From Lyngbya sp. HA4199-MV5 (lineage in GTDB: Bacteria > Cyanobacteriota > Cyanobacteriia > Leptolyngbyales > Leptolyngbyaceae): a DNA stretch of 64,000 nt. This document shows, piece by piece, positions 1 through 64,000 of the stretch (the stretch's first letter is position 1; each line of letters begins with the position of its first letter). Position numbers and translations under genes: made by a program. The DNA is taken from contig JAHHHL010000027.1 of assembly GCA_019359375.1 (NCBI GenBank), forward strand, positions 1 through 64,000, read 5' to 3'. The notes beneath the pieces are model-generated. The model was not told the DNA's origin. It saw only the letters and a list, made by a program, of their open reading frames with translations, and did no database searches.

Positions 1-112
1 CCATCAAGACCCCGAACCAGCCTACATACAGGCGGTTGTCGGTGCTGGTCACCCAGTTGCAAAACTGTTCCCACACGTTGACGCTCTCGCGTCGCTGTAA
101 AGTGGTCGTCAT
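1..112 (-). CDS. psbA: Photosystem II D1 protein, N-terminal part (runs off the window)
   Basis: The minus strand from 112 downward reads [16 protein letters not shown] and continues to ...[14 protein letters not shown], the well-known N-terminus of cyanobacterial D1, up to the start of the first membrane helix. Only 37 codons are present; the rest lies beyond position 1. D1 is the reaction-centre subunit that carries P680, the tyrosine Z radical and most ligands of the oxygen-evolving cluster. The ATG is fixed by the conserved MTTT start. A good promoter match with a leader of about 50 nt lies upstream. Which D1 isoform this is cannot be told, because the diagnostic residue near 130 is outside the window. 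Confidence 0.95.
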
Positions 113-169
113 GGTAGTTATAAGTGCGTTGTGGATAATGTAACGAGTGCTTAATGAACTCGTACACAT

Positions 170-198
170 AACATAACGAAATTTAGCGGATTTGTAAA
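170..198 (-). promoter_or_regulatory. psbA promoter (-35/-10)
   Basis: On the minus strand TTTACA (193-198) and TATGTT (170-175) are separated by exactly 17 bases. The predicted transcript would start near 163 and give a leader of about 50 nt, the usual length for cyanobacterial psbA. Motif match only; not tested. Confidence 0.55.
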
Positions 199-231
199 GC
201 GATCGTTACGATAATACTGGAATGGAGATTT

Positions 232-362
232 CTAGGGCGTGTCATCAATTAGCTCCGAAACCTTGCAATATCAGCAGTGTCACGCCCGTCCCCACACACC
301 AGGCTAGGGGCTGGAACCCTTGCTGCAAGCAATATGCAGTATTAATTGATGACAGCCCCTAG
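232..362. repeat. 131-bp MITE-like repeat, copy 1
   Basis: The element begins CTAGGGCGTGTCATCAATTA and ends with the near inverse TTGATGACAGCCCCTAG, so it has imperfect inverted ends of about 20 bp with CTAG at both boundaries. The same sequence occurs five more times in this window, in both orientations. It has no open frame. The size, inverted ends and palindromic CTAG boundary fit a miniature inverted-repeat element mobilised by a DDE transposase (IS5-like is a guess). No parent element is in the window. Confidence 0.75.
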
Positions 363-377
363 TAACGCTACAAAATT

Positions 378-508
378 CTCAGGCGTGTCATCAATTCAGC
401 TCCAAAACCTTGCAGTATCAGCCTAATCGCGCCCGTCTCAACACACCAGGCTAGGGACTGAAATCCTGCAGCAAGTCATGTGTAGCCATAATTGACGACA
501 GCCTCTAG
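378..508. repeat. 131-bp MITE-like repeat, copy 2 (diverged)
   Basis: Same element and orientation as copy 1, with many substitutions. The left boundary reads CTCA instead of CTAG and the interior differs at numerous positions, so this is an older copy. It sits in tandem with copy 1. Confidence 0.7.
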
Positions 509-637
509 TGATCCTATGACTGGCGGCAAGTCTGCAAACTGGCGTTCTCTCACCTCGATCGCTCAAACCCCTGTTATTCTAAATGCAGCTTGATTGTCAT
601 CAAGTGGTAGAGCAGTGACTACGGGGACGCAACAGCC

Positions 638-1501
638 ATGAAGCGGCGGCATTTACCCACTGGAAACGCTGGGCAGCAAGCAGAACAGGTTGCAAAAAGG
701 GCTGCTGCTAACCCCTGGATCGAACGGCTTGCTCGGCTAGGCTTTGCCGCCAAAGGTCTGGTTTATGCCCTAGTTGGTTTATTAGCCGCTCAGGCAGCCT
801 TCGGTACAGGTGGTAAAAAGACAGATACCCAGGGTGTTTTGCAAACAATCGTTACTCAACCGTTTGGACAGGTGTTGTTGAGTTTAGTGGCGATCGGGTT
901 GTTTGGGTATGCTCTGTGGCGCTTGGTTGAAGCGGTGGCTGACCCAGAGCACAAAGGTACCGATCCCAAAGGGCTGCTGCAACGCTGTAGCTACGCGGGC
1001 AACGGGTTGATCTACGCCAGTTTAGCGCTCACCGCTGTGCAGATCGTTTTGGGTGCGAGTGACCGCAGCGGCAATGCCTCGCAAGACTGGACGGCACGCC
1101 TGCTAGCGCAACCCTTTGGGCAATGGTTGGTCGGCATTGTGGGTGCGCTGGTGATTGGGTTGGGCTTTTATCAGTTTTATGAGGCATATCGAGCCAAATT
1201 TCGGCAAACGTTGAAGCTACATGAAATGAGTGAAGCAGAACAGACGTGGACGCTTCGTTTAGGCAGGCTGGGGCTAACGGCACGAGGCGTTGTCTTTGTG
1301 GTGATTGGTTTTTTCTTGCTGCAAGCAGCGCGACAATCGAATCCGAAACAAGTAAAAGGGTTGAGCGGTGCTCTAGAATCACTGGCGCAGCAACCTTACG
1401 GGTCATGGGTGCTCGGTCTTGTGGCGATCGGACTTATCGCTTATGGTCTTTACTACATTGTGCAAGCACGCTACCGACGCATTGGGTCAGCCTCTAGCTG
1501 A
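638..1501 (+). CDS. DUF1206 family membrane protein
   Basis: A 287-residue membrane protein made of three similar blocks (about residues 28-98, 113-183, 204-275). Each block has two hydrophobic helices and a repeating pattern of the type R-G-x-G-x-A-x-A-x-G-x-V-Y and QPFGxxLL. This three-fold arrangement is characteristic of DUF1206 proteins, whose biochemical role is unknown. The soluble N-terminus is basic. The ATG at 638 follows a purine-rich GGGGAC. The gene stands alone between the repeat pair and the next lipoprotein gene. A weak stem (CCCTTTG/CAAAGGG, 1509-1530) lies just after the stop. Confidence 0.85.
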   Translation: MKRRHLPTGNAGQQAEQVAKRAAANPWIERLARLGFAAKGLVYALVGLLAAQAAFGTGGKKTDTQGVLQTIVTQPFGQVLLSLVAIGLFGYALWRLVEAVADPEHKGTDPKGLLQRCSYAGNGLIYASLALTAVQIVLGASDRSGNASQDWTARLLAQPFGQWLVGIVGALVIGLGFYQFYEAYRAKFRQTLKLHEMSEAEQTWTLRLGRLGLTARGVVFVVIGFFLLQAARQSNPKQVKGLSGALESLAQQPYGSWVLGLVAIGLIAYGLYYIVQARYRRIGSASS

Positions 1502-1762
1502 TATGGCACCCTTTGAAGTGTTACAAAGGGAATCTAGCCACATCATTTTCTCAAGATTAGGAGCAAAGGGGGTGCGGTATTCATAACGCGCTCGCTGCGT
1601 ACCTCAATCACGACCGTTGAGGACGAGTGCTGGACGCTCTGTACCTGGGCGGATTGAGCCTTTGAGAAGACCTTATCCTGGCATCAACTTGAGCATCATT
1701 TTCATTCCTCATCCCCCCGCCCTCATCATTTAGGGGTATCCATCTGCATCGAGAGTGTATTT

Positions 1763-2935
1763 GTGAGCGATCGACGATTTCACTTCCCTTCCTGGCTTTT
1801 GGGCTTGATCCTGGTCATCCTGCCGTTGTTGACGGGCTGTAATCTGCCCCAGGTGAGCGCTGAAGAGCGGCTGTTTCTAAACCTGAAGCTGGATTTTTTG
1901 GAGGAGTATCAGCTTCCGAAGCAGGAGTTTCAGGGGGCGCGAGTCGGTGGGCTATCGGCGATTACCTACGATCGTCAGCGCGATCGCTTCTACGCCATTT
2001 CGGATGATCGCAGCGAGTTTGCACCCGCCCGGTTCTATACACTTAAGCTGGCACTGGAGAACGCGAATGCTAAAGCTCCAACGATGAAAGTGGCGATCGA
2101 AACCGTCACGATGATTACCGATGAAAACGGCAAGCCGTATCCCAAAGGCACGATCGACCCGGAGGGCATTGCGCTGTCACCCTTAGAAACCGTCTTCATC
2201 TCCAGCGAAGGCGTAACGAACCGTGGCATTCCACCCTTTGTGCGCGAGTTTGATCGGCAAACGGGACAATGGAAACGGAGCCTGCAAATTCCCAAGCGCT
2301 ACCTTCCCGATGCCAAAGGTGAGCAGCAAACGCAAGGTGTACAGGACAATCTGGGTTTGGAAGCGTTGACGATCGCCTCTGGCAGCTATGGCAACACATC
2401 CGTCGAACCCTTTCGGCTGTTCACCACCCCAGAATCTGCCTTGAAACAAGATGTAAGCGACCTGGATCAAACGCAGGGAGCCAAAAATCGTTTGCTACAT
2501 TACCTGGTAGACGGGCAGCGAGCCTTGCTAGTGTCAGAGCATCTCTACCAGCTTGATCCCCCTCCCAGTGGTGCCATTAGCCACGGATTGACAGAACTGA
2601 TAGCGATCGACCAGGGTGGGCATTTTCTCAGCCTAGAGCGATCGTTTGGCTCCAACGGCTTTCAGGTAAAACTCTTTCAACTCGCAACAGGTGGCGCAAC
2701 CGATATCTCGTCCTATGACAGCTTGAAAGGCACGCTCCGCGGTACAACAGCCATCCCCAAAAAACTGCTGCTTGATCTCACTCAATTGGGCATCCCGCTA
2801 GATAATTTGGAGGGAATGGCGATCGGTCCTCGTTTGCCCGATGGTAGCCGCAGCTTATTGCTGGTCAGCGATGACAACTTCCGACCAGAGCAAGTGACGC
2901 AATTTTTGCTGTTTCGGCTTGAAGGGTTGGGGTGA
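1763..2935 (+). CDS. Esterase-like activity of phytase family lipoprotein
   Basis: A 390-residue exported protein with GTG start. Residues 10-26 form a hydrophobic signal ending in the lipobox LTGC, so Cys26 would be lipidated and the protein membrane-anchored. The mature part has the features of the phytase-like esterase domain (PF13449 type): GLSAITYD, FYAISDDRS, DPEGIAL, LEALTIA and LLLVSDDNF near the end, as in six-bladed propeller-like proteins. In this family the substrate is usually unproven, so phytase activity should not be assumed. The HIP1-rich base composition is native. Downstream comes a long tract of short repeats. Confidence 0.8.
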   Translation: MSDRRFHFPSWLLGLILVILPLLTGCNLPQVSAEERLFLNLKLDFLEEYQLPKQEFQGARVGGLSAITYDRQRDRFYAISDDRSEFAPARFYTLKLALENANAKAPTMKVAIETVTMITDENGKPYPKGTIDPEGIALSPLETVFISSEGVTNRGIPPFVREFDRQTGQWKRSLQIPKRYLPDAKGEQQTQGVQDNLGLEALTIASGSYGNTSVEPFRLFTTPESALKQDVSDLDQTQGAKNRLLHYLVDGQRALLVSEHLYQLDPPPSGAISHGLTELIAIDQGGHFLSLERSFGSNGFQVKLFQLATGGATDISSYDSLKGTLRGTTAIPKKLLLDLTQLGIPLDNLEGMAIGPRLPDGSRSLLLVSDDNFRPEQVTQFLLFRLEGLG

Positions 2936-3076
2936 GGCAGGAGGCAGAAGGCAGGGGGGGCAACCGCAGAGACGCAGAGACGCGGAGGGGTAGAACATTC
3001 TGAGTTTGGTGCTTCAACGTACCCCACCCCCTACACCCCACCCCCTACACCCCTCACTTCTCACTCCTCACTCCTT
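2933..3076. repeat. Short tandem low-complexity repeats
   Basis: The tract contains GGCAGAAG-like units, GCAGAGAC repeated twice, CCCCTACACC-like units and TCACTCC units. It is the same class of cyanobacterial short repeats that fills many gaps in this window. Confidence 0.6.
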
Positions 3077-3127
3077 ACCCACCGACCGCTTTAAGATAGT
3101 GTCAGTCTTTCAATGCGTGTACGATCG

Positions 3128-3718
3128 ATGACTCACTCTACCGATATCGCAACCTTAGGGCGCTGGATGGCAGCAGATTTTAGCAATCAGGCGCAAGCAT
3201 TTGAGAATCCGCCTTTTTTTTCTCACATTCGCGTTTGTATGCGTCCCTTGCCGATCACATTGCTGTCGGGTCTCAGTTTATTGCTGGAACAGGCGTATGA
3301 TTATGCGCTCAAGCAACCGTATCGGCTGCGTGTGCTGAAGCTGGTTCCGGCGGGCGATCGTATTGAGATTGAAAACTATCTGGTGCATGACGAAGCGCAG
3401 TTTTACGGTGCAACCCGTGATGTTGAGCGACTGCAAGCACTCAAAGCTGACCAGCTCGAAAAACTCTCTGGTTGCACTGCCCATGTACACTGGACGGGGC
3501 GCAGCTTTAAAGGACATATCGAACCTGGCAAAGCCTGCATTGTGATGCGACGCGATATGAAGACCTATCTTGACAATGAGTTTGAGATTGATGGCGAAAA
3601 ATTTAGTAGCCTCGATCGTGGGCGCGACTTAGAAACCGATGAACTTTTGTGGGGATCGATTGCTGGTCCCTTTGAATTTGTCCGCTGGGCTAGCTTTGCC
3701 GATGAGATTAAGATCTGA
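3128..3718 (+). CDS. cpcT: Chromophore lyase CpcT/CpeT family
   Basis: About 196 residues from the chosen start (MTHSTDIATL); an in-frame ATG 15 bases earlier adds five residues that do not look like family sequence. The protein has the CpeT/CpcT features: WMAADFSNQAQA near the start, R-x-R-V-L-K-L, the GCTAHVHW segment, the F-x-G-x-I-E-PGKACIV block and a final FEFVRW. In cyanobacteria these lyases attach phycocyanobilin to the beta subunit (Cys155-type site) of phycocyanin or phycoerythrocyanin; some paralogues act on phycoerythrin. Which phycobiliprotein is the target here is not visible. codA starts 29 bases downstream, so the two could be cotranscribed. Confidence 0.85.
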   Translation: MTHSTDIATLGRWMAADFSNQAQAFENPPFFSHIRVCMRPLPITLLSGLSLLLEQAYDYALKQPYRLRVLKLVPAGDRIEIENYLVHDEAQFYGATRDVERLQALKADQLEKLSGCTAHVHWTGRSFKGHIEPGKACIVMRRDMKTYLDNEFEIDGEKFSSLDRGRDLETDELLWGSIAGPFEFVRWASFADEIKI

Positions 3719-3747
3719 GATCAGGTCTAAGGTGTGAAGGTGTAAGC

Positions 3748-5010
3748 ATGTATGATTTGCTCCTGCGTCATGGTCGGTTACTTCAAGCTGGTGGAACGAT
3801 CGCCGCAATGGATCTGGCGATTCAGCAGGGGACGATCGTGGCTATTGCGCCTCAAATAGAGGCACCTGCCACGCTTGAGCTGGATCTACAAGGGCAGCTC
3901 ATTAGCCCTCCCTTTGTGGAGTCTCACATTCATCTAGATTCTGCCCTGACCGTCGGCGAACCTCGCTGGAATCAAAGTGGCACCCTGTTTGAAGGCATTG
4001 AAATCTGGCGCGATCGCAAGCAATCCCTGTCGCTGGAAGATGTGAAAACCCGTGCGGTAGAAACGCTGAAGCAACAGGCAATGCAGGGCGTTCTTTTTGT
4101 TCGCAGCCATGCCGATGTCAGTGAAACTAGCCTGATAGCGCTGCAAGGGTTGCTGGAAGTCCGCGACGCTGTGAAAGATTGGATCACGCTGCAAGTGGTG
4201 GCGTTTCCGCAAGACGGCATTTATGGGTCGCCGCAGAATGACTACCTGATTGAAACAGCAATGGAGATGGGAGCCGATGCGGTTGGAGGCATTCCTCATT
4301 ACGAGCTAACCCGCGAAGATGGCGTGAAATCGGTGCATCGCATCTTTGCATTGGCGGAGAAATACGATCGCCTCATCGACATCCACTGCGACGAAATTGA
4401 TGATGATCAGTCTCGGTTTCTTGAAGTGGTGGTCGCTTGTGCGATGCGAACCGATATGGGATCTCGCGTCACTGCCAGCCACACAACTGCGTTTGGTTCC
4501 TATAACAATGCCTACGCGTTCAAACTCTTAGGACTCCTCCGCCGCACAGAGCTTAACTTTATTGCCAACCCTCTGATCAACATCACCCTTCAGGGACGCA
4601 CCGATACGTATCCCAAACGGCGTGGTGTAACCCGTGTGAAGGAACTTTGGCAGCAAGGGATGAATGTCAGCTTTGGGCATGACTGCATCCAAGATCCGTG
4701 GTATTCAATGGGCACGGGTAACATGCTGGACGTTGCTTCGATGGGTCTCCACGTCTGCCAGATGACGGGTACGGCTGAAATCGATGCCTGCTACGACATG
4801 GTGACGTGGCATGGTGCTAAGACGCTGAATGTGAGCGATCGCTACGGTGTTGAAGTCGGCAAACCCGCGAACGTGATTGTGCTGGATGCCCACGATCGCT
4901 ACGATGCCCTTCGCCGTCGCGCCACCGTTCGTTATGTGATTTCTCAAGGCAATCTCCTGGCACACACCGACGCTCCAAAACCCGTGTGGCATCGAGACAA
5001 CGCAAACTAA
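3748..5010 (+). CDS. codA: Cytosine deaminase
   Basis: A 420-residue amidohydrolase that follows E. coli CodA almost segment by segment: SHIHLD (His60, His62), NQSGTLFEGIE, RLIDIHCDEIDD (His217, catalytic Glu220), VTASHTTA (His249), DTYPKRRGITR-like block and FGHD (Asp316). All expected metal ligands and the catalytic glutamate are present. CodA deaminates cytosine to uracil in pyrimidine salvage and belongs to the cytosolic amidohydrolases. No cytosine permease lies next to it. Activity on other ring systems such as isoguanine or creatinine cannot be excluded by sequence alone. A perfect palindrome follows the gene. Confidence 0.9.
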   Translation: MYDLLLRHGRLLQAGGTIAAMDLAIQQGTIVAIAPQIEAPATLELDLQGQLISPPFVESHIHLDSALTVGEPRWNQSGTLFEGIEIWRDRKQSLSLEDVKTRAVETLKQQAMQGVLFVRSHADVSETSLIALQGLLEVRDAVKDWITLQVVAFPQDGIYGSPQNDYLIETAMEMGADAVGGIPHYELTREDGVKSVHRIFALAEKYDRLIDIHCDEIDDDQSRFLEVVVACAMRTDMGSRVTASHTTAFGSYNNAYAFKLLGLLRRTELNFIANPLINITLQGRTDTYPKRRGVTRVKELWQQGMNVSFGHDCIQDPWYSMGTGNMLDVASMGLHVCQMTGTAEIDACYDMVTWHGAKTLNVSDRYGVEVGKPANVIVLDAHDRYDALRRRATVRYVISQGNLLAHTDAPKPVWHRDNAN

Positions 5011-5033
5011 CCCTCTTTGCCATGCACTGGCTG

Positions 5034-5057
5034 AGCGGATCGGTTAACCGATCCGCT
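5034..5057 (+). terminator. 24-bp perfect palindrome after codA, probable terminator stem
   Basis: AGCGGATCGG and its exact inverse flank TTAA. The RNA would form a 10-bp stem with a 4-base loop. No T-run follows, so an operator for the next gene is an alternative reading; the psb35 -35 box begins 8 bases later. Confidence 0.45.
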
Positions 5058-5064
5058 TCAAATA

Positions 5065-5093
5065 TTGCAAGTTTAGTAATATTTTGTTACATT
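5065..5093 (+). promoter_or_regulatory. psb35 promoter (-35/-10)
   Basis: TTGCAA (5065-5070) and TACATT (5088-5093) are separated by 17 bases in an AT-rich stretch, and a GGAG Shine-Dalgarno (5124-5127) precedes the ATG. Motif match only. Confidence 0.5.
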
Positions 5094-5133
5094 TATTTAC
5101 ATAAAGACGAAACAAAAGTTTACGGAGAGTTCT

Positions 5134-5367
5134 ATGCTTATCTTAGCTGCCTTATTTGTCGTGGGTTGGGTTGCGGTCGCCGTTCTGGGAACGCAGGCGT
5201 ATTTCCGGGGTGAACAGTCCAAGCCCATCCATGAGCGCAACTGGCGATCGGAATCGTTTGAAGCCTTATCAGAAGCGGTAACGGGGACTGCGATCGACTA
5301 CAGCACCCGTGTTCCTGCTTACGTCAGCCTGGATGCTTATGCTAGCAAGCAGCTTCCCGACGCTTAA
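5134..5367 (+). CDS. Psb35-like small photosystem II protein
   Basis: A 77-residue protein with one N-terminal membrane helix (about residues 2-21), then the conserved segment GTQAYFRGEQSKPIHERNW and a soluble tail ending VPAYVSLDAYASKQLP. This pattern is common to a cyanobacteria-specific family that I recall as Psb35 (Ssl2148 in Synechocystis), which stabilises the CP47 module during photosystem II assembly. The family is clear from sequence; the name is from memory. The ATG has a good GGAG at 6 bases. Its own promoter and a strong terminator make it a one-gene unit, with a MITE-like repeat inserted before the terminator. Confidence 0.7.
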   Translation: MLILAALFVVGWVAVAVLGTQAYFRGEQSKPIHERNWRSESFEALSEAVTGTAIDYSTRVPAYVSLDAYASKQLPDA

Positions 5368-5408
5368 GCGCTTCGTCTCATTGCGATCGCCTTACTGGTT
5401 ATGACGCT

Positions 5409-5539
5409 CTAGGGCGTGTCATCAATTAGCTCCGAAACCTTGCAATATCAGCAGTGTCACGCCCGTCCCCACACACCAAGCTAGGGGCTGGAACCCTTGC
5501 TGCAAGCAATGTGTAGCAGTAATTGATGGCAGCCCCTAG
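5409..5539. repeat. 131-bp MITE-like repeat, copy 3
   Basis: Nearly identical to copy 1 and in the same orientation, with CTAG at both ends. It lies in the 3' untranslated region of psb35, between the stop codon and the terminator hairpin. Confidence 0.75.
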
Positions 5540-5545
5540 TTGACG

Positions 5546-5578
5546 AGCCCCTGCTTCATAAACAAGCGGGGGCTTTTT
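5546..5578 (+). terminator. Rho-independent terminator of psb35
   Basis: GCCCCTGCTT pairs with AAGCGGGGGC across a short CATAAAC loop and is followed by TTTTT. A textbook intrinsic terminator. Confidence 0.8.
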
Positions 5579-5781
5579 AGAAGTGGCAGAACCAGGTGAA
5601 GCAGACATGACGAGATGGAGCGAGCTTTTTACTCAAACTGGGGAATTCAGACCTACAAACTATCGACCTCAAAGCTCGAAGCAGTTTGTTGCCAACAAGC
5701 AAGTCGATTTCTGAGCGATTCTCAGCCAAATTTGCGACAATAAGTAGACTTTATTTTCCCCATTCCCTGCTCCCTACCCAA

Positions 5782-7704
5782 ATGGACATCCCCCGTCTCC
5801 ACCCCGACACGATCGAACAAGTGCGACAGCGGGCAGACATCGTTGATGTTGTGTCTGAGCATGTGGTGTTGCGCAAATTGGGCAAAGACTTTACGGGCTT
5901 GTGTCCCTTTCACGACGACAAATCACCTAGCTTTACGGTCAGCCCCAGCAAGCAGTTTTACTATTGCTTTAGCTGCGGTGCGGGTGGAAATGCGATCAAG
6001 TTCATGATGGAGTTGGGCAAGCGATCGTTCAGCGAAGTGGTGCTGGATCTGGCAAAGCGCTATCAGGTCTCGGTGCAAACGCTAGAGCCAGAGCAGCGGC
6101 AGGAACTCCAGCGGCAGATTTCCGTGCGGGAGCAGTTGCACGAAATTCTCGCGCTGACGGCACGGTTCTTTGAACACGCGCTGAACCAGCCCCAGGGCAA
6201 AGCTGCCTCAGAGTACCTGACTGCCCAACGAAAACTCAGCGCTACTACAATCCAACAGTTTCAACTGGGCTACGCGCCTGCTGGGTGGGAAACGTTGTTT
6301 GGCTATCTGGTGGAGCAGAAGCACTATCCCGTCGAACTGGTAGAGCGAGCAGGGCTGATTGTGCCACGCAAGGGTGCAACCGGAAGTTACTACGATCGGT
6401 TCCGCGATCGTCTCATGATTCCCATCCATGATTTGCAAGGGCGCGTCGTGGGCTTTGGGGGGCGCTCGCTGGGCGACGAGCAGCCCAAATATCTCAACTC
6501 ACCCGAAACTGAGCTATTCGACAAAGGCAACATTCTGTTTGCGCTGGACAAAGCACGAGCGGCGATCGCCAAGCAGGATCAGGCAGTGGTCGTCGAAGGC
6601 TACTTTGATGTCATCGCGCTTCACAGTGCAGGCATCAGCAATGTCGTGGCATCAATGGGTACGGCATTGAGCCTTGCTCAGGTGCGTCAACTCCTCCGCT
6701 ACACCGAATCTAAGCGCATTGTGTTTAACTTTGATGCCGATCGTGCAGGCACTCAAGCCGCCGAACGAGCGATCGGTGAAGTGGCGGCGCTGGCATACCA
6801 GGGCGAAGTGCAGCTTCGCATTCTCAACATTCCCACCGGCAAAGATCCCGACGAATTTCTCCAATCCAATACGCCAGCCGACTACCAGCAGCTCTTGAAC
6901 GAGTCTCCGCTCTGGCTCGACTGGCAGATCCAGCAGGCGATCGCAGGGCACGATCTCAATCAGGCAGACCAGTTTCAGCAGAGCGTGCAGGCGATCGTCA
7001 AGCTGTTGGGCAATCTCCCTAACTCTATGCTCCGCACTCACTACATTCAAAAATGTGCCGAACTGCTGGGACAGGGCAACAGTCGTCTGGTGCGGCAACT
7101 GGAGGACGACCTGCGGGTGCAAGTGCGCGGGGAACGGTGGCACGGGCGATCGCAAAAATGGCAGACCAGCAGCGAACGCGATTTGCTGGAAGAATCGGAA
7201 GGGCAACTGCTCCGTCTTTACCTGCATAAACCACTCCATCGTGCGGCGATCGTGGCAGCCCTGGAAGCCCGCGATCTGGAATTCAGCCTGTCCCACCACC
7301 GTTTTTTGTGGCGACAAATTCTCGCATTGAAAGATGAAGGCTTTGATGTCGAAGCGAATCCCTCCCTTGATTTAATGTCGTTGCTACAAGACCGCTGCAC
7401 CGATTTCCCCAGCGACATGAGCAAAATTTACGCGCTGTTTCAGCTTGACGAAACGGGAAATCTTGACGTGCTGCGATCAGCGCTCGTCATCCGCTCAGCC
7501 GTTGCCTCTATGGAAAAAGTGATGTGCGAAAAACGCCGCCGCCATTTTATCTCCCTTTGGGAAAAGACCGATTGCGCCACGGCACCGGAACTGGGGCAGT
7601 TTTACTATAAGAAAATCTGTGCCGAAGAACAGCGGATACAGGACCTCGATCGTGAACGCCAAACCACCTTTGAAGATCTGGTACAGGCACCCGTACTCAG
7701 CTAA
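5782..7704 (+). CDS. dnaG: DNA primase
   Basis: 640 residues from the ATG giving MDIPRLHPDTIEQV, the usual DnaG start; the open frame runs further upstream but that part is not primase-like. The CHC2 zinc-binding domain has Cys41, His44, Cys62 and Cys65. The catalytic core has YLNSPET and the TOPRIM residues Glu272 (VVVEGYFDV) and Asp318/Asp320 (FNFDADRAG). The C-terminal ~180 residues form the helicase-binding region and are less conserved. DnaG makes RNA primers at the replication fork. No rpoD or rpsU flanks it, unlike in E. coli. Confidence 0.95.
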   Translation: MDIPRLHPDTIEQVRQRADIVDVVSEHVVLRKLGKDFTGLCPFHDDKSPSFTVSPSKQFYYCFSCGAGGNAIKFMMELGKRSFSEVVLDLAKRYQVSVQTLEPEQRQELQRQISVREQLHEILALTARFFEHALNQPQGKAASEYLTAQRKLSATTIQQFQLGYAPAGWETLFGYLVEQKHYPVELVERAGLIVPRKGATGSYYDRFRDRLMIPIHDLQGRVVGFGGRSLGDEQPKYLNSPETELFDKGNILFALDKARAAIAKQDQAVVVEGYFDVIALHSAGISNVVASMGTALSLAQVRQLLRYTESKRIVFNFDADRAGTQAAERAIGEVAALAYQGEVQLRILNIPTGKDPDEFLQSNTPADYQQLLNESPLWLDWQIQQAIAGHDLNQADQFQQSVQAIVKLLGNLPNSMLRTHYIQKCAELLGQGNSRLVRQLEDDLRVQVRGERWHGRSQKWQTSSERDLLEESEGQLLRLYLHKPLHRAAIVAALEARDLEFSLSHHRFLWRQILALKDEGFDVEANPSLDLMSLLQDRCTDFPSDMSKIYALFQLDETGNLDVLRSALVIRSAVASMEKVMCEKRRRHFISLWEKTDCATAPELGQFYYKKICAEEQRIQDLDRERQTTFEDLVQAPVLS

Positions 7705-7929
7705 AGCTCTACGACAACAGCAACCAAACCCAAAGAGATCTTTGCGTGTACACAGGTCTATCGTGCAGGCGGAGAACAGTATCACGACTTGCCGTTTAAC
7801 CAACCCCTCAACTCAAGACCCTCTAATCTTCTGCCGAGCGGTTGACGCATCGCGGTATCTGGTAATGTTCTTTTGGGCACCATTACCCGCCTGATGAGGT
7901 GTTGTTGATTCCTGCGATCGTGACTCTTT

Positions 7930-8829
7930 ATGATTGATGCGTCCGTCTTTGAATTTGACACGCTGACTCTTGATCCGTATGGGCAAATCTACGAGCAGCG
8001 CCGTCAAATGGCTTCTTGTCGAACAGATACGTTAGGCAGTAACGCAACGTTGGAGTTGGTGGCTATTCCGGGTGGTACGTTTGTGATGGGTGCGCCATCC
8101 ACCGAGGAAGGCTGGCATCCGTACCAGAGTCCGCAGCATCCAGTCACGATCGCGCCGTTCTGGATGGGCAAATATCCGGTGACGCAGGCACAGTGGCGTG
8201 CTGTAGCAGCCTTACCACAAGTAAACCAGCCGTTATCGCCCAAAATCTCTTGCTTTACAGAAGCTGATCGCCCAGTCGAGCAGGTATCGTGGCACGACGC
8301 GATCGAGTTCTGCAATCGACTCTCTGCCCATACAGGTCAATTCTATCGCCTACCCAGTGAAGCAGAATGGGAGTATGCCTGTCGAGCAGGGACGACCACT
8401 CCATTTTGGTGTGGTGAAACCATTACAACAGACCTCGCCAACTATTCTGGCATCGATTGGGAATACGAAGGCAGAGTGTGCAGCAAAGGCTCTTACGGCA
8501 AAGGGTCAACCGGGCGCGATCGCCGCGAGACCACCGCAGTTGGCAGCTTTGCGATCACTAACGCGTTTGGTCTGTATGACATGCATGGGCTGGTACGCGA
8601 ATGGTGCGTCGATCATTGGCATGACAGCTACAACGGTGCGCCAAACGATGGCACTGCCTGGGTCGAGAACGCAACAACTGACCAACGAGTGCTGCGCGGC
8701 GGCTCCTGGAACAGTGGACCCAGAGCCTGTCGCTCTGCCGCTCGCAGTAAGCTCAACTCAGAGACGCATTTGTATGACATTGGCTTTCGAGTGGTGATGG
8801 AGTTGAGAGTGGCAAGCAGAGAGCATTAG
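7930..8829 (+). CDS. SUMF1/formylglycine-generating-enzyme-like protein
   Basis: A 299-residue protein with a complete SUMF1 (FGE-sulfatase) fold signature: IPGGTFVMGA, FWMGKYPVTQAQW, PVEQVSWHDAIEFCNRLS, RLPSEAEWEYACRAGT, GLYDMHGLVREW, RVLRGGSWNSGPRACRSAAR and a final GFRVV. True formylglycine-generating enzymes carry a cysteine pair after the RGGS motif; here the first is absent and the region reads NSGPRAC. So sulfatase maturation is unlikely and a binding or effector role, common for this domain in bacteria, is more plausible. The first 35 residues are not part of the domain. No partner gene is adjacent. Confidence 0.8.
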   Translation: MIDASVFEFDTLTLDPYGQIYEQRRQMASCRTDTLGSNATLELVAIPGGTFVMGAPSTEEGWHPYQSPQHPVTIAPFWMGKYPVTQAQWRAVAALPQVNQPLSPKISCFTEADRPVEQVSWHDAIEFCNRLSAHTGQFYRLPSEAEWEYACRAGTTTPFWCGETITTDLANYSGIDWEYEGRVCSKGSYGKGSTGRDRRETTAVGSFAITNAFGLYDMHGLVREWCVDHWHDSYNGAPNDGTAWVENATTDQRVLRGGSWNSGPRACRSAARSKLNSETHLYDIGFRVVMELRVASREH

Positions 8830-9367
8830 AAGGGCAGGAGCTAGAAGTTGAAGTTATGGCATGAGTCAATAACGTTAGAAGAAGTCATACCAATCGTCCA
8901 TGCTAGGGGCTGTCATCAATTGCGACTACACACTAATCGCAGCAAGGGTTACAGCCCCTAGCCTTGTGTGAGGGCAGGCGCGACCATGCTGATACCAAAG
9001 GTCTCGGAGTTAAGTTGATGACGCGCCCTAAGCTTTAGCACCCCAAGGAATGAAAAGGGTGTGGGGTGTAGGGTGTGAACAACCGCATTTTCAGAGCAAT
9101 TTCAAGAATAAAGGTTGCAAAGGCAGGGTGGTTTCATGCAAAGAACTGAAAAACTGGGTGCATTTCATGGCGTTCCGTAGAATTACCTTTGAACCCTCTG
9201 AGGCATTTGGGGTAGACTTGCAGTCTTTCTAGCCGTGAAACTGTCAGGCGCTTCAAGCAGCGGTTAGAGTATTTTGGGCAAACTTAGAGTAGTGCTTGCT
9301 TGAAAGCAACACACCAACGGCGAAGGCAAACGGCATTTTGCTTTTTGAGTTGTTTAGTGCCCAGCCA
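8830..9367. other. Intergenic region with one MITE-like repeat
   Basis: Apart from the repeat at 8903-9031, I find no gene, RNA or clear promoter here. A 60-codon open frame at 9050-9232 has no family features. Confidence 0.5.
8903..9031. repeat. MITE-like repeat, copy 4 (opposite orientation, diverged)
   Basis: It reads CTAGGGGCTGTCATCAATTG at the left and ends GATGACGCGCCCTAA, so it is inverted relative to copies 1-3. It is 129 bp long with several substitutions and one altered boundary (CTAA). Confidence 0.7.
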
Positions 9368-10018
9368 ATGGCTCTACGTTTCCAAATTGAAGGGTTTTCT
9401 ACTGCAATGATGCATCCGCATACAGAGGTTCGCTTTATTAATGCTGCGATCGGGTACGGTGTTTTTGCCACTCACTTGATTCCAAAAGGCACGATTACAT
9501 GGATTTTGGATGAACGCGATCGGGCGTTTGATGAATCCTATCTTGCAACCCTCGATTCTGTGGCGCGTCGAAGCTTTCTCAAATACAGCTATCGGGATGA
9601 ACAGGGATTTTATATTCTGTGCGGCGATATTGGTCGATACGTGAACCACAGCTTTCATTCGAGCTGTATTGCCACTCCTTACAAGTTTGAGCTGGCTGCG
9701 CGTGATATTCGTCCCGGCGATGAATTAACCGATGACTACGGGTACTTTAATTTAGATAAACCGTTTTACTGCTTTCCAGAGCCGGGAACCGTTCGTACCA
9801 AAGTCATGCCCGACGATCTGCTGCATTTCTATCCAGAATGGGATCGTCAGGCGGCTGATGCCATGCGTCTTTTTAATGCGGTTGAGCAACCGTTAAAACA
9901 CCTGATCGACCATAAATTTATGACGAAGGTGGCTGCGATCGCAGCCGGAGACGCGAAAATGGACTCAATTCTGGCGTGTTACTACGATCGCGGCGCAACC
10001 TTAAAAGCTGTTAGCTGA
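9368..10018 (+). CDS. SET domain-containing protein
   Basis: About 216 residues from the ATG giving MALRFQIEGF; two further ATGs follow at 9407 and 9410, and no start has a good Shine-Dalgarno sequence, so the N-terminus is uncertain. The SET fold motifs are present: GYGVFATHLIPKGT near the start, RYVNHSFHSSCIATP (the NHS motif of the cofactor site) and DELTDDYGYF (the E-L-x-x-D-Y motif). After this comes a helical C-terminal part instead of the cysteine-rich post-SET zinc site. SET proteins are lysine methyltransferases; in bacteria substrates are mostly unknown. It stands alone, upstream of a sensor kinase. Confidence 0.8.
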   Translation: MALRFQIEGFSTAMMHPHTEVRFINAAIGYGVFATHLIPKGTITWILDERDRAFDESYLATLDSVARRSFLKYSYRDEQGFYILCGDIGRYVNHSFHSSCIATPYKFELAARDIRPGDELTDDYGYFNLDKPFYCFPEPGTVRTKVMPDDLLHFYPEWDRQAADAMRLFNAVEQPLKHLIDHKFMTKVAAIAAGDAKMDSILACYYDRGATLKAVS

Positions 10019-10123
10019 TGTCATTGCCTGTTTTATTGACGGGCAGGCTTGACCGATCGAACCCGTTTCATTGATTTCATCGTTTTAGCGCAGCCCCTAC
10101 CGCTAGAGTCCAGGAGAATCTCT

Positions 10124-12367
10124 ATGCAGCCCCTTGCCTCGGACTCTGCTCCCCCCAAGCCCCAACGCTTATCCCTCATGCGCTCTGTGGGGTCGCGGCT
10201 TTTCTTGTCGGTAGTGGGCGGCTCGCTGGTTGGATTAATTGGCACCGCGTTTCTCACCTACTGGGAACTGGCGAAACAGTCAGAAGCAGAACTGCGATCG
10301 AGCCTTCAGGTCAAAGCCGAAAACCTGGACGGCGATTTCAACACCTTTGAAGCCTCTACCAGGCTAGTTGCCGATGCGATCAAAACCCTCTACGAAGCGG
10401 GTGAAAAGCGCGAGCAAGTCTATGTCAATTTGCTCGATCGATCGCTGGCGACCTCTCCTCTTGGCACGGGTTTAGGCTTTGGGCAACCGCCAAACAGTCG
10501 GCTCATTCTGCCATCGCGGCGGTTTGCCTATCCCTATGCAGTACGCAATCCCCAAACGGGCGTGATTGAAGCACAGGGGGGAGAAGCCTCGCAAAGCAAC
10601 TTTCAGGAAAACTACTTTAAGCAGCCGATCGCCGCAGGGAAGCCCATTTGGTTAGAACCAGTGCCCTACCTGGAAGACACGCTGAAGCCACCCCAGGTTC
10701 TCGTCAGCACCGCCTACTCAATGCCGTTCTACAACAACAAGAAACAGCTACTTGGGGTACTAAGTCAGGATTTAGAGTTGGGCTTTCTCAGCAAAAAGCT
10801 GTCGATTCAGGTCATGCGCGATGCAGGCTATTTCATGCTGGTCAGCGCAAAAGGTGGTTTAATCGCCTATCCGCCCGATCCGCAACTGGTCTACCCCAGC
10901 GATACTAAAAACATTACAATCCTCAAACAGTTTCCCAGCCTGAATAACTACGACGGACTGTGGCAGCACATTCAAACTGAACTCAAAGCAGGCACCGATA
11001 GTGGCGTGACGCAGTGGCAAGATGCCCAGGGCAAGCGCGAATACTGGGCGTATCAGCGGATTCCCAATAACGATTGGGTACTGATGGCGGTGGTGCCTGA
11101 GGCAGTGGTGTTAGGTCCCGTGGTGCGCTTTACGGCGATCGGTGCGTTGGGGTCCATCATTGGTGTGTCGATCGTGCTGGGGCTGGTGGTGGCAATGTTT
11201 GTCAAACGGCTAAACCAGCGCTTGCAGCCCATCATGGACGAGTGCAACCGTTTAGCCGAAACCAGTGCCAAAAGCGAAGAACTCATGAGCCGTGAGGATG
11301 AGTTGGGGCGGCTGACCATTTCGTTTTATGCCCTGCTGGGACAGGTGACGGTGAATGAACGCAAACTGCGGCAAGAAATGTTGAAGTCAGCGCAGGCATT
11401 TCACGCGTTGCAACAAACGCAGGCGCAGTTAATTCAAACCGAGAAAATGTCGAGCCTGGGGCAATTGGTGGCAGGCGTTGCCCACGAAATTAACAACCCG
11501 ATCAATTTTATTTACGGCAACCTGCCCCATGCGGCAAATTACACCAAAGATTTGCTGACATTGATTCAGATGTACGAGCAACGGTATGCCGCTCTTGACC
11601 CCGAAATTCGCGCCTATCGCGAAGACATCGACCTCGACTTTTTGGTTCAGGATTTGGAGAAGATGCTGGATTCGATGAGCATGGGAGCCGATCGCATTCG
11701 GGAGATTGTCCTCTCGCTGCGTAACTTTTCGCGCCTGGATGAATCGGACATGAAGCGCGTCAAGATTCACGATGGCATCGACAGTACGCTACTCATTCTG
11801 CAAAACCGCTTGAAACCAAGCCCCAGTCATCCCGCGATCGAGGTCGTCAAACAATACGGCGATTTGCCCCCAGTCGAATGCTATGCCGGACAGCTCAATC
11901 AGGTCTTTATGAATATTTTGAGCAACGCGATCGACGCGCTGGAGAAATATAACGAGGGTAGAACGAACGCGGATGCGATCGCAAATCCGGCGACAATTAC
12001 CATTCAAACGGAAACAGTTAAGGGAGAGGGGAGAGGGGAGAGGGGAGAGGAGTTAACGAATCAATACCCCTCACTCCTCACTCCTCACTCCTCACCTTCT
12101 TCCGTCATCATTCGCATCCGCGATAACGGTCCCGGCATCGCTCCAGAGCATTCTGCCAAGCTGTTTGATCCGTTTTTTACCACCAAGCCGATCGGCAAAG
12201 GAACGGGGTTAGGGCTATCCATCAGCTATCAGATCATTGTCGAAAAGCATCACGGCAGTTTGAAGTGCATCTCTGCTCCCGGACAAGGTGCTGAGTTTGT
12301 GCTGGAGATTCCGGTACGGCAGCAAGCAGACGTGAAGTCCCGTAATAGCCAACAAGCGCTGGCATAG
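10124..12367 (+). CDS. Cache-domain sensor histidine kinase
   Basis: 747 residues from an ATG with AGGAGA nine bases upstream. Order: cytoplasmic tail, membrane helix (about 27-47), periplasmic double-Cache-like sensor (50-330), second helix (332-360), HAMP-like and coiled segment (360-440), H-box GVAHEINNP with phospho-acceptor His454, N-box (NILSNAIDAL), G1 DNGPG at 667-671, F-box FDPFFTTKP and G2 GKGTGLGL. There is no receiver domain, and no response regulator gene is adjacent. Between the N-box and G1, about 30 residues (632-660) are encoded by short DNA repeats and look inserted. The ligand of the sensor is unknown. Confidence 0.9.
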   Translation: MQPLASDSAPPKPQRLSLMRSVGSRLFLSVVGGSLVGLIGTAFLTYWELAKQSEAELRSSLQVKAENLDGDFNTFEASTRLVADAIKTLYEAGEKREQVYVNLLDRSLATSPLGTGLGFGQPPNSRLILPSRRFAYPYAVRNPQTGVIEAQGGEASQSNFQENYFKQPIAAGKPIWLEPVPYLEDTLKPPQVLVSTAYSMPFYNNKKQLLGVLSQDLELGFLSKKLSIQVMRDAGYFMLVSAKGGLIAYPPDPQLVYPSDTKNITILKQFPSLNNYDGLWQHIQTELKAGTDSGVTQWQDAQGKREYWAYQRIPNNDWVLMAVVPEAVVLGPVVRFTAIGALGSIIGVSIVLGLVVAMFVKRLNQRLQPIMDECNRLAETSAKSEELMSREDELGRLTISFYALLGQVTVNERKLRQEMLKSAQAFHALQQTQAQLIQTEKMSSLGQLVAGVAHEINNPINFIYGNLPHAANYTKDLLTLIQMYEQRYAALDPEIRAYREDIDLDFLVQDLEKMLDSMSMGADRIREIVLSLRNFSRLDESDMKRVKIHDGIDSTLLILQNRLKPSPSHPAIEVVKQYGDLPPVECYAGQLNQVFMNILSNAIDALEKYNEGRTNADAIANPATITIQTETVKGEGRGERGEELTNQYPSLLTPHSSPSSVIIRIRDNGPGIAPEHSAKLFDPFFTTKPIGKGTGLGLSISYQIIVEKHHGSLKCISAPGQGAEFVLEIPVRQQADVKSRNSQQALA
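12019..12096 (+). repeat. In-frame short repeats inside the histidine kinase gene
   Basis: GGGAGAG units repeated about four times, a short spacer, then CACTCCT units repeated about four times. The purine and pyrimidine arms could pair as a long stem. The tract is translated without breaking the frame and lies in the ATP-binding domain between the N and G1 boxes. Confidence 0.7.
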
Positions 12368-12449
12368 CACTTTGGACGATCGTTAAAAGCCGCCACGTCC
12401 TCACGATGCCAATCAGCGTTGCTCTGTACTCAAACCTGGAGGTCGTACC

Positions 12450-12857
12450 ATGAAGAAGCTAAGATTTACACTCAGTACCGTTCTGATCGCGCTTTCTGGT
12501 AGTCTCATACCATCTCTGCCGGTGCTGAGTGCGCCACCCCCGACTCAAGTTGGCAAATGCGCGGATACCTTTATTAAGGAAGTGGGTACCCGGTTAGTTG
12601 ATGGCACGACCGGAACCCCGATCGAGGGCAGTGGTACAGGTGCCAGTCTCACCAACGGCGTTTATCTTGTCTCCTACGATGAGATTGCCGCACTCAAACA
12701 GTCTAAAGTGGGCGAAAAGGTCAAGCTGTGTTTGCTCTCCATTCCCAGCAATTGCCCTCCTGGGGACGATCGTGGGCGGTTCTACAGCCTTTTCAACTAC
12801 CGCACTCGCCAAACCGTCAAACTACCTGACTCTCAGCATATGTGCGGTGGAGCCTGA
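12450..12857 (+). CDS. Small exported hypothetical protein
   Basis: 135 residues with a clear signal peptide (MKKLRFTLSTVLIALSG..., likely cleavage after VLSA near residue 27). The mature part has five cysteines (CADTF, KLCLL, SNCPP, HMCGG region), suggesting disulfides in the periplasm or lumen. GGAGG stands at the right distance before the ATG. I do not recognise the family. It lies between the kinase and the HEAT-repeat gene on the same strand, but the gaps of about 80 bases do not prove an operon. Confidence 0.65.
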   Translation: MKKLRFTLSTVLIALSGSLIPSLPVLSAPPPTQVGKCADTFIKEVGTRLVDGTTGTPIEGSGTGASLTNGVYLVSYDEIAALKQSKVGEKVKLCLLSIPSNCPPGDDRGRFYSLFNYRTRQTVKLPDSQHMCGGA

Positions 12858-12940
12858 GTTACTCCTGAACGGTTCTCCCTACCTGGGCAACCTCGCAGAA
12901 AGGATTACAATGAGGACACTAAAATATAAAGTTTCGTAAC

Positions 12941-13606
12941 GTGAATCCTGTAAACCTAAACCAAATTTCTGTCCAGCTAGAAAGCGAAAGCATGAAGGAT
13001 CGCATGTTGGGGCTGGTGTCTCTGCGCGAAGTCTCTGCTGAAGAGGCAGTGCCGCTCATCAAAAAAGTGCTGAACGATGAGAGCCTTCAGGTGCGATCGA
13101 TGGCGGTTTTCGCACTGGGACTCAAGCAAACAGACGAATGTTACCCTCTGTTGCTGGATATTCTCACCAATGAACCAGATTATGGCATTCGAGCCGATGC
13201 CGCTGGAGCGTTGGGCTACCTGGAAGATCCCAGAGCGCTAGAACCCCTTGTCAGAGCCTTTTACGAAGACACCGATTGGCTGGTGAGGTTCAGTGCTGCC
13301 GTCTCGCTGGGCAACCTAAAAGATCCGCGTGCGTATGATGCGTTGATTCAGGCACTCGACAGCAATGAAGTGATGTTGCATCAAGCGGCGATCGCGGCGT
13401 TGGGCGAAATCAAGGCGATCGACGCAGTGGATCACATCTTGCGGTTTGCTCAAGCAGAAGACTGGCTGGTGCGTCAACGCCTTGCCGAAGCGCTGGGTAA
13501 TTTGCCCTCACCCAAGAGCATTTCTGCGTTGAAGTATCTGGAAAAGGATAGCCATTCACAGGTCGCAGAAGCGGCGAGAATTGGGTTACAGAAATTAGCA
13601 GCGTAG
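12941..13606 (+). CDS. nblB: HEAT-repeat protein, NblB-like
   Basis: 221 residues, GTG start, built almost entirely of HEAT-type repeats (for example VRSMAVFALG, IRADAAGALGYL, VRFSAAVSLGNL, LHQAAIAALGEI, VRQRLAEALGNL). Length and repeat layout match the cyanobacterial NblB group, which is related to bilin lyase subunits such as CpcE and is linked to phycobilisome degradation on nutrient stress. The assignment to NblB rather than another small HEAT protein is by resemblance. A perfect 14-bp stem follows the gene. Confidence 0.7.
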   Translation: MNPVNLNQISVQLESESMKDRMLGLVSLREVSAEEAVPLIKKVLNDESLQVRSMAVFALGLKQTDECYPLLLDILTNEPDYGIRADAAGALGYLEDPRALEPLVRAFYEDTDWLVRFSAAVSLGNLKDPRAYDALIQALDSNEVMLHQAAIAALGEIKAIDAVDHILRFAQAEDWLVRQRLAEALGNLPSPKSISALKYLEKDSHSQVAEAARIGLQKLAA

Positions 13607-13617
13607 CCTGTGCATAA

Positions 13618-13650
13618 AGACCTCCGATTTCTCCAAGAAATCGGAGGTCT
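13618..13650 (+). terminator. Hairpin after the nblB-like gene
   Basis: A perfect 14-bp stem (AGACCTCCGATTTC and its inverse) around a TCCAA loop, twelve bases after the stop. There is no T-run, so termination is probable rather than certain. Confidence 0.5.
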
Positions 13651-13713
13651 ACGCTTTCAACTACGATCAAGATCTCGACTTGTTGGAGAAGCCGTAGATC
13701 TGAGAGAAGTTGT

Positions 13714-15921
13714 ATGGATCTGTTTCAGCAGCATCGTCTAGACGTAACGGAGGCAGAAGCACCGTTAGCCGCACGGTTGCGTCCCCGCACGTTGGATGAG
13801 TTTGTGGGGCAGGATGCGATCGTCGGACCCGGGCGTTTACTGCGACGAGCAATTCAGGCAGACCAGCTTTCCTCACTCATCTTCTACGGACCACCGGGAA
13901 CGGGAAAAACGACTCTGGCGCGGATTATTGCCAACACGACGCAGGCACATTTTATTGCCATTAACGCCGTGCTGTCGGGAGTGAAGGAAATTCGGGAAGC
14001 GATTGCCGCTGCTCAGGATAAGCGTGGGATGTACGGGCAGCGCACCATTCTGTTTGTAGACGAAGTGCATCGGTTCAATAAGGCGCAGCAGGATGCACTA
14101 TTGCCCTGGGTGGAAAACGGCACGGTTATTCTCATTGGAGCGACGACCGAAAATCCCTACTTTGAAGTGAATAAAGCGCTGGTGAGCCGATCGCGCCTCT
14201 TCCAACTCAAGCCATTGGATGAGCAGGACTTGCGACAGGTAGTGCAGCAGGCATTAGAAGACCCCGATCGCGGCTACGGTAAGCTCAACGTGCAGTTGGA
14301 CGAAGCGGCGATCGATCATCTGGTGAATGTGGCAAACGGCGATGCCCGTGCACTGTTAAACGCGTTGGAGCTGGCAGTCGAAACCACACCACCCGATGAA
14401 GCAAACCGCATCCATATCACGCTATCGGTCGCGGAAGAATCCATTCAGCGTCGTGCTGTGCTGTACGACAAAGAAGGAGATGCCCACTTTGACACCATCA
14501 GCGCCTTTATCAAAAGTGTGCGTGGGTCTGATCCCGATGCGGCGCTCTACTGGCTGGCACGGATGGTCTACGCGGGCGAAGATCCCCGGTTCATCTTTCG
14601 TCGGTTGCTCATTCTCGCAGGAGAAGATGTGGGCATGGCAGACCCTCAGGCGATTGCGATCGTCCATGCCTGTGCGGAAACCTTCGATCGGGTCGGGTTG
14701 CCCGAAGGTCGCTATCCCCTCGCTCACGCCACGCTGTACCTGGCAACGGCTCCCAAATCTAACAGCGTCATGGGCTTTTTCGATGCTTTAGCGACGGTGG
14801 AACATGAGCGCGAAGGCGATATCCCGAATCCCCTCAAAGATGCTAATCGGGATAAGAAAGGCTTTGGGCATGGGTCAGGCTATCTCTACCCCCACGCCTA
14901 CCGCGATCATTGGGTGGCTCAGCAGTATTTGCCCACCAGCCTGCAAGGTCAGGTCTTTTACCAACCCTCGGATCAGGGCTTTGAAGCCGCGATTCAGACC
15001 CAGGTGGCACGACAGCGCGAAGCACAACTGGCAGCACTCGTAGACGATACGGCAGGATCAGACGCGTTGACGTTTGGCGCGATCGATGCCGCCCAGGAAC
15101 GCTGGCTCCAGCGCACGTTGGGACAAGCAGGAGAACGCCTGGGAGCGGTGCGCGATCGCCTTTTTGCCCTTGCCTCACCTCAACGCCACCATGTCATGCT
15201 GGATCTCAACGCTGGCAGTGGCTTGCTCACCTGGGAAGCCATCCGTCAGGTGCCCGAAGGTAGCGTCGTTGCCTGTGTTCGCACCATCACCGATGCCGAC
15301 GCGATCGCGCAACAAGCAATCGCTCTACCCGAACTTGCCCGCCCGATCGTCCTGCAAGCCACGCTCACAGACTTACCCACTGTTCTCAAAGCGCAGGCGA
15401 CCGATCTCCGGTTTGACCACATCATCGGGCGCAACGTCCTCACGCGAGAAGTTGATAAGGCAAGTATCGTGCGATCGCTCCTTCCCTGGCTCCAACCGAC
15501 AGGCTCGATTACCCTGGCAGAAGGCATTCCCCGTCAGGCACAACGTCTCTCCCAACTGCTTGATCCAACGTGGCTCACAACCAAACTCTACAAAAAGCTG
15601 GTACAGGCAGAAGAAGCCATCTACGCCCAGCCGGACGACCCAATGGTGAATTGGGATGCATCCGATCTACAAACTATGTTTGAAGGAGTTGGCTTCAAGG
15701 TTGAACTTCAGGTTGAACCGCTGTCTACAGACACGCTGATCACCGCCGCACTGATTGATCGCTGGTTTGCGACTGATCGTGCCCAACCAACCTACGCCAT
15801 GCATCTCTCCCATCAACTTTCTCCAGCAGAGATGACAAAAGTTCAGGCAGCGTTCGATCGCCTGGTTAACCAAACGGTTCACTGGTATAGTACAATTGTT
15901 TTTGTCCATGCCCATCGTTAA
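13714..15921 (+). CDS. rarA: RarA/MgsA AAA+ ATPase fused to a methyltransferase-like domain
   Basis: 735 residues. Residues 1-440 are a complete RarA (MgsA/WRNIP1) clamp-loader-like ATPase: [11 protein letters not shown], Walker [10 protein letters not shown] (59-67), Walker [11 protein letters not shown], sensor 1 GATTENPYF, and the C-terminal motifs LYWLARM, EGRYPLA and [12 protein letters not shown]. RarA acts at stalled replication forks. Residues 490-735 are an added domain with a Rossmann methyltransferase motif I-like [14 protein letters not shown]. Ordinary bacterial RarA is about 420-450 residues, so the extra 300 residues are notable. From memory such long forms are common in cyanobacteria. 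The function of the extra domain is unknown. Confidence 0.88.
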
Positions 15922-16318
15922 ATGTTGGCGGCGCTTCAGCAAACAGATAGCGTTTCCAACGTGCGTCCGCGATCCGTAGAGCATGTAACGTCCCTACCTG
16001 ATCGACTGAAAAAAGTCTTAACAGGTTGGTCACTTCGTTGCTCACCCGCCCGTGATTAAAATCCGGGCTAATGGTGCGAAACCCGTTGAAACGGGTTGTA
16101 AGACGCTCCTAGTCCTCTTTAGATGACTTCCTTCCATCAGCCCGCACTTTAGTGCAGGGCGGGTTCAAGTACTCGCTAAAAGATTTGTCAGTCAACCAGC
16201 GTCCCTACAGAAGGCGTGAACAACATTTCTAGCCCCCCGCAAACAGACGGATTTGTGATGGTAGGTTAAATTCAAAGTAACGGCTCTACTCAAATTCAGC
16301 GTGTCGATCGCCAGCGTT
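15922..16318. other. Intergenic region with three hairpins
   Basis: No gene is recognised. It contains the GCCCG/CGGGC stem (16048-16068), the AACCCGT/ACGGGTT stem (16080-16097) and the CCCGCAC/GTGC stem (16141-16163). See the repeat entry. Confidence 0.55.
16048..16163. repeat. Cluster of three small palindromes (REP-like or IS200/IS605-end-like)
   Basis: Three GC-rich stems stand in a row, including the perfect AACCCGTTGAAACGGGTT and CCCGCACTTTAGTGC. Sequences like these recur in cyanobacterial genomes and resemble the hairpin ends used by single-strand (Y1) transposases. No transposase is nearby, so a remnant or non-autonomous element is inferred. Confidence 0.45.
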
Positions 16319-17014
16319 ATGGTTCCTCAACTTCAAACCACCGAAGCGTTACCGATTATCTACCCCGAAAGCGACGGTAAGCCGATGGCAGACAACACCA
16401 AGCAGTTTCGCTGGATTGTCGTCATTCAGCAGAATCTAGAGTGGCTGTTTGCGGACGATGCTAATGTGTTTGTCGCGGGTGATTTGCTCTGGTATCCCGT
16501 AGAAGGCAACAACACCCTGTGTACGGCTCCCGATGTGATGGTGATTTTTGGTAGACCGAAAGGCGATCGCGGCTCTTACCAGCAGTGGCGTGAAGATCAG
16601 ATTGCACCGCAAGTTGTGTTCGAGCTTCTTTCTCCAAGCAACACGCGCACCGAAATGGATAAAAAGCTGGTCTTCTATAGCCGCTATGGAGTGGAGGAAT
16701 ATTACCTGTACGATCCCGATCGCAACGATTTGAGCGGTTGGCTCCGCAATGAAAACGGGCTAGATATCATCGATCCAATCGCTGATTGGGTCAGTCCGCG
16801 TCTTGGCATCCGGTTTGATACCTCTGGTGCTGTGCTGCGCCTTCTACGACCCGACGGCGTATCTTTCACCTCCTATTCAGACACCGCCCAACAGCTTCAA
16901 CAAGCAGACGCACGGGCTGAGCAAGAACGGCAACGGGCAGAACAAGAACGGCAACGCGCAGAGCGATTAGCAGAACGGTTGAGAGCTGCTGGTATTGATC
17001 CCGATCAGGTTTAA
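16319..17014 (+). CDS. Uma2 family endonuclease-like protein
   Basis: About 231 residues from ATG (an upstream in-frame GTG at 16301 would add six). The Uma2 (DUF820) fold is recognisable: PDVMVIFGRPKGDRGSYQQW, PQVVFELLSPSNTRTEMDKKL, YSRYGVEEYYLYDP and a highly repetitive charged C-terminal helix (AEQERQRAEQERQRAERL). The D, ExL and K elements of the PD-(D/E)XK-like site are present. Uma2 genes are hugely expanded in cyanobacteria. Their function is not established; nuclease activity is a fold prediction. Confidence 0.85.
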   Translation: MVPQLQTTEALPIIYPESDGKPMADNTKQFRWIVVIQQNLEWLFADDANVFVAGDLLWYPVEGNNTLCTAPDVMVIFGRPKGDRGSYQQWREDQIAPQVVFELLSPSNTRTEMDKKLVFYSRYGVEEYYLYDPDRNDLSGWLRNENGLDIIDPIADWVSPRLGIRFDTSGAVLRLLRPDGVSFTSYSDTAQQLQQADARAEQERQRAEQERQRAERLAERLRAAGIDPDQV

Positions 17015-17108
17015 AGGCGCGATCGCGTCCACTACGAATGTCAAACCATCGCGCTGCACGATCGCTCAGGCGTTGTAATGGATGTGGACAGTCCGGTTCA
17101 GGACTCGG

Positions 17109-17726
17109 TTACACCTGCTTCAACTGCCGGAAGGATTGAGACAGCACGAAGCTTGCTGACCTGGCAAAAACAACAGCAAGAAAAATGCCAACAGCAATGT
17201 CAGGCAAGGGAGACTGTGTGAGATAAACCAGCCCTGCTGCACCCAAAACAGATGTATTGGCAATGATATCGTTGCGGGAGCAGAGCCACACCGAGGACAT
17301 ATTAATATTGCCGTTGCGATGGCGGGTGAGGAGGTACAGGCAAACCAGGTTTGCACAAAGCGCCATCATCCCAATGCCACTCATCACCTTCAGCTCTGGT
17401 GGTGTGTTCAAAGCCAACTGGTACGCAGCCCTTGCAAAAACGACAACTGCCGATACAAACATGATGCCGCCTTTAAGCATGGCAGAACGAGCCTGAGCCT
17501 TGCTGCCCATATTGATAACGTATAGGCTGCTACCATAGGCGATCGCATCGCCCAACATATCCAGCGAGTCACCCGTCAACGCTAAGGAGTTTGACCAGAT
17601 TCCTCCAAGCAACTCCACACCAAACATGACGGCGTTAATGCCAAGTACAATCCACAGAACGTTGCTTTGCTGCTTAGAGAGCTTCTCTAGTTCACCGGAT
17701 TTTTTTTGACAGCAGTGGTCAGACAT
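17109..17726 (-). CDS. Cation diffusion facilitator-like transporter
   Basis: 205 residues with five to six membrane helices and no C-terminal cytoplasmic metal-binding domain, so it is the short form of the CDF family. The N-terminus MSDHCCQKK has a Cys-Cys pair. Helix 2 contains GDSLDMLGDA, a D-x-x-x-D version of the metal site, and helix 5 has RNDIIAN in place of the usual H-x-x-x-D. CDF proteins export Zn, Co, Fe or Mn; the unusual helix 5 makes the metal hard to predict. It is followed, on the same strand and 66 bases upstream, by lpxA, without obvious functional link. Confidence 0.75.
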   Translation of the reverse strand: MSDHCCQKKSGELEKLSKQQSNVLWIVLGINAVMFGVELLGGIWSNSLALTGDSLDMLGDAIAYGSSLYVINMGSKAQARSAMLKGGIMFVSAVVVFARAAYQLALNTPPELKVMSGIGMMALCANLVCLYLLTRHRNGNINMSSVWLCSRNDIIANTSVLGAAGLVYLTQSPLPDIAVGIFLAVVFARSASFVLSQSFRQLKQV

Positions 17727-17792
17727 CGCTTTGCTCTCAGTCGCGTTGTAACTTCAGCCGCGTTGCAAATTCAGGTATATCGCATTGCCAGC

Positions 17793-18617
17793 TTACACTT
17801 CAAGCTTGTCCGTACCTTTGCCAGGAGTCAATCCACGCCGTCCCTCGACTTGCGATCGCCGCAAAAATTGCCTCAGATGAACTAAATGCTCATTGTCGGG
17901 CAGCGAATCGATTTTTTCTAGGGACTGTTCTAGCGAGAAGCCCGATCGGTACAGCAAGCGAAAGGCTGACCTTAAGGTTTGAATCACCTGTCCTTCTTGT
18001 TCGGTTGCCAGACCTGCGCGTTTGAGTCCCACCCGATTGAGCGATCGCACTCGTGCCGGTTGTCCTTCTACCAACATATAGGGCGGTATATCGCGGGTAA
18101 TTTGATGCATAAATGCCACCATCACCAACCGTCCGACATGGACAAAGGGGTGAATTTCGCCGATACCGCTAATAAATGCCCGCGATTCAACATGCACATG
18201 CTCACCCAGAATGACCGCATTGGCAATTACCACATGATTCTCGATAAGGCATCCCTGCGCCACATGAATATACGCCATCAACAAATTGCGATCGCCAATG
18301 ATCGTGACATCATCTGCCTGATTGGAACGGCTAATTGTGACGTATTCTCGAATCTGGTTGTCATCGCCAATTTTGACCAGACTGTGAGCGCCAGTGGTAG
18401 TCGGATCTTGTGCCTCTACTCCGATCGCCGCCCCTGGAAAAATCTGATTGCGTGCGCCAATTTCAGTCCAACCATCCAACACCACATTTGGTCCAATGAT
18501 CGTTTCAGGCCCTATTTTCACTTTCGCCCCAATCACCGCATGGGCACCGACTTGCACAGTAGGATGCAATTCAGCATGGGGATGAATCGTCGCCGTTGGA
18601 TGCAGCAAGGTAGTCAA
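17793..18617 (-). CDS. lpxA: Acyl-ACP--UDP-N-acetylglucosamine O-acyltransferase
   Basis: 274 residues from a TTG start that gives MTTLLHPTATIHPHAEL; AGGAG lies eight bases upstream of this TTG (18625-18629), which decides the start over an ATG eleven codons earlier. The hexapeptide left-handed helix repeats (IGAKVKIGP, IGPNVVLDG and so on) and the LpxA block LMAYIHVAQGC with catalytic His118 are present, as is the C-terminal helical domain. LpxA catalyses the first step of lipid A synthesis. The usual lpxC-fabZ neighbours are not here; an lpxB-related gene lies 15 kb away. Confidence 0.9.
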   Translation of the reverse strand: MTTLLHPTATIHPHAELHPTVQVGAHAVIGAKVKIGPETIIGPNVVLDGWTEIGARNQIFPGAAIGVEAQDPTTTGAHSLVKIGDDNQIREYVTISRSNQADDVTIIGDRNLLMAYIHVAQGCLIENHVVIANAVILGEHVHVESRAFISGIGEIHPFVHVGRLVMVAFMHQITRDIPPYMLVEGQPARVRSLNRVGLKRAGLATEQEGQVIQTLRSAFRLLYRSGFSLEQSLEKIDSLPDNEHLVHLRQFLRRSQVEGRRGLTPGKGTDKLEV

Positions 18618-19440
18618 GCAAACGCTCCTATCGAAAAAATGCATTAACAAAGGTTAATTGACCCGTTGCCTGTCAATCGACTGTACTCTTGCTGAGTGCC
18701 AAGTCTTACGTGAGTGCCAAGTTATTTCACAAGCATTCATTCTAGATGAAGCATCTTAGTCGAAGAACGATTTAACGACTTGTAGTCTCTGAGGCAATGC
18801 TTGAAGCCCAATCATTTCACCGATCCATAAACAGAAAATGATTCAACGCTATCGCTTTAGGTGTAGCCATCCGCAAAGCCTTAGACGAGTTTACAACCGT
18901 ATTTGAGCCGTCAAGAAAGATTTCACTTTAAATATTGTTCAATGGCACTCTTTAACAAAGTATAAATTATGATGGTGGAAAAATATTTACTGAGGTGCTT
19001 GTCTTTCGAGGCGGCGATCGCCCTATCCAGACCGAAGCGGACATCGCTCAACCATAGGCGCAGCGCTCACACGACCTACTTCAAGACGATGGCTGCAACA
19101 AACCTATCATAGGGCTTGCCACGTACCCTTCTGCACGGTTAACCAGTAACTGATGTCGTCCTCTCTGCTAAGCAGAATATGGGCAGCAGACTGTGGGCAG
19201 ATCTAACGCGATCGCACCGCTACGCAAAACAATGGCGATTCTGCCAAACCAAAAGGCATCGTCTCTGAATGACTGTATGCAAGTTATTGTATGTAAGCGC
19301 AAGGGGCATCGGCTGGCATCCGCGTCTTTACGGAATCTTGTGCTAGGCTTGCAGGTAAGGATTATTTTCGGCTGTGTAATTCGTTTTACAAGCGTCTCTC
19401 CGGATCTAACTCTCCACTTTTTTGATTCGGGAGCTTTCTT
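18618..19440. other. Long intergenic region between lpxA and rbp
   Basis: More than 800 bases without a recognisable gene, RNA family or tandem repeat. The right end must hold the rbp promoter and leader (GGGAG at 19429-19433 precedes the ATG). Long leaders are usual for cold-regulated rbp genes. Confidence 0.45.
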
Positions 19441-19743
19441 ATGTCCATTTACGTTGGCAATTTGTCTTACGAGGTCACTCAAGATGATCTCAGCAAGGCG
19501 TTCGCCGAGTATGGCGAGGTTAAACGTGTGCAACTGCCGACAGACCGAGAAACGGGTCGTCTGCGGGGCTTTGCCTTTGTTGAAATGGGTACAGAAACCG
19601 AAGAATCAGCCGCGATCGAAGCCCTTGATGGCGCTGAATGGATGGGTCGTGATCTGAAAGTTAATAAAGCAAGACCACGCGAAGAACGTGGCTCCTCTGG
19701 AGGAAACTGGTCAAACAACAATCGTTCCTCTCGATCTTACTAA
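19441..19743 (+). CDS. rbp: RNA-binding protein with one RRM domain
   Basis: 100 residues: a single RRM with RNP2 IYVGNLSY at the start and RNP1 RGFAFVEM in the middle, followed by a short Gly/Ser/Asn/Arg-rich tail. This is the classic cyanobacterial Rbp architecture. Such proteins bind RNA in the cytoplasm, are often cold-induced, and some direct photosynthesis mRNAs to thylakoids. In Anabaena a gene of this type is clustered with rpsU; the same order is present here but is interrupted by a repeat element. GGGAG stands seven bases before the ATG. Confidence 0.9.
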   Translation: MSIYVGNLSYEVTQDDLSKAFAEYGEVKRVQLPTDRETGRLRGFAFVEMGTETEESAAIEALDGAEWMGRDLKVNKARPREERGSSGGNWSNNNRSSRSY

Positions 19744-19783
19744 CGTTTTGATCTTACTAAGTTTTGAGCCAAAAGCATTCACT

Positions 19784-19915
19784 CTAGGGGATGTCATCAA
19801 TTACGACTACACATCACCTTCAGCAAGGGTTTCAGCCCCTATCTTGGTGTGCTAGGGCGGGCGCAATCATGCTGATAGCGCAAGGTTTCGGAGCTGAATT
19901 GATGACGCGCCCTAG
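19784..19915. repeat. MITE-like repeat, copy 5, between rbp and rpsU
   Basis: 132 bp in the inverted orientation, CTAG at both ends and the full set of internal segments (CAGCAAGGGTTTCAGCCCC, CAAGGTTTCGGAGCT). It separates rbp from its usual neighbour rpsU. Confidence 0.75.
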
Positions 19916-20013
19916 AGTCTTAAAGGCAGGCAAGGGTCTGCCTTTTTTGCTGAGGCGTAGCGCCGTAGCATCGCCCATTCAACTGTGTCTTTAACCCTGT
20001 TCAAAGAGGTCGG

Positions 20014-20202
20014 ATGGCTCAAATCATTCCTGGAGAAAGCGAAGGCATCGATTCAATTTTGCGTCGTTTTAAGCGTGCTGTTTCCAAAGCAGGCATTTTT
20101 CCAGACATGCGTAAGCATCGACACTTTGAAACGCCGATCGAAAAACGGAAGCGCAAAGCACTCGCCAAACATAAACAAGTGAAGCGAGGATTCCGCCAAT
20201 GA
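20014..20202 (+). CDS. rpsU: 30S ribosomal protein S21
   Basis: 62 residues, starting [20 protein letters not shown] and continuing [19 protein letters not shown] with a lysine/arginine-rich tail: clearly bS21. S21 sits on the small subunit platform near the anti-Shine-Dalgarno region. GAGG precedes the ATG. The stop codon overlaps the next start (ATGA), so the downstream gene is translationally coupled. Linkage to rbp upstream is typical of cyanobacteria. Confidence 0.95.
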
Positions 20203-20420
20203 CTACTGAAACCTCGACAGCCCCGATCGATCGCGTCATTTTAGAGGCACTTCAGCAAGGCGATAAAAACCGTGGTCAACTCTTTGACCTGACGGGTAAA
20301 AGCTATCCACGTTTGGTGCACGCTTTGCAACGGCTCAAAGACCAGAATCACATTGAAACGTATTTTGTTCCCACCGGGGATGTCTCTGTACTCACGTATC
20401 GACTGCGCACTCAGCGTTGA
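20199..20420 (+). CDS. Small winged-helix-like protein
   Basis: 73 residues overlapping the rpsU stop by four bases (ATGA). The pattern [39 protein letters not shown] followed by a short beta hairpin resembles a compact winged-helix DNA- or RNA-binding fold. I do not recognise a named family. Coupling to rpsU suggests synthesis tied to ribosome production. Confidence 0.65.
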
Positions 20421-20456
20421 CTTTTTGTTATGCCACCTCTTACCCTCAAAAACCCC

Positions 20457-20807
20457 ATGAATACAAAAGAACTTATGAGTCGCTACTCCGCAGGACAACG
20501 AGATTTTAGAAATCTCAATCTCATGGCAGCAAACCTTAGAAATTTGAATTTAAGCGGTGCGAATTTCAGCGGTGCGAACTTAACAAAAGCAAATTTGACG
20601 CGCACCAATTTAAGCTTTGCAAACCTCACGGATGCGATCGTGGTTGGAGCAAATTTGACCGAAACAAACCTCACAAAAGCAAATCTCACGAATGCTGATT
20701 TGAGCGAGGCTATCATGAGCGATGCCAATCTCAGTCATGCTTCGTTACGTGGCACCAAAATGGCTGATGGCGTAAGTTCTAGCACGACGATCGCCACCAG
20801 TCATTAG
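20457..20807 (+). CDS. Pentapeptide repeat protein
   Basis: About 116 residues (an ATG nine codons upstream is possible). Residues 25-105 are continuous A(N/D)Lxx pentapeptide repeats (ANLRNLNLSGANFSGANL and on), which form a right-handed quadrilateral beta helix. No signal peptide, so cytosolic. The repeats are too few (about 16) for a gyrase-mimic dimer of MfpA type to be claimed. It follows the rpsU group on the same strand. Confidence 0.8.
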   Translation: MNTKELMSRYSAGQRDFRNLNLMAANLRNLNLSGANFSGANLTKANLTRTNLSFANLTDAIVVGANLTETNLTKANLTNADLSEAIMSDANLSHASLRGTKMADGVSSSTTIATSH

Positions 20808-20869
20808 CGATCGCTCTCGTACTCCCAGGTGTAACCATCGCCGCCCCTACGTAAACCGCTAGCCAGTCA

Positions 20870-22669
20870 TCAACTTTGGGATGCTGGCTTCGGTTTTTGC
20901 GTGGAGGCAACGTGGAGTTCTTTCAGTTGCTTGCCATCGACGCTGGAGGGTGCGCCTGTTAACAAACAACGAGCCTGCTGCGTTTTGGGGAAGGCGATCG
21001 CATCCCGAATCGATTCTTCGCCTGTGAGCAGCATTGCCCAGCGATCGAGTCCGTAGGCGATGCCGCCGTGGGGTGGGGCACCATACTCAAAGGCTTCCAG
21101 CAAAAAGCCGAACTTGTTTTGCGCTTCTTCTTCCGACAGCCCAATGAGTTCAAACACCTGTGCCTGAATATCGGGTTGATGAATCCGCACGCTGCCGCCA
21201 CCGACTTCAAAACCGTTGTAGACGAGATCGTATGCCTGGGCACGAGCGGTTTTTAAGTCAACGAGATCATCCAGATTGGGTGCCGTGAAGGGATGGTGCA
21301 GGGCTTCCAACCGCTTTTCGTCAGCGTTCCACTCAAACATGGGGAAGTCCGTCACCCACAAAAGGTTGATTTTGTTGGGATCGATGAGATTCAGCTCACG
21401 ACCGACGACCTGACGCAGGCGATCGAGCGTTTTATTGACCGTCGCCGTGTCACCTGCACCGAACAGCAGCAGATGTCCCGCTTTTGCGCCTGTACGGGTC
21501 AGAATTTCCTGCTTTTGCGCCTCGGTGAGGTTGTCTTTGATGGCTCCGATCGTGTCGATTTCGCCATCGTCGCGCACGCGAATGTACGCCAAACCTCTTG
21601 CACCTGCTTCAGCCGCTTCTTTAAACAAATCGCCACCGGGCTTGATCCGCACGTTAGAAATCAAATCGTTGCCCCCAGGAATGGGCAGAATTTTGACGAT
21701 CCCGCCCTTCGAGACTGAATCGGCAAACACCTTGAAGTTAGAGTCTTTCACGACATCGGAAACATCTACCAGTTCGAGAGCAAACCGGGTATCGGGCTTG
21801 TCGGAACCGTAGCGATCCATTGCTTCGGCATAGGTGAGGCGTGGAAACGGACGGGCAATCTCGATGCCTTTAAGGGTCTTGAGCAGATGGCAGACCAAGC
21901 CTTCATTGAGGTTGAGAATTTCTTCTTGCGACATGAAGCTCATTTCCATGTCGAGTTGAGTAAATTCGGGCTGTCGATCGGCTCTCAAGTCCTCATCCCG
22001 AAAGCAACGGGCGATCTGGTAGTAGCGATCGCACCCCGCCACCATGAGCAATTGCTTGAACAACTGAGGCGATTGGGGCAACGCGTACCATTCACCTGCA
22101 TTCACCCGTGATGGCACCAGATAATCGCGGGCACCTTCTGGGGTCGATCGCGTCAGAATCGGTGTTTCAACTTCGGTAAAGCCTTCCACATCTTCGAGGT
22201 AGCGGCGAATAGTTTTGTTCAACGCGTGCCTTAGCTGCAAGTTCTGGCTCATGCGTTCACGGCGCAGGTCAAGATAGCGATAGCGCAACCGCAGATCTTC
22301 TCGCACGGTTTCCGTTTCAGCCGTAGACACCTGAAAGGGCAGTTGCTTCCGTACCGCGTTGAGAATTTCAATGCGATCGGCGTAGATCTCAACCTCACCC
22401 GTGCCTAAACGAGGATTGAGCGAATCATCAGGACGCTTGGTCACACGACCAGAAATCTGCACGACGTACTCGTTCCGCAGATCGCCAGCATCCTGATAAG
22501 AACCAGGAGTCCGTTCGGGATCGCTGACAATTTGCACAATGCCACTGCGATCGCGCAAATCCACGAAAATCACGCCGCCATGATCCCGACGGCGATCGAC
22601 CCATCCGCAAAGGGAAACTGTCTCTCCAATGTGTTCGGCTCGGAGTTGACCGCAGTAATGGGTTCGCAT
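20870..22669 (-). CDS. aspS: Aspartyl-tRNA synthetase
   Basis: 599 residues, the bacterial length including the inserted GAD domain. N-terminal OB fold ([26 protein letters not shown]), class II motif 2 ([18 protein letters not shown]) and motif 3 ([13 protein letters not shown]) are all intact. It charges tRNA-Asp in the cytosol; whether it also charges tRNA-Asn cannot be read with confidence. The gene is convergent with the pentapeptide gene. Confidence 0.96.
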
Positions 22670-23097
22670 GGCGGGTGGAAATCTGCTGAAGGAGTAAGGA
22701 TGGGTTTAGTCTAGTGGCTTACCGCGATCGATGGACGGCGGTATGTTACACGGCGCTAGCGTTTTTGAAGTATGGAAAACCCTCCCATTATGCCGCATCT
22801 GCACTCCACTTCGTTCGCTAGCGATTCTAATTTCCAGCAAACGCGATGGATTAGCTATCAGCGGTTAGCTGTCAGCATGGGGAGTTGTTAGTTGTTGGTT
22901 GTTAGTTTTTAGAGAAGAGGGGAGTAGGGAGTAGAGAGTGGGAAAAGTGTTGCGTTCTACCTTCAGCGTTCAGCGTTCAGCCAGCCCTGCGGGAAGCAAG
23001 CTACAGCTTTTTAGCCTTCATCCCTCATCCCTCATCCCCCATCCTCATCCCTCATCCCTCATCCTTCTGCCTCCTGCCCTCTGCCTTTTTCTAAAAC
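22670..23097. other. Intergenic region of short repeats
   Basis: No gene. From about 22850 it consists of AGCTGTTAGTTGTTGG-like, GGGAGTAG-like, TTCAGCG-like and CTCATCC-like repeats. Confidence 0.55.
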
Positions 23098-24600
23098 CTA
23101 AATGCGTAACAGCGTTGCCAACCCCGCTGGCATGGGCAAAATAATCAGTACCAGCAGACCCAGTGCCAAAATGCCCCACAGGTCGCGGCGATCGTCTAAT
23201 TCCGTCACATCATTCAGTGCGGGTTCATCAGTAGCAGGCATTAAGAACAGGAGGATTGCCCAGACGAGCAAATGCGGCTGGACGAGTGAGAGTGTGAGCA
23301 GTAATAGACGGGAAACCTGCCCGATCGCCGCTCCAACGCGCTGCCCAAACATGGCATGGACGATATGCCCACCATCTAATTGACCGACGGGCATCAAATT
23401 GAACGCGGTCACAACCAGACCCAAAACACCAGCCACTGCGACCGGATGCAGATGAACGCCAAAGCCATCAGTTAACGCATTGCCCAGAGCCAGTTTGCTC
23501 AAGAGAGCCAGTAGGATAGAAAAACTGGGGTCAAGTGCTTGAAAGTTGAACACTTCAAATTTTTCAGGTAACCGCACAACCTCTGAGTGAGCCAGCCCCC
23601 ACAGCAGCAATGGCAGCGCCACCACAAACCCCGCGATCGGACCTGCAATCCCCACATCGAACAAGGCGCGACGATTGGGAATGGGCGATCGAATTTGAAT
23701 GAAGGCTCCAAACGTGCCAAAGGGAAACAGCGGAATCGGAATCACGGGAATGAAGTAAGGCAGCGTTGCTTTGATTTTGTAGCGACGCGCCGTGAGGTAG
23801 TGCCCCAACTCATGAATGCCCAAAATGGTCATCAGCGCCAACGCATAGGGCAATCCTGTTGCCAGCGTTGTGGGAGAAAGCTGTACCGCTTTCTTTTCTA
23901 AATCTAGCCACGCCAGAGTGGTCGTAAAAAACGTGGCAATGAACAAGCCGATCGCCAAAAGCGGACGGCTAACAACTTCTTTGCGGGGCTTGACACCGGG
24001 TACTGCCGCGTCTGCTGCTGCTTGAGCCTGTGGGTTTGGCACTAGCACAAAGAATGGTTTCTGGTTCGTGCCTTCTTGGAATACCAGGTAGAAGCGATCG
24101 CCAAACGCTTCCGCCACGTTCTCCTGAATGGTTTGATAGGCAACCTCTGGTTTGCTGCGTAGTTGCCCACGACAAATTACTGCCTGGGGGCGATACTCAA
24201 CGTTTTGCAGGTAGTAGACTGACCAGGGAAAGCAGTTTTGCAGGCTGGTTTCTTCTGCCTTGTCGATCGGGCGTGGAGTAGCTGGAAGGTTTACAGACTC
24301 TTTCGGTACTTCTGCTGGTGGCTCTTGCCCCTCTGCGGCAGTGGAATTGACGGGTGGAGGTGAAATGCGATTCCGCTGAATGAGAAACCAGTACACCAAC
24401 AAGCAAACCGCTGACAAAATGAGGATAGTCTCCGATGGCATAGGTTTCCCTTTTGCCAGGACCCAACCGCTCGACACGATCGCCGGAGCCATCGCCACTA
24501 GCCAGAGCAACCAGACGGGCGATCGGGTGACATTCGCCACACGCTGCACGATAAAGTAAGTGATTAGCCCTAACAGGAACAGCAAAATTAACGGATTCAT
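23098..24600 (-). CDS. Site-2 protease family protein
   Basis: 500 residues. N-terminal membrane helices (1-75), a soluble segment (about 80-205), then the S2P core: GIHELGHYLTARR with HELGH at 263-267, the GAFIQIRSP segment, and NLMPVGQLDGGH supplying the third zinc ligand. The architecture matches the plant EGY1/cyanobacterial group with a large N-terminal domain. Such proteases cut within membrane helices; substrates of this branch are not settled. The gene stands alone with no anti-sigma factor nearby. Confidence 0.88.
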   Translation of the reverse strand: MNPLILLFLLGLITYFIVQRVANVTRSPVWLLWLVAMAPAIVSSGWVLAKGKPMPSETILILSAVCLLVYWFLIQRNRISPPPVNSTAAEGQEPPAEVPKESVNLPATPRPIDKAEETSLQNCFPWSVYYLQNVEYRPQAVICRGQLRSKPEVAYQTIQENVAEAFGDRFYLVFQEGTNQKPFFVLVPNPQAQAAADAAVPGVKPRKEVVSRPLLAIGLFIATFFTTTLAWLDLEKKAVQLSPTTLATGLPYALALMTILGIHELGHYLTARRYKIKATLPYFIPVIPIPLFPFGTFGAFIQIRSPIPNRRALFDVGIAGPIAGFVVALPLLLWGLAHSEVVRLPEKFEVFNFQALDPSFSILLALLSKLALGNALTDGFGVHLHPVAVAGVLGLVVTAFNLMPVGQLDGGHIVHAMFGQRVGAAIGQVSRLLLLTLSLVQPHLLVWAILLFLMPATDEPALNDVTELDDRRDLWGILALGLLVLIILPMPAGLATLLRI

Positions 24601-24902
24601 GTGCCTAGCCTCATTGGGCTGGAAGAACGTATGACCTCAAACAATGCCAGCGGTTAGATGAAGACGGCAAAACTGTAAGGCACAACGCATCATAACAATC
24701 TCAGTCATACTTGCTGACGTGCCGCTCAACGTTTCTTCGCCAACCTTCAGACTCTTTGCGCCGCGAACTCCTCTACCAGAACCCATTTAGTTTAAAAGCC
24801 AACCGACCGAAATGCACGCTATCTATAGCCATCCTAAAGGAGTTCTGCACCCTGATGCATCCAATTAAATGCTGAGAAACGCTGAGATTCTACTTTCTGC
24901 CT
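24601..24902. other. Divergent intergenic region
   Basis: It separates the divergent protease and MBL genes and should hold both promoters. I could not pick convincing boxes and see no repeats. Confidence 0.4.
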
Positions 24903-25664
24903 GTGTTTAGCTTCTTTCGCCCCTCTTTGCCTGTGTCTTTAGATCATCCTCAATCTGCTTTGCCGAACCCATCACGGGTATCAGCGAGCCAAACAACGGC
25001 TTCTACAAAGCAACCGCGTCTGCTATTGCACCAGCCGGACGATCGGGCAGCCATTTTTGCGTTCCCACCCAATCGGGACACGTTAGGCGGCACGGCGTAT
25101 CTACTCGTTGAAACCGTCAATATTCTCATAGATTGCCCTGCTTGGAACGAAACCACTCAGGACTTTTTGCACGCGCAGGGTGGTGTCCATACCCTCGTTC
25201 TTACCCATCGGGGCGGCATTGGGCAGGCGAAAGCCATTCAGCAAGCCTTTAGCTGCCAGATTTTAGTCCAAGAACAGGAAGCCTACTTGCTACCAGGGCT
25301 AACCGTTACCTCGTTTGAACAGACCTTTACCCTGACACCGCAAACCCAGGCTCTCTGGACTCCCGGACACTCTCCCGGCTCCTCCTGTCTGTATCACAGC
25401 AGCTACGGCGGTGTTCTCTTTGTGGGTCGTCATTTGCTACCCAATCCTCAAGGACACCTGCTGCCGCTCAAAACGCCCAAAACCTTCCACTGGCAACGAC
25501 AACTCAAAAGCGTGCAAAAACTTTTGGATCAATTCCAGCCAGAAACCTTGCAGTGGGTTTGCCCCGGAGCCAATCTTGGCTTTCTGAGGGGGCGATCGAT
25601 CGTTGAGAAGGGGTATGAGGCGATCGGGAGGGATGAGGGACGAGGGATGAGGACTAAAGGCTAA
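24903..25664 (+). CDS. MBL-fold hydrolase-like protein
   Basis: 253 residues, GTG start. It has the beta-lactamase fold outline (GGTAYLLVETVNILIDCP, LVLTHRGGIGQA, LWTPGHSPGSSCLY, GVLFVGRHLLP), but the metal motif H-x-H-x-D-H is reduced to THRGGIGQ, so only part of the zinc site remains. Catalysis is doubtful; the group is widespread in cyanobacteria with unknown role. The last dozen residues (GRDEGRGMRTKG) are encoded by the start of a GGGATGAG-type repeat tract, so the natural C-terminus was probably shorter. Confidence 0.75.
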   Translation: MFSFFRPSLPVSLDHPQSALPNPSRVSASQTTASTKQPRLLLHQPDDRAAIFAFPPNRDTLGGTAYLLVETVNILIDCPAWNETTQDFLHAQGGVHTLVLTHRGGIGQAKAIQQAFSCQILVQEQEAYLLPGLTVTSFEQTFTLTPQTQALWTPGHSPGSSCLYHSSYGGVLFVGRHLLPNPQGHLLPLKTPKTFHWQRQLKSVQKLLDQFQPETLQWVCPGANLGFLRGRSIVEKGYEAIGRDEGRGMRTKG

Positions 25665-25855
25665 AGGCTAAAGGCTAAAGGCTGACCGCTGAAGGTAGAA
25701 CGCAACACTTTTCCCACTCCCTACTCCCTACTCCCCCTCTTCTCTAACAACCCTAGCGAAGCCATGCCGAAGGCTTTACAACTAACAACCAACAACTCCC
25801 CTGCCCCCTTGCCCCCTCACTCCTCACTCCTCACCCCTCTCTTCCCCCTCCCGCT
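25625..25855. repeat. Short repeat tract
   Basis: Contains GGCTAAA units (about four), CTCCCTA units, CTAACAACC units and CTCACTCC units in sequence. Confidence 0.6.
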
Positions 25856-25912
25856 AGAAATTCTCCCGCCAGTCCGTTACACTCTCTACCATTGCACAAG
25901 GAGTCAATGCTG

Positions 25913-26353
25913 ATGACCCACGACGTAAGCCAGTGGTTGACTGAGATTAAAACGTTGCGGCAGCAGTTGACAGATGCCCAGCAAGACCGTGAACAGGCGT
26001 ATACCAGTGCAGCGAATTGGCAGCGGCTGTACGAAATGGAAGCACAACAACGACGGCAAGAAGTAGCCCGAACCCGGCAAACGATCGCCGACCTGACGCA
26101 AGAACTCCAGCAGCTTAAGGGAACGTCGCCCTTAGAGGGGGGTATAGAGGCTGATCCCGCAACCATTCGAGCCGAAGTAGAAAAGCTGCAAACGGTAGCA
26201 GAACTCCAGCAAAAGCTCCTTGAAGCGTTGACGGAGCGCGATCGTCTCTCGCAAGCCCTCAAGCTAGAACAAGCAAACCATATGCAGACACGCAAAGGCT
26301 TGACGACAGCGTTGGGAGACGCGATCGATATGCTCTCGAAGGATAAAGGATGA
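25913..26353 (+). CDS. Coiled-coil hypothetical protein
   Basis: About 146 residues from the ATG giving MTHDVSQW, nine bases after AAGGAG (25898-25903); nearer ATGs are too close to this site. The sequence is almost wholly helical and rich in Gln, Glu and Arg (LRQQLTDAQQDREQ, ELQQLKG, ELQQKLLEALTERDRLSQALKLEQ), predicting a long coiled coil. No membrane or signal segment. The family is unknown to me. The C-terminal KDKG runs into repeats. Confidence 0.65.
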   Translation: MTHDVSQWLTEIKTLRQQLTDAQQDREQAYTSAANWQRLYEMEAQQRRQEVARTRQTIADLTQELQQLKGTSPLEGGIEADPATIRAEVEKLQTVAELQQKLLEALTERDRLSQALKLEQANHMQTRKGLTTALGDAIDMLSKDKG

Positions 26354-26590
26354 AGTATGAAGGATAAAAAGTTTTGAGTCGGAAGAAAGCGATCAGCGGT
26401 CAGCTTAGGAGTTGTTAGTTGTTAGTTGTTAGTGCATGAGACCTTCCTGACTCCTTCTAAAAACCAAAAACTAAAAGCCTTTCTGGTATGCCCATAGGGC
26501 TTTACAACTCCCTTGCCTTCTGCCCTCTGCCTTCTGCCTTCCTTCCCCATGCCTCCCCTTTTAGCCTTTATCCTTCATCCTTTAGCCTTT
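26341..26590. repeat. Short repeat tract with a 35-bp dispersed repeat
   Basis: Contains AGGATAAA, GTTGTTA, TGCCTTC and CCTTTAT units. The segment 26476-26510 (AGCCTTTCTGGTATGCCCAT...) recurs at 28530-28563. Confidence 0.55.
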
Positions 26591-27412
26591 CTGATACGAG
26601 CACCAGTCGCTCCAGCTCCCGGCGTAGAGTTTGCCTGTTTGGATGCCTGCAAGCCCCAGAGACAGCAGATTCACGCAGGCAGTTACGCCAGAACCACAGT
26701 AAACGATCAGTTCTTGTGCGGATTCTACGTCGTGCCATCGTTGACGCTGTGCCTCGGCTGGAAGAACGTAGCCGTTGGCATCGGTCACGGTTTGCCAGGG
26801 GTAATTGACGGCTCCGGGGATGTGTCCGGCGATCGGGTCGATGGGTTCATGTTCACCCCAGTAGCGTTCGGCTTCGCGGGAATCAACCAAGACGACTCCA
26901 GGTTCCGCTTTCCGTGCTTTCACAGCAGCAATATCCGCTACCAGATCAGGGCGCGATCGCGGCACAAAATTTCCGGCTTTGGGTGTGGGAACAGCCTGTG
27001 TTACGGGGTAGCCTGCTGCCTTCCAGCCTGCAAAACCGCCATCAAGCACTGCAACCCGATCGTGCCCCAGGTAGCGCAGAAGCCACCACAACCGCGACGC
27101 AAACGCCAACCGTGAGTCGTCGTAGGTAACCACGAATGTTGGAGTCTCTGCCGTTGAATCAATGCCCATTGCAGAAAGCTTGCTGGACAGTTGAGCCACA
27201 TCTGGCAGCGGATGCCGTCCGCCATGCTCACCAACGGGGCTGGAAAGATCGTGATTTAAGTCCAGATAAACGGCTCCTGAAATGTGGCTTGCCTGGTACT
27301 GCTCCTGTCCCAGCGTTGGCGGCATGAGCGCAAAACGGCAGTCGGCGATCGCCACCTGTGGATCGTCAAGATGCTCAAAGAGCCATGCTGCTGAGACAAC
27401 CTGAGCGTTCAT
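26582..27412 (-). CDS. sseA: 3-mercaptopyruvate/thiosulfate sulfurtransferase (tandem rhodanese)
   Basis: 276 residues from the ATG giving MNAQVVSAAW; the open frame continues 42 codons upstream without family sequence. Two rhodanese domains (about 1-140 and 155-270). The active-site loop is CGSGVTA with Cys239, the form associated with mercaptopyruvate rather than thiosulfate. The N-terminal domain has YDDSRLAFASRLWWLLRYLGH and DGGFAGW. Cytosolic sulfur transfer is expected. The C-terminus ends shortly after GSWSDW, with the last few residues inside a repeat tract. Confidence 0.9.
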   Translation of the reverse strand: MNAQVVSAAWLFEHLDDPQVAIADCRFALMPPTLGQEQYQASHISGAVYLDLNHDLSSPVGEHGGRHPLPDVAQLSSKLSAMGIDSTAETPTFVVTYDDSRLAFASRLWWLLRYLGHDRVAVLDGGFAGWKAAGYPVTQAVPTPKAGNFVPRSRPDLVADIAAVKARKAEPGVVLVDSREAERYWGEHEPIDPIAGHIPGAVNYPWQTVTDANGYVLPAEAQRQRWHDVESAQELIVYCGSGVTACVNLLSLGLAGIQTGKLYAGSWSDWCSYQKG

Positions 27413-27606
27413 TGATACACCGTTAGAGGTTAGACTTTCAACTTTAGACCTTACATGGAGACGCTTCAAGGGTGCGTTGAGCGAAGAGGTCCATTTCCTA
27501 CTGGGTTCATCGCTTGCGGGTCTGCATGTAAACCTCAAGACTCCGCTATTCTTTAGACAGATCGTTTGTCTATGTCACTCTTGTCTGCGTCACTGAAGGT
27601 AACGTT

Positions 27607-28452
27607 GTGAAGTCACTGGTTCGGCTTGGGATTGTGCTGGCGATCGTGCTCTTTGGGCTAATCACCTATTGCAACAACACCGCTGAGAATTTCTTAACAG
27701 GCGAAATTCAGCATGTGCAGCTTTCAGCACCGCAGGAGATTTTTCTAGGACGGCGGGCAAAACGTTACATGGCGGCTCAGTTTGGTGGCATTCATCCCGA
27801 TCGGCTGCTCCAGCAGTATGTGAGCCAGGTTGGTCAGCAGGTGGTAGCGCGATCGACCGCTGCTAAAGCTTCCTACCCGTTTGAGTTTCACTTGCTGCAC
27901 GATGCTCGCACGGTCAATGCAGTGGCTCTTCCAGGAGGTCAGGTTTTTCTCACCGTGGCGCTGCTCAAACGGTTGACTTCAGAAGCTCAACTGGCAGCCG
28001 TGCTGAGTCATGAAGTGGCGCACGTCGTCGCTCGTCATGGGGCAGAACATTTGGCAAAACAGCCCTTCAGCCCAATCTTGGGCGGTGCCATTGATGCGGC
28101 TGCAAAGGCGAGTGAAAAAAGCGACCGGCAAGAAGACGCGCTCAAACAGGCAATCAATCAGTTGGTTAATCTTCGCTACGGACGCGATGATGAGTTGGAG
28201 AGCGATCGACTAGCCCTCCGCTTTATGACCGAAGCAGGCTACGATCCGCAAGGGATCGTGCAGTTGATGCAAATGCTCAATGCCGCACGCCAGAACGGTT
28301 CACCAGCCGCCTTTTTTAGCAATCACCCCAGCCCCGACAATCGCGTCAAGCGCTTACAAACACTCATCACCCAAACCTACCCGCAAGGCACTCCCCGCAG
28401 TTTAAAAGATAACCGCGAGACGTTCGCTCAAATTGTGCAGACGAGGTTGTGA
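27607..28452 (+). CDS. M48 family metalloprotease
   Basis: 281 residues, GTG start. One N-terminal membrane helix (4-21) anchors the protein with its catalytic part outside or in the lumen. HEVAH at 135-139 gives the zinc ligands, with the third ligand glutamate in DDELESDRLALRFM. GLPGG-like motif appears as VNAVALPGGQVF. This is the BepA/LoiP/YcaL-like group of peptidases, which take part in envelope protein quality control. The TPR domain of BepA is absent. It is divergent from sseA. Confidence 0.9.
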   Translation: MKSLVRLGIVLAIVLFGLITYCNNTAENFLTGEIQHVQLSAPQEIFLGRRAKRYMAAQFGGIHPDRLLQQYVSQVGQQVVARSTAAKASYPFEFHLLHDARTVNAVALPGGQVFLTVALLKRLTSEAQLAAVLSHEVAHVVARHGAEHLAKQPFSPILGGAIDAAAKASEKSDRQEDALKQAINQLVNLRYGRDDELESDRLALRFMTEAGYDPQGIVQLMQMLNAARQNGSPAAFFSNHPSPDNRVKRLQTLITQTYPQGTPRSLKDNRETFAQIVQTRL

Positions 28453-28615
28453 GAGAGGGTGTAGGGAACAGGGGACAGGGGACAGGGGGGTAGTTTTTAG
28501 AAGGAGTCAGGAACGGATCATCCACTAACAGCCTTTCTGGTATACCCAAAGGTCTTTACAACTAACAACTAACAACTAGCAACTAACAACCTCTTTAGCC
28601 CTCTGCCTCCTCTCA
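28453..28615. repeat. Short repeat tract
   Basis: Contains GGGGACA repeats, the dispersed AGCCTTTCTGGTATACCC segment (28530-28563) and CTAACAA units. Confidence 0.55.
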
Positions 28616-28647
28616 CAACCCCGATCGCCAAAAGCTATCGTAGGAGG

Positions 28648-30486
28648 ATGAGGAATTTTCAACAAAATCGACTGAGGCAGCGCTGGCAGAGTTTACGGCA
28701 GTCGTTGTCGATGTATCAATATTGCGGACGGGCGATCGCCCTGGTGTGGACAACCAATCGCGCACTGACCATTGCTTTAATGATTCTGACCCTGATCGCG
28801 GGCTTGCTGCCGGGTGCGATCGCCTACGTGGGCAAGCTGATTGTGGATGGGGTGGTGCAGGCAGCGCGATCGGGCTTGGCGGGCGATCGGTGGCACACCC
28901 TGACGTATTTAGGCATTGAAGCGGGGCTGATTGCGCTCCAGGCAGGCTGCAAGCAAGGGTTGGCGCTGTGTCAATCGCTGCTGCGTGCGTTACTGGGGCA
29001 CAAGGTTAACGTGCTGATTTTAGAAAAGGCGCTGACCCTGGATATTTCGCACTTTGAGGATTCAGAGTTTTACGACAAAATGGCGCGGGCACGGCGAGAG
29101 GCTTCCAGTCGTCCGCTGAGCCTGGTGGGTCGTACCTTTAGCCTGGTGCAGGATACCCTTTCGCTGCTGACCTATGGGGGGTTGCTGTTGAACTTTTCGA
29201 TCTGGGCAGTGCTGGTGCTCATGGTCGCCGCCATCCCTGCCTTTATTGCCGAGACGCGCTTTGCGGGTGAAGCCTTCCGTCTCTTCCGTTGGCGTGCCCC
29301 GGAAACTCGGCAGCAAAACTATCTGGAATGGCTGTTGTCCAACGATACGGCAGCAATGGAGGTCAAGCTGTACCAATTGGGTCCCATGCTGTTGCGCCGC
29401 TACCGTAATATCTTCCGCCAACTCTACGGCGAAGATCGGGATTTGACGATTCGACGCGGGCTATGGAGCTACGTTTTGGGACTCGTGAGTACCCTTGCCT
29501 TCTATGCTGCCTACGTGTGGATTGTAGTAGAGGCGATCGCAGGCTCGATCTCCCTGGGTGATCTGACGATGTATCTGGTGGTGTTTCGGCAGGGGCAGAC
29601 GACCTTTGCGTCTGTGCTGAGCGCGATCGGTGGCATGTACGAAGATAGTCTGTACCTGTCAAACCTGTACGAATATCTGGAACAGCCGATTCCAAAGGCG
29701 CTTGGGCAGGCGACGAAAGGCTTGCTAATCGGGGATGGGTTACGCTTCGAGAACGTTAGTTTTGGTTATCCCGGCAGCATTCAGCCAGCGCTGCAAGACA
29801 TCTCGCTGCACCTGAAACCGGGCGAAAAGCTGGCGATCGTCGGTGAAAATGGCTCCGGCAAAACAACCCTGATTAAGCTGCTGACCCGACTGTACACCCC
29901 AGACAGTGGGCGCATTCTTTTGGATGGACTGGATCTGCGTGAGTGGGATCGGGACGTACTTCAGCAGCGCATTGGCGTGATTTTTCAAAACTTTGTGCGC
30001 TACCAATTTACCGTTGGCGAAAACATTGGTGCAGGCGATGTCGCCTACATGGAGGATGAAGCCCGCTGGCACGATGCCGCCGATAAGGGGACTGCTCAGC
30101 CCTTTATTGAAACCTTGCCCGATAGCTATCACACCCAACTGGGACGCTGGTTCAAAAGCGGTCGTGAGCTATCTGGCGGGCAGTGGCAAAAGATCGCTCT
30201 GTCCCGTGCCTTTATGCGATCGCAAGCCGATATCCTCGTACTGGATGAGCCTACCTCCGCAATGGATGCCGAAGCCGAAGTCCGCATCTTTGACCACTTT
30301 CGCGCCATGACCCAAACCCAAATGGCGATTCTCATCTCCCACCGCTTCTCCACTGTGCGGATGGCAGACCAGATCATGGTGCTTCAGGAAGGCAAAATTG
30401 TGGAACAGGGCACCCACGAAGCACTCGTGCGATCGGGCGGACGGTATGCCCAGCTTTTCTCACTGCAAGCGGCGGGGTATCGGTAG
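28648..30486 (+). CDS. ABC transporter, fused permease and ATPase
   Basis: 612 residues. Membrane domain with about six helices (residues 30-320), then the ATPase with Walker A GENGSGKTT, signature LSGGQ, Walker B ILVLDEPTSA and H-loop ISHRFSTV. It is a half-transporter of the exporter type that would work as a homodimer or with an unlinked partner. The D-loop reads SAMDAEAE. AGGAGG directly abuts the ATG, too close for best use, so Met22 could be an alternative start. The substrate is unknown. Confidence 0.88.
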   Translation: MRNFQQNRLRQRWQSLRQSLSMYQYCGRAIALVWTTNRALTIALMILTLIAGLLPGAIAYVGKLIVDGVVQAARSGLAGDRWHTLTYLGIEAGLIALQAGCKQGLALCQSLLRALLGHKVNVLILEKALTLDISHFEDSEFYDKMARARREASSRPLSLVGRTFSLVQDTLSLLTYGGLLLNFSIWAVLVLMVAAIPAFIAETRFAGEAFRLFRWRAPETRQQNYLEWLLSNDTAAMEVKLYQLGPMLLRRYRNIFRQLYGEDRDLTIRRGLWSYVLGLVSTLAFYAAYVWIVVEAIAGSISLGDLTMYLVVFRQGQTTFASVLSAIGGMYEDSLYLSNLYEYLEQPIPKALGQATKGLLIGDGLRFENVSFGYPGSIQPALQDISLHLKPGEKLAIVGENGSGKTTLIKLLTRLYTPDSGRILLDGLDLREWDRDVLQQRIGVIFQNFVRYQFTVGENIGAGDVAYMEDEARWHDAADKGTAQPFIETLPDSYHTQLGRWFKSGRELSGGQWQKIALSRAFMRSQADILVLDEPTSAMDAEAEVRIFDHFRAMTQTQMAILISHRFSTVRMADQIMVLQEGKIVEQGTHEALVRSGGRYAQLFSLQAAGYR

Positions 30487-30640
30487 AGGGGTGTAGGGTG
30501 TGGGGTGTGGGGTGTAGGGAAGAGTTTTAAGTTGATTGAGCGGTCAGCAGTCAGCTCTTTAGCCTTTAGCCTTCACTCATCTCTCATCCCTCATCCTTCT
30601 GCCCCTTGCCTTCTGCCCCTTGCCTTCTGCCCTCTGCCTT
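30487..30640. repeat. Short repeat tract reaching into the dipeptidase gene
   Basis: GGTGTGGG, CTCATCC and CTTCTGCC units. The last ~55 bases, on the minus strand, code for the C-terminal tail of the dipeptidase. Confidence 0.6.
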
Positions 30641-31339
30641 CATCCTCCCATACCGCGCCATTATCTTCCCCTCTTCCGCCTCGTTGGTCAGCCATGCCCA
30701 CATTTGATCTCCAAAGCAAAAATGCCACCATTCGTTGGGGTGTTGTTGAAAGCCAGCAGCAAGCATGACCGATCGCAGTAATTGTCGGTGCTCATGATAC
30801 AGGCTCTCGTGCGGCTCTTGACTAGCAGCAAAGTGATCTGGGTAAGATCGCGGCGAGAGTTCATCAATAGGAGAACCCATATCGATCGCCTGCCCCGTCT
30901 CACCAACTAGGGTAATATCGACTGCACCGCCTGTACTGTGAGGTGGGGGTGTCGCAGGATTGAGGCTTGGCGCTGCCCAAAATTCATACACCAGTTGCAA
31001 AAGCGTTTCGCGCTGCGATTCAGTCAATTGCTCAACCTGCAAGCCCTTTGCCTGAACAACCTCTTGCAGCGTATGATCCACCATAAATTGCTGCACGGCG
31101 ATCGGGCGATAGCCATCAAACACCTGCATCTGCCAACCTGGATGCTCCTTCTGCAACAGCACTTGAGCGTCCTTCAGGCGATCGAGTACCCCTTCTCGCA
31201 GATAAAACGGCGATTTGTTGCCATAGGGTGCGCCCAGATTTTCATAGGGATGGGGCGACACCAAGGCAAAGTGCGTGCCAGGAATGGGTAGCAGCGGTTC
31301 ACCACATTCGACGATCGCAATGGCTTGATAGGGCTTCAT
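30584..31339 (-). CDS. M15 family D-Ala-D-Ala dipeptidase (VanX-like)
   Basis: 251 residues. The zinc-peptidase motifs are HSTGGAVD (His134, Asp141) and NEWWHF (Glu203, His206), with the expected VFDGYRP substrate segment before. VanX-type enzymes split D-Ala-D-Ala. In non-resistant bacteria this is usually part of cell-wall peptide recycling; there is no vanA or vanH here, so no resistance is implied. The final ~19 residues (KAEGRRQGAEGKGQ...) come from TTCTGCCC repeats and are not part of the fold. The start overlaps the yidD stop by one base, so the two are coupled. Confidence 0.85.
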   Translation of the reverse strand: MKPYQAIAIVECGEPLLPIPGTHFALVSPHPYENLGAPYGNKSPFYLREGVLDRLKDAQVLLQKEHPGWQMQVFDGYRPIAVQQFMVDHTLQEVVQAKGLQVEQLTESQRETLLQLVYEFWAAPSLNPATPPPHSTGGAVDITLVGETGQAIDMGSPIDELSPRSYPDHFAASQEPHESLYHEHRQLLRSVMLAAGFQQHPNEWWHFCFGDQMWAWLTNEAEEGKIMARYGRMKAEGRRQGAEGKGQKDEG

Positions 31340-31590
31340 CAGTTACGGTTATCGCCTTCTAAATGATTGGATTGCCCCTTCAACGGTACGGGATCATAAC
31401 CGCCAGGGTGAAACGGATGACAACGACAAATGCGTTTTGTGGCTAGCCAACTACCTTGTAAAGCGCCAAAGCGATCAACAGCTTCCAGCGCGTACTGCGA
31501 ACACGTTGGTTGAAACCGACACGCTGGTGGCAACCACGGTGACAGAAACATCCTATAGCCGCGAATTAACCTCATGAGCACGATTTTCAT
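31339..31590 (-). CDS. yidD: Membrane protein insertion efficiency factor YidD
   Basis: 83 residues with the family hallmarks: [30 protein letters not shown] and [13 protein letters not shown]. YidD is a small amphipathic protein at the inner face of the membrane that aids YidC insertion. In many bacteria it sits in the rpmH-rnpA-yidC cluster; here it is instead coupled to a dipeptidase gene. Confidence 0.93.
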
Positions 31591-31724
31591 ACTGCCATTT
31601 TATTGCGGAAAGTAGTGAGGGAACAGGAGAAGCAGGACAACCTCTTTCTCCTACAATTTCTGCAACAGCTACAATAATTTGGAACTCCGCACCAGAATGT
31701 TGATTTTTTTGCTAGAGTTTACTA

Positions 31725-33278
31725 TTAGTTTTTGTACCCAGTGTTACAGTACGGATGAGAAATTTGCCCATTGTCTATAGTTGCCAAACCTCCATCTTCT
31801 TTACGTTGCACATGATCAATTGAAATTGAGTTCCGATGAATAAAACCCCCGCATATTTTGCATTTTGATGCGTTTTGTAAAGCTTCTCTTATGTATACTG
31901 CGCTCTTCTTTCCTGTGTTAAAGTCTTTTGCTGAAAAGTCGAGTTTCTGAAACATTTTTTGAAAGGTCAAATAGTTGAAGTCAGGAGTAGATATAATTTC
32001 ATTGATAGCCTCATCTATGGACTTATCCGCCTTAAAAGCAGAGACAATCTTCTGTAAAAAACGTGAGATATGAATGTAACTTTTTTGCGCTGATCTGTAT
32101 TTTCGGTTGATCTGTTGAACTAAATAGTCATACTCAAGAACGAAATTCTCAAGCTTACTTCTGACATCAATAAAATCATTTATCTTTTTGCGCCTATCTA
32201 GCTCTACCACGAAGTCAACCATCGCAAAAAATGAAGCTGTTTTATGTCTCCCATCTTGAGAATAAGAATATACAACTGGATGTAATCCTAATGATGATGC
32301 ATGGTTGCTATTTAATCTGTATGCAACCTTTTTGACATTTTTCAAGGTTTGTATTGTAATTTCACCAGTTTCATCATCTTGACTGTTTTTTCCGTCGAAA
32401 TCTGCGCCATTGACGATATTTACTAGATCTAAGATTAAAGGTAGAGCCTGTGAAGAATAGAGCTTTCCGCCTATAGGTATATCAAGAGTTTTAATTGGAG
32501 TTTGTAGCTTGGGATCAAAAAGGATTTCGTTAATCTCCGCCGCCAACTCTTGCACTTGTATTTGTGTCGTAGTTGGAAAGGCTGCCCAGTATTTGTGCCC
32601 CTTACCACTTCTTATGATTGCACGCGCTGCAATACTGTTTGGTTTTTTTCGAGACTCGATAAGCTTTATTTCAGTTTTGTCAATGGGAGAAGCTTGTTGG
32701 TTTATCTTGTAAAATGAGTTTTCCGCTTTTCTTGCATCCCCTTCAACCCACTGAAGTTGAATTGCCAACGCTCCTAAGTTTTTAGCATACCTAACAATCT
32801 CTGGTTTAACTTTATCAGGTCGTGCGAGTGCCAATCTGAAGTCTTCATATGAACCAACAATCTTTTTCACAAGTTTTCGTGTTTCATCAGCAATCTCTAG
32901 TTGTTCATCAGGAATGATGCCGTCATAGAAAAGTTTTGAGATGGTTCCATCTCCATAATCATCGTTCACCCAGGCAGATAGAGCACTTAATCTGTGACTT
33001 CCATCAATTACGAATAGATATCCCCCTGCACTTCTCCACAGAATAATTGCTGGTATCAGATCACCTTCAATAAAGCTCTTTATAAGCTCACAAATTTTCT
33101 GCCCGTCCCACTCGTTGGTTTCTCGTTGGAAGTCTGGCTTTCTAATATTTGAGAAAAAGAAAGAGTCTGGCTTTATATCTTCAATTGATATAGCTTCTTT
33201 TTTCTTGCCAGAATTAATATTGTCCTCTACCTCAAAATCTTCCCGTGCTATCAAGGCATCTAAATTAACCTTAGCCAT
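31725..33278 (-). CDS. DUF262/ParB-like and HNH nuclease protein, probable defence gene
   Basis: 517 residues. The N-terminus carries KPDFQRETNEWDGQKICELIKSF and DGSHRLSALSAWV (DGSHR 92-96), the signature of DUF262/ParB-like proteins in which this site binds or hydrolyses nucleotides. The C-terminal ~45 residues form an HNH site: CKICGG, SIDHVQRKEDGG and HPYCN. DUF262 plus HNH is the layout of GmrSD-type modification-dependent restriction enzymes and relatives, but here in one chain and with a small terminal HNH. The gene is clearly richer in A and T than its neighbours and I find no HIP1 octamer in it, which points to recent transfer. AGGA precedes the ATG. The target is unknown. Confidence 0.72.
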   Translation of the reverse strand: MAKVNLDALIAREDFEVEDNINSGKKKEAISIEDIKPDSFFFSNIRKPDFQRETNEWDGQKICELIKSFIEGDLIPAIILWRSAGGYLFVIDGSHRLSALSAWVNDDYGDGTISKLFYDGIIPDEQLEIADETRKLVKKIVGSYEDFRLALARPDKVKPEIVRYAKNLGALAIQLQWVEGDARKAENSFYKINQQASPIDKTEIKLIESRKKPNSIAARAIIRSGKGHKYWAAFPTTTQIQVQELAAEINEILFDPKLQTPIKTLDIPIGGKLYSSQALPLILDLVNIVNGADFDGKNSQDDETGEITIQTLKNVKKVAYRLNSNHASSLGLHPVVYSYSQDGRHKTASFFAMVDFVVELDRRKKINDFIDVRSKLENFVLEYDYLVQQINRKYRSAQKSYIHISRFLQKIVSAFKADKSIDEAINEIISTPDFNYLTFQKMFQKLDFSAKDFNTGKKSAVYIREALQNASKCKICGGFIHRNSISIDHVQRKEDGGLATIDNGQISHPYCNTGYKN

Positions 33279-33448
33279 AACAGTTCCTACAAGTGCAACA
33301 GTATTTTAGCTACTTTCTAGAGAAACGTTCTCAAACCCTAGATGCTATAGGAGAAGTCTAACAAGTCGATAATATAACGGGCACTAATTTGTCTGTTGGT
33401 CGTCTTTCTGCCCTATTCTAGCCCTCAGCCCTCAGTCTTCAGCTTCTT

Positions 33449-34795
33449 ATGCGCGTACTCTGTCTTAGTAATGGTCATGGTGAAGATGCGATCGCCCTCC
33501 GCATCCTGCGCGAACTTCAGCAACAACCCAATCCACCAGAACTTGCAGCCTTGCCGATCGTGGGTGAAGGTCATGCCTATATCGACAACGGCATTCCTCG
33601 CATCGGTTCTGTCAAAACCATGCCGTCTGGTGGCTTCATCTACCAGGACGGGCGACAACTTGCGCGTGACATCCGGGGCGGCTTACTCCAACTCACCCTC
33701 GCTCAACTTCGTGCCATTAAAGCCTGGGCGCAAGAAGCCGCTACCCCCACACCCCACACCCCACACCCCACACCCCACTCCCTCATCCTCGCCGTTGGCG
33801 ACATTGTACCGCTCCTCTTCGCCCGTCTCAGTGGGCTTCCCTATGCGTTTGTGGGTACGGCAAAGTCGGAATACTACCTGCGCGATGAGGGTGGCTGGTT
33901 GCCGCGTGCTTCCTGGTGGGACGATCGCCTCGAACGGTGGACGGGCTGTATCTACCATCCGTGGGAACGCTGGCTGATGAGCCATCCCCATTGCAAAGCC
34001 GTGTTTCCCAGGGACACGATTACCGCCATGAGCCTGAAGCGACAGGGTATTCCAGCGTTTGACATGGGAAACCCGATGATGGATGGGCTGGAGTGGAGGG
34101 AAGAGAAGGATAAAGGCTTAAGGATAAAGGATAACAGTCAAGCTTTAGCCTTTAGCACCTCGCAAGGCGAAAGTAGGCTAGAGCCTTCATCCTTAACGAT
34201 CGCCCTTCTTCCTGGTTCGCGTCCACCCGAAGCCTATGCTAATTGGGAGACGATTCTGCAAGCAGTGAATGGGATGATTGCTCAGATGTCCCGACCGTTG
34301 ACGTTTTTAGCTGCGATCGCGCCTGGACTGGAGCTAGAGACGCTGCACAAGGCATTGATGGCATATCGTTGGCAGCAGGTGACGGAAGATACCTATACGG
34401 TTGGGTTGGGCGATCGCAAATCAACTCTAGTTCTGGCGCAACGCCGATTTGCGGAGTGTTTGCATCAAGCGGATGCAGCGATCGCAATGGCAGGCACGGC
34501 GACAGAACAGTTTATTGGACTGGGCAAACCTGCAATCATCATTCCAGGCAAAGGACCACAGTTCACGGCTAGATTCGCTGAGGCTCAAACCCGCTTATTG
34601 GGAGCCTCCGTTCTTTTGGTCAAGGAACCCGATCGCGTTGCGCCTGTCATGCAATCCCTATTGCAAAATCCTGACGCACTGCAAACGATCGCCGAAAATG
34701 GTCGCCGTCGCATGGGCGCACCCGGAGCCGCAAACCGAATTGCCCAATGTTTGATGGAGCTACACACACCGCAAAATGCTCCTTACACGGAGTGA
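33449..34795 (+). CDS. Lipid-A-disaccharide synthase-related protein
   Basis: 448 residues. It begins MRVLCLSNGHGEDAIALRIL and has PIVGEGHAY, ILAVGDIVPLLFA, YPWER-like HPWERWL, LLPGSRPPEA and FIGLGKPAIIIPGKGPQF, matching a cyanobacterial family related to LpxB glycosyltransferases (I recall it as TIGR03492). It is not the classic LpxB, and its acceptor is unknown. Two in-frame low-complexity insertions are visible: PTPHTPHPTPH near 100-111 and a charged stretch near 214-249 between GNPMMDG and TIALLPGSR. Both are encoded by short DNA repeats. Confidence 0.82.
   Translation: MRVLCLSNGHGEDAIALRILRELQQQPNPPELAALPIVGEGHAYIDNGIPRIGSVKTMPSGGFIYQDGRQLARDIRGGLLQLTLAQLRAIKAWAQEAATPTPHTPHPTPHSLILAVGDIVPLLFARLSGLPYAFVGTAKSEYYLRDEGGWLPRASWWDDRLERWTGCIYHPWERWLMSHPHCKAVFPRDTITAMSLKRQGIPAFDMGNPMMDGLEWREEKDKGLRIKDNSQALAFSTSQGESRLEPSSLTIALLPGSRPPEAYANWETILQAVNGMIAQMSRPLTFLAAIAPGLELETLHKALMAYRWQQVTEDTYTVGLGDRKSTLVLAQRRFAECLHQADAAIAMAGTATEQFIGLGKPAIIIPGKGPQFTARFAEAQTRLLGASVLLVKEPDRVAPVMQSLLQNPDALQTIAENGRRRMGAPGAANRIAQCLMELHTPQNAPYTE
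33740..33782 (+). repeat. In-frame CCCCACA repeats in the LpxB-related gene
   Basis: About five ACACCCC-type units translate to a Thr-Pro-His repeat. The same heptamer occurs between genes, for example at 63880-63920 on the opposite strand. Confidence 0.7.
34088..34195 (+). repeat. In-frame AGGATAAA-type repeat insertion in the LpxB-related gene
   Basis: AAGGATAAAGGC units on the left and CCTTTAGC/CCTTCATCC on the right form imperfect inverted arms. They translate to about 36 extra residues without breaking the frame. Confidence 0.65.
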
Positions 34796-34835
34796 GTTCC
34801 GGTATTCTGAAGAATGATGCTTACAGGTTGATCCC

Positions 34836-35198
34836 ATGAAGATTACTCGCTGCCTTCACGCTGCACTGCTGGTTTCAGACCTGGAGCGATCGGAGCATTT
34901 CTACGGCACGGTACTGGGGTTAGAGAAAGTCGATCGTGCCCTCCGCTTCCCTGGAGCCTGGTACGAAGTGGCTGGCTTTCAGATCCATTTAATGATTGCC
35001 AGTGCTGCCCAGAGTGGATTAGACAATCCTGAAAAATGGGGACGCAATCGCCACATTGCCTTTTCGGTAGCCAGTTTGGAAGCAACAAAAGAGCGTCTTC
35101 TGGCTCACAACTGCCCGCTGCAAATGAGTGCTTCTGGTCGTGCTGCACTCTTTACTCAAGATCCCGATGGCAACATCATTGAGCTGGGTGAGCTATGA
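34836..35198 (+). CDS. VOC (glyoxalase/bleomycin resistance fold) protein
   Basis: 120 residues with the two beta-alpha-beta-beta-beta modules of the vicinal oxygen chelate fold: [37 protein letters not shown] and [15 protein letters not shown]. Metal ligands fit His (LHAALLV), His (RHIAF) and the terminal Glu. The reaction cannot be assigned. The stop overlaps the start of the next gene by four bases (ATGA). Confidence 0.85.
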
Positions 35199-35854
35199 AG
35201 AGATATAGCCGCTCTAATCAGCATAAGACTCCATTGTCTAAGCTTCTTTCATTAATGGCTGCATTGGGTCTGGTGAGCCTATTTAGTGAAGCTGCTTTTG
35301 GGCTTTGTCCCGCACCCAATCAGAAACCGACTGTTGCCGAATGTATTGCTATTTTCAAAGACGTCACTCGTTGGCTAGACCCTTCCTTAAAAAATTGTCG
35401 TGCAGTTACCGAAGCTCGCTACATTCCCTCAGGGGCAATGCTACCGACACTGCAAATCAACGATCGCCTCATTATTGATAAAACAGCTTACTGCTCACAG
35501 GCTCCCAAACTCGGCGATTTAATTATTTTCAAACCAACCGAAACGTTAAGAGAGCAGAATTTCAAAGATGTCTTTATCAAGCGAGTTATCGGACTACCGG
35601 GTGAACGCATCGAAATTAAGCAGAACAAAGTCTACGTCAATGGCAAACCGTTGCAAGAACCTTACATTTCAGAGCCACCAAACTATGAATGGGGTCCACA
35701 GACTGTGCCGCCAAATCAATACTTTGTGTTAGGAGACAATCGCAATAATTCTTACGATAGCCACTATTGGGGCTTTGTTTCGCGTGACCTGATCATTGGA
35801 AAAGCAATTTGGCGTTTTTATCCCTTCGATCGCACAGGTTCGCTTGAACGTTAG
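35195..35854 (+). CDS. Signal peptidase I homologue lacking the catalytic serine
   Basis: 219 residues. Signal peptidase boxes are easy to see: [21 protein letters not shown] (box B), GDLIIF (C), [14 protein letters not shown] (D, general-base Lys129) and [14 protein letters not shown] (E). The nucleophile normally stands in PSGSM; here the residue is Ala81, giving PSGAM. The neighbouring Ser79 is present, but a role as nucleophile is unproven. The N-terminus has a hydrophobic segment (about 14-37) followed by a ~40-residue insert with three cysteines before box B. From memory similar PSGAM paralogues occur in other cyanobacteria. Either a pseudoenzyme or a divergent protease. Confidence 0.82.
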
Positions 35855-35860
35855 TGTTAA

Positions 35861-36043
35861 ATGAAGATCATTGCCCACTTCTACAACGCCCTTTTGCTCC
35901 AACCAACGCCCGATCGTGACCTGTGGGGCTGGGAAAGCGATCACGTCTATCATGACTTAGCGATTGCCACCGCATTCTGCATTCTAAATGGGCAGCACTT
36001 AGTTCGACGAGCTACCAGCTTTAAGTCATGGCACGTATGCTAA
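35861..36043 (+). CDS. Short hypothetical ORF, possibly a gene remnant
   Basis: 60 codons starting six bases after the signal-peptidase-like gene, with natural-looking codon use for the first 35 residues (MKIIAHFYNALLLQPTPD...). I do not recognise it and it has no downstream partner; it may be the 5' part of a gene cut off by the repeat tract that follows. Confidence 0.25.
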   Translation: MKIIAHFYNALLLQPTPDRDLWGWESDHVYHDLAIATAFCILNGQHLVRRATSFKSWHVC

Positions 36044-36055
36044 TTTGATTTGTCA

Positions 36056-36122
36056 TCACCTCCTGCCCTCTGCCTCCTACCCTCTGCCTCACCTCCTGCC
36101 CTCTGCCTCCTACCCTCTGCCT
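36056..36122. repeat. Perfect 33-bp tandem duplication
   Basis: The unit TCACCTCCTGCCCTCTGCCT... (33 bp) is present twice in direct succession without mismatch, itself made of CTCTGCC-type units. Confidence 0.75.
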
Positions 36123-36186
36123 CATCCTTACGAAAAGGCAAATTGCCTGATAGGATACGTCCAATTGCCTTTTGCTAATATTGCTC

Positions 36187-37377
36187 ATGCTCGATTTCAG
36201 CGGTATTCTGCTGTTTTTTACACCCGGTTATCTTGTCTCGCTCATCATCTTCACGGCGACCTTTGCGCTCTTTAGCCTGGGGTTAAATTTGCAGTGGGGC
36301 TTTACGGGACTAATTAATTTTGGGCACATCGCCTTTATGACGGTTGGAGCGTATGCCACCGTGTTACTGAGCATGAAGGGTGTGCCGCTGGTGGTAGCCG
36401 TGCTGATTGGGGCTGGGCTAGCGGCTGCGCTGGGTTTGCTGATTGGGCTTTCTACCTTGCGGCTGCGAGAAGACTATTTGGCGATCGTCACCATTGGCGT
36501 ATCTGAAGTCATTCGCTTGGTAGCGCTGAACGAAGAATGGCTCACGCAAGGAGCGCGGGGCGTTTACAGCTATCCCCTGCCGTTAGAAGCGCTGACCAGA
36601 CCAACCTTTATCAGCAAAATCGGCATGATCGGCATTTGGACAGCCATTTTTGCGCTGGCAGGCTGGCAGCTATGGTGCTGGACGTGGAAACGGCTCGATC
36701 GTCTGGGACAACGCGACACCCGTGAAGGTTCTCGACCAGGACAAATCGGCAAACTCTCATTGGGTATCGCCACCGCCCTGCTGGGGTTGGTGCTGTATTG
36801 GGCTGGCGCGGTTTCGCTTTACAACTACTCTTACAAAGCGGGACTCATGCTGGTGCTGGTGATCGTGCTGGCGCTGGTCTACTGGCGATTGGAGGCACTG
36901 GTGCGATCGCCCTGGGGTCGGGTACTGAAAGCCATTCGTGAAGATGAGGAAGTTGCAAAAGCGCTGGGCAAGAATGTGTTTTGGTACAAGTTGCAATCAC
37001 TCATGCTGGGTGGCGCGATCGCGGGTATTGCAGGTGCGTTCTACGCGTGGCAGTTAAGCTTCATTAATCCCGATGGTTTCATTCCGCTGATTACCTTTCA
37101 GGCATGGACGATTGTCGTTTTAGGTGGGGCTGGCAACAACGCGGGTACGCTGCTGGGGGCGGCGATCTTTTGGGCATACAACTCGGTGACGCGGTTTCTG
37201 CTGCCTGCGATCGCTCCTGCCCTCCACGCGATCGTGCCTGCCATTCCACCCCAGTTGGATGAAGGTAGAGCGGGAGCGTTTCGGATTATGATTATTGGCT
37301 TGCTGCTCATTGTGCTGATGATGGCGCGTCCGCAAGGCATTTTAGGGAAGAAGGAGGAACTTTCTCTTGGTCGATGA
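36187..37377 (+). CDS. Branched-chain amino acid-type ABC transporter permease (LivM)
   Basis: 396 residues from the ATG giving MLDFSGILLFF; an upstream TTG is possible but weak. About ten membrane helices with the LivM features LGLNLQWGFTGLINFGHIAFM, LRLREDYLAIVTIGVSEVIRL, RSPWGRVLKAIREDE and the EAA-like loop. It is one half of an inner-membrane channel. In cyanobacteria such systems (Nat, Liv, Urt) have dispersed genes, and the binding protein and second permease are not here. The next gene overlaps by 11 bases. Confidence 0.88.
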   Translation: MLDFSGILLFFTPGYLVSLIIFTATFALFSLGLNLQWGFTGLINFGHIAFMTVGAYATVLLSMKGVPLVVAVLIGAGLAAALGLLIGLSTLRLREDYLAIVTIGVSEVIRLVALNEEWLTQGARGVYSYPLPLEALTRPTFISKIGMIGIWTAIFALAGWQLWCWTWKRLDRLGQRDTREGSRPGQIGKLSLGIATALLGLVLYWAGAVSLYNYSYKAGLMLVLVIVLALVYWRLEALVRSPWGRVLKAIREDEEVAKALGKNVFWYKLQSLMLGGAIAGIAGAFYAWQLSFINPDGFIPLITFQAWTIVVLGGAGNNAGTLLGAAIFWAYNSVTRFLLPAIAPALHAIVPAIPPQLDEGRAGAFRIMIIGLLLIVLMMARPQGILGKKEELSLGR

Positions 37378-38242
37378 AACCCCCGATGCTGTTGATCCGG
37401 TTGAGCACCTGAGCCATCCTGACAGTGAGGATCTGGCAGACATTCTGGCGGACGTGGAACCGATCGATCGTCCTGCGAAGCTACAACTCCCCCTCCTGGC
37501 AGCCGGCGGACTGATCAAAAGCTTTGGTGGATTGGTAGCGGTTGATGAAGTGTCGATCGAAGTCGCCAAAGGTAGCATTACGGGACTTATCGGGCCCAAC
37601 GGTGCTGGAAAAACGACCCTATTCAACCTACTCTCCAACGTCATCCATCCTGATAAAGGGCGCGTGCTGCTGGATGGCGAACCGATTCACCAACTCCAGT
37701 CCTACCAGATTGCTCAACGTGGCATGATTCGGACGTTTCAGGTGGCGCGAGTGCTCTCTCGGCTGTCCGTACTGGAAAATATGCTGCTGGCAACCCAACA
37801 CCAGACGGGCGAAAATTTCTGGCTCACCTGGTTCAAGCAAACGCAAATTGCCGCTGAAGAACGTCAGCAGCGCGATCGCGCCATGACCATTCTGGAGTCG
37901 ATCGGTCTGGCGCACATGGCGCACGAGTATGCGGGAGCTTTATCCGGTGGTCAACGCAAGCTGCTGGAAATGGGACGAGCGCTGATGAGCCAACCCCAAC
38001 TGATTTTGCTCGATGAACCTGCCGCTGGCGTGAATCCCACGTTGATCAATCAGATCTGCGATCGCATCCTCGCCTGGAACCGCGACGGACTCACCTTTCT
38101 CATCATCGAACACAATATGGATGTGATTATGTCTCTGTGCGATCGGGTCTGGGTACTCGCCGAAGGTCGCAATCTCGCTGTGGGCACACCCACCGAAATT
38201 CAAACCAACGCTCAGGTGCTAGAAGCCTATCTAGGACAATAG
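37367..38242 (+). CDS. Branched-chain amino acid-type ABC transporter ATPase (LivG)
   Basis: 291 residues from a TTG start that sits eight bases after a full AAGGAGGA (37351-37358); no ATG fits. After an acidic ~42-residue extension come Walker A GPNGAGKTT (76-84), the LivG-type QVARVLSRLSVLENM, signature LSGGQRKLLEMGRALM, Walker B LILLDEPAAGVNP and IIEHNMDVIM. The long acidic N-terminus is unusual for LivG. It pairs with the overlapping permease gene. The companion LivF is absent. Confidence 0.9.
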   Translation: MVDETPDAVDPVEHLSHPDSEDLADILADVEPIDRPAKLQLPLLAAGGLIKSFGGLVAVDEVSIEVAKGSITGLIGPNGAGKTTLFNLLSNVIHPDKGRVLLDGEPIHQLQSYQIAQRGMIRTFQVARVLSRLSVLENMLLATQHQTGENFWLTWFKQTQIAAEERQQRDRAMTILESIGLAHMAHEYAGALSGGQRKLLEMGRALMSQPQLILLDEPAAGVNPTLINQICDRILAWNRDGLTFLIIEHNMDVIMSLCDRVWVLAEGRNLAVGTPTEIQTNAQVLEAYLGQ

Positions 38243-38292
38243 ATTTACAGGGATTTGTTAGAGTCCAACGACAAGGAAAATCAGCAAACAGC

Positions 38293-38577
38293 CTAATAAA
38301 CCTCGTCGTGGCTGCCAATATCGATTAACAAGATTTCTTCCTCTCCTGACTCTGGATTTTTAACGAAGTCAAAGACAATGCGACAGTCATACGCCACCCT
38401 ACAAGCCCACGAACCGCTAACTTTCCTTTAAGTTTGTGTGTGTTGTAGCGATGGCTCGAAAGCACCTTCTGCTAAACGTTTCAAGACAGTTTCAACTTTA
38501 GACTGTAATTCTGGGTCTTTGCGGATGATCGTTTTATAGGCATGTTTGAACAATGCCGCAAAGGTAATGGCTCTCAA
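38293..38577 (-). pseudogene. RelE/ParE-type toxin, broken by two frameshifts
   Basis: Read on the minus strand from a TTG overlapping the antitoxin stop, the frame gives FAALFKHAYKTIIRKDPELQ and VETVLKRLAEGAFEPSLQ, then shifts at a CACACACA run. One frame over come THKLKGKL, and back in the first frame GSWACRVAYDCRIVFDFV and EEEILLIDIGSHDEVY. This is a complete RelE-superfamily toxin by order, but two compensating indels and an internal stop (TAA) break it. The toxin is probably inactive. Both indels should be checked as possible read errors. Confidence 0.75.
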
Positions 38578-38786
38578 CGATTTAGCTCCGCGATCGCCTC
38601 ATCAACCGTGCCACGAAACACATGACCCAACTGATACTCTTTCTTTGCTTGAGCAATATTGGCGGCAATTTCGTCGCGCCGACGATCGCTCAACCGCCGT
38701 TGCATGATGTCTAACAGAGCAATCTGGTCATCTAGAGACAGCGCTTCAATCTCATCTAAGATGCTGTCAAACGTTGAGAGTGGCAT
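38574..38786 (-). CDS. Antitoxin of the decayed RelE-type pair
   Basis: 70 residues (MPLSTFDSILDEIEALSLDDQ ... GTVDEAIAELNR), with helices typical of small cyanobacterial antitoxins: an N-terminal dimer or DNA-binding part and a charged C-terminal toxin-binding part. The stop overlaps the toxin start. With its toxin broken it may persist as a relic or neutralise related toxins elsewhere. Confidence 0.7.
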   Translation of the reverse strand: MPLSTFDSILDEIEALSLDDQIALLDIMQRRLSDRRRDEIAANIAQAKKEYQLGHVFRGTVDEAIAELNR

Positions 38787-38945
38787 GGTGATTAGGTCGG
38801 AGAGCTGTATAGTATCTTAATTTTAACCTCGCGGGCTATCTTGAATACTGCCAGGAAGAAGGTATTGCATCCCCTCAACCTGTTTCTGTAGCGGCTTGAG
38901 TTGTCCACAGTATAAAGTTTGGCGATTTAGAGAAATCGTTACAGC

Positions 38946-39278
38946 TTAGTAGAGTGTCAGAACACCAATCGAGTCGTCTTCGGCGAGTCGTTGAATGATC
39001 GCTGTTGCTGATCGCAAAATTTGCTCAATTGCTTGAGTTGAACAGTTTCCCCGACGCACCCAGATCACTTTGGGCGGAAAGCCTCGAATTAAGCTGAGAT
39101 CGTTGTAGTCAGAATCTCTGGTGACGATCGTAAAGTCATTTTTGGCTGCGTAGTCCCAAATTTGCTGATCGTTCGTTTGCTCCATACCGACCAGAAAAAC
39201 GTGCTGTGAGTGGGGATAGAGGTCAGCCAGTAGATTGACGAGACGTGGGGAAAGATTGTGATCAAAGAGAAGCTTCAT
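38946..39278 (-). CDS. DUF5615 PIN-like toxin
   Basis: 110 residues starting MKLLFDHNLSPRLV, with NDQQIWDYAAKNDFTIVTRDSDYND: the acidic residues of a PIN-like nuclease (Asp6, the Asp of VTRDSD and following Asp) are present. DUF5615 proteins are the partner of DUF433 antitoxins, and the start overlaps the DUF433 stop by four bases. RNA cleavage is predicted by fold. The pair appears intact. Confidence 0.85.
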   Translation of the reverse strand: MKLLFDHNLSPRLVNLLADLYPHSQHVFLVGMEQTNDQQIWDYAAKNDFTIVTRDSDYNDLSLIRGFPPKVIWVRRGNCSTQAIEQILRSATAIIQRLAEDDSIGVLTLY

Positions 39279-39499
39279 GCCGCGATCGTCAGCGTCTTCT
39301 GTTCACGATCGGCAGCGTAGGAGAGGCAGGCGAGGATGTCATCACGAGTAAGGTAAGGAAAATCTGCAAGAATTTCCTCGGTCGTCATACCAGAGGCAAG
39401 GTAGGAGAGCACATCATAAACGGTGATCCGCATTCCCCGAATACAGGGTTTACCGCTGCGCTTGCCAGGTTCGATGGTAATAATGTCTTGGTAGTTCAT
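39275..39499 (-). CDS. DUF433 antitoxin
   Basis: 74 residues with the DUF433 pattern ITIEPGKRSGKPCIRGMRITVYDVLSYLASGMTTEEIL and FPYLTRDDILACLSYAAD. It is a helix-turn-helix-bearing antitoxin expected to bind its own promoter and the DUF5615 toxin encoded next. The order antitoxin then toxin with ATGA overlap is standard. Confidence 0.87.
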   Translation of the reverse strand: MNYQDIITIEPGKRSGKPCIRGMRITVYDVLSYLASGMTTEEILADFPYLTRDDILACLSYAADREQKTLTIAA

Positions 39500-39523
39500 A
39501 GAAGCTAGGGAGGTAGCTGGTGT

Positions 39524-39739
39524 TCACGGTTCTTCCGAGGCACTCAGGGCAGCACCAGGGCTAAGCGGCGTTTCGCGGCGCACCGCTTGCATGGCACGGT
39601 ACAACCCCTCGTCTTCCAGGGCGGCAAGCAGCGTTTGGTAAGCGGCGATGTCAAGAATGACTTTGCGAACGTGCCCTTGAGCGTCGGTGATTAATTCTTG
39701 AGCAAAGGGGTATGGTTCAGCAGATTCCATAGGATGCAT
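39524..39739 (-). CDS. Phd/YefM-like orphan antitoxin
   Basis: 71 residues (or 68 from Met4). The core ELITDAQGHVRKVILDIAAYQTLLAALEDEGLYRAM matches small cyanobacterial prevent-host-death-like antitoxins. No toxin follows; the next gene is the separate DUF433/DUF5615 pair. Probably an orphan in a small accessory cluster. Confidence 0.65.
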   Translation of the reverse strand: MHPMESAEPYPFAQELITDAQGHVRKVILDIAAYQTLLAALEDEGLYRAMQAVRRETPLSPGAALSASEEP

Positions 39740-39821
39740 TGGGTCGCTAACAACGGCTCATCTTTCCAATTCTACTCACCCTTACTCATCCCCTCTCTCT
39801 AAATTCACACCCTACCCCCAT

Positions 39822-41405
39822 TCACGGCTCAGTGTTGTGAATACCTTGCCACCACCCACGGGCATTGAGGGTATCAGGATGTTGACTGCCTAAGGTGTGT
39901 TCAAGGATAGCAACCGCACGGGTAATTAAGGGTTTCGCTTCAGCAACTCGATCCATGTTGTAGTGTAGAGCGGCGAGATTCCATAGGCATCGTGCGGTAT
40001 CGGGATGGTCTGATCCTAATTGCTGCTCTTTGATCTGGAGCGATCGCCCATACAACGGTTCCGCTTCGGCATAGCGTCCCTGCTCGTGCAAGTAGTAGCC
40101 CGCCTGATTGAGGAGCAGCGCCCAGTCGGTAGTATCCAGCGTCTCGCTTTCTAGGTGTGATGCCACTGCCTGCACATGGGGCACCAATTGTCCACACACT
40201 GCCCAGTTATCAAACTCAACATAGGGAAACGCTGCATTCAGTCCGGCAACAGCGCGGTGAAGCCAGTCCTGTCGATCTGTGGGGGTTTGTTGATGCCACA
40301 CAGCGGCTTGCACCATGCGGTGTATCTGGTAGTAATGTTTCCCCGGTTCTCGCTGAATGAGAGAGAAGTTTGCCAGAGCACCTAACTGTTCTCCCAATGC
40401 CCAATCATCGGTGCAGTCTGTTAGCCCCAGCGCTGTCGCACCTTGCAGCAATAGCCATTCCGGGATGCCGTCGGGTGCCAGTACCGCGCTCAACTGCAAC
40501 AGCGGCCCTGAGGCAGGCGATCGTTCTGCCACTGCCTGAAAGTTTAATAACCAGGTGGTCGCGATCGATTTCGGGTAGTCTCCCGTTTCGGGTTTGCCGC
40601 GTTCCAGTAATGTTAACTGCTGCTGCTGATAGTACTGCCAGTACACGGCAAAGGTTCGGTTTGTTTGCTGAATGTAGGCGGCGGCTTGCTCTAGCGCCAG
40701 GGGCAACCCATCCAACGCGCGTGCCAGTGCCTCGGCAGCGGTAAACTCTAGGTCAATGGTCTTCGTTACCCAGTTGCAGACATACACTGGACGACCCGTA
40801 CGCTCAAACAGAAACCACAGGGATGCCTCCAGGGTCAGTGACGGCACCACGATCGGCGCTTTAATGCCCAACCGCACAAACTGCTGTGCCCGTGAGGTGA
40901 GCAAAATGTGTCCGTGTGGGTTACGGGGTAGCCAGGGTTTCACGATTTCTGACTCGTCTGCGTTATCAAAAATCAGCAGCCAGCGATCGTGGGTCAGCAG
41001 CCACTGTTTGGTCTGAGTTGCCAGCTCTTCTAGCGTGCCCTCCCGCAAATTGAGCGATCGCCCGATGTCTGCCAGCCCCGTCACCAGGGTTAATTCGGTG
41101 TCTGCCGTCACCCAAAACACCCATTCATACGCCCGCATCTCAAAGAACGAGCGGTAGGCATACTCTACTGCCGTCTGAGTCTTGCTAATGCCGCCCAATC
41201 CCGCGATCGCCGCCATCTGGTTTAGCGCCGTTACCCCTTCCACCATCAACGTCTGGTGCAGTTCATCCAGCAGTCGCGATCGTCCGGTGAAGTGCAGATT
41301 GCGATCGTAGGGCACCTTGAATTTTTGTGGGTCGGGTGTCAACTTTGCCCCGGCATCCGATGCTGGATCTGGGGCTACGCTTTTTTTGCCAGTGCCCCCG
41401 CCCAT
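39822..41405 (-). CDS. NB-ARC (STAND) NTPase with TPR tail, probably expressed by -1 frameshift from the upstream gene
   Basis: 527 residues in the ATG-started frame. NB-ARC module: TGR at 40-42, P-loop GLGGISKTQ (69-77, Ser74 in place of the usual Gly before Lys), Walker B LLIFDNADE, LLTSRAQ, GLPLALEQAAAYI, a winged-helix part around 300-385 and about two and a half TPRs at the end (YAEAEPLYGRSLQIKEQQLG). STAND NTPases oligomerise on sensing a trigger. The 31-base overlap with the upstream gene, lack of a good Shine-Dalgarno sequence and an A_AAA_AAA heptamer suggest that this frame is entered by frameshifting. The TPR part is short for the family, so sensing may be narrow or the tail truncated. 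Confidence 0.85.
   Translation of the reverse strand: MGGGTGKKSVAPDPASDAGAKLTPDPQKFKVPYDRNLHFTGRSRLLDELHQTLMVEGVTALNQMAAIAGLGGISKTQTAVEYAYRSFFEMRAYEWVFWVTADTELTLVTGLADIGRSLNLREGTLEELATQTKQWLLTHDRWLLIFDNADESEIVKPWLPRNPHGHILLTSRAQQFVRLGIKAPIVVPSLTLEASLWFLFERTGRPVYVCNWVTKTIDLEFTAAEALARALDGLPLALEQAAAYIQQTNRTFAVYWQYYQQQQLTLLERGKPETGDYPKSIATTWLLNFQAVAERSPASGPLLQLSAVLAPDGIPEWLLLQGATALGLTDCTDDWALGEQLGALANFSLIQREPGKHYYQIHRMVQAAVWHQQTPTDRQDWLHRAVAGLNAAFPYVEFDNWAVCGQLVPHVQAVASHLESETLDTTDWALLLNQAGYYLHEQGRYAEAEPLYGRSLQIKEQQLGSDHPDTARCLWNLAALHYNMDRVAEAKPLITRAVAILEHTLGSQHPDTLNARGWWQGIHNTEP
41347..41387 (-). promoter_or_regulatory. Candidate -1 programmed frameshift signal in the STAND module
   Basis: On the minus strand the zero frame reads GCA AAA AAA GCG TAG, so A_AAA_AAA (41381-41387) is in the correct register for tandem -1 slippage. 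After the five-base spacer GCGTA comes a stem of GCCCC (41371-41375) with GGGGC (41347-41351), enclosing an inner ATCC/GGAT pair. Slippage moves the ribosome exactly into the NB-ARC frame (..AKK-SVAPDP..). Heptamer, spacer and stem all match the canonical layout. Confidence 0.65.
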
Positions 41406-42127
41406 TTCCGAAAGGTCGGGAAGTGCCGCTTTAAGAAAGTTTCGGTGTCTAACTCCGCCTCATAGGACAAGCCGACAAACGGCGGCAAGAGGGACAGGGT
41501 GCCTTTCAGCTTCGCCGCTGCGGGTTCTCCTGGTTTGCTCACTTCGGCATAAATTTTTTGCAACCACTCCAGCACTTCAGGAGGATATTGCTGGTTTGTT
41601 TGCAGCCGTTCCGACTGCTCCACCAGTTCGGCAATCACGATCTCTGGCGTGAGGTCAGGGGATAGCTCGGATGTCAGGTGAAGCCGCTCATGACTCGGTA
41701 TTTGCTCCGGTTGTTCCAGCCTGTTGCTCAACTGGGTGAGTTCAGCGTCCTCGGCTTCTATTTGTTTTCGTAACTGGAAAACTGTAGCGGCGGCTGTTTC
41801 AATTGCTAAGGCGTTTCGTAACCCTCTTAGCTTCTCCATTCTCAGATTCCATTCAGCCTCCAGGCTACTTCGCTGTTCTTCCAGGCGTTGTTGCTGAAAA
41901 GTTGAACTTTTAGCCTCAGCGATCGCCCCTGTCACCGCTTGCCGCGCCAAAATCTGCCAGTACTCCTCCTCAAACGGTCGCATTTCAGCCTTCAAGTCGT
42001 TGATCTGCTGTTTGATGCGTATCCGCTCCTCTGGGGCAATGGTCACAAGCGTATCCTCTTTCCCCGCAAGCTGTTCGCGCAGGCGGCTCAGGTTCTTTTC
42101 AACTTGACGAAGGCGATCGTTGGGCAT
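41375..42127 (-). CDS. Coiled-coil effector-associated-type protein, zero frame of the STAND module
   Basis: 250 residues from MPNDRLRQVEKNL (the upstream open frame is Cys-rich and not family-like). Residues 1-60 form a helical domain ending RPFEEEYWQIL; 65-140 is a long coiled coil; 160-245 contains PEIVIAELVEQ, YPPEVLEWLQKIY and AKLKGTLSLLPPFVGLSYEAELDTETFLKRHFPTF. From memory these segments occur at the N-terminus of cyanobacterial NB-ARC/TPR proteins in one chain. Here a stop after ALAKKA separates them, but the next gene overlaps in the -1 frame. It would act as the adaptor or effector-recruiting part. Confidence 0.72.
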   Translation of the reverse strand: MPNDRLRQVEKNLSRLREQLAGKEDTLVTIAPEERIRIKQQINDLKAEMRPFEEEYWQILARQAVTGAIAEAKSSTFQQQRLEEQRSSLEAEWNLRMEKLRGLRNALAIETAAATVFQLRKQIEAEDAELTQLSNRLEQPEQIPSHERLHLTSELSPDLTPEIVIAELVEQSERLQTNQQYPPEVLEWLQKIYAEVSKPGEPAAAKLKGTLSLLPPFVGLSYEAELDTETFLKRHFPTFRKWAGALAKKA

Positions 42128-42542
42128 CAGAACACCAGATAGACATGAGGCTATATCCTTTCTACCAAAGGAATTCCTGCTGTAACCGAAACCTTCACGC
42201 TTTATGTGGCACGAGACGCACATAAAATGAGCGCGATCGCACGGCAAACCCCAACTTTTCGGTTCTGAGCAGGAATGTTCCAGGTTCAAACAGCAACAAA
42301 GGCATTTCAACCAGGAATGTTCTCATTCAAAACAGGAACACTCTCCCTTCAAACAGGAGTATTCTCATTCAGGACAGGAACGATCGCACTCAAAACAGGA
42401 ACGATCCGATTTCAAACAAGAGCATTCTCACTTGAAGCAAGAATGACTCTATTTCAAATCGGAACGATCGCACTTCAAACAAGAACGATCCAATTTCAAA
42501 CAGGAACGATCGCACTTCAAACAGAAACGATGGCAGTCCAGG
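42128..42542. other. Intergenic region with minisatellite
   Basis: The left ~130 bases should hold the promoter of the STAND module on the minus strand; I could not fix its boxes. The rest is the 21-bp repeat array. Confidence 0.5.
42262..42534. repeat. 21-bp minisatellite, 13 units
   Basis: Thirteen diverged units of 21 bp with consensus close to ACTTCAAACAGGAACGATCGC follow each other without gaps. Because the period is a multiple of three, the plus strand stays open and would code for a Phe/Leu-Gln-Thr-Gly-Thr-Ile heptapeptide repeat. The array lies between the end of the transporter operon and the STAND module. No spacers are present, so it is not CRISPR. Confidence 0.8.
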
Positions 42543-43304
42543 TTAGCGTGCCCAGTAAATCACTTTCTTCTCAATGTAAACAAAGAAGCCATAGAGCACT
42601 ACACCCAACACGCCAAGAATTAAAAGGGCAGCGAAGGCAAGCGGCACATTAAAGTCAGAGGTTGCTTGCACAATTAAATAGCCCAGCCCAGCGTTGGACG
42701 CAACCGATTCAGAAATAACGGCTCCAATAAAGGCAAACGAAGCTGCAATTTTAAGGGAGGCAAAAATGTAGGGCAGCGTATGGGGCCAGCCGACCTTCTG
42801 AAAGGTTTCGACTTTGGATGCGCCCAGGGATGCCAGCACATCTTTCATTTCCGGTTCAACCGTGTCCAAACCGAGGGCGACATTCACCGCGATCGGGAAA
42901 AACGCGAGCAAAAAGGCTGTGACAACGGCTGGCACCGCATTAGCACCAAACCAAATCGCGAGTAGGGGCACGATCGCGGCTTTAGGAATCGTGTTAAACG
43001 CCACAAGCAGCGGATACATCGTTAAATACGCCACCCTGGAATAACCAATCATGAACCCTAAAAGAACGCCAACGAGGATTGCCAGAAAAAAGCCAGCCAG
43101 GGTTGTCCAGAGAGTGCGGAGTGAATTGGCTGTAAGCTGGGGCGCAAACTCACCCATTGCCTTGAGAATGTTGGTTGGTGACGGCAGGTTGAACGGGGGA
43201 ATTTTGAAAATGAGAACAACTAATTCCCACAGGATAAACAGCACAACCGTTGCCACAAACGGCAGCACAAACCCTGCCGCTTTTGATTTAAAGAATTTTT
43301 CCAT
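42543..43304 (-). CDS. ABC transporter permease, SsuC/TauC/ThiX-like
   Basis: 253 residues with six membrane helices and the binding-protein-dependent permease loop (FNTIPKAAIVPLLAIWFG ... DVLASLGASKVETFQKVGWPHTLPYIFASLKIAASFAFIGAV). It forms the channel for the adjacent ATPase and NMT1-type binding protein. This family handles nitrate, sulfonates, taurine or pyrimidine precursors; the substrate is not decided by the sequence. Last gene of a three-gene minus-strand operon. Confidence 0.88.
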   Translation of the reverse strand: MEKFFKSKAAGFVLPFVATVVLFILWELVVLIFKIPPFNLPSPTNILKAMGEFAPQLTANSLRTLWTTLAGFFLAILVGVLLGFMIGYSRVAYLTMYPLLVAFNTIPKAAIVPLLAIWFGANAVPAVVTAFLLAFFPIAVNVALGLDTVEPEMKDVLASLGASKVETFQKVGWPHTLPYIFASLKIAASFAFIGAVISESVASNAGLGYLIVQATSDFNVPLAFAALLILGVLGVVLYGFFVYIEKKVIYWAR

Positions 43305-43366
43305 GAGTTAAGTTGGTGAATGGCTAAAGAGGCAACTAAAAATCAGGGCATTAAATGCTGGATGCC

Positions 43367-44197
43367 TTAGTTGTGGTGGATGTGGCGGCGGATGCTGGAG
43401 AAGTAGTGGTTGAACTCGTCCGATAGTTCCATTTCCAGGTTACGCGGTCGTGGCAAATCGATCTTGACTTCGTAGATGATGCTGCTGGGGCGAGGACTCA
43501 TGACAAATACGCGATCGGACAAAAACACCGCTTCTCTGAGATCATGAGTAATCAAAATGGCAACGCATTTGACGCGCATCCACAATGCTTGCAACATCGA
43601 CCACATTTCTTCTCGCGTGAAGGCATCTAACGCGCCAAAGGGTTCATCGAGCAGCAAAATTTCGGGCTGGTGAATCAGCGATCGACAGAGAGAAGCCCGT
43701 TGCCGCATCCCACCCGACAATTGCCAGGGATATTGTTTTTGAAAGTCTTGCAGCCGTACCGTTGCCAGTAGATCTTGCGCCATACGGATGAATTGATCTT
43801 TCTTTTGCCTGAATTCATGCTTGTAAGGCGGCACAATTTCTAATGGTAACATGACATTATTCAAGGTGTTGCGCCAAGGCAACATGACCGGGTTTTGGAA
43901 GGCAATGCCTACATTTGTCAACGGTTTCGCAATCGTTTGCCCGCGATAACGAATGGTACCCAGAGGAGCCGGACTTAGCCCTGACACCATGCGAAGAATA
44001 GATGTTTTGCCGCAGCCGCTTGGACCAACAAAGGACACAAATTCACCTGGCTGAATATTCAGGTGAACGTCCTCAATAATACGGCGCATGGCTCCTTCAA
44101 AAGGATATTCCAAGCCAACATGGTCAAATTCTAGTAATGGAGAGCCATCTGCCAAGGCTGCATGGCTAGAAGAGGTACTGGTAATGGGTTGTGTCAT
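43367..44197 (-). CDS. ABC transporter ATPase, SsuB/TauB-like
   Basis: About 276 residues from MTQPITSTSS (an ATG eight codons upstream is possible). Walker A GPSGCGKTS, Q-loop AFQNPVMLPWRNTLNNV, signature LSGGMRQRASLCRSL (Met version typical of the nitrate/sulfonate/taurine branch), Walker B ILLLDEPFGALD and ITHDLREAVFLSDRV. Energises the import system with the flanking permease and binding-protein genes, about 60-70 bases apart. Confidence 0.9.
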   Translation of the reverse strand: MTQPITSTSSSHAALADGSPLLEFDHVGLEYPFEGAMRRIIEDVHLNIQPGEFVSFVGPSGCGKTSILRMVSGLSPAPLGTIRYRGQTIAKPLTNVGIAFQNPVMLPWRNTLNNVMLPLEIVPPYKHEFRQKKDQFIRMAQDLLATVRLQDFQKQYPWQLSGGMRQRASLCRSLIHQPEILLLDEPFGALDAFTREEMWSMLQALWMRVKCVAILITHDLREAVFLSDRVFVMSPRPSSIIYEVKIDLPRPRNLEMELSDEFNHYFSSIRRHIHHN

Positions 44198-44270
44198 AGA
44201 ACCGTAGAGGTGAATGAGCAAAGTGAATGAGGCAGAGAGGTTTCAAGGGTTTGGAAACGCAACAGAGGGG

Positions 44271-45386
44271 TCAGGTTAACGGTTTGCGATCGTTCTTCGC
44301 TGGCACCGCACGCTGATCTTTGGCGGGCAAAAACGCTTCTGTATAGATGTCTGCTACTTTCGGTTTACCCTTCAGGTTGAACCCAATCACAGTCTGTTCA
44401 ATCGATTTCTCCAGGCGCTTCGTATCCACCGAACCCAGACCCAGCTTTTCAGCTTCTGGTGTAATAAACAGCCGATCTAACGCAACTTGTAATCTAATTT
44501 TTTCAGCTTCACGGTTCATCAACTTGCTTTGGTCTGCTGCTAATACCGCATCCAATGCAGCGTTTGGATCCTTTAAAACATCTTGTAAGCCCTTAATGTA
44601 AGCGGCTGTAAACGCCTTCACAACATCAGGATTTTGCTTAGCATAGGCATCTTTCACCAAAATGGCGTTGCCGTAAAAATCAAGCCCATTTTCGTTGTAG
44701 TAGAAAATGTTGATATCCTCCATCTTCTTGCCGCCTTTGAGCAACGCAGGCAATGCCGAGGTCGAAAAGCCACTGATAGCATCCACCTGACCCTGCAACA
44801 AGAACGTTTCCCGCAGTTTGGGTTCCATTGTTGTCCACTGCACCGAGGAAGGATCAATCCCTACTTCTTTGGCAAAAAGAGGAAAGAGCTTGCGCGGTCC
44901 ATCTCCAGCCGGGGCACCCAGTTTTTTTCCTGTCAGATCTTTGGGAGCATTAATGCCTTTCTCTTTCAGTGAGAGAATCGAGAACGGTGCGGCATTTTGA
45001 GTAATGGCAACAGCAATGATTTTGTCTCCAGGATTCTTTTCGTTGAAGTCGAGGGCGTTATACATATCGCTGAACGCAAGATCAAACTTACCTGTACCCA
45101 ACTTACTGATTGTGTCTGAATTGCCAAAGCCTCGCTCGTAGGAGACATTCAAGCCCTGTTCCGCAAAATAGCCTTTGTTGATGGCAACAATGAGGGGAGC
45201 GTCGATACTCTGCATCAAAAAGGCAAGCTGCACTCGCACCTCTTTGAGGTTTTTGGCAGCCGTGCTGGCAGCCGGACTTGCGGTGGGAGCGCTATTGGTA
45301 CTGGTAGTGGATGGGGAAGCACAGCCTGAAAACAGCGCTACTGATGCCATGATGAGCAACAGTCTAGAAAAATGTTGAGAAGCCAT
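44271..45386 (-). CDS. NMT1/THI5-like substrate-binding lipoprotein
   Basis: About 371 residues from MASQHFSRLLL; an upstream GTG (MKRMASQ) would give a better basic start. Signal ends in the lipobox FSGC, so Cys is lipidated. The mature part has the NMT1-like pattern VRVQLAFLMQSIDAPLIVAINKGYFAEQGLNV, GKFDLAFSDMYNAL and LTGKKLGAPAGDGPRKLFP. These proteins capture nitrogen-, sulfur- or thiamine-pyrimidine-type small molecules in the periplasm. First gene of the transporter operon. The ligand remains open. Confidence 0.87.
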   Translation of the reverse strand: MASQHFSRLLLIMASVALFSGCASPSTTSTNSAPTASPAASTAAKNLKEVRVQLAFLMQSIDAPLIVAINKGYFAEQGLNVSYERGFGNSDTISKLGTGKFDLAFSDMYNALDFNEKNPGDKIIAVAITQNAAPFSILSLKEKGINAPKDLTGKKLGAPAGDGPRKLFPLFAKEVGIDPSSVQWTTMEPKLRETFLLQGQVDAISGFSTSALPALLKGGKKMEDINIFYYNENGLDFYGNAILVKDAYAKQNPDVVKAFTAAYIKGLQDVLKDPNAALDAVLAADQSKLMNREAEKIRLQVALDRLFITPEAEKLGLGSVDTKRLEKSIEQTVIGFNLKGKPKVADIYTEAFLPAKDQRAVPAKNDRKPLT

Positions 45387-45788
45387 TCGTTTCACAGTCC
45401 TTTCTTTGCGTTCAATCTGCAAGTTTTCAACATTAACGGGTCACTGGCTTGAAAATTGCGATCGCCAGATAGCACTCAACCATAAAGTGCGAGAAGGTCT
45501 AGCAACCCAAGGTCTAGCAATCCAGTGACACAGAGTTTGTATTCTGTATACATTCTCTGAGTAATTTGCTTTATTGAAGGTTAGTAACCCAATTGATTCT
45601 GTACAGTTTTATACAAAGGGAGTCTGGAAGCAAGCAATCACTCTTTAAGCAACTTCAGTGGACACACTTCTAGAGCGATCGCCTACAAAAAACCAGCACT
45701 AGAGAAATTCTCCAATGCTGGCAATCAAAGTCTGTTGGTTGATAGCACAGCAGCCATCTAACAACTAAAAACCAATAGCTAACAACTT
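45387..45788. other. Intergenic region between the transporter operon and chlP
   Basis: It holds the transporter promoter region (not resolved) and the chlP terminator. No gene is seen. Confidence 0.5.
45687..45721 (-). terminator. Rho-independent terminator of chlP
   Basis: On the minus strand CCAGCATTGGAGAA pairs imperfectly with TTCTCTAGTGCTGG and is followed at once by TTTTTT. It lies about 70 bases after the chlP stop. Confidence 0.8.
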
Positions 45789-47012
45789 TTACGGTGCAAG
45801 GGCGTTGCCGCGAATCAGGCTGCCGATCGTCTTTGCCGTAATCTTGAGTTGGATCAAGGGGTTAGCAGGCACAACGGTCTTATAGAGGTAGCTATCAAAG
45901 GTTAGCTTTTGCACATCAACATCCGAGCACATTTCGACAAATGCCTCACGGGCCGCATCCGAGCGGTAGAAAACCCGTTGCAGAATGTCGAGGACGAGAT
46001 ACGTTGTACCGTACTGCTTATCCCAACGCTTGATGTACACCTTGAGATCGGCTTCGGTGGGGACGCGATCGCCCTTCTCGGAAAACTCCACGATCGCTTC
46101 GGCACACATCCGCGCAGACTTAGCGGCGAAGTAAATGCCTTCACCAGACGATTTGGTAACAGTACCTGCTGCATCACCCACCAGTGCGACTCGACCGACA
46201 ACCCGTCGCGGTCTGGGGTGTTCGGGAATCGGGTGTGCTTCCACGCGAATGATTTTGCCGCCCCGCAATCTTGCCGCTGCACGAGCGCGAATCCCGGCTT
46301 GCAGTTGCTTGATCTTTGCCTGGTTGGGCTTCATCGTACCCGTCCCCACGGCAACGTGGTCGTACTTGGGGAACACCCAGGCGTAAAAGTCGGGCGACAC
46401 ATCATCGCCGACATACATTTCCGCCAGTTCGTTGTAGTACGCCATCTTGTCTTCGGGCAGACGAATCCGCTCCTGAAAGGCGATCGCGTAGTTATAGTCA
46501 CCCGCATCGATCGCTTTTGCCACGCGTGAATTAGCCCCATCCGCACCAATCACCAGATCCACTTGCAGAGTCTTCGGTTCACCCTCCAGGCTGCCGCTGG
46601 AGTGATCGGCGTAGTGCAACGTGTAGGGATCTTTGTCGTTGCTGGGAATTTCCAGCTTGTGCATCGTACCGTTGATGACTTTGGTGCCCAGCTTTTCAGC
46701 ACGATCGCGCATAAAGCCATCCAGCACTTCCCGACGGCACATGCCAATATATTCATCGTCCTTCAATGTGCCGCCGATGTTGACCTCCACATTTGAGGGC
46801 GAGATCATTTTCATCTTGCGCACCCGGCGATCGATGATCTCAGGTGGTAAATCAAACTCGCTCACCATACACAGCGGAATCGCACCGCCGCACGGCTTCA
46901 CATTGTCTAACTTGCGCTCGATCAAATAGGTTTCAATACCCGCTTTTGCTAAAACTTCCGCCGCAGAAGAGCCTGCTGGACCGCCACCGACAACCGCAAC
47001 CCGTAGTGCCAA
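45789..47012 (-). CDS. chlP: Geranylgeranyl reductase
   Basis: 407 residues. Starts MALRVAVVGGGPAGSSAAEVLAKAG (FAD-binding GGGPAG), then LIERKLDNVKPCGGAIPLCM, the VIGADGANSRVAKA block, FPKYDHVAVGTGT and GRVALVGDAAGTVTKSSGEGI. This is the ChlP branch, which reduces geranylgeranyl to phytyl groups for chlorophyll a and tocopherol and works at the thylakoid membrane. Length and motifs are normal. It is a single-gene unit with its own terminator. Confidence 0.95.
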   Translation of the reverse strand: MALRVAVVGGGPAGSSAAEVLAKAGIETYLIERKLDNVKPCGGAIPLCMVSEFDLPPEIIDRRVRKMKMISPSNVEVNIGGTLKDDEYIGMCRREVLDGFMRDRAEKLGTKVINGTMHKLEIPSNDKDPYTLHYADHSSGSLEGEPKTLQVDLVIGADGANSRVAKAIDAGDYNYAIAFQERIRLPEDKMAYYNELAEMYVGDDVSPDFYAWVFPKYDHVAVGTGTMKPNQAKIKQLQAGIRARAAARLRGGKIIRVEAHPIPEHPRPRRVVGRVALVGDAAGTVTKSSGEGIYFAAKSARMCAEAIVEFSEKGDRVPTEADLKVYIKRWDKQYGTTYLVLDILQRVFYRSDAAREAFVEMCSDVDVQKLTFDSYLYKTVVPANPLIQLKITAKTIGSLIRGNALAP

Positions 47013-47195
47013 AGGTTTTCTCCTAAATCATTAGAAGCTACAGGATGCATGGTATCACGGACATTTGACGGACATTCTTGAGTTAACGGAGATCGTGTCA
47101 AGTTGAAACAGAGCTTAACAAAGGAAAGGATGAAAGTATGACGGATTAAAGTCTAAAAGGTCGAGTTTCAGCCTTCAGCTTTTAGCCCTCATCCC

Positions 47196-47852
47196 TCACT
47201 TTCCAATATCTCCTGGTGTAGGAATGCGCTTGGGTATGATACCTGGCGCTTTTGTAGTTGGTGGTTGGGAAGCTCCCGTACTCCCTCCAGTGGCGGGAGC
47301 AGTGGGTGTTTTGGGCGTACTGGGAGCCGTCGATCGCGGCGGTGTCGCAGTCGTAGTCGTAATGGTTGGCTGTGCGGTGGTAGCAGCAGGTGTATTGTTC
47401 AACCTCAACAGGGCTTTGGAGGTACTGTAGTAGGTTGCCCAACGCCGTGGATCTGGCTGACTACGCCATTGGGGGCGAGTGGTGGCTAAAGACAGGACGG
47501 GCACTGTCGAAGAAGCGCTCTGCGCAAGGATCATAATCGAGACATCCGTGACCAGGATATCGCGATCGAAACTACGCTGTGTGGCGGCTCTGGCGATCGC
47601 TTCAGCACGGCGCACCAACGTGTCATAGGTTTCGCTCGGCTGTACGTCGATCGTTACATTCACCGTGCCAGTGTAGGCATGGACGGCGGGAGGAGCGATC
47701 GTCTGTGTCATCAGCCAACTTCCCGTGAGTCCTAGCAGCATAGCTAGCCCTGTTGTTGTCGCCGATCGCTTTAACCAATGACGTAAGTTGCTTTTTGTTG
47801 AGGCGATCGAGGATGAAAATAAAACCGACGGTAAGGATAAAAAAGTATGCAT
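47196..47852 (-). CDS. Exported cyanobacterial hypothetical protein with Thr/Pro-rich tail
   Basis: 218 residues from the ATG that follows GGAG by nine bases. Hydrophobic segment near 32-55 ending with PAVHA-YTG looks like a signal peptide. The mature part begins GTVNVTIDVQPSETYDTLVRRAEAIARAATQRSFDRDILVTDVSI and contains RPQWRSQPDPRRWATYY, a combination I associate with a conserved cyanobacterial family of unknown role. The last ~70 residues are Thr/Pro/Ala-rich and low in complexity (TTTTATPPRSTAPSTP). Confidence 0.7.
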   Translation of the reverse strand: MHTFLSLPSVLFSSSIASTKSNLRHWLKRSATTTGLAMLLGLTGSWLMTQTIAPPAVHAYTGTVNVTIDVQPSETYDTLVRRAEAIARAATQRSFDRDILVTDVSIMILAQSASSTVPVLSLATTRPQWRSQPDPRRWATYYSTSKALLRLNNTPAATTAQPTITTTTATPPRSTAPSTPKTPTAPATGGSTGASQPPTTKAPGIIPKRIPTPGDIGK

Positions 47853-48646
47853 GTGGAGAAACTCCAAGTGTTTCAATTCCAAGTGTCTTAATAACTTGTG
47901 GACTGAGCGCTGTAGCTCTACTCAAACAGAGGCAAACGAAGATGAATCATTATGGTTCAGCTCTGCAAAACCGAACCAATTTTCTAGGGGCTGTCATCAA
48001 TTAATACTACACATTGCTTGCAGCAAGGGTGCCAGCCCCTAGCCTGGTGTGTGTGGACGGGCGTGACACTGCTGATATTGCAAGGTTTCGGAGCTAATTG
48101 ATGACACGCCCTAGAGTTTAATTCTTTGCTTAAAAACTACTGCTCTGTCACAACTATTTCAACGAGCGTAGCAAAAAGCTTCATGACGAATGACGAATGA
48201 CGAATGGTAAACCACTTCCAAACAGGTTCATCGGTCATTTCAACGATGCTATTTGCTTTCAACAATGTTATTTGCCGTTGACCTGGAGGTTGCCTCAATG
48301 GGGTTGGTACGGATACAGCTTTGTATGTTTTTCTCGTAAAGATACGTAGAAGCACTGGCTGCACCGTACAAATCGAGGCTAGATTCCTGATTGAGATGTA
48401 CTACCAATGAAGAAGTGTAAAGTTGCCTCATCGTTAGCATAACCCCGGCAACATTGGTGCTTTTGCCACGTCTTTGAATATTGATCGCGTTTATTGGCAT
48501 CACCTCGGTTGACTTAAACGGTTCGCTAACGATAGAGAACTAAGGCTTGGTCTCGCAAAACGCTTAAAAGCGGTCAAGCTGTTGGGTTTCCACGTTTAGG
48601 GTACTCCTACCTATCCTCACGACTCTACTGGGAGTAACAAACCTCG
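47853..48646. other. Intergenic region with one MITE-like repeat
   Basis: Contains copy 6 of the 131-bp repeat. Between 48115 and 48646 there is a triple ATGACGA repeat near 48183 but no convincing gene; minus-strand open frames of 75-84 codons there lack family features. Confidence 0.45.
47984..48114. repeat. 131-bp MITE-like repeat, copy 6
   Basis: Inverted orientation, CTAG at both ends, closely similar to the reverse complement of copies 1 and 3. It lies upstream of the exported hypothetical gene. Confidence 0.75.
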
Positions 48647-49354
48647 ATGTCTCAATCAACCCTTTTAAAACAGTCGCTTATCACTGCGATCGGAGTCGTC
48701 TGTTTTACATTTACTACAGAAAATGTAAAGCCTGTCAATGCGGCTAGTCTTACCGCAGTTGATTTCAGCACTCCGACAACAAATTTCACCAACGGTTCCT
48801 GGAGTCTTGGCTTTCAGTTCACCACAAAAAAAGCAGTGAATGTCACCAAGTTAGGGTTCTACGACGACTTCCAGAACGGTTTAACGCAAACGCATGATGT
48901 TGGTATTTTTGACGACGCTGGGAGTCTACTGGTTCAGGGAACGGTTAACCCTGGCGATGCGCTAGAGGGGTTCTTCCGTTACACATCTGTGCGATCGACT
49001 TTGCTACAGGCAGGTGGTACGTTCTTTATCGCGGCGGTTACAGGTTCTGAGAGCTACACTTTCAACCCAGAAGGTTTTTCGGTCAACCCTAACATCACGT
49101 TTGGGTCGTCTGCTTTTCGCTTTAGTAACACACTCGTTTTTCCGGGTACGCTTTCTGGCAGTGAACCCACTTTAGGCGATAGCAGTATCCAAAACTCTGA
49201 TAACAACCTGGGTTACTTTGGTCCAAACTTTCAGTTTCAGGCAGATGAAGTGGCGGCCGTGCCAACCCCTGCGCTTTTACCTGGTTTGATTGGGCTGGGC
49301 ATTGGTGCATGGCGAAAGCGCAAAGCAGAAGCCACGAAAACGAATGATTTGTGA
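48647..49354 (+). CDS. PTPA-CTERM exported protein with DUF4082-like domain
   Basis: 235 residues. Signal peptide (about 1-33, cleavage after VNA), then a beta-rich domain with SLGFQFTTKKAVNVTKLGFYDD and VGIFDDAGSLLVQGTV, resembling DUF4082. The C-terminus is AAVPTPALLPGLIGLGIGAWRKRK: a PTPA motif, a hydrophobic helix and a basic tail, the cyanobacterial variant of the PEP-CTERM/exosortase sorting signal. It would be anchored and then processed at the surface. Native function unknown. Confidence 0.85.
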   Translation: MSQSTLLKQSLITAIGVVCFTFTTENVKPVNAASLTAVDFSTPTTNFTNGSWSLGFQFTTKKAVNVTKLGFYDDFQNGLTQTHDVGIFDDAGSLLVQGTVNPGDALEGFFRYTSVRSTLLQAGGTFFIAAVTGSESYTFNPEGFSVNPNITFGSSAFRFSNTLVFPGTLSGSEPTLGDSSIQNSDNNLGYFGPNFQFQADEVAAVPTPALLPGLIGLGIGAWRKRKAEATKTNDL

Positions 49355-49771
49355 CCGGATTGAGGGACTCCAAGACGGCCTGTGTGTCCTCGATGCATAG
49401 CAAATGCGTGTAACAAAGAGGACATAACGCAGGGGTATTTCATTCTAAAAAAAAGTCTCGTTGGCAACAGATTTGTAGCGGATGAAGCTTACAAAAGCTG
49501 GAAAACCATCTGTTTCATCCGCTTCCATCCGGTGCTCATCAGTCATTGCTGAGGATGAAATAGCCTCAGACACAGCATTCTTAGCAGGTTTTGAGTTGGG
49601 TTTTATGATGACAGTCAGGAGCAAAGATCGCGTGTGCTGAACGGCTAGCGATCGCTCATCTTTGATGCCGCCGAAACTTTCTGATTGCAAAGCATTTTGT
49701 CTTCTAGAGTGAGCGTGTCATGATAGAGAGGACTGGGAATGCTATGTCAATAGATATCTGGGGCATCTGAT
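49355..49771. other. Intergenic region with an ~72-bp dispersed repeat
   Basis: The segment 49461-49532 recurs at 53821-53905. Nothing else is recognised; the 81-codon minus-strand open frame across it is not supported. Confidence 0.45.
49461..49532. repeat. Dispersed hairpin repeat B, copy 1
   Basis: Starts TTGGCAACAGATTTG, contains GCGGATGAAGC and, after about 24 bases, GTTTCATCCGC, so it can fold into a stem. A second copy with the same outline is at 53821. Confidence 0.6.
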
Positions 49772-51832
49772 ATGAGACAGTGGGCAATCAGCATTGGCAT
49801 TAATCAATATCAATCGTTTCAGCCACTGAGCTACGCCCAGCATGATGCTCAAGCGATTCAACAGTTTTTGGTAGATGCGGTAGGCGTGCCAGCCGAGCAG
49901 TGCGTGCTGTTAACCGAAACCTCGCCACCACTGTGGGAAAAATCAACCTATCCCGATCGCGACACGATTCAAAACTGGCTTGACTTCATTACTCAGAAAT
50001 GCGTGCAGCCAGGAGATGTGTTGTGGTTCTTTTTTAGCGGCTATGGCATGTGCCAGCAGGGGCAAGATTACCTGATCCCGATCGCAGGAAACCCCTCTGC
50101 TGTGCAAGGGACGGCGCTACCAATGGAAACCATTTTTCGCAGCTTGAGGCGGATCTCAGATGCGACCGTGCTGGTGCTGCTAGATGTGAACCGCAATGAA
50201 AGCAGCTTTTCCTACGAAACGGTTGGCAACCATACGGCGCATTTGGCGAGCATTACAGGCATTCCCACCATTTTGTCGTGTCAGCCAGGGCAGTTTTCCC
50301 GCGAAACGTCGGCTCTGGGTCACGGCTTTTTCACGGCAGCGCTGTTAGAAAGTTTGCATAGTCCGCAAGGCACCACGATCGCGGCGCTAGACCAGATGTT
50401 GAGTGCTCGCCTACCCGCCTTGAGCGAACACTACTGGCGACCGATTCAGCAGCCGGTGACGGTCTGCCCACCCGAAAAGCGACAGCAGTTTCTTCTGCCA
50501 AGGGCTCCGCAGTCAACGCATGCGATGGGCGATCGCGCAACGTCAATAGAGGCTGCTATTGCACACAGCGCGGCATTCCTGGCAATGCAAGTTGCTGGTA
50601 ATGCAGGCAACCTTCATTCGGCGACGACACCCGGAAACGGTAGCTCTGGAAACGGTAGCTACGTGAATGGTAACGGTCAGGCAAATGGCAATGGTCACGC
50701 GAATGGCAATGGTCTTTGGGCACCATCCGTCACAACAGCGGCAACGGCTCCCACGACTGGAGCATACGCGAATGCTACTGCTGGCACCATCGGGAATGAG
50801 GTTTCTAAGGCAAATGGAGGTGGCGCAGGCTATACAAATGGGGGAGCGATCGCATCTTCAGGCACATCGCCAGATCCAGGTACCGCGCTCAACTCAACAT
50901 CGTTTGGTCACGGATCCACACCAGCCTTAGCATTACAAGCATTACAAAATGGCACTGGTAACCATAACCCTATCGACACTGCCGCCCAAAATTACGAGAA
51001 TGGAGGAACGTCCTCCGATCGAGCAACCACCGTGCCGCAGCCTCATTCTGACTCACCCGAAGACCCCAACGACATTTCGGATGCCCTGTTCTGGCGATCG
51101 GTACTTCGCTGGGGTGGTCTTGCCGTAGTTGGGCTGATTTTGGGTGTGCTGCTGCGGAATTGTGCTTCCTTCACACCGAAAGCGCCATCGACAGCACAGC
51201 AACCTGTAACCTCTGGTACAACTCCATCCACCACAGGACAGACAGGTGTAGGACAGGTGCCGTTGGCTACCAAGCCGTCTGTGAAGCCTGGAGCGTCTAC
51301 TGTCCCGTTAGTAGCGCCTGCTGGAAGCTCCCTGCCGCTCAAGCCGATCGCCTCCACTCACCTTGGCGCTTCTGGTGCGAGTCGTCTTAATGTGCCTGCG
51401 AATAAGCCTGCAACGACACCATCTCAACCTGCCCAGGCACCGAGACCAGCCAATAGTATCAAGCTAGCGGCTTCGTCTCACCTGGCAAAAGCAAGGGCGA
51501 TCGCTACGGTCAACAGTAACCAAGCGTCACCTTATTCAGATGCCATCCAGGAAGCGAAGAAGGTGCAACCAGGGCAGCCAGATTACCCTCAGGCAAAGCA
51601 AGCGATCGCCGACTGGAGTGGTCAAATTTTGCGGATCGCTCGACAGCGAGGGCGGCAAGGTCGGTTTGATGCTGCTATTGTTGCCGCACGCTTGATCCCT
51701 CAAGGGCAACCCGCTCGCGCTGAGGCAAAAAGTGCGATCGAACGCTGGTGCCCCGCTCTGAGAACACAACGAGGCGTAAACCCGGTGCAGCGGCGACAGG
51801 CTAAGAGTATTTGCCGGACAGGTCTTGGTTAA
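49772..51832 (+). CDS. Caspase-like (orthocaspase) pseudoenzyme with membrane helix
   Basis: 686 residues. The N-terminal ~240 residues have the caspase fold order: AISIGINQYQSFQPLSYAQHDAQ, DVLWFFFSGYGM, YLIPIAG and TVLVLLDVNRNE. The catalytic His (normally SGHG) is Tyr91 and the catalytic Cys (normally LDxC) is Asn140, so peptidase activity is not expected. Next comes a Gly/Asn-rich low-complexity stretch (about 290-330), a membrane helix near 452-470 (WGGLAVVGLILGVLL), a Pro/Thr/Ala-rich linker and a ~100-residue helical C-terminal domain with two similar AxxxAxxI units. Role unknown; a scaffold is possible. Confidence 0.82.
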   Translation: MRQWAISIGINQYQSFQPLSYAQHDAQAIQQFLVDAVGVPAEQCVLLTETSPPLWEKSTYPDRDTIQNWLDFITQKCVQPGDVLWFFFSGYGMCQQGQDYLIPIAGNPSAVQGTALPMETIFRSLRRISDATVLVLLDVNRNESSFSYETVGNHTAHLASITGIPTILSCQPGQFSRETSALGHGFFTAALLESLHSPQGTTIAALDQMLSARLPALSEHYWRPIQQPVTVCPPEKRQQFLLPRAPQSTHAMGDRATSIEAAIAHSAAFLAMQVAGNAGNLHSATTPGNGSSGNGSYVNGNGQANGNGHANGNGLWAPSVTTAATAPTTGAYANATAGTIGNEVSKANGGGAGYTNGGAIASSGTSPDPGTALNSTSFGHGSTPALALQALQNGTGNHNPIDTAAQNYENGGTSSDRATTVPQPHSDSPEDPNDISDALFWRSVLRWGGLAVVGLILGVLLRNCASFTPKAPSTAQQPVTSGTTPSTTGQTGVGQVPLATKPSVKPGASTVPLVAPAGSSLPLKPIASTHLGASGASRLNVPANKPATTPSQPAQAPRPANSIKLAASSHLAKARAIATVNSNQASPYSDAIQEAKKVQPGQPDYPQAKQAIADWSGQILRIARQRGRQGRFDAAIVAARLIPQGQPARAEAKSAIERWCPALRTQRGVNPVQRRQAKSICRTGLG

Positions 51833-52010
51833 TCAAGCCATTCCCTCGTTGAACTTAATCCTTTGATAGTGAACTAATGTGTCTGGAGACGCGAGTATAC
51901 GTTTGTTTCAGTGCTGCCGCTTCTGGTAGAACACCGTCTGACCAGCGTGATGCTGACTAGAGGGAGGAATTCTGTCTACACTGAAACATGTCGTTGCGAT
52001 CGCTGAATGG

Positions 52011-52535
52011 ATGCTGATAAACCGCTGTTTCGCCCTTCTATGTGCCGCTTTCTTGCTCTTTGGGTTTGCGATCGCGCCCGCATCAGCCCAGACAGTGAGC
52101 GGAACGAAATACTCCTCTCAATATGCACCGCCACCGTCTTACAGCAATGCGGAGCTGTCAGGCAAAGATTTCTCCGGTCAAACGCTACGGGTGGCAGAGT
52201 TCTCAAACGCCAACCTCAACCGCACAAATTTTGCGAATGCGGATCTGGCAGGTGCGGTGTTCAGCGCCTCCACGATGACGGAGACAAACCTGCACGGTGC
52301 CGACCTTACCCAGGCAATGCTCGATCAGGTCAAACTATCCCGCGTTGACCTCAGCGATGCCGTTTTGGTGAATACCATGATGCTGCGAACCGTGTTTGAT
52401 GATGTGAAAATCACGGGAGCAGACTTCAGCGGTGCTATTTTAGATCGGGTTCAAATTCGCGAACTGTGTACGCTGGCGAGTGGCGTAAATCCCAAAACGG
52501 GTATGGAGACGAGAGATTCGCTGGGCTGTCGTTGA
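52011..52535 (+). CDS. Exported pentapeptide repeat protein
   Basis: 174 residues with a signal peptide (MLINRCFALLCAAFLLFGFAI..., cleavage after ASA near 26), then pentapeptide repeats A(N/D)Lxx from about 48 to 145 and a short C-terminal cap with two cysteines. The layout matches lumenal pentapeptide proteins of cyanobacteria and chloroplasts (TL17-like), whose role is unknown. Location in the lumen or periplasm is inferred from the signal. Confidence 0.82.
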   Translation: MLINRCFALLCAAFLLFGFAIAPASAQTVSGTKYSSQYAPPPSYSNAELSGKDFSGQTLRVAEFSNANLNRTNFANADLAGAVFSASTMTETNLHGADLTQAMLDQVKLSRVDLSDAVLVNTMMLRTVFDDVKITGADFSGAILDRVQIRELCTLASGVNPKTGMETRDSLGCR

Positions 52536-52613
52536 GGGGCAGAAGGCAGAAGGCAGAAGGAGTAGGGGGTGGGGAGTAGAGAGTAGGAATAGGGAGTAGG
52601 GAAGGTGATGAAG
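52533..52613. repeat. Short repeat tract before purK
   Basis: GGCAGAA units (three) followed by GGAGTAG-type units. It ends in a direct duplication GATGAAGCGT that includes the purK start. Confidence 0.6.
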
Positions 52614-52617
52614 CGTG

Positions 52618-53760
52618 ATGAAGCGTGTAGGGGTTATTGGTGGGGGGCAGCTTGCCTGGATGATGGCAGGTGCAGCCGAAAAGCTGGGCATTGAGTTAAT
52701 CGTGCAAACGCCGTCTCGTGATGATCCAGCGGTTGGTATTGCGGCGGATGTGGTGTTGGCGGCGATCGATGATGCAACTGCCACAGCACAATTGGCAACT
52801 CAGTGCGATGTCATCACGTTTGAAAACGAGTTTGTTGATCTAGAAGCGCTCTCGCTGCTGGCAAACCAGGAAGTCTGTTTTCGTCCCAGTTTGGAGGCTC
52901 TGAAACCGTTGCTGGATAAGTATCATCAGCGGTGTTATCTGAGAGATTTGGGTCTGCCGACACCGAAATTTGTGGCGTTAGAAGAAGTCGGGAGTAAAGC
53001 ATCACCAGATAGGAACGACTCTCCATCTTTTTCATTTCCGATCGTGCTCAAAACGCGGCGACATGGCTATGACGGACAAGGGACGTTTATTGTCAAGAAT
53101 GCTCAAGAGCTAGATAGTACGCTCAAGCAATTAAGGGAGTGTTCGCTGCTGTTAGAGGAGTTTGTGCCATTTGAGCGAGAACTAGCCGCGATCGCCGCTC
53201 GTTCCGTTACAGGCGAAGTCGTCGTTTACCCGATCGTCGAAACGCAGCAGGAAAATCAGGTGTGTCGTCGTGTATTTGCGCCCGCAGACGTGAGTGTAGC
53301 GATCGCAGCAGATGTGGAGGCGATCGCCCGTACTCTACTGGATAGCCTGCAAGTCGTGGGTGTGTTTGGCATTGAGTACTTTCTCACGGCTGACGGCAAG
53401 GTGCTGGTCAACGAAATCGCACCTCGTACCCATAACTCCGGGCACTTCACGCTGGATGCCTGCGAAACGTCTCAATTTGAACAGCAGCTACGGGCAGTTT
53501 GCGGGTTGCCATTGGGAAGCCCTGCCATGAAAGCTCCCGGAGCCGTGATGGTGAACCTTTTGGGCTATGAAGATTCTCACAGCGACTATCAGGAAAAACG
53601 CCAGCAGCTTGCACCAACGCCTCACGCGCATGTGTACTGGTATGGCAAAGCAGAATCCCGCGTGGGTCGTAAGTTAGGACACGTCACCGTGTTGTTGGAG
53701 AAGGGGCAAGAGAGGAGGGAAGTTGCGAGGGCGATCGAATCCATCTGGTACAGCAGCTAA
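52618..53760 (+). CDS. purK: N5-carboxyaminoimidazole ribonucleotide synthase
   Basis: About 380 residues; a GTG directly before the chosen ATG is an equal option. ATP-grasp enzyme with VGVIGGGQLAWMMAGAA, VITFENEFVDLEAL (the ENE motif), the ATP-binding VLKTRRHGYDGQGTF, LLLEEFVPFEREL and VNEIAPRTHNSGHFTLDAC. It makes N5-CAIR from AIR, ATP and bicarbonate in purine synthesis. purE is not adjacent. Length normal. Confidence 0.94.
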   Translation: MKRVGVIGGGQLAWMMAGAAEKLGIELIVQTPSRDDPAVGIAADVVLAAIDDATATAQLATQCDVITFENEFVDLEALSLLANQEVCFRPSLEALKPLLDKYHQRCYLRDLGLPTPKFVALEEVGSKASPDRNDSPSFSFPIVLKTRRHGYDGQGTFIVKNAQELDSTLKQLRECSLLLEEFVPFERELAAIAARSVTGEVVVYPIVETQQENQVCRRVFAPADVSVAIAADVEAIARTLLDSLQVVGVFGIEYFLTADGKVLVNEIAPRTHNSGHFTLDACETSQFEQQLRAVCGLPLGSPAMKAPGAVMVNLLGYEDSHSDYQEKRQQLAPTPHAHVYWYGKAESRVGRKLGHVTVLLEKGQERREVARAIESIWYSS

Positions 53761-53820
53761 ACCGTTTGTGAGTCTGCTGAGGCATCTACAGGCAAGGGCA
53801 TCTTGATGTACAGAGTCGTG

Positions 53821-53905
53821 TTGGCAACAGATTGGGGAACGGATGAAGCGGATATGTGATCTGTAAAAGGTGAAAACGTCATCTGTTTCATCTGCTCCCA
53901 TCCGT
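53821..53905. repeat. Dispersed hairpin repeat B, copy 2
   Basis: TTGGCAACAGATTGGGGAACGG..., then GGATGAAGCGGAT and CATCTGTTTCATCTGCTCCC, the same plan as 49461-49532. Lies after purK. Confidence 0.6.
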
Positions 53906-54022
53906 TGACATAGGCAACGATGGCATAAGAGCTTCAGCTTATTCAAAACTCAGGTTGGATTAAATAGCAAGAAAGAAGGGAACCATATAAAGCAGTTGCA
54001 GCAGAAGAAGTAGGACTCAATT

Positions 54023-54553
54023 ATGGGTGGAAATCCCTGGCATTACTTTGCTCCCTATGACAAAGACGTTAATTCTACGTTGCAGAAATTGCGTGAGCAA
54101 GAATTTCGTGCAGGGCGCTATGGCTTTTTTTCTTGGGTGAATATCAATGGGTTAGCTGACGCCTTAGCAGGGTTTGATCCAGCAGACTTTGATACTCCCA
54201 CAGCCTCTGCGGAAGAACTGATTGAAGAACATGGCAGTCTTGAAGCAGCCATTGAAGCAGTTTTTGCTGCCTCTGAACCTGATGGTACGACTTCGATTCT
54301 AGACATGTTTCAAGTTTCAGAAGAGCCTGAAACCTGTGCCGTGTGTCCTCTATCGAAAGATGATTTGTTAAGGTTGCTTGGTACTGATAAACCAACCCAT
54401 GAAATCGTTGGAGCAATCCTGATACAAGAACAAAATCCCGATGCTTGCGAAGAGTTCTGGGGCAGCATTGGTCGTGGCGAAGGACGGTATATTCTTCTTT
54501 ATCAAAATGATAAACCGACAGAGGTTTTCTTCGCAGGTTACTCGTTTGATTAG
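54023..54553 (+). CDS. Conserved hypothetical protein
   Basis: 176 residues starting MGGNPWHYFAPYDKDVNSTLQKLREQEFRAGRY. It is acidic, without signal or membrane segment, and ends with GEGRYILLYQNDKPTEVFFAGYSFD. I recognise the MGGNPWHYF start as recurrent in bacteria but know no function. Two CxxC-like cysteines (CAVC) are present near 110. Single gene, convergent with the cyclase. Confidence 0.7.
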   Translation: MGGNPWHYFAPYDKDVNSTLQKLREQEFRAGRYGFFSWVNINGLADALAGFDPADFDTPTASAEELIEEHGSLEAAIEAVFAASEPDGTTSILDMFQVSEEPETCAVCPLSKDDLLRLLGTDKPTHEIVGAILIQEQNPDACEEFWGSIGRGEGRYILLYQNDKPTEVFFAGYSFD

Positions 54554-54575
54554 CGATTGTTGAAATGATTAAAAG

Positions 54576-56819
54576 CTAGGACGATCGCCGCAGTCGATCG
54601 AGTGCCGCAGAGACATCGGGGGATAAGCCAGCAAAGCGAATGGGCATTCCGGTAAAGCGTACTCGCACACAGGTCGGATTCGTTGCAGCTCTATCCAGGA
54701 CTTTGGCGTAGAGGTCATCCAGTTCATCGGTGTCTTGAGAGGGGGTGAGCAGGTTGAGCTTGAGGTTGCTGAGAGGCGTGAGGACGTGATCCGATCGCAG
54801 TTCAGCGCTTTTATCTGACAGGCTGACTAGCGCTCCTTCAAACATCGTACCAACGGCGTGTTTACCTTCTAGCACGGTATAGCGCACAGGAATCTCGGAT
54901 GTCAGCGTGATGAATTCCTCGTTTTCTTCGGGTAGAAAGAGGTTGTGCCTGCCGCGAATGCCGTTGACGTTATAAAGGGTGATGGGTTCTTTGATGCCCT
55001 TCGGTTCGACCTGGATGTGCCCATCGACTTTCACTAGATCTCCTGCATCGCGGTAAGTGTCTTCCGAAACCAGAATTTGTCCGCCGACCGTGTAGGATTC
55101 GATGCGTGCTGCCAGATTGACGTGGTTGCCAATGACGGTGTACTTGGCACGACGCTGAGAGCCGATGTTGCCGACGACGACTTCACCCGTGTTGATGCCA
55201 ATGCCCATCTCGATCGCGGGTAGCCCAAGCTGTTGATTCTGCCGATTCACGTCTGCCATTGCCGATTGCATGGCGATCGCGCAGGCAACCGCCCTTTCCG
55301 AGTCATCTTCGCGGAAAATAGGCGCGCCAAACATCACGAAAATGCCATCGCCGATGAACTCATTAATGGTGCCGTTGTAGTACGTAATCGTGTCCGACAT
55401 TGTGCCCAGGTAGAGGTTCAGAATCGTGACGACCTGTTCGGGCGGCAGTCGTTCTGAAATGGCTGAGAACCCGCGCAGGTCAGAAATCAGGATCGTCACT
55501 TTGCGGCGTTCGCCACCGAGCGTTAAGCCACCGGGCGTTTCGAGCAGGCTGGCAACCACTTCATCGGTTAAGTAGCGTCCAAAGGTGCGGCGCATGTCGG
55601 CTGCCGATCGCGCGACGTAGCCTGTAATCACGATCGATGATCCCATCAAGGTCAGGAGTGGCGGTACGACCGGAATCCACCAGCCCTGTAAAAAGGCAAC
55701 ATAGCTGCCCGTAACTAGACATCCTGCTGCCAGAAGCACGTTGACCGTATGCCAGGGGTGAAATCCTGCTTTGCCACTGTAGCGTTGCCGCCAACTCATG
55801 ATGGCTCCCACCACTGCCCAGGCTAGAATCCACAGCCCTTCTAACGGTTCGCTCCAGGTTCTCAATGTGGGTATGCGTCCCTCCAGGGCAGCACTGAGCA
55901 TCTGGCTGATCAGGTTGGCGTGGATGGTGACACCTGCCATCCGGGTCGGTTCAGTCAAACTGCTGCTGTAGGGCACGTAGAACAAATCTTTCAGGCTTTC
56001 GGCGGTGGCACCAATCAGCACAAGGCGATCGCGCATCAGATCGGGGGCAAGCTTTTTGTCTAGCACCTCTGTAAGCGTGACTACCTGGAAGCGCTGTTGC
56101 GTGCCCCGATAGTTCAGCAAGACCTGATAGCCACCTGCCTGGTCACCAACATAACTCCCATCATTCGCATTAAAGGCGGGGAAGGTTGCTGCACCGAGCT
56201 TTATTGTTTCATCGGCAGTGAGCTCTGGCTCGATGCCTTTTGTCTTCAGGTACAGCTCTGCCAACCGAAAGCTAAAGCTAAAGACCGTTTCACCTGCCTG
56301 GTCTTCGAGATAAAACAAGCCCCGGCGCACCTTGCCATCGCCATCCAGCACCAGATCGTTGGCACCGACCTGATCTTGCTGTTTGAGGAGGGGGGGTGGA
56401 TTGACGGGTGAACTGTCGCTGCTGCTGCCCACTTTTTGCACCCCAATGAGGTTGGGTGTGGTTTTAAATAGTTTGGTCAGCGTTTGACGACCCGGCTCAA
56501 CGGGCAAATCACGGTACAGATCCAGCCCGATCGCAGCGGGTTTTTGCTGCTTAATGGTTTCTAGCAGCCCTGCAAGCTCGGTATCGGTGAGCGACCAGTG
56601 CCCCACCTTTTGCACATCCGCCTCATTGATTTCGACAATGACAATGCGAGGGTCGATCGACTCCTGGGGACGCAGCAGAAAAAACTGATCCAGCACGGGA
56701 AACTCTAAGGCTTGCAGCACGCCTGTAGCACGCATGCCCAACACGATCGCGGTGACACTTGGAACGGCAATGATTACACCGCGCCACTGCCAGATTCTAT
56801 GTCTCAGCGCTTTCCACAT
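54576..56819 (-). CDS. CHASE2-domain class III nucleotide cyclase with C-terminal PilZ-like part
   Basis: 747 residues: N-terminal helix, CHASE2 extracytoplasmic sensor (about 40-320), three membrane helices (325-402), class III cyclase (438-620) and a C-terminal beta-rich ~110 residues that resemble a degenerate PilZ fold. Metal-binding Asp447 and Asp491 and the catalytic Asn568/Arg572 are present. At the purine-selecting position adenylate cyclases usually have Lys; here it is Glu487 (TINEFIGD), which rather suggests a guanylate cyclase or unusual selectivity. The paired position is Thr561. A DUF928 gene lies upstream on the same strand, an association common in cyanobacteria. Confidence 0.87.
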   Translation of the reverse strand: MWKALRHRIWQWRGVIIAVPSVTAIVLGMRATGVLQALEFPVLDQFFLLRPQESIDPRIVIVEINEADVQKVGHWSLTDTELAGLLETIKQQKPAAIGLDLYRDLPVEPGRQTLTKLFKTTPNLIGVQKVGSSSDSSPVNPPPLLKQQDQVGANDLVLDGDGKVRRGLFYLEDQAGETVFSFSFRLAELYLKTKGIEPELTADETIKLGAATFPAFNANDGSYVGDQAGGYQVLLNYRGTQQRFQVVTLTEVLDKKLAPDLMRDRLVLIGATAESLKDLFYVPYSSSLTEPTRMAGVTIHANLISQMLSAALEGRIPTLRTWSEPLEGLWILAWAVVGAIMSWRQRYSGKAGFHPWHTVNVLLAAGCLVTGSYVAFLQGWWIPVVPPLLTLMGSSIVITGYVARSAADMRRTFGRYLTDEVVASLLETPGGLTLGGERRKVTILISDLRGFSAISERLPPEQVVTILNLYLGTMSDTITYYNGTINEFIGDGIFVMFGAPIFREDDSERAVACAIAMQSAMADVNRQNQQLGLPAIEMGIGINTGEVVVGNIGSQRRAKYTVIGNHVNLAARIESYTVGGQILVSEDTYRDAGDLVKVDGHIQVEPKGIKEPITLYNVNGIRGRHNLFLPEENEEFITLTSEIPVRYTVLEGKHAVGTMFEGALVSLSDKSAELRSDHVLTPLSNLKLNLLTPSQDTDELDDLYAKVLDRAATNPTCVRVRFTGMPIRFAGLSPDVSAALDRLRRSS

Positions 56820-56917
56820 ACGGTAGCCCTACAGCTTTTGTGCCTTGATCTCGTCATCAACCGTAGGCACGCAGCGGTTGGCTCCAGTTTTTCTAGCCAT
56901 AAAGTAGCGTTTCACCA

Positions 56918-57700
56918 TCACGGCTTCACCTTACAGCAGTCCACCAGGGGTTCTGAAGCCACGGTTGTCAGCCCAACCGATTGCAGGGCTTCGCGCCAGT
57001 CCTTGAGAAACTTAGAATTTTGCGGATATTGGCGCTGGAGGTCTGCCAGCGTTGACAGCGTTTCGTGCCAGATGCCCGCTTCGGCGTAGAGGGCTGGGCG
57101 GTTGCCTGGTAGGGTTTTTTGCAGCGCTTTGGTGAGTGAACCATTGGGGGTCGATCGCTCAACCCATCCTTCTACCGTGGGACTGCCGCTTAAGCCGCTG
57201 GTCGCATCGCACAGGGTCGTGACAAACCAGTGATATTGCTTCCCTACTTGCAAGGCTGGAGCATTTTCTGGCAGGTCAAAGCGCACAATGCCTGCTTGAG
57301 ACGGCAACGCAAAGGTGGTTTCGTACACGACTTCGGTATCATCGTCACTGAGCAACAGAAAGCCCGCTGTTTGGGCTGGAGATTGAGGCACGTAAACAAA
57401 GAAGCTGGGACGTTCGGCAAAGGTAAGCCCCAGGCGAGTCGATGGCATGACGGCTGTTAAACGTTTACTCGCTGGCTGAATGCCGCCTCGCAAGCAGGAG
57501 CCACGACTTGCACCTCCAGCGGTCGATCGCGGTGCGCCCTTTTTTGGCACGGCAAATTTGAGGCTGACCTTCACGGGCGGCGCGATCGTGGAACGCGGTT
57601 TAACCGTTTGTGCAGTGGCAGGTAGCATTGACAGCAACATGGACGGTATGAGCAAAGACAGGGAAAGGATGGTGGTATAGCGTGAACGTTTGATCATCAT
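56918..57700 (-). CDS. DUF928 family exported protein
   Basis: 260 residues. Signal peptide (MMIKRSRYTTILSLSLLIPSMLLSMLPATAQ). DUF928 core: RGSCLRGG, TAVMPSTRLGLTFAERPSFFVYVPQ, FLLLSDDDTEVVYETTFALP and YHWFVTTLCD. DUF928 proteins often neighbour CHASE2 proteins in cyanobacteria, suggesting that they act with the periplasmic sensor. Here the gene precedes the cyclase by about 100 bases on the same strand, consistent with cotranscription. Function not established. Confidence 0.85.
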   Translation of the reverse strand: MMIKRSRYTTILSLSLLIPSMLLSMLPATAQTVKPRSTIAPPVKVSLKFAVPKKGAPRSTAGGASRGSCLRGGIQPASKRLTAVMPSTRLGLTFAERPSFFVYVPQSPAQTAGFLLLSDDDTEVVYETTFALPSQAGIVRFDLPENAPALQVGKQYHWFVTTLCDATSGLSGSPTVEGWVERSTPNGSLTKALQKTLPGNRPALYAEAGIWHETLSTLADLQRQYPQNSKFLKDWREALQSVGLTTVASEPLVDCCKVKP

Positions 57701-58034
57701 AGTGACCCCTCCCTCGGTTCTCTTGGATAAGCGATGAATAAGACTGACTGTGTGTTAACTCATCGCTGGAGATAAACTTTCCAGACAATTTGTAACAAAC
57801 CCACGACATTTTACAGCGGCAATTGATTGGGTAAGCCACAGCCCTTTGAATACGGATGTGGGGTGTAGTGAATGCAAATGAAATCGGCTGTAAGCTGGGT
57901 GGGTGCGATCAGCGATCGCGCGATTGAGGGGATCAGGTCAGCCGTGGTTCAAACGCTACCCTAGATTACCCGTCCCGTAACGGAAACTCGCGTCATCCCG
58001 GCAAAACAAAACACATGTTTATTGCAAGACTTGT
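57701..58034. other. Intergenic region, nothing recognised
   Basis: About 330 bases upstream of the DUF928 gene and downstream of the ABC transporter. It should include the DUF928 promoter. No repeats or RNA seen. Confidence 0.4.
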
Positions 58035-59783
58035 TTATTGCAAGACTTCTTCTAGCTTTTGCTGGTTCCACAAAGCTTGATACAGTCCGGGTTGCCCACA
58101 GAGTTCGGCATGGGTGCCCGCTTGCACGATTGCGCCCTGATCCATGACAAAGAGGCGATCGGCGCTGGCGGCAGCGGAAAGTTGGTGAGAGATGAAGAGA
58201 ACGGTTTTGCGGTTGGTGCCTTCAGACAGGTTGCGTAGAATTTGGGTCGCGGTCTGGTTGTCCACGCTAGACAGCGCATCATCCAGAATCAGAATGGGGG
58301 CATCCACCAGTAAAGCCCGCGCCAACGCCGTTCGCTGACGTTGCCCACCAGAAAGCGTAATGCCTCGTTCACCGACGATCGTCTCGTACTGGTGCGGAAA
58401 GTTCAGAATTTCGCTGTGAATCTGTGCCTGTTTGGCAGCTTGGATCACGAAGGCTGCGTCTGCCCCCGGATCACCGTAGCGAATGTTGTTTTGTATCGTC
58501 GTGCTAAAGAGAAAGCTGTCTTGAGGGACGTAAGCGATCGCGCCACGCAAATCCGCCAGCCGTATCTGGGTAATGTCGTGCCCATCGAGAAACAGTTGAC
58601 CGGGAGCGATATCCAGCAGGCGGGGCAGCGCGTTTGCTAGAGTCGATTTACCAGACCCGATCGGTCCCACAATGGCAACCGTTTCTTGCGGCTGAATGGT
58701 AAAGCTCACGGTCTGTAACGCGGGTTTGCTGGTGGTTGGAAATGTGAACGTTAATGCTTGTGCCGTTAGTTCGCCCCGTACCTGCGATCGAGGCAGGGCG
58801 ATCGCGTCCGGTTGATCCCGAATTTTGGGCTGGACGGTGAGAATGGCTTCAATGCGATCGACGCTCACTTCGCCCCGCTGATAGGCTGTGATAGTGAATC
58901 CCAACAGCGCTGCTGGGAATGCCAGTTGCCCCACATACAGCAACAGCGCCACAAAATCGCCGACTGTAATCGCCCCTTCATTGATCGCGCTCACCCCAAG
59001 CCGCAGCACTACCAGCAGCCCCACGCTTGCTAGCCCGGGTAATAGTGGCAGTAGAGTACTCCGCGTCAATGCCAGCGACAAATTGGCTTCTAATAGCTCT
59101 TGATTCCGCCGCTGAAAGGCTTCTCGCTCATTTTCTTCTTGAGCGTAGATTTTGACCAGCGCAATGCCGCTCATGTCTTCCTGAATCAGTTCGCTCAGGT
59201 CAGACAACTGCTCTTGCACGGTGATTTGCTCTTGTCGAAGCCGTGTGCTAAATACCTGCACCAAAATCAGCATCACCGGGTAGACCGACAGCGAGAGCAG
59301 CGTCACTTTGACGTTAATCCTGAGCATGGCAGGCAACGTCAGGCTATAGGCAAACAGCGTATTGGCAACGCTCAGTACCGCAAAGCCTAACAGCCGACGA
59401 ATGTTATCCACGTCGCTGGTGGCGCGGTTGATGAGGTCCCCTACCGTATTGGCGGCAAAATAAGACGGTTCTAGCGTCAGCAAATGGGAAAACAACTTCT
59501 GCTTCAGGTCAAACTCAACCTGGCGACCCACCCCAAACAGCAGCGTCCGCGAAATCATCCGCACAACCCACATGATAGATCCCATCGTGAGGATCACGCC
59601 AACGTAGTAGGAAACCTGGCTGAAGCTAAACGTCACCTGAAGCTTGTCTACCGCATCCCGAATTTGAAGAGGAATGCGAACCCCTAAAAAGTTGACGACT
59701 AAGAGTGCCAGAATACCGAAGGATGCTGCTTTCCAGTGAGGACGAAGGTAGCTCCCCAATTTTTGCAGCCGAGATTGAGCCAT
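58035..59783 (-). CDS. ABC transporter, fused permease and ATPase (exporter type)
   Basis: 582 residues from the ATG giving MAQSRLQKLGSYLRPHW; an upstream ATG adds 29 residues unlike the family. Six-helix domain (20-310), then Walker A GPIGSGKST, Q-loop YVPQDSFLFSTTI, signature LSGGQRQRTALARAL, Walker B ILILDDALSSVD and FISHQLSAA. It has the lipid A/multidrug exporter architecture (MdlB/MsbA-like) and probably works as a dimer. It follows the YdcF gene by 90 bases. The cargo is unknown. Confidence 0.9.
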   Translation of the reverse strand: MAQSRLQKLGSYLRPHWKAASFGILALLVVNFLGVRIPLQIRDAVDKLQVTFSFSQVSYYVGVILTMGSIMWVVRMISRTLLFGVGRQVEFDLKQKLFSHLLTLEPSYFAANTVGDLINRATSDVDNIRRLLGFAVLSVANTLFAYSLTLPAMLRINVKVTLLSLSVYPVMLILVQVFSTRLRQEQITVQEQLSDLSELIQEDMSGIALVKIYAQEENEREAFQRRNQELLEANLSLALTRSTLLPLLPGLASVGLLVVLRLGVSAINEGAITVGDFVALLLYVGQLAFPAALLGFTITAYQRGEVSVDRIEAILTVQPKIRDQPDAIALPRSQVRGELTAQALTFTFPTTSKPALQTVSFTIQPQETVAIVGPIGSGKSTLANALPRLLDIAPGQLFLDGHDITQIRLADLRGAIAYVPQDSFLFSTTIQNNIRYGDPGADAAFVIQAAKQAQIHSEILNFPHQYETIVGERGITLSGGQRQRTALARALLVDAPILILDDALSSVDNQTATQILRNLSEGTNRKTVLFISHQLSAAASADRLFVMDQGAIVQAGTHAELCGQPGLYQALWNQQKLEEVLQ

Positions 59784-59873
59784 TATGCGTGTGCCAGTGC
59801 GGAAACTCTCCCATCCTAAACGAATCAGGGAAGCGATCGCGTTCGCATCCAAGTGCCGACGATCTGACAACTA

Positions 59874-61313
59874 TCACCACATATTTCCATTTGGATCAGA
59901 CGATCGAGTGGGGGCTGACAATGGAGCAGGATTGGGCGTGAAAGGTGGCTGGTTCGTACCAATAGGACGTGATCCCGTGTCAGGCACTCCCTGTCCTTGA
60001 GGGTTTTGTGGGACAGCCGTAATCCGAGGCTGCACAGGGTTAAATTCGCCCGTTTGAGCGTTAAACTCGCCCGTCTGCCCGGTTGAAGCAACGGCACCGC
60101 AGTCAGTCAAATCGCGGAATTTAATCCAGCCGCGCAGAAAGTAGTAAAGGGCACTAGCGTATTCTTCAACTGCCTGCGAACCGAGAAACAACGCATCAAT
60201 GCTGGGCAAAAAGTCAGTCGCCTGAAGATTGTATTCAACCAGGTCGCGCTCTGGAGCCAGGTTGTTAAGCTTCGATCGTCGTGGCACTGTGTAGAAATCT
60301 GTGGGGCGTGCAATGGGGCAAAACCCAAAGACTTCTCGAAAGGTACGGTATGTCCGTTCTGTATTCATCGCCGTGTTGACGATGGTTAACTGGTTGCCGA
60401 AGCCAACGCGATTGTCAGCGAGGATTTTTTTGACGTTCTCAGCCGTTCTGCGAATGCTTGCGCCATCGGGATCGAGAAACCGCATGGCTTCGCAAGGAAC
60501 ATCCAACGATTGGTTGAGAAAGGTTTGAATATCTTTTGCCTCTGAAATATAGTCCTTGGTTTCGCCTTCTTTCTGCTTGCGATCGAGCCTCCGTGGGGCG
60601 CTGATCACAATTTGACTGTTGGGGTTTTGCCGATACAGTTGAGCCGCATACAGCACGCGATCGGCTTTATCGGTCAATTGAATGGGAAGCTGAGTGGGAG
60701 GCTGGGTCAGCACGCGGTATTGCTCTGCGGTCAGCGGTTCTTCACTATCAGGTGGGGGAGGTGTAGCAGGGCGAGCGGGTGCTGCGGTGGAAGCTGGTCT
60801 CAGCGGTGGGCAAGTGGTTCTGGGTCCCAGAAAGGGGCGTGTAGTGCCTTGCCCCAACAGCACAATGACAGGAGTATCGCCTGCGACTTGTGCTGCAACA
60901 GGGCGAATCATTTTAATGCCTTCCCATTCCAGCTCTTGAGCTAAAAAATAGGACACAACTGGCAGACAACAGGCTAGTAAGAGCACTAACCCCACGCGGA
61001 TGATGTTGCCAACAATCTTATTGACTTTGGCTCCAGTGAGCAAAATCAGCAGCAGGATGATGGCTAAACTCAGCGGTCTAAACAGTAACGAAATAATGTA
61101 CCAGAGCGTTCTGAAGATATCCGAATCGTCAAAAACGGTTGGTCCACTAAAGAAAGACACCGCCAGAATGAGTAGGATCAGCAGCAGCACCAGCAGTCCC
61201 AAAAACGCTCTTGGCAGCGCTTTGAGCAGCACAAACCAGGTGACTAGCCCAACAACAATCCACAGCAAGACTTGCGTGAGCAGCAGAAAAACATCTGTGA
61301 GCAGTAAAACCAT
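59874..61313 (-). CDS. YdcF/ElyC/SanA (DUF218) family membrane protein
   Basis: 479 residues. Four N-terminal membrane helices (about 1-125), a Pro-rich linker (PARPATPPPPDSEEP), then the DUF218 domain: VIVLLGQG, ADRVLYAAQLYRQNPNSQIVISAPRR, SEAKDIQTFL, RRTAENVKKIL and LTIVNTAMNTERTYRTFREV. The C-terminal ~80 residues are low in complexity. Members are tied to envelope and cell-wall integrity without a defined reaction. This one has a larger membrane part than ElyC. It lies upstream of the ABC exporter on the same strand. Confidence 0.85.
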   Translation of the reverse strand: MVLLLTDVFLLLTQVLLWIVVGLVTWFVLLKALPRAFLGLLVLLLILLILAVSFFSGPTVFDDSDIFRTLWYIISLLFRPLSLAIILLLILLTGAKVNKIVGNIIRVGLVLLLACCLPVVSYFLAQELEWEGIKMIRPVAAQVAGDTPVIVLLGQGTTRPFLGPRTTCPPLRPASTAAPARPATPPPPDSEEPLTAEQYRVLTQPPTQLPIQLTDKADRVLYAAQLYRQNPNSQIVISAPRRLDRKQKEGETKDYISEAKDIQTFLNQSLDVPCEAMRFLDPDGASIRRTAENVKKILADNRVGFGNQLTIVNTAMNTERTYRTFREVFGFCPIARPTDFYTVPRRSKLNNLAPERDLVEYNLQATDFLPSIDALFLGSQAVEEYASALYYFLRGWIKFRDLTDCGAVASTGQTGEFNAQTGEFNPVQPRITAVPQNPQGQGVPDTGSRPIGTNQPPFTPNPAPLSAPTRSSDPNGNMW

Positions 61314-61756
61314 GCTGAGCGTTCCTACCTGCTTGCGACAACGGAGTCTGCTTGATGACCATGCTGGTGCGATCGCATCTTGACCTCAGCCCCATACCTC
61401 TTTTACAGACACCATGATGCAGCCAAATCGAGAATTGGCAATAATTCCTTGGCAGGACAAGATTCTGCCAGCGTCTGGTGTGAGGTTTGATGCCTCATGA
61501 TAGGGTGGCTCCCCAACGCTCTAAAGGACTCAAACCCCTATGTGTATGATACACGACTGTAATACAAATGTTCGCTCAGACAACCGAGCGCAAGGGGTGC
61601 TGTTGCCGGGATAAAGCGAACCTTAAAACGATCGTGATAAGTCCTTAAATCATGAGTCCTGGCAGGAGCGATCGTTGCACAATAGTCTGGGTGCTTTATT
61701 CGCTATCAAAAGGCGTGCAAACCTGCCCTTAAAAGCATGTCTAGGAGGTTCTGTTT
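61314..61756. other. Intergenic region upstream of the small membrane ORF
   Basis: Holds the YdcF promoter region and, at the right end, a possible promoter for the 24-codon ORF (TTGCAC 61675-61680, TATTCG 61697-61702, 16-base spacing). Nothing else is seen. Confidence 0.4.
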
Positions 61757-61831
61757 GTGTCCTTGATTCTCGCGCTGATTGTCTTTGGCTTGCTCTTTTT
61801 CGTGATTGCTAAAGAGCTGGTTGGCAAGTAG
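61757..61831 (+). CDS. 24-residue single-helix membrane protein
   Basis: GTG start, 24 codons: (M)SLILALIVFGLLFFVIAKEL followed by VGK. AGGAGG (61743-61748) stands eight bases before the GTG, and a strong terminator follows 40 bases after the stop, so this is a well-formed minimal gene. One membrane helix with a basic end, as in the small subunits of PSII, cytochrome b6f and oxidases. The sequence does not match PetL, PetN, PetG, PsbT, PsbM or PsaM as I remember them, so the partner is unknown. Confidence 0.6.
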   Translation: MSLILALIVFGLLFFVIAKELVGK

Positions 61832-61870
61832 CTGTACCAAACGTCTACCTGCAAAAAGCTGACAAAACGC

Positions 61871-61895
61871 AAAGAGGGCGCATAGCGCCCTCTTC
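61871..61895. terminator. Bidirectional terminator
   Basis: AAGAGGGCGC and GCGCCCTCTT form a perfect stem around ATA, with T-rich sequence on both outer sides. It serves the small ORF (plus strand) and the convergent sugar transferase gene (minus strand). Confidence 0.75.
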
Positions 61896-61982
61896 TCGAT
61901 CCTTTCAGCAAAAGAGCTACCTTCAGCAAACGCCAGCTCCATTGCCATAAAACGCTTTGCCAAGCCATTGCAATGAAATGCT

Positions 61983-62657
61983 TTAGAAAGCACCAACCTT
62001 CGCCAAGATGACATAGACGGTGCGAGCAATCAGAGCCAAATCGTAAAAGGGGTGCCACTGATCCTGGTAGCGGAGATCAAGCTTCACAATGTCCTCAAAG
62101 TCTTTGACGGTCGATCGACCATTGACCTGCCATTCTCCAGTCATACCGGGCTTGACGTTGAGCCGTTGCCAGTGGTGGCTATCGTAACGAGACACTTCAT
62201 CCGCAGTAGGTGGACGGGTTCCGACCAGGCTCATCTCTCCAATAAGCACGTTCCAAAATTGCGGAAATTCATCCAGACTGCTCCGGCGTAAAAATCGCCC
62301 GATCTTGGTTACGCGAGGATCATCCTGGTTTTTGAAAATGAGTCCGCTGGCTTCGTTTTTGACCTGCGCTTTCAGTGCATCCGCATTCTGCACCATCGAA
62401 CGAAACTTATAGATGCGAAACGGTCTACCTAGCAACCCATACCGCTCCTGTGCATAAAAGATGGGTCCCGGACTATCTAGCTTGATAGCAAGTGCCAGAG
62501 GGATGAAGAGAATCCCCAAAATGATGAGACCAATCAGACTACCCGCAATGTCTAAAAGGCGCTTAAAAATAGAATTGACCGATCGATGAGGAACCTGAAG
62601 CGTTGGAGGTGCCAGCAGCAAGGGATTCACCGTTGCAGTAGGGAAGGTGGATTGCAT
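61983..62657 (-). CDS. Undecaprenyl-phosphate sugar phosphotransferase (WcaJ/WbaP-like)
   Basis: 224 residues. One membrane segment (about 36-58), then the bacterial sugar transferase domain: SPGPIFYAQERYGLLGRPFRIYKFRSMV, KIGRFLRRSSLDEFPQFWNVLIGEMSLVGTRPP and VKPGMTGEWQVNGRS. This family starts exopolysaccharide or O-antigen units by moving a sugar phosphate to the lipid carrier. It is the short, monotopic form without the N-terminal helices of WcaJ. No other polysaccharide genes are adjacent. Confidence 0.92.
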   Translation of the reverse strand: MQSTFPTATVNPLLLAPPTLQVPHRSVNSIFKRLLDIAGSLIGLIILGILFIPLALAIKLDSPGPIFYAQERYGLLGRPFRIYKFRSMVQNADALKAQVKNEASGLIFKNQDDPRVTKIGRFLRRSSLDEFPQFWNVLIGEMSLVGTRPPTADEVSRYDSHHWQRLNVKPGMTGEWQVNGRSTVKDFEDIVKLDLRYQDQWHPFYDLALIARTVYVILAKVGAF

Positions 62658-63238
62658 AGCTGTCTCAATGAGGTGACGGAAGTCGGTAAAAATAAAGCAG
62701 GTACAAATACGTAGAACGTCTTGACCAAACTATAGTTCCTACTTCATGGGGAGCGATCGTATCCGCTAATGTACTGACTCAATCTTTTCTAGAACTTTAC
62801 ATAGCAAAGTGATTGTAAAGTTTGAGTAAAGCTGAGACCGCTTTTGTAGGGTGGAATGCGGTAGAGCATGAACGAGCGGTCGCTTTAACTGTCTCCTGCT
62901 TTTTACGACTGTAGTGACCTTCCTCCGGACGATTACTGAGAGGAAAACGTGGTCTAAATCCTTCTGTGAAATGAATGTAGCGGTTTGAGTAGCCAGCAGT
63001 TGGCGAGCCGCAAGGTTTATGCGGAGATGGGAAGGGGGAAGAGAGGCAGAAGGCAGAAGGCAGAGGGCAGAGGGCAGAAGGCAAGGGGCAGGAGGGGCTG
63101 AGGGCACTGTACATCAGACTTTCAAATACCGCTCCAGGAGAAGACATGAAAATCTGAAGAGGATGTAGAGCCAGCATTGCCCTCTTCGTGTGACTCTACC
63201 GCTGTTGGTTCTACGTGAAGATGCTGAACTTCAATCTT
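62658..63238. other. Intergenic region with short repeats
   Basis: The left half should hold the sugar transferase promoter. 63029-63105 is a GGCAGAA-type repeat tract. No gene is supported. Confidence 0.5.
63029..63105. repeat. GGCAGAA/GGCAGAG heptamer repeats
   Basis: About eight contiguous heptamers of GGCAGAA or GGCAGAG, the clearest such array in the window. Confidence 0.75.
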
Positions 63239-63817
63239 TTACGACAACGTTAGCTGGCTCAATTGAGGCACTAAAGCTTCAAAAGCTTTGCCGCGATGGC
63301 TAAATAGCCGTTTTTGATCACGAGACATTTCAGCAAAGGTCAGCCGTTGCTCAGGTACATAAAAGATGGGATCGTAGCCAAAACCACCGTCGCCACGGGG
63401 ACTATGGAGAATTCTACCGGGACAAACGCCTTCTGCTTGTAGGGCGATCGTGCCGTCGGGGCGTGCGATCGCAATGACACAGACAAACTGTGCATCACGA
63501 TTGAGTTCATTGCCTAGCTCATGCAGCAAGCGTTCAATACGATCGGCATCGGTTTTGCCATAACGAGCAGAATATACACCTGGTGCGCCATCGAGTGCAT
63601 CGACTGCGAGACCCGAATCATCGGCGATCGCCCATTCTCCAGTTGCCAGGGCAATTTCTGAGGCTTTGAGGCAAGCATTTTCAGCAAACGTGTCGCCGGT
63701 TTCTTCAACCTCCAGCGCCTCTGGCTTGAGCGCTAACTCCCACCCTAGACCTGCTAGATGGGCTTGCATTTCTGTGAGCTTGCCCGGATTGCTTGTCGCT
63801 ACTACTAGCACAGTCAT
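63239..63817 (-). CDS. rdgB: Non-canonical purine NTP pyrophosphatase (ITPase/HAM1)
   Basis: 192 residues. ATSNPGKLTEMQAHL at the start, TFAENACLKA, the signature SGLAVDALDGAPGVYSAR, GFGYDPIFYVP and SHRGKAF: all RdgB/HAM1 motifs are intact. It hydrolyses ITP, dITP and XTP to monophosphates and so keeps them out of DNA and RNA. Cytosolic. Length normal. Confidence 0.95.
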   Translation of the reverse strand: MTVLVVATSNPGKLTEMQAHLAGLGWELALKPEALEVEETGDTFAENACLKASEIALATGEWAIADDSGLAVDALDGAPGVYSARYGKTDADRIERLLHELGNELNRDAQFVCVIAIARPDGTIALQAEGVCPGRILHSPRGDGGFGYDPIFYVPEQRLTFAEMSRDQKRLFSHRGKAFEALVPQLSQLTLS

Positions 63818-63870
63818 GGGATAAACCTACTTTGTATGGCGTTATCACTGACCAGGATAGGGGGTAACGT

Positions 63871-63932
63871 GCCTGTATGAAAGGGTGTGGGGTGTGGGGT
63901 GTGGGGTGTGATGTGGGGTGTGTGGGGCGAGA
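63871..63932. repeat. GGGTGTG heptamer repeats
   Basis: Several GGTGTGG units in direct succession upstream of rdgB. The same unit, on the other strand, is inserted in the LpxB-related gene. Confidence 0.65.
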
Positions 63933-64000
63933 GAAGAGGCGGCTGCTGGGAAACAATAGCCACTAGCGTTGACTCTTGGTAAACTGGAGTTTGACGTTCT

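Follow-up and report, generated by a model that had tools for sequence, protein, structure and literature searches.

A conserved 24-codon gene for a predicted single-helix membrane peptide in cyanobacteria

CydX, a 37-residue subunit of cytochrome bd oxidase, consists of a single hydrophobic helix and plays an accessory role. Genes of 24 codons are of a size usually passed over by gene finders. Among cyanobacteria, a 2016 study (PMC5126843) names the 29-residue PetN as the shortest conserved protein to have been annotated. It describes Norf4 of Synechocystis as an unannotated 31-residue single-span protein that was found by comparison and transcript data, overlaps gap1 and shows extreme conservation in all five morphological subsections. 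A further point of reference is FraI, on which the septal nanopore array of Nostoc punctiforme depends according to another report (PMC11351039).

Here we describe a 24-codon frame, encoding the peptide MSLILALIVFGLLFFVIAKELVGK, in a 64,000-nucleotide stretch of DNA from Lyngbya sp. HA4199-MV5 (the whole stretch analysed, hereafter the window). With PetN, a subunit of cytochrome b6f, the product has in common the predicted character of a tiny single-helix membrane protein of cyanobacteria. No Pfam link connects the two, however, and the peptide family is shorter and limited to a few families. A PetN profile located petN of the genome on contig C93 (G000:C93, 67.2 bits), and the peptide locus was not among its three matches. 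Norf4 is likewise an unannotated small one-helix protein, but the present peptide diverges fast and occupies other loci, a separation drawn from the published description of Norf4. CydX offers a model for how a single hydrophobic helix could work as an accessory subunit, yet none of the loci read shows oxidase genes next to the peptide, and the profile searches gave no match. The likeness to FraI belongs to a neighbouring DUF218 protein and not to the peptide itself.

When 11 and 19 members of the family were scanned against Pfam, with HMMER filters that discard most weak matches, the best E values were a non-significant 0.06 and 0.08 and no tiny photosystem, b6f or oxidase subunit family appeared at E ≤ 10; NCBIfam scans under the same filters gave no match. 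Nothing significant was found among PDB chains; the best matches, to helices of YajC and a dopamine receptor (E 0.8 and 0.23), were taken as short hydrophobic coincidences. These results, together with the position of petN elsewhere in the genome, bear out the original prediction that the peptide is none of the known tiny photosystem, b6f or oxidase subunits. A search of an open-access library by title or abstract returned no description of the 24-residue peptide. Overall, it represents a new family within a known kind, the single-span microproteins, which are a broad kind and not a homologous family.

The gene unit and its coding signal

The sequence had been predicted to carry an AGGAGG, an eight-base spacer and a GTG-started frame of 24 codons, and direct reading confirms each of these elements at 61743-61831 (Table 1), with the spacer TTCTGTTT occupying 61749-61756. 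The window was scanned on both strands for an AGGAGG followed, after 4-12 nt, by ATG, GTG or TTG and 18-60 codons including a hydrophobic 15-residue stretch; this recovered the present unit and no other, and the same scan of 100 first-order Markov sequences of window length produced 0 matches. The frame is short and contains one strongly hydrophobic stretch, the best 15 residues having a mean hydropathy of 3.38. About 65 bases 5′ of the peptide start, a segment TTGCACAATAGTCTGGGT (61675-61692) changes little among the aligned genus members and may be promoter sequence.

Table 1. Features of the peptide locus, in window coordinates
Feature	Position	Strand	Basis
DUF218 (YdcF-like) protein, N-terminal membrane region weakly FraI-like	59874..61313	-	Pfam, NCBIfam
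Conserved non-coding block between divergent genes	61398..61447	.	Alignment of 5 genus members
Shine-Dalgarno AGGAGG	61743..61748	+	Read directly; AGGAG kept in 5/5 aligned genus members
Peptide gene, GTG start, TAG stop (61829-61831), MSLILALIVFGLLFFVIAKELVGK	61757..61831	+	Homologues, pN/pS, sole such unit in window
Hairpin with T-rich tail	61871..61895	-	Terminator scan and folding energies
Convergent downstream neighbour, bacterial sugar transferase (context only)	61983..62657	-	Pfam Bac_transf

Substitution patterns in the frame are those expected of a protein-coding gene. Pooled pN/pS was 0.28 for five members of the window's genus (10 pairs) and 0.14 for seven members of genus g6 (21 pairs); the pairs are non-independent and the ratios therefore descriptive, and rough because synonymous sites are near saturation. 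Variable columns at the three codon positions numbered 9/4/17 of 23 in the window's genus and 8/4/17 of 22 in g6, and the genus members read in shifted frames gave ratios of 2.0 and 3.3. In the alignment of the five genus members, identity was 0.69-0.76 across the frame and ribosome-binding site and fell to 0.24-0.49 after the stop. The upstream side was mixed, with most bins lower, the start of the DUF218 gene reaching up to 0.93 and the intergenic block up to 0.89. Sequence comparison thus provides good support for coding status and for purifying selection on the frame at the protein level, which is indirect evidence that the peptide is made.

Occurrence and loss across families

Within the window's genus, a protein search matched the peptide in five of the six other genomes (G001, G002, G004, G005 and G006, not G003), and a scan of named genomes returned six loci, two each in Stenomitos and Leptolyngbya sp. 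ES-bin-22 and one each in Tildeniella nuda and an Oscillatoriales MAG. Of the 42 genomes in the window's family (f1), 24 proved by profile search to hold orthologues; many of these carriers are rows of the search profiles, and their later scores follow by construction. One copy, MTLIVAIAFFAILLFWIFQDLQK in G028, was spotted by eye between a DUF218 gene and a galE-like gene and later added to profile A5. Start, length and hydrophobic core are conserved in these 24 genomes, and the substitutions are of coding type, in agreement with the original prediction of a real peptide gene for a single hydrophobic helix. Carriers mostly have one copy at a stable place. In the metagenome-assembled G005, two near-identical copies (L003 and L014, one at a contig end) are probably strain variants. 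At L008 of G013, an A run after codon 24 (about 1573-1590) shifts the stop and leaves the frame open for 49 residues, reflecting either a sequencing slip or a real change in length.

Diverged copies beside the DUF218 gene were sought in the 18 family genomes that earlier profiles had left unmatched, G028 among them. Once G028 was counted as a carrier, 18 genomes of the family had no match to profile A5. G003, of the window's own genus, retains only a degenerate remnant at the same place, MMLALIVFNSPFFAFANGIVS, with Ser-Pro inside the helix. Thirteen genomes read at the DUF218 locus had no such peptide (G014, G015, G016, G018, G019, G020, G022, G023, G027, G029, G031, G032 and G034); the gene divergent there was antiporter-like in seven, galE-like in three and of other kinds in three. 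Four genomes were left out of the absence count: G062, where the contig is cut, G058, whose match lacks the N-terminal part, and G017 and G059, whose matches to the DUF218 protein are weak. On a tree of 38 DUF218 proteins, the distribution of presence and absence needs at least five changes versus 12.7 in shuffles, in a count that scored G028 absent wrongly and G062 absent with no evidence for it. The original prediction had named a frame broken in relatives with preserved flanks as the finding that would speak against it. The 24 carriers and the purifying selection mostly point the other way, and the G003 remnant and the 13 further genomes lacking the peptide count against the gene.

A second family, f13, carries the peptide in the form MDLAIAAIVFGTVLVLFTRDVFG. 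Profile A3 matched 31 of its 57 genomes at E ≤ 0.1, some of them partially, and the pooled profile A5 gave near full-length matches in 28. Genus g92 of this family had full-length matches in 0 of 20 genomes and one partial match in a long frame. The peptide is dispensable, given these g92 genomes, the G003 remnant and the 13 peptide-less genomes of f1. Pooled pN/pS in f13 was 0.27, at a saturated pS of 0.77, with variable columns of 13/6/21 of 21. A third family, f43, contributed a single genome with the peptide, G377, where its neighbours are different again. In the reverse direction, profile A4, built from the f13 sequences and that of G377, recovered seven f1 peptides at E < 1e-3, each at a DUF218 locus, but missed 17 of the 24 f1 carriers, the window's own genome included. 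The seven recovered peptides make homology of the f1 and f13 forms likely, on the basis of 24 residues. Across the class, A5 matched 57 of 388 genomes at E ≤ 0.02, of which 53 were counted (24 f1, 28 f13 and 1 f43), with G155, G261, G309 and G324 left out as partial matches inside longer frames. By sequence comparison, the ribosome-binding site, start and length are thus conserved, with homologues in two cyanobacterial families and in one genome of a third. Six f13 genomes (G189, G349, G373, G370, G236 and G195) gave extra profile matches in frames of 48-83 residues, the best with E 8.3e-6 in G349; these frames possibly encode a related, longer small protein.

Genes and elements flanking the peptide

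A DUF218 gene lies divergent and adjacent to the peptide in all 24 f1 carriers, although a second G005 contig ends at the peptide and has no visible DUF218 gene. An ABC-transporter gene follows on the far side of the DUF218 gene in 16 of 21 loci. On the 3′ side, the sugar transferase of the window is also present in G001, G002, G005, G006 and G007, and a galE-like gene takes its position in several other genera; in 11 of 19 f1 genomes it runs in the same direction as the peptide gene and starts no more than about 300 bases away. The names galE, dnaN, rimM and antiporter were read from translations, and the neighbours scanned against families were the DUF218, sugar-transferase and ABC proteins and one Fur protein. 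In f13, a convergent gene of one cluster stands next to the peptide in 19 of the 20 loci read; a single representative of the cluster was scanned and belongs to the Fur family.

The DUF218 neighbour in the window scored 42.7 bits against Pfam DUF218, above the cut-off of 27.6. Its residues 8-127 gave 51.1 bits against the NCBIfam FraI model, below the cut-off of 225, and it differs from FraI further in carrying the additional DUF218 domain. The FraI link is a lead and not a finding. Many of the searched genomes encode proteins resembling this neighbour. Between the two divergent genes, the conserved block reaches a mean identity of 0.89 in the 25-base bin at -345, above that of the peptide gene itself, and could be a control region shared by both genes, or could serve the DUF218 gene as promoter or 5′ leader.

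The original prediction had closed the unit with a strong terminator. The hairpin is indeed strong, with folding energies of -19.9 kcal/mol read on the plus strand and -21.3 kcal/mol on the minus strand, but its assignment to the peptide gene held only in part, the terminator belonging mainly to the minus strand. A terminator scan (one site found versus 0.7 expected from shuffles) detected it on the minus strand only, the side of the T-rich tail, which best fits the end of the sugar-transferase gene. It is probably the terminator of that gene, and at most bidirectional. A similar hairpin lies 3′ of the peptide stop in G001, G002 and G006 and is absent in G005.

Probable nature of the peptide and competing explanations

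We consider it probable, if well short of certain, that this is a real, independent gene whose product, a membrane protein of about 22-28 residues with a single span, serves a larger membrane complex as an accessory helix. Membrane insertion is predicted from hydrophobicity, and for function we infer the following. A small or acidic second residue, a hydrophobic core of about 15 residues and a basic C-terminus suggest one span, inserted with the N-terminus probably outside and the C-terminus in the cytoplasm. By analogy with known tiny subunits, the helix would then pack beside a larger membrane protein or complex in an accessory or stabilising role. The pooled alignment shows no variation at A6 and next to none at F10, as would suit a helix that packs against a partner; a test for a conserved helix face, which would be expected of an accessory helix, was weak (p 0.46 in f1, 0.035 in f13 and 0.11 pooled).

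A more specific proposal, which we regard as improbable though worth stating, makes the peptide a dedicated partner of the divergent FraI-like DUF218 protein in the cell envelope or septum, under a shared control region. The invariable divergent adjacency in f1, stricter than that of the far-side ABC-transporter gene, and the strongly conserved block between the two genes argue for it, as does the need for FraI in septal nanopores of Nostoc punctiforme (PMC11351039). Nevertheless, the f13 peptide sits elsewhere, in 19 of 20 loci facing the Fur-family gene, the DUF218 protein is found without the peptide in many genomes, and the FraI match is far under its cut-off. Still less probable is that the frame acts as a leader peptide or upstream frame, translated in order to regulate a gene 3′ of it. 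Such a role is possible at those f1 loci where the galE-like gene follows (11 of 19), but a co-directional gene to be regulated is missing directly 3′ of the peptide in the window, where the large genes that come next lie on the minus strand. It is also missing in 19 of 20 f13 loci, where the next gene is convergent. Neighbours also differ between the families, which makes a leader role unlikely, and selection acts on the amino acids of the whole helix.

The size and hydrophobicity of the peptide resemble those of type I toxins, and it might be a small toxin-like member of a type I toxin-antitoxin pair. We hold this to be very unlikely, given that the gene is mostly single-copy at a stable place, that Rfam matches on both strands were all sub-threshold (best E 0.62), none of them near threshold, and that searches of plasmids, phages and viral contigs turned up no relatives. 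A mobile-element origin was rejected on the same absence of relatives: tblastn at E ≤ 10 found nothing for the window peptide among plasmids or for a related peptide among phages, searches with little power for a short hydrophobic query, and a pattern scan of viral contigs gave 12 stretches, none confirmed. The reading to which we give least credence, and scarcely any, is a chance open frame within a conserved non-coding region. Its extreme shortness, the G003 remnant and the family genomes lacking the peptide are what such a frame would predict. Against this stand the codon-position pattern, pN/pS and shifted-frame behaviour, the similar pN/pS and codon-position pattern in the second family, and the failure of any of 100 random sequences to yield such a unit.

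We thus favour an accessory role in some larger membrane complex. There is a slim chance that the family ranks among the smallest conserved membrane proteins in cyanobacteria and represents an overlooked cell-envelope or septal helix around FraI-like DUF218 proteins. The finding adds to the known set a conserved protein family shorter than PetN. If tiny accessory helices are commonly skipped, the membrane complexes of filamentous cyanobacteria may contain parts that nobody has sought.
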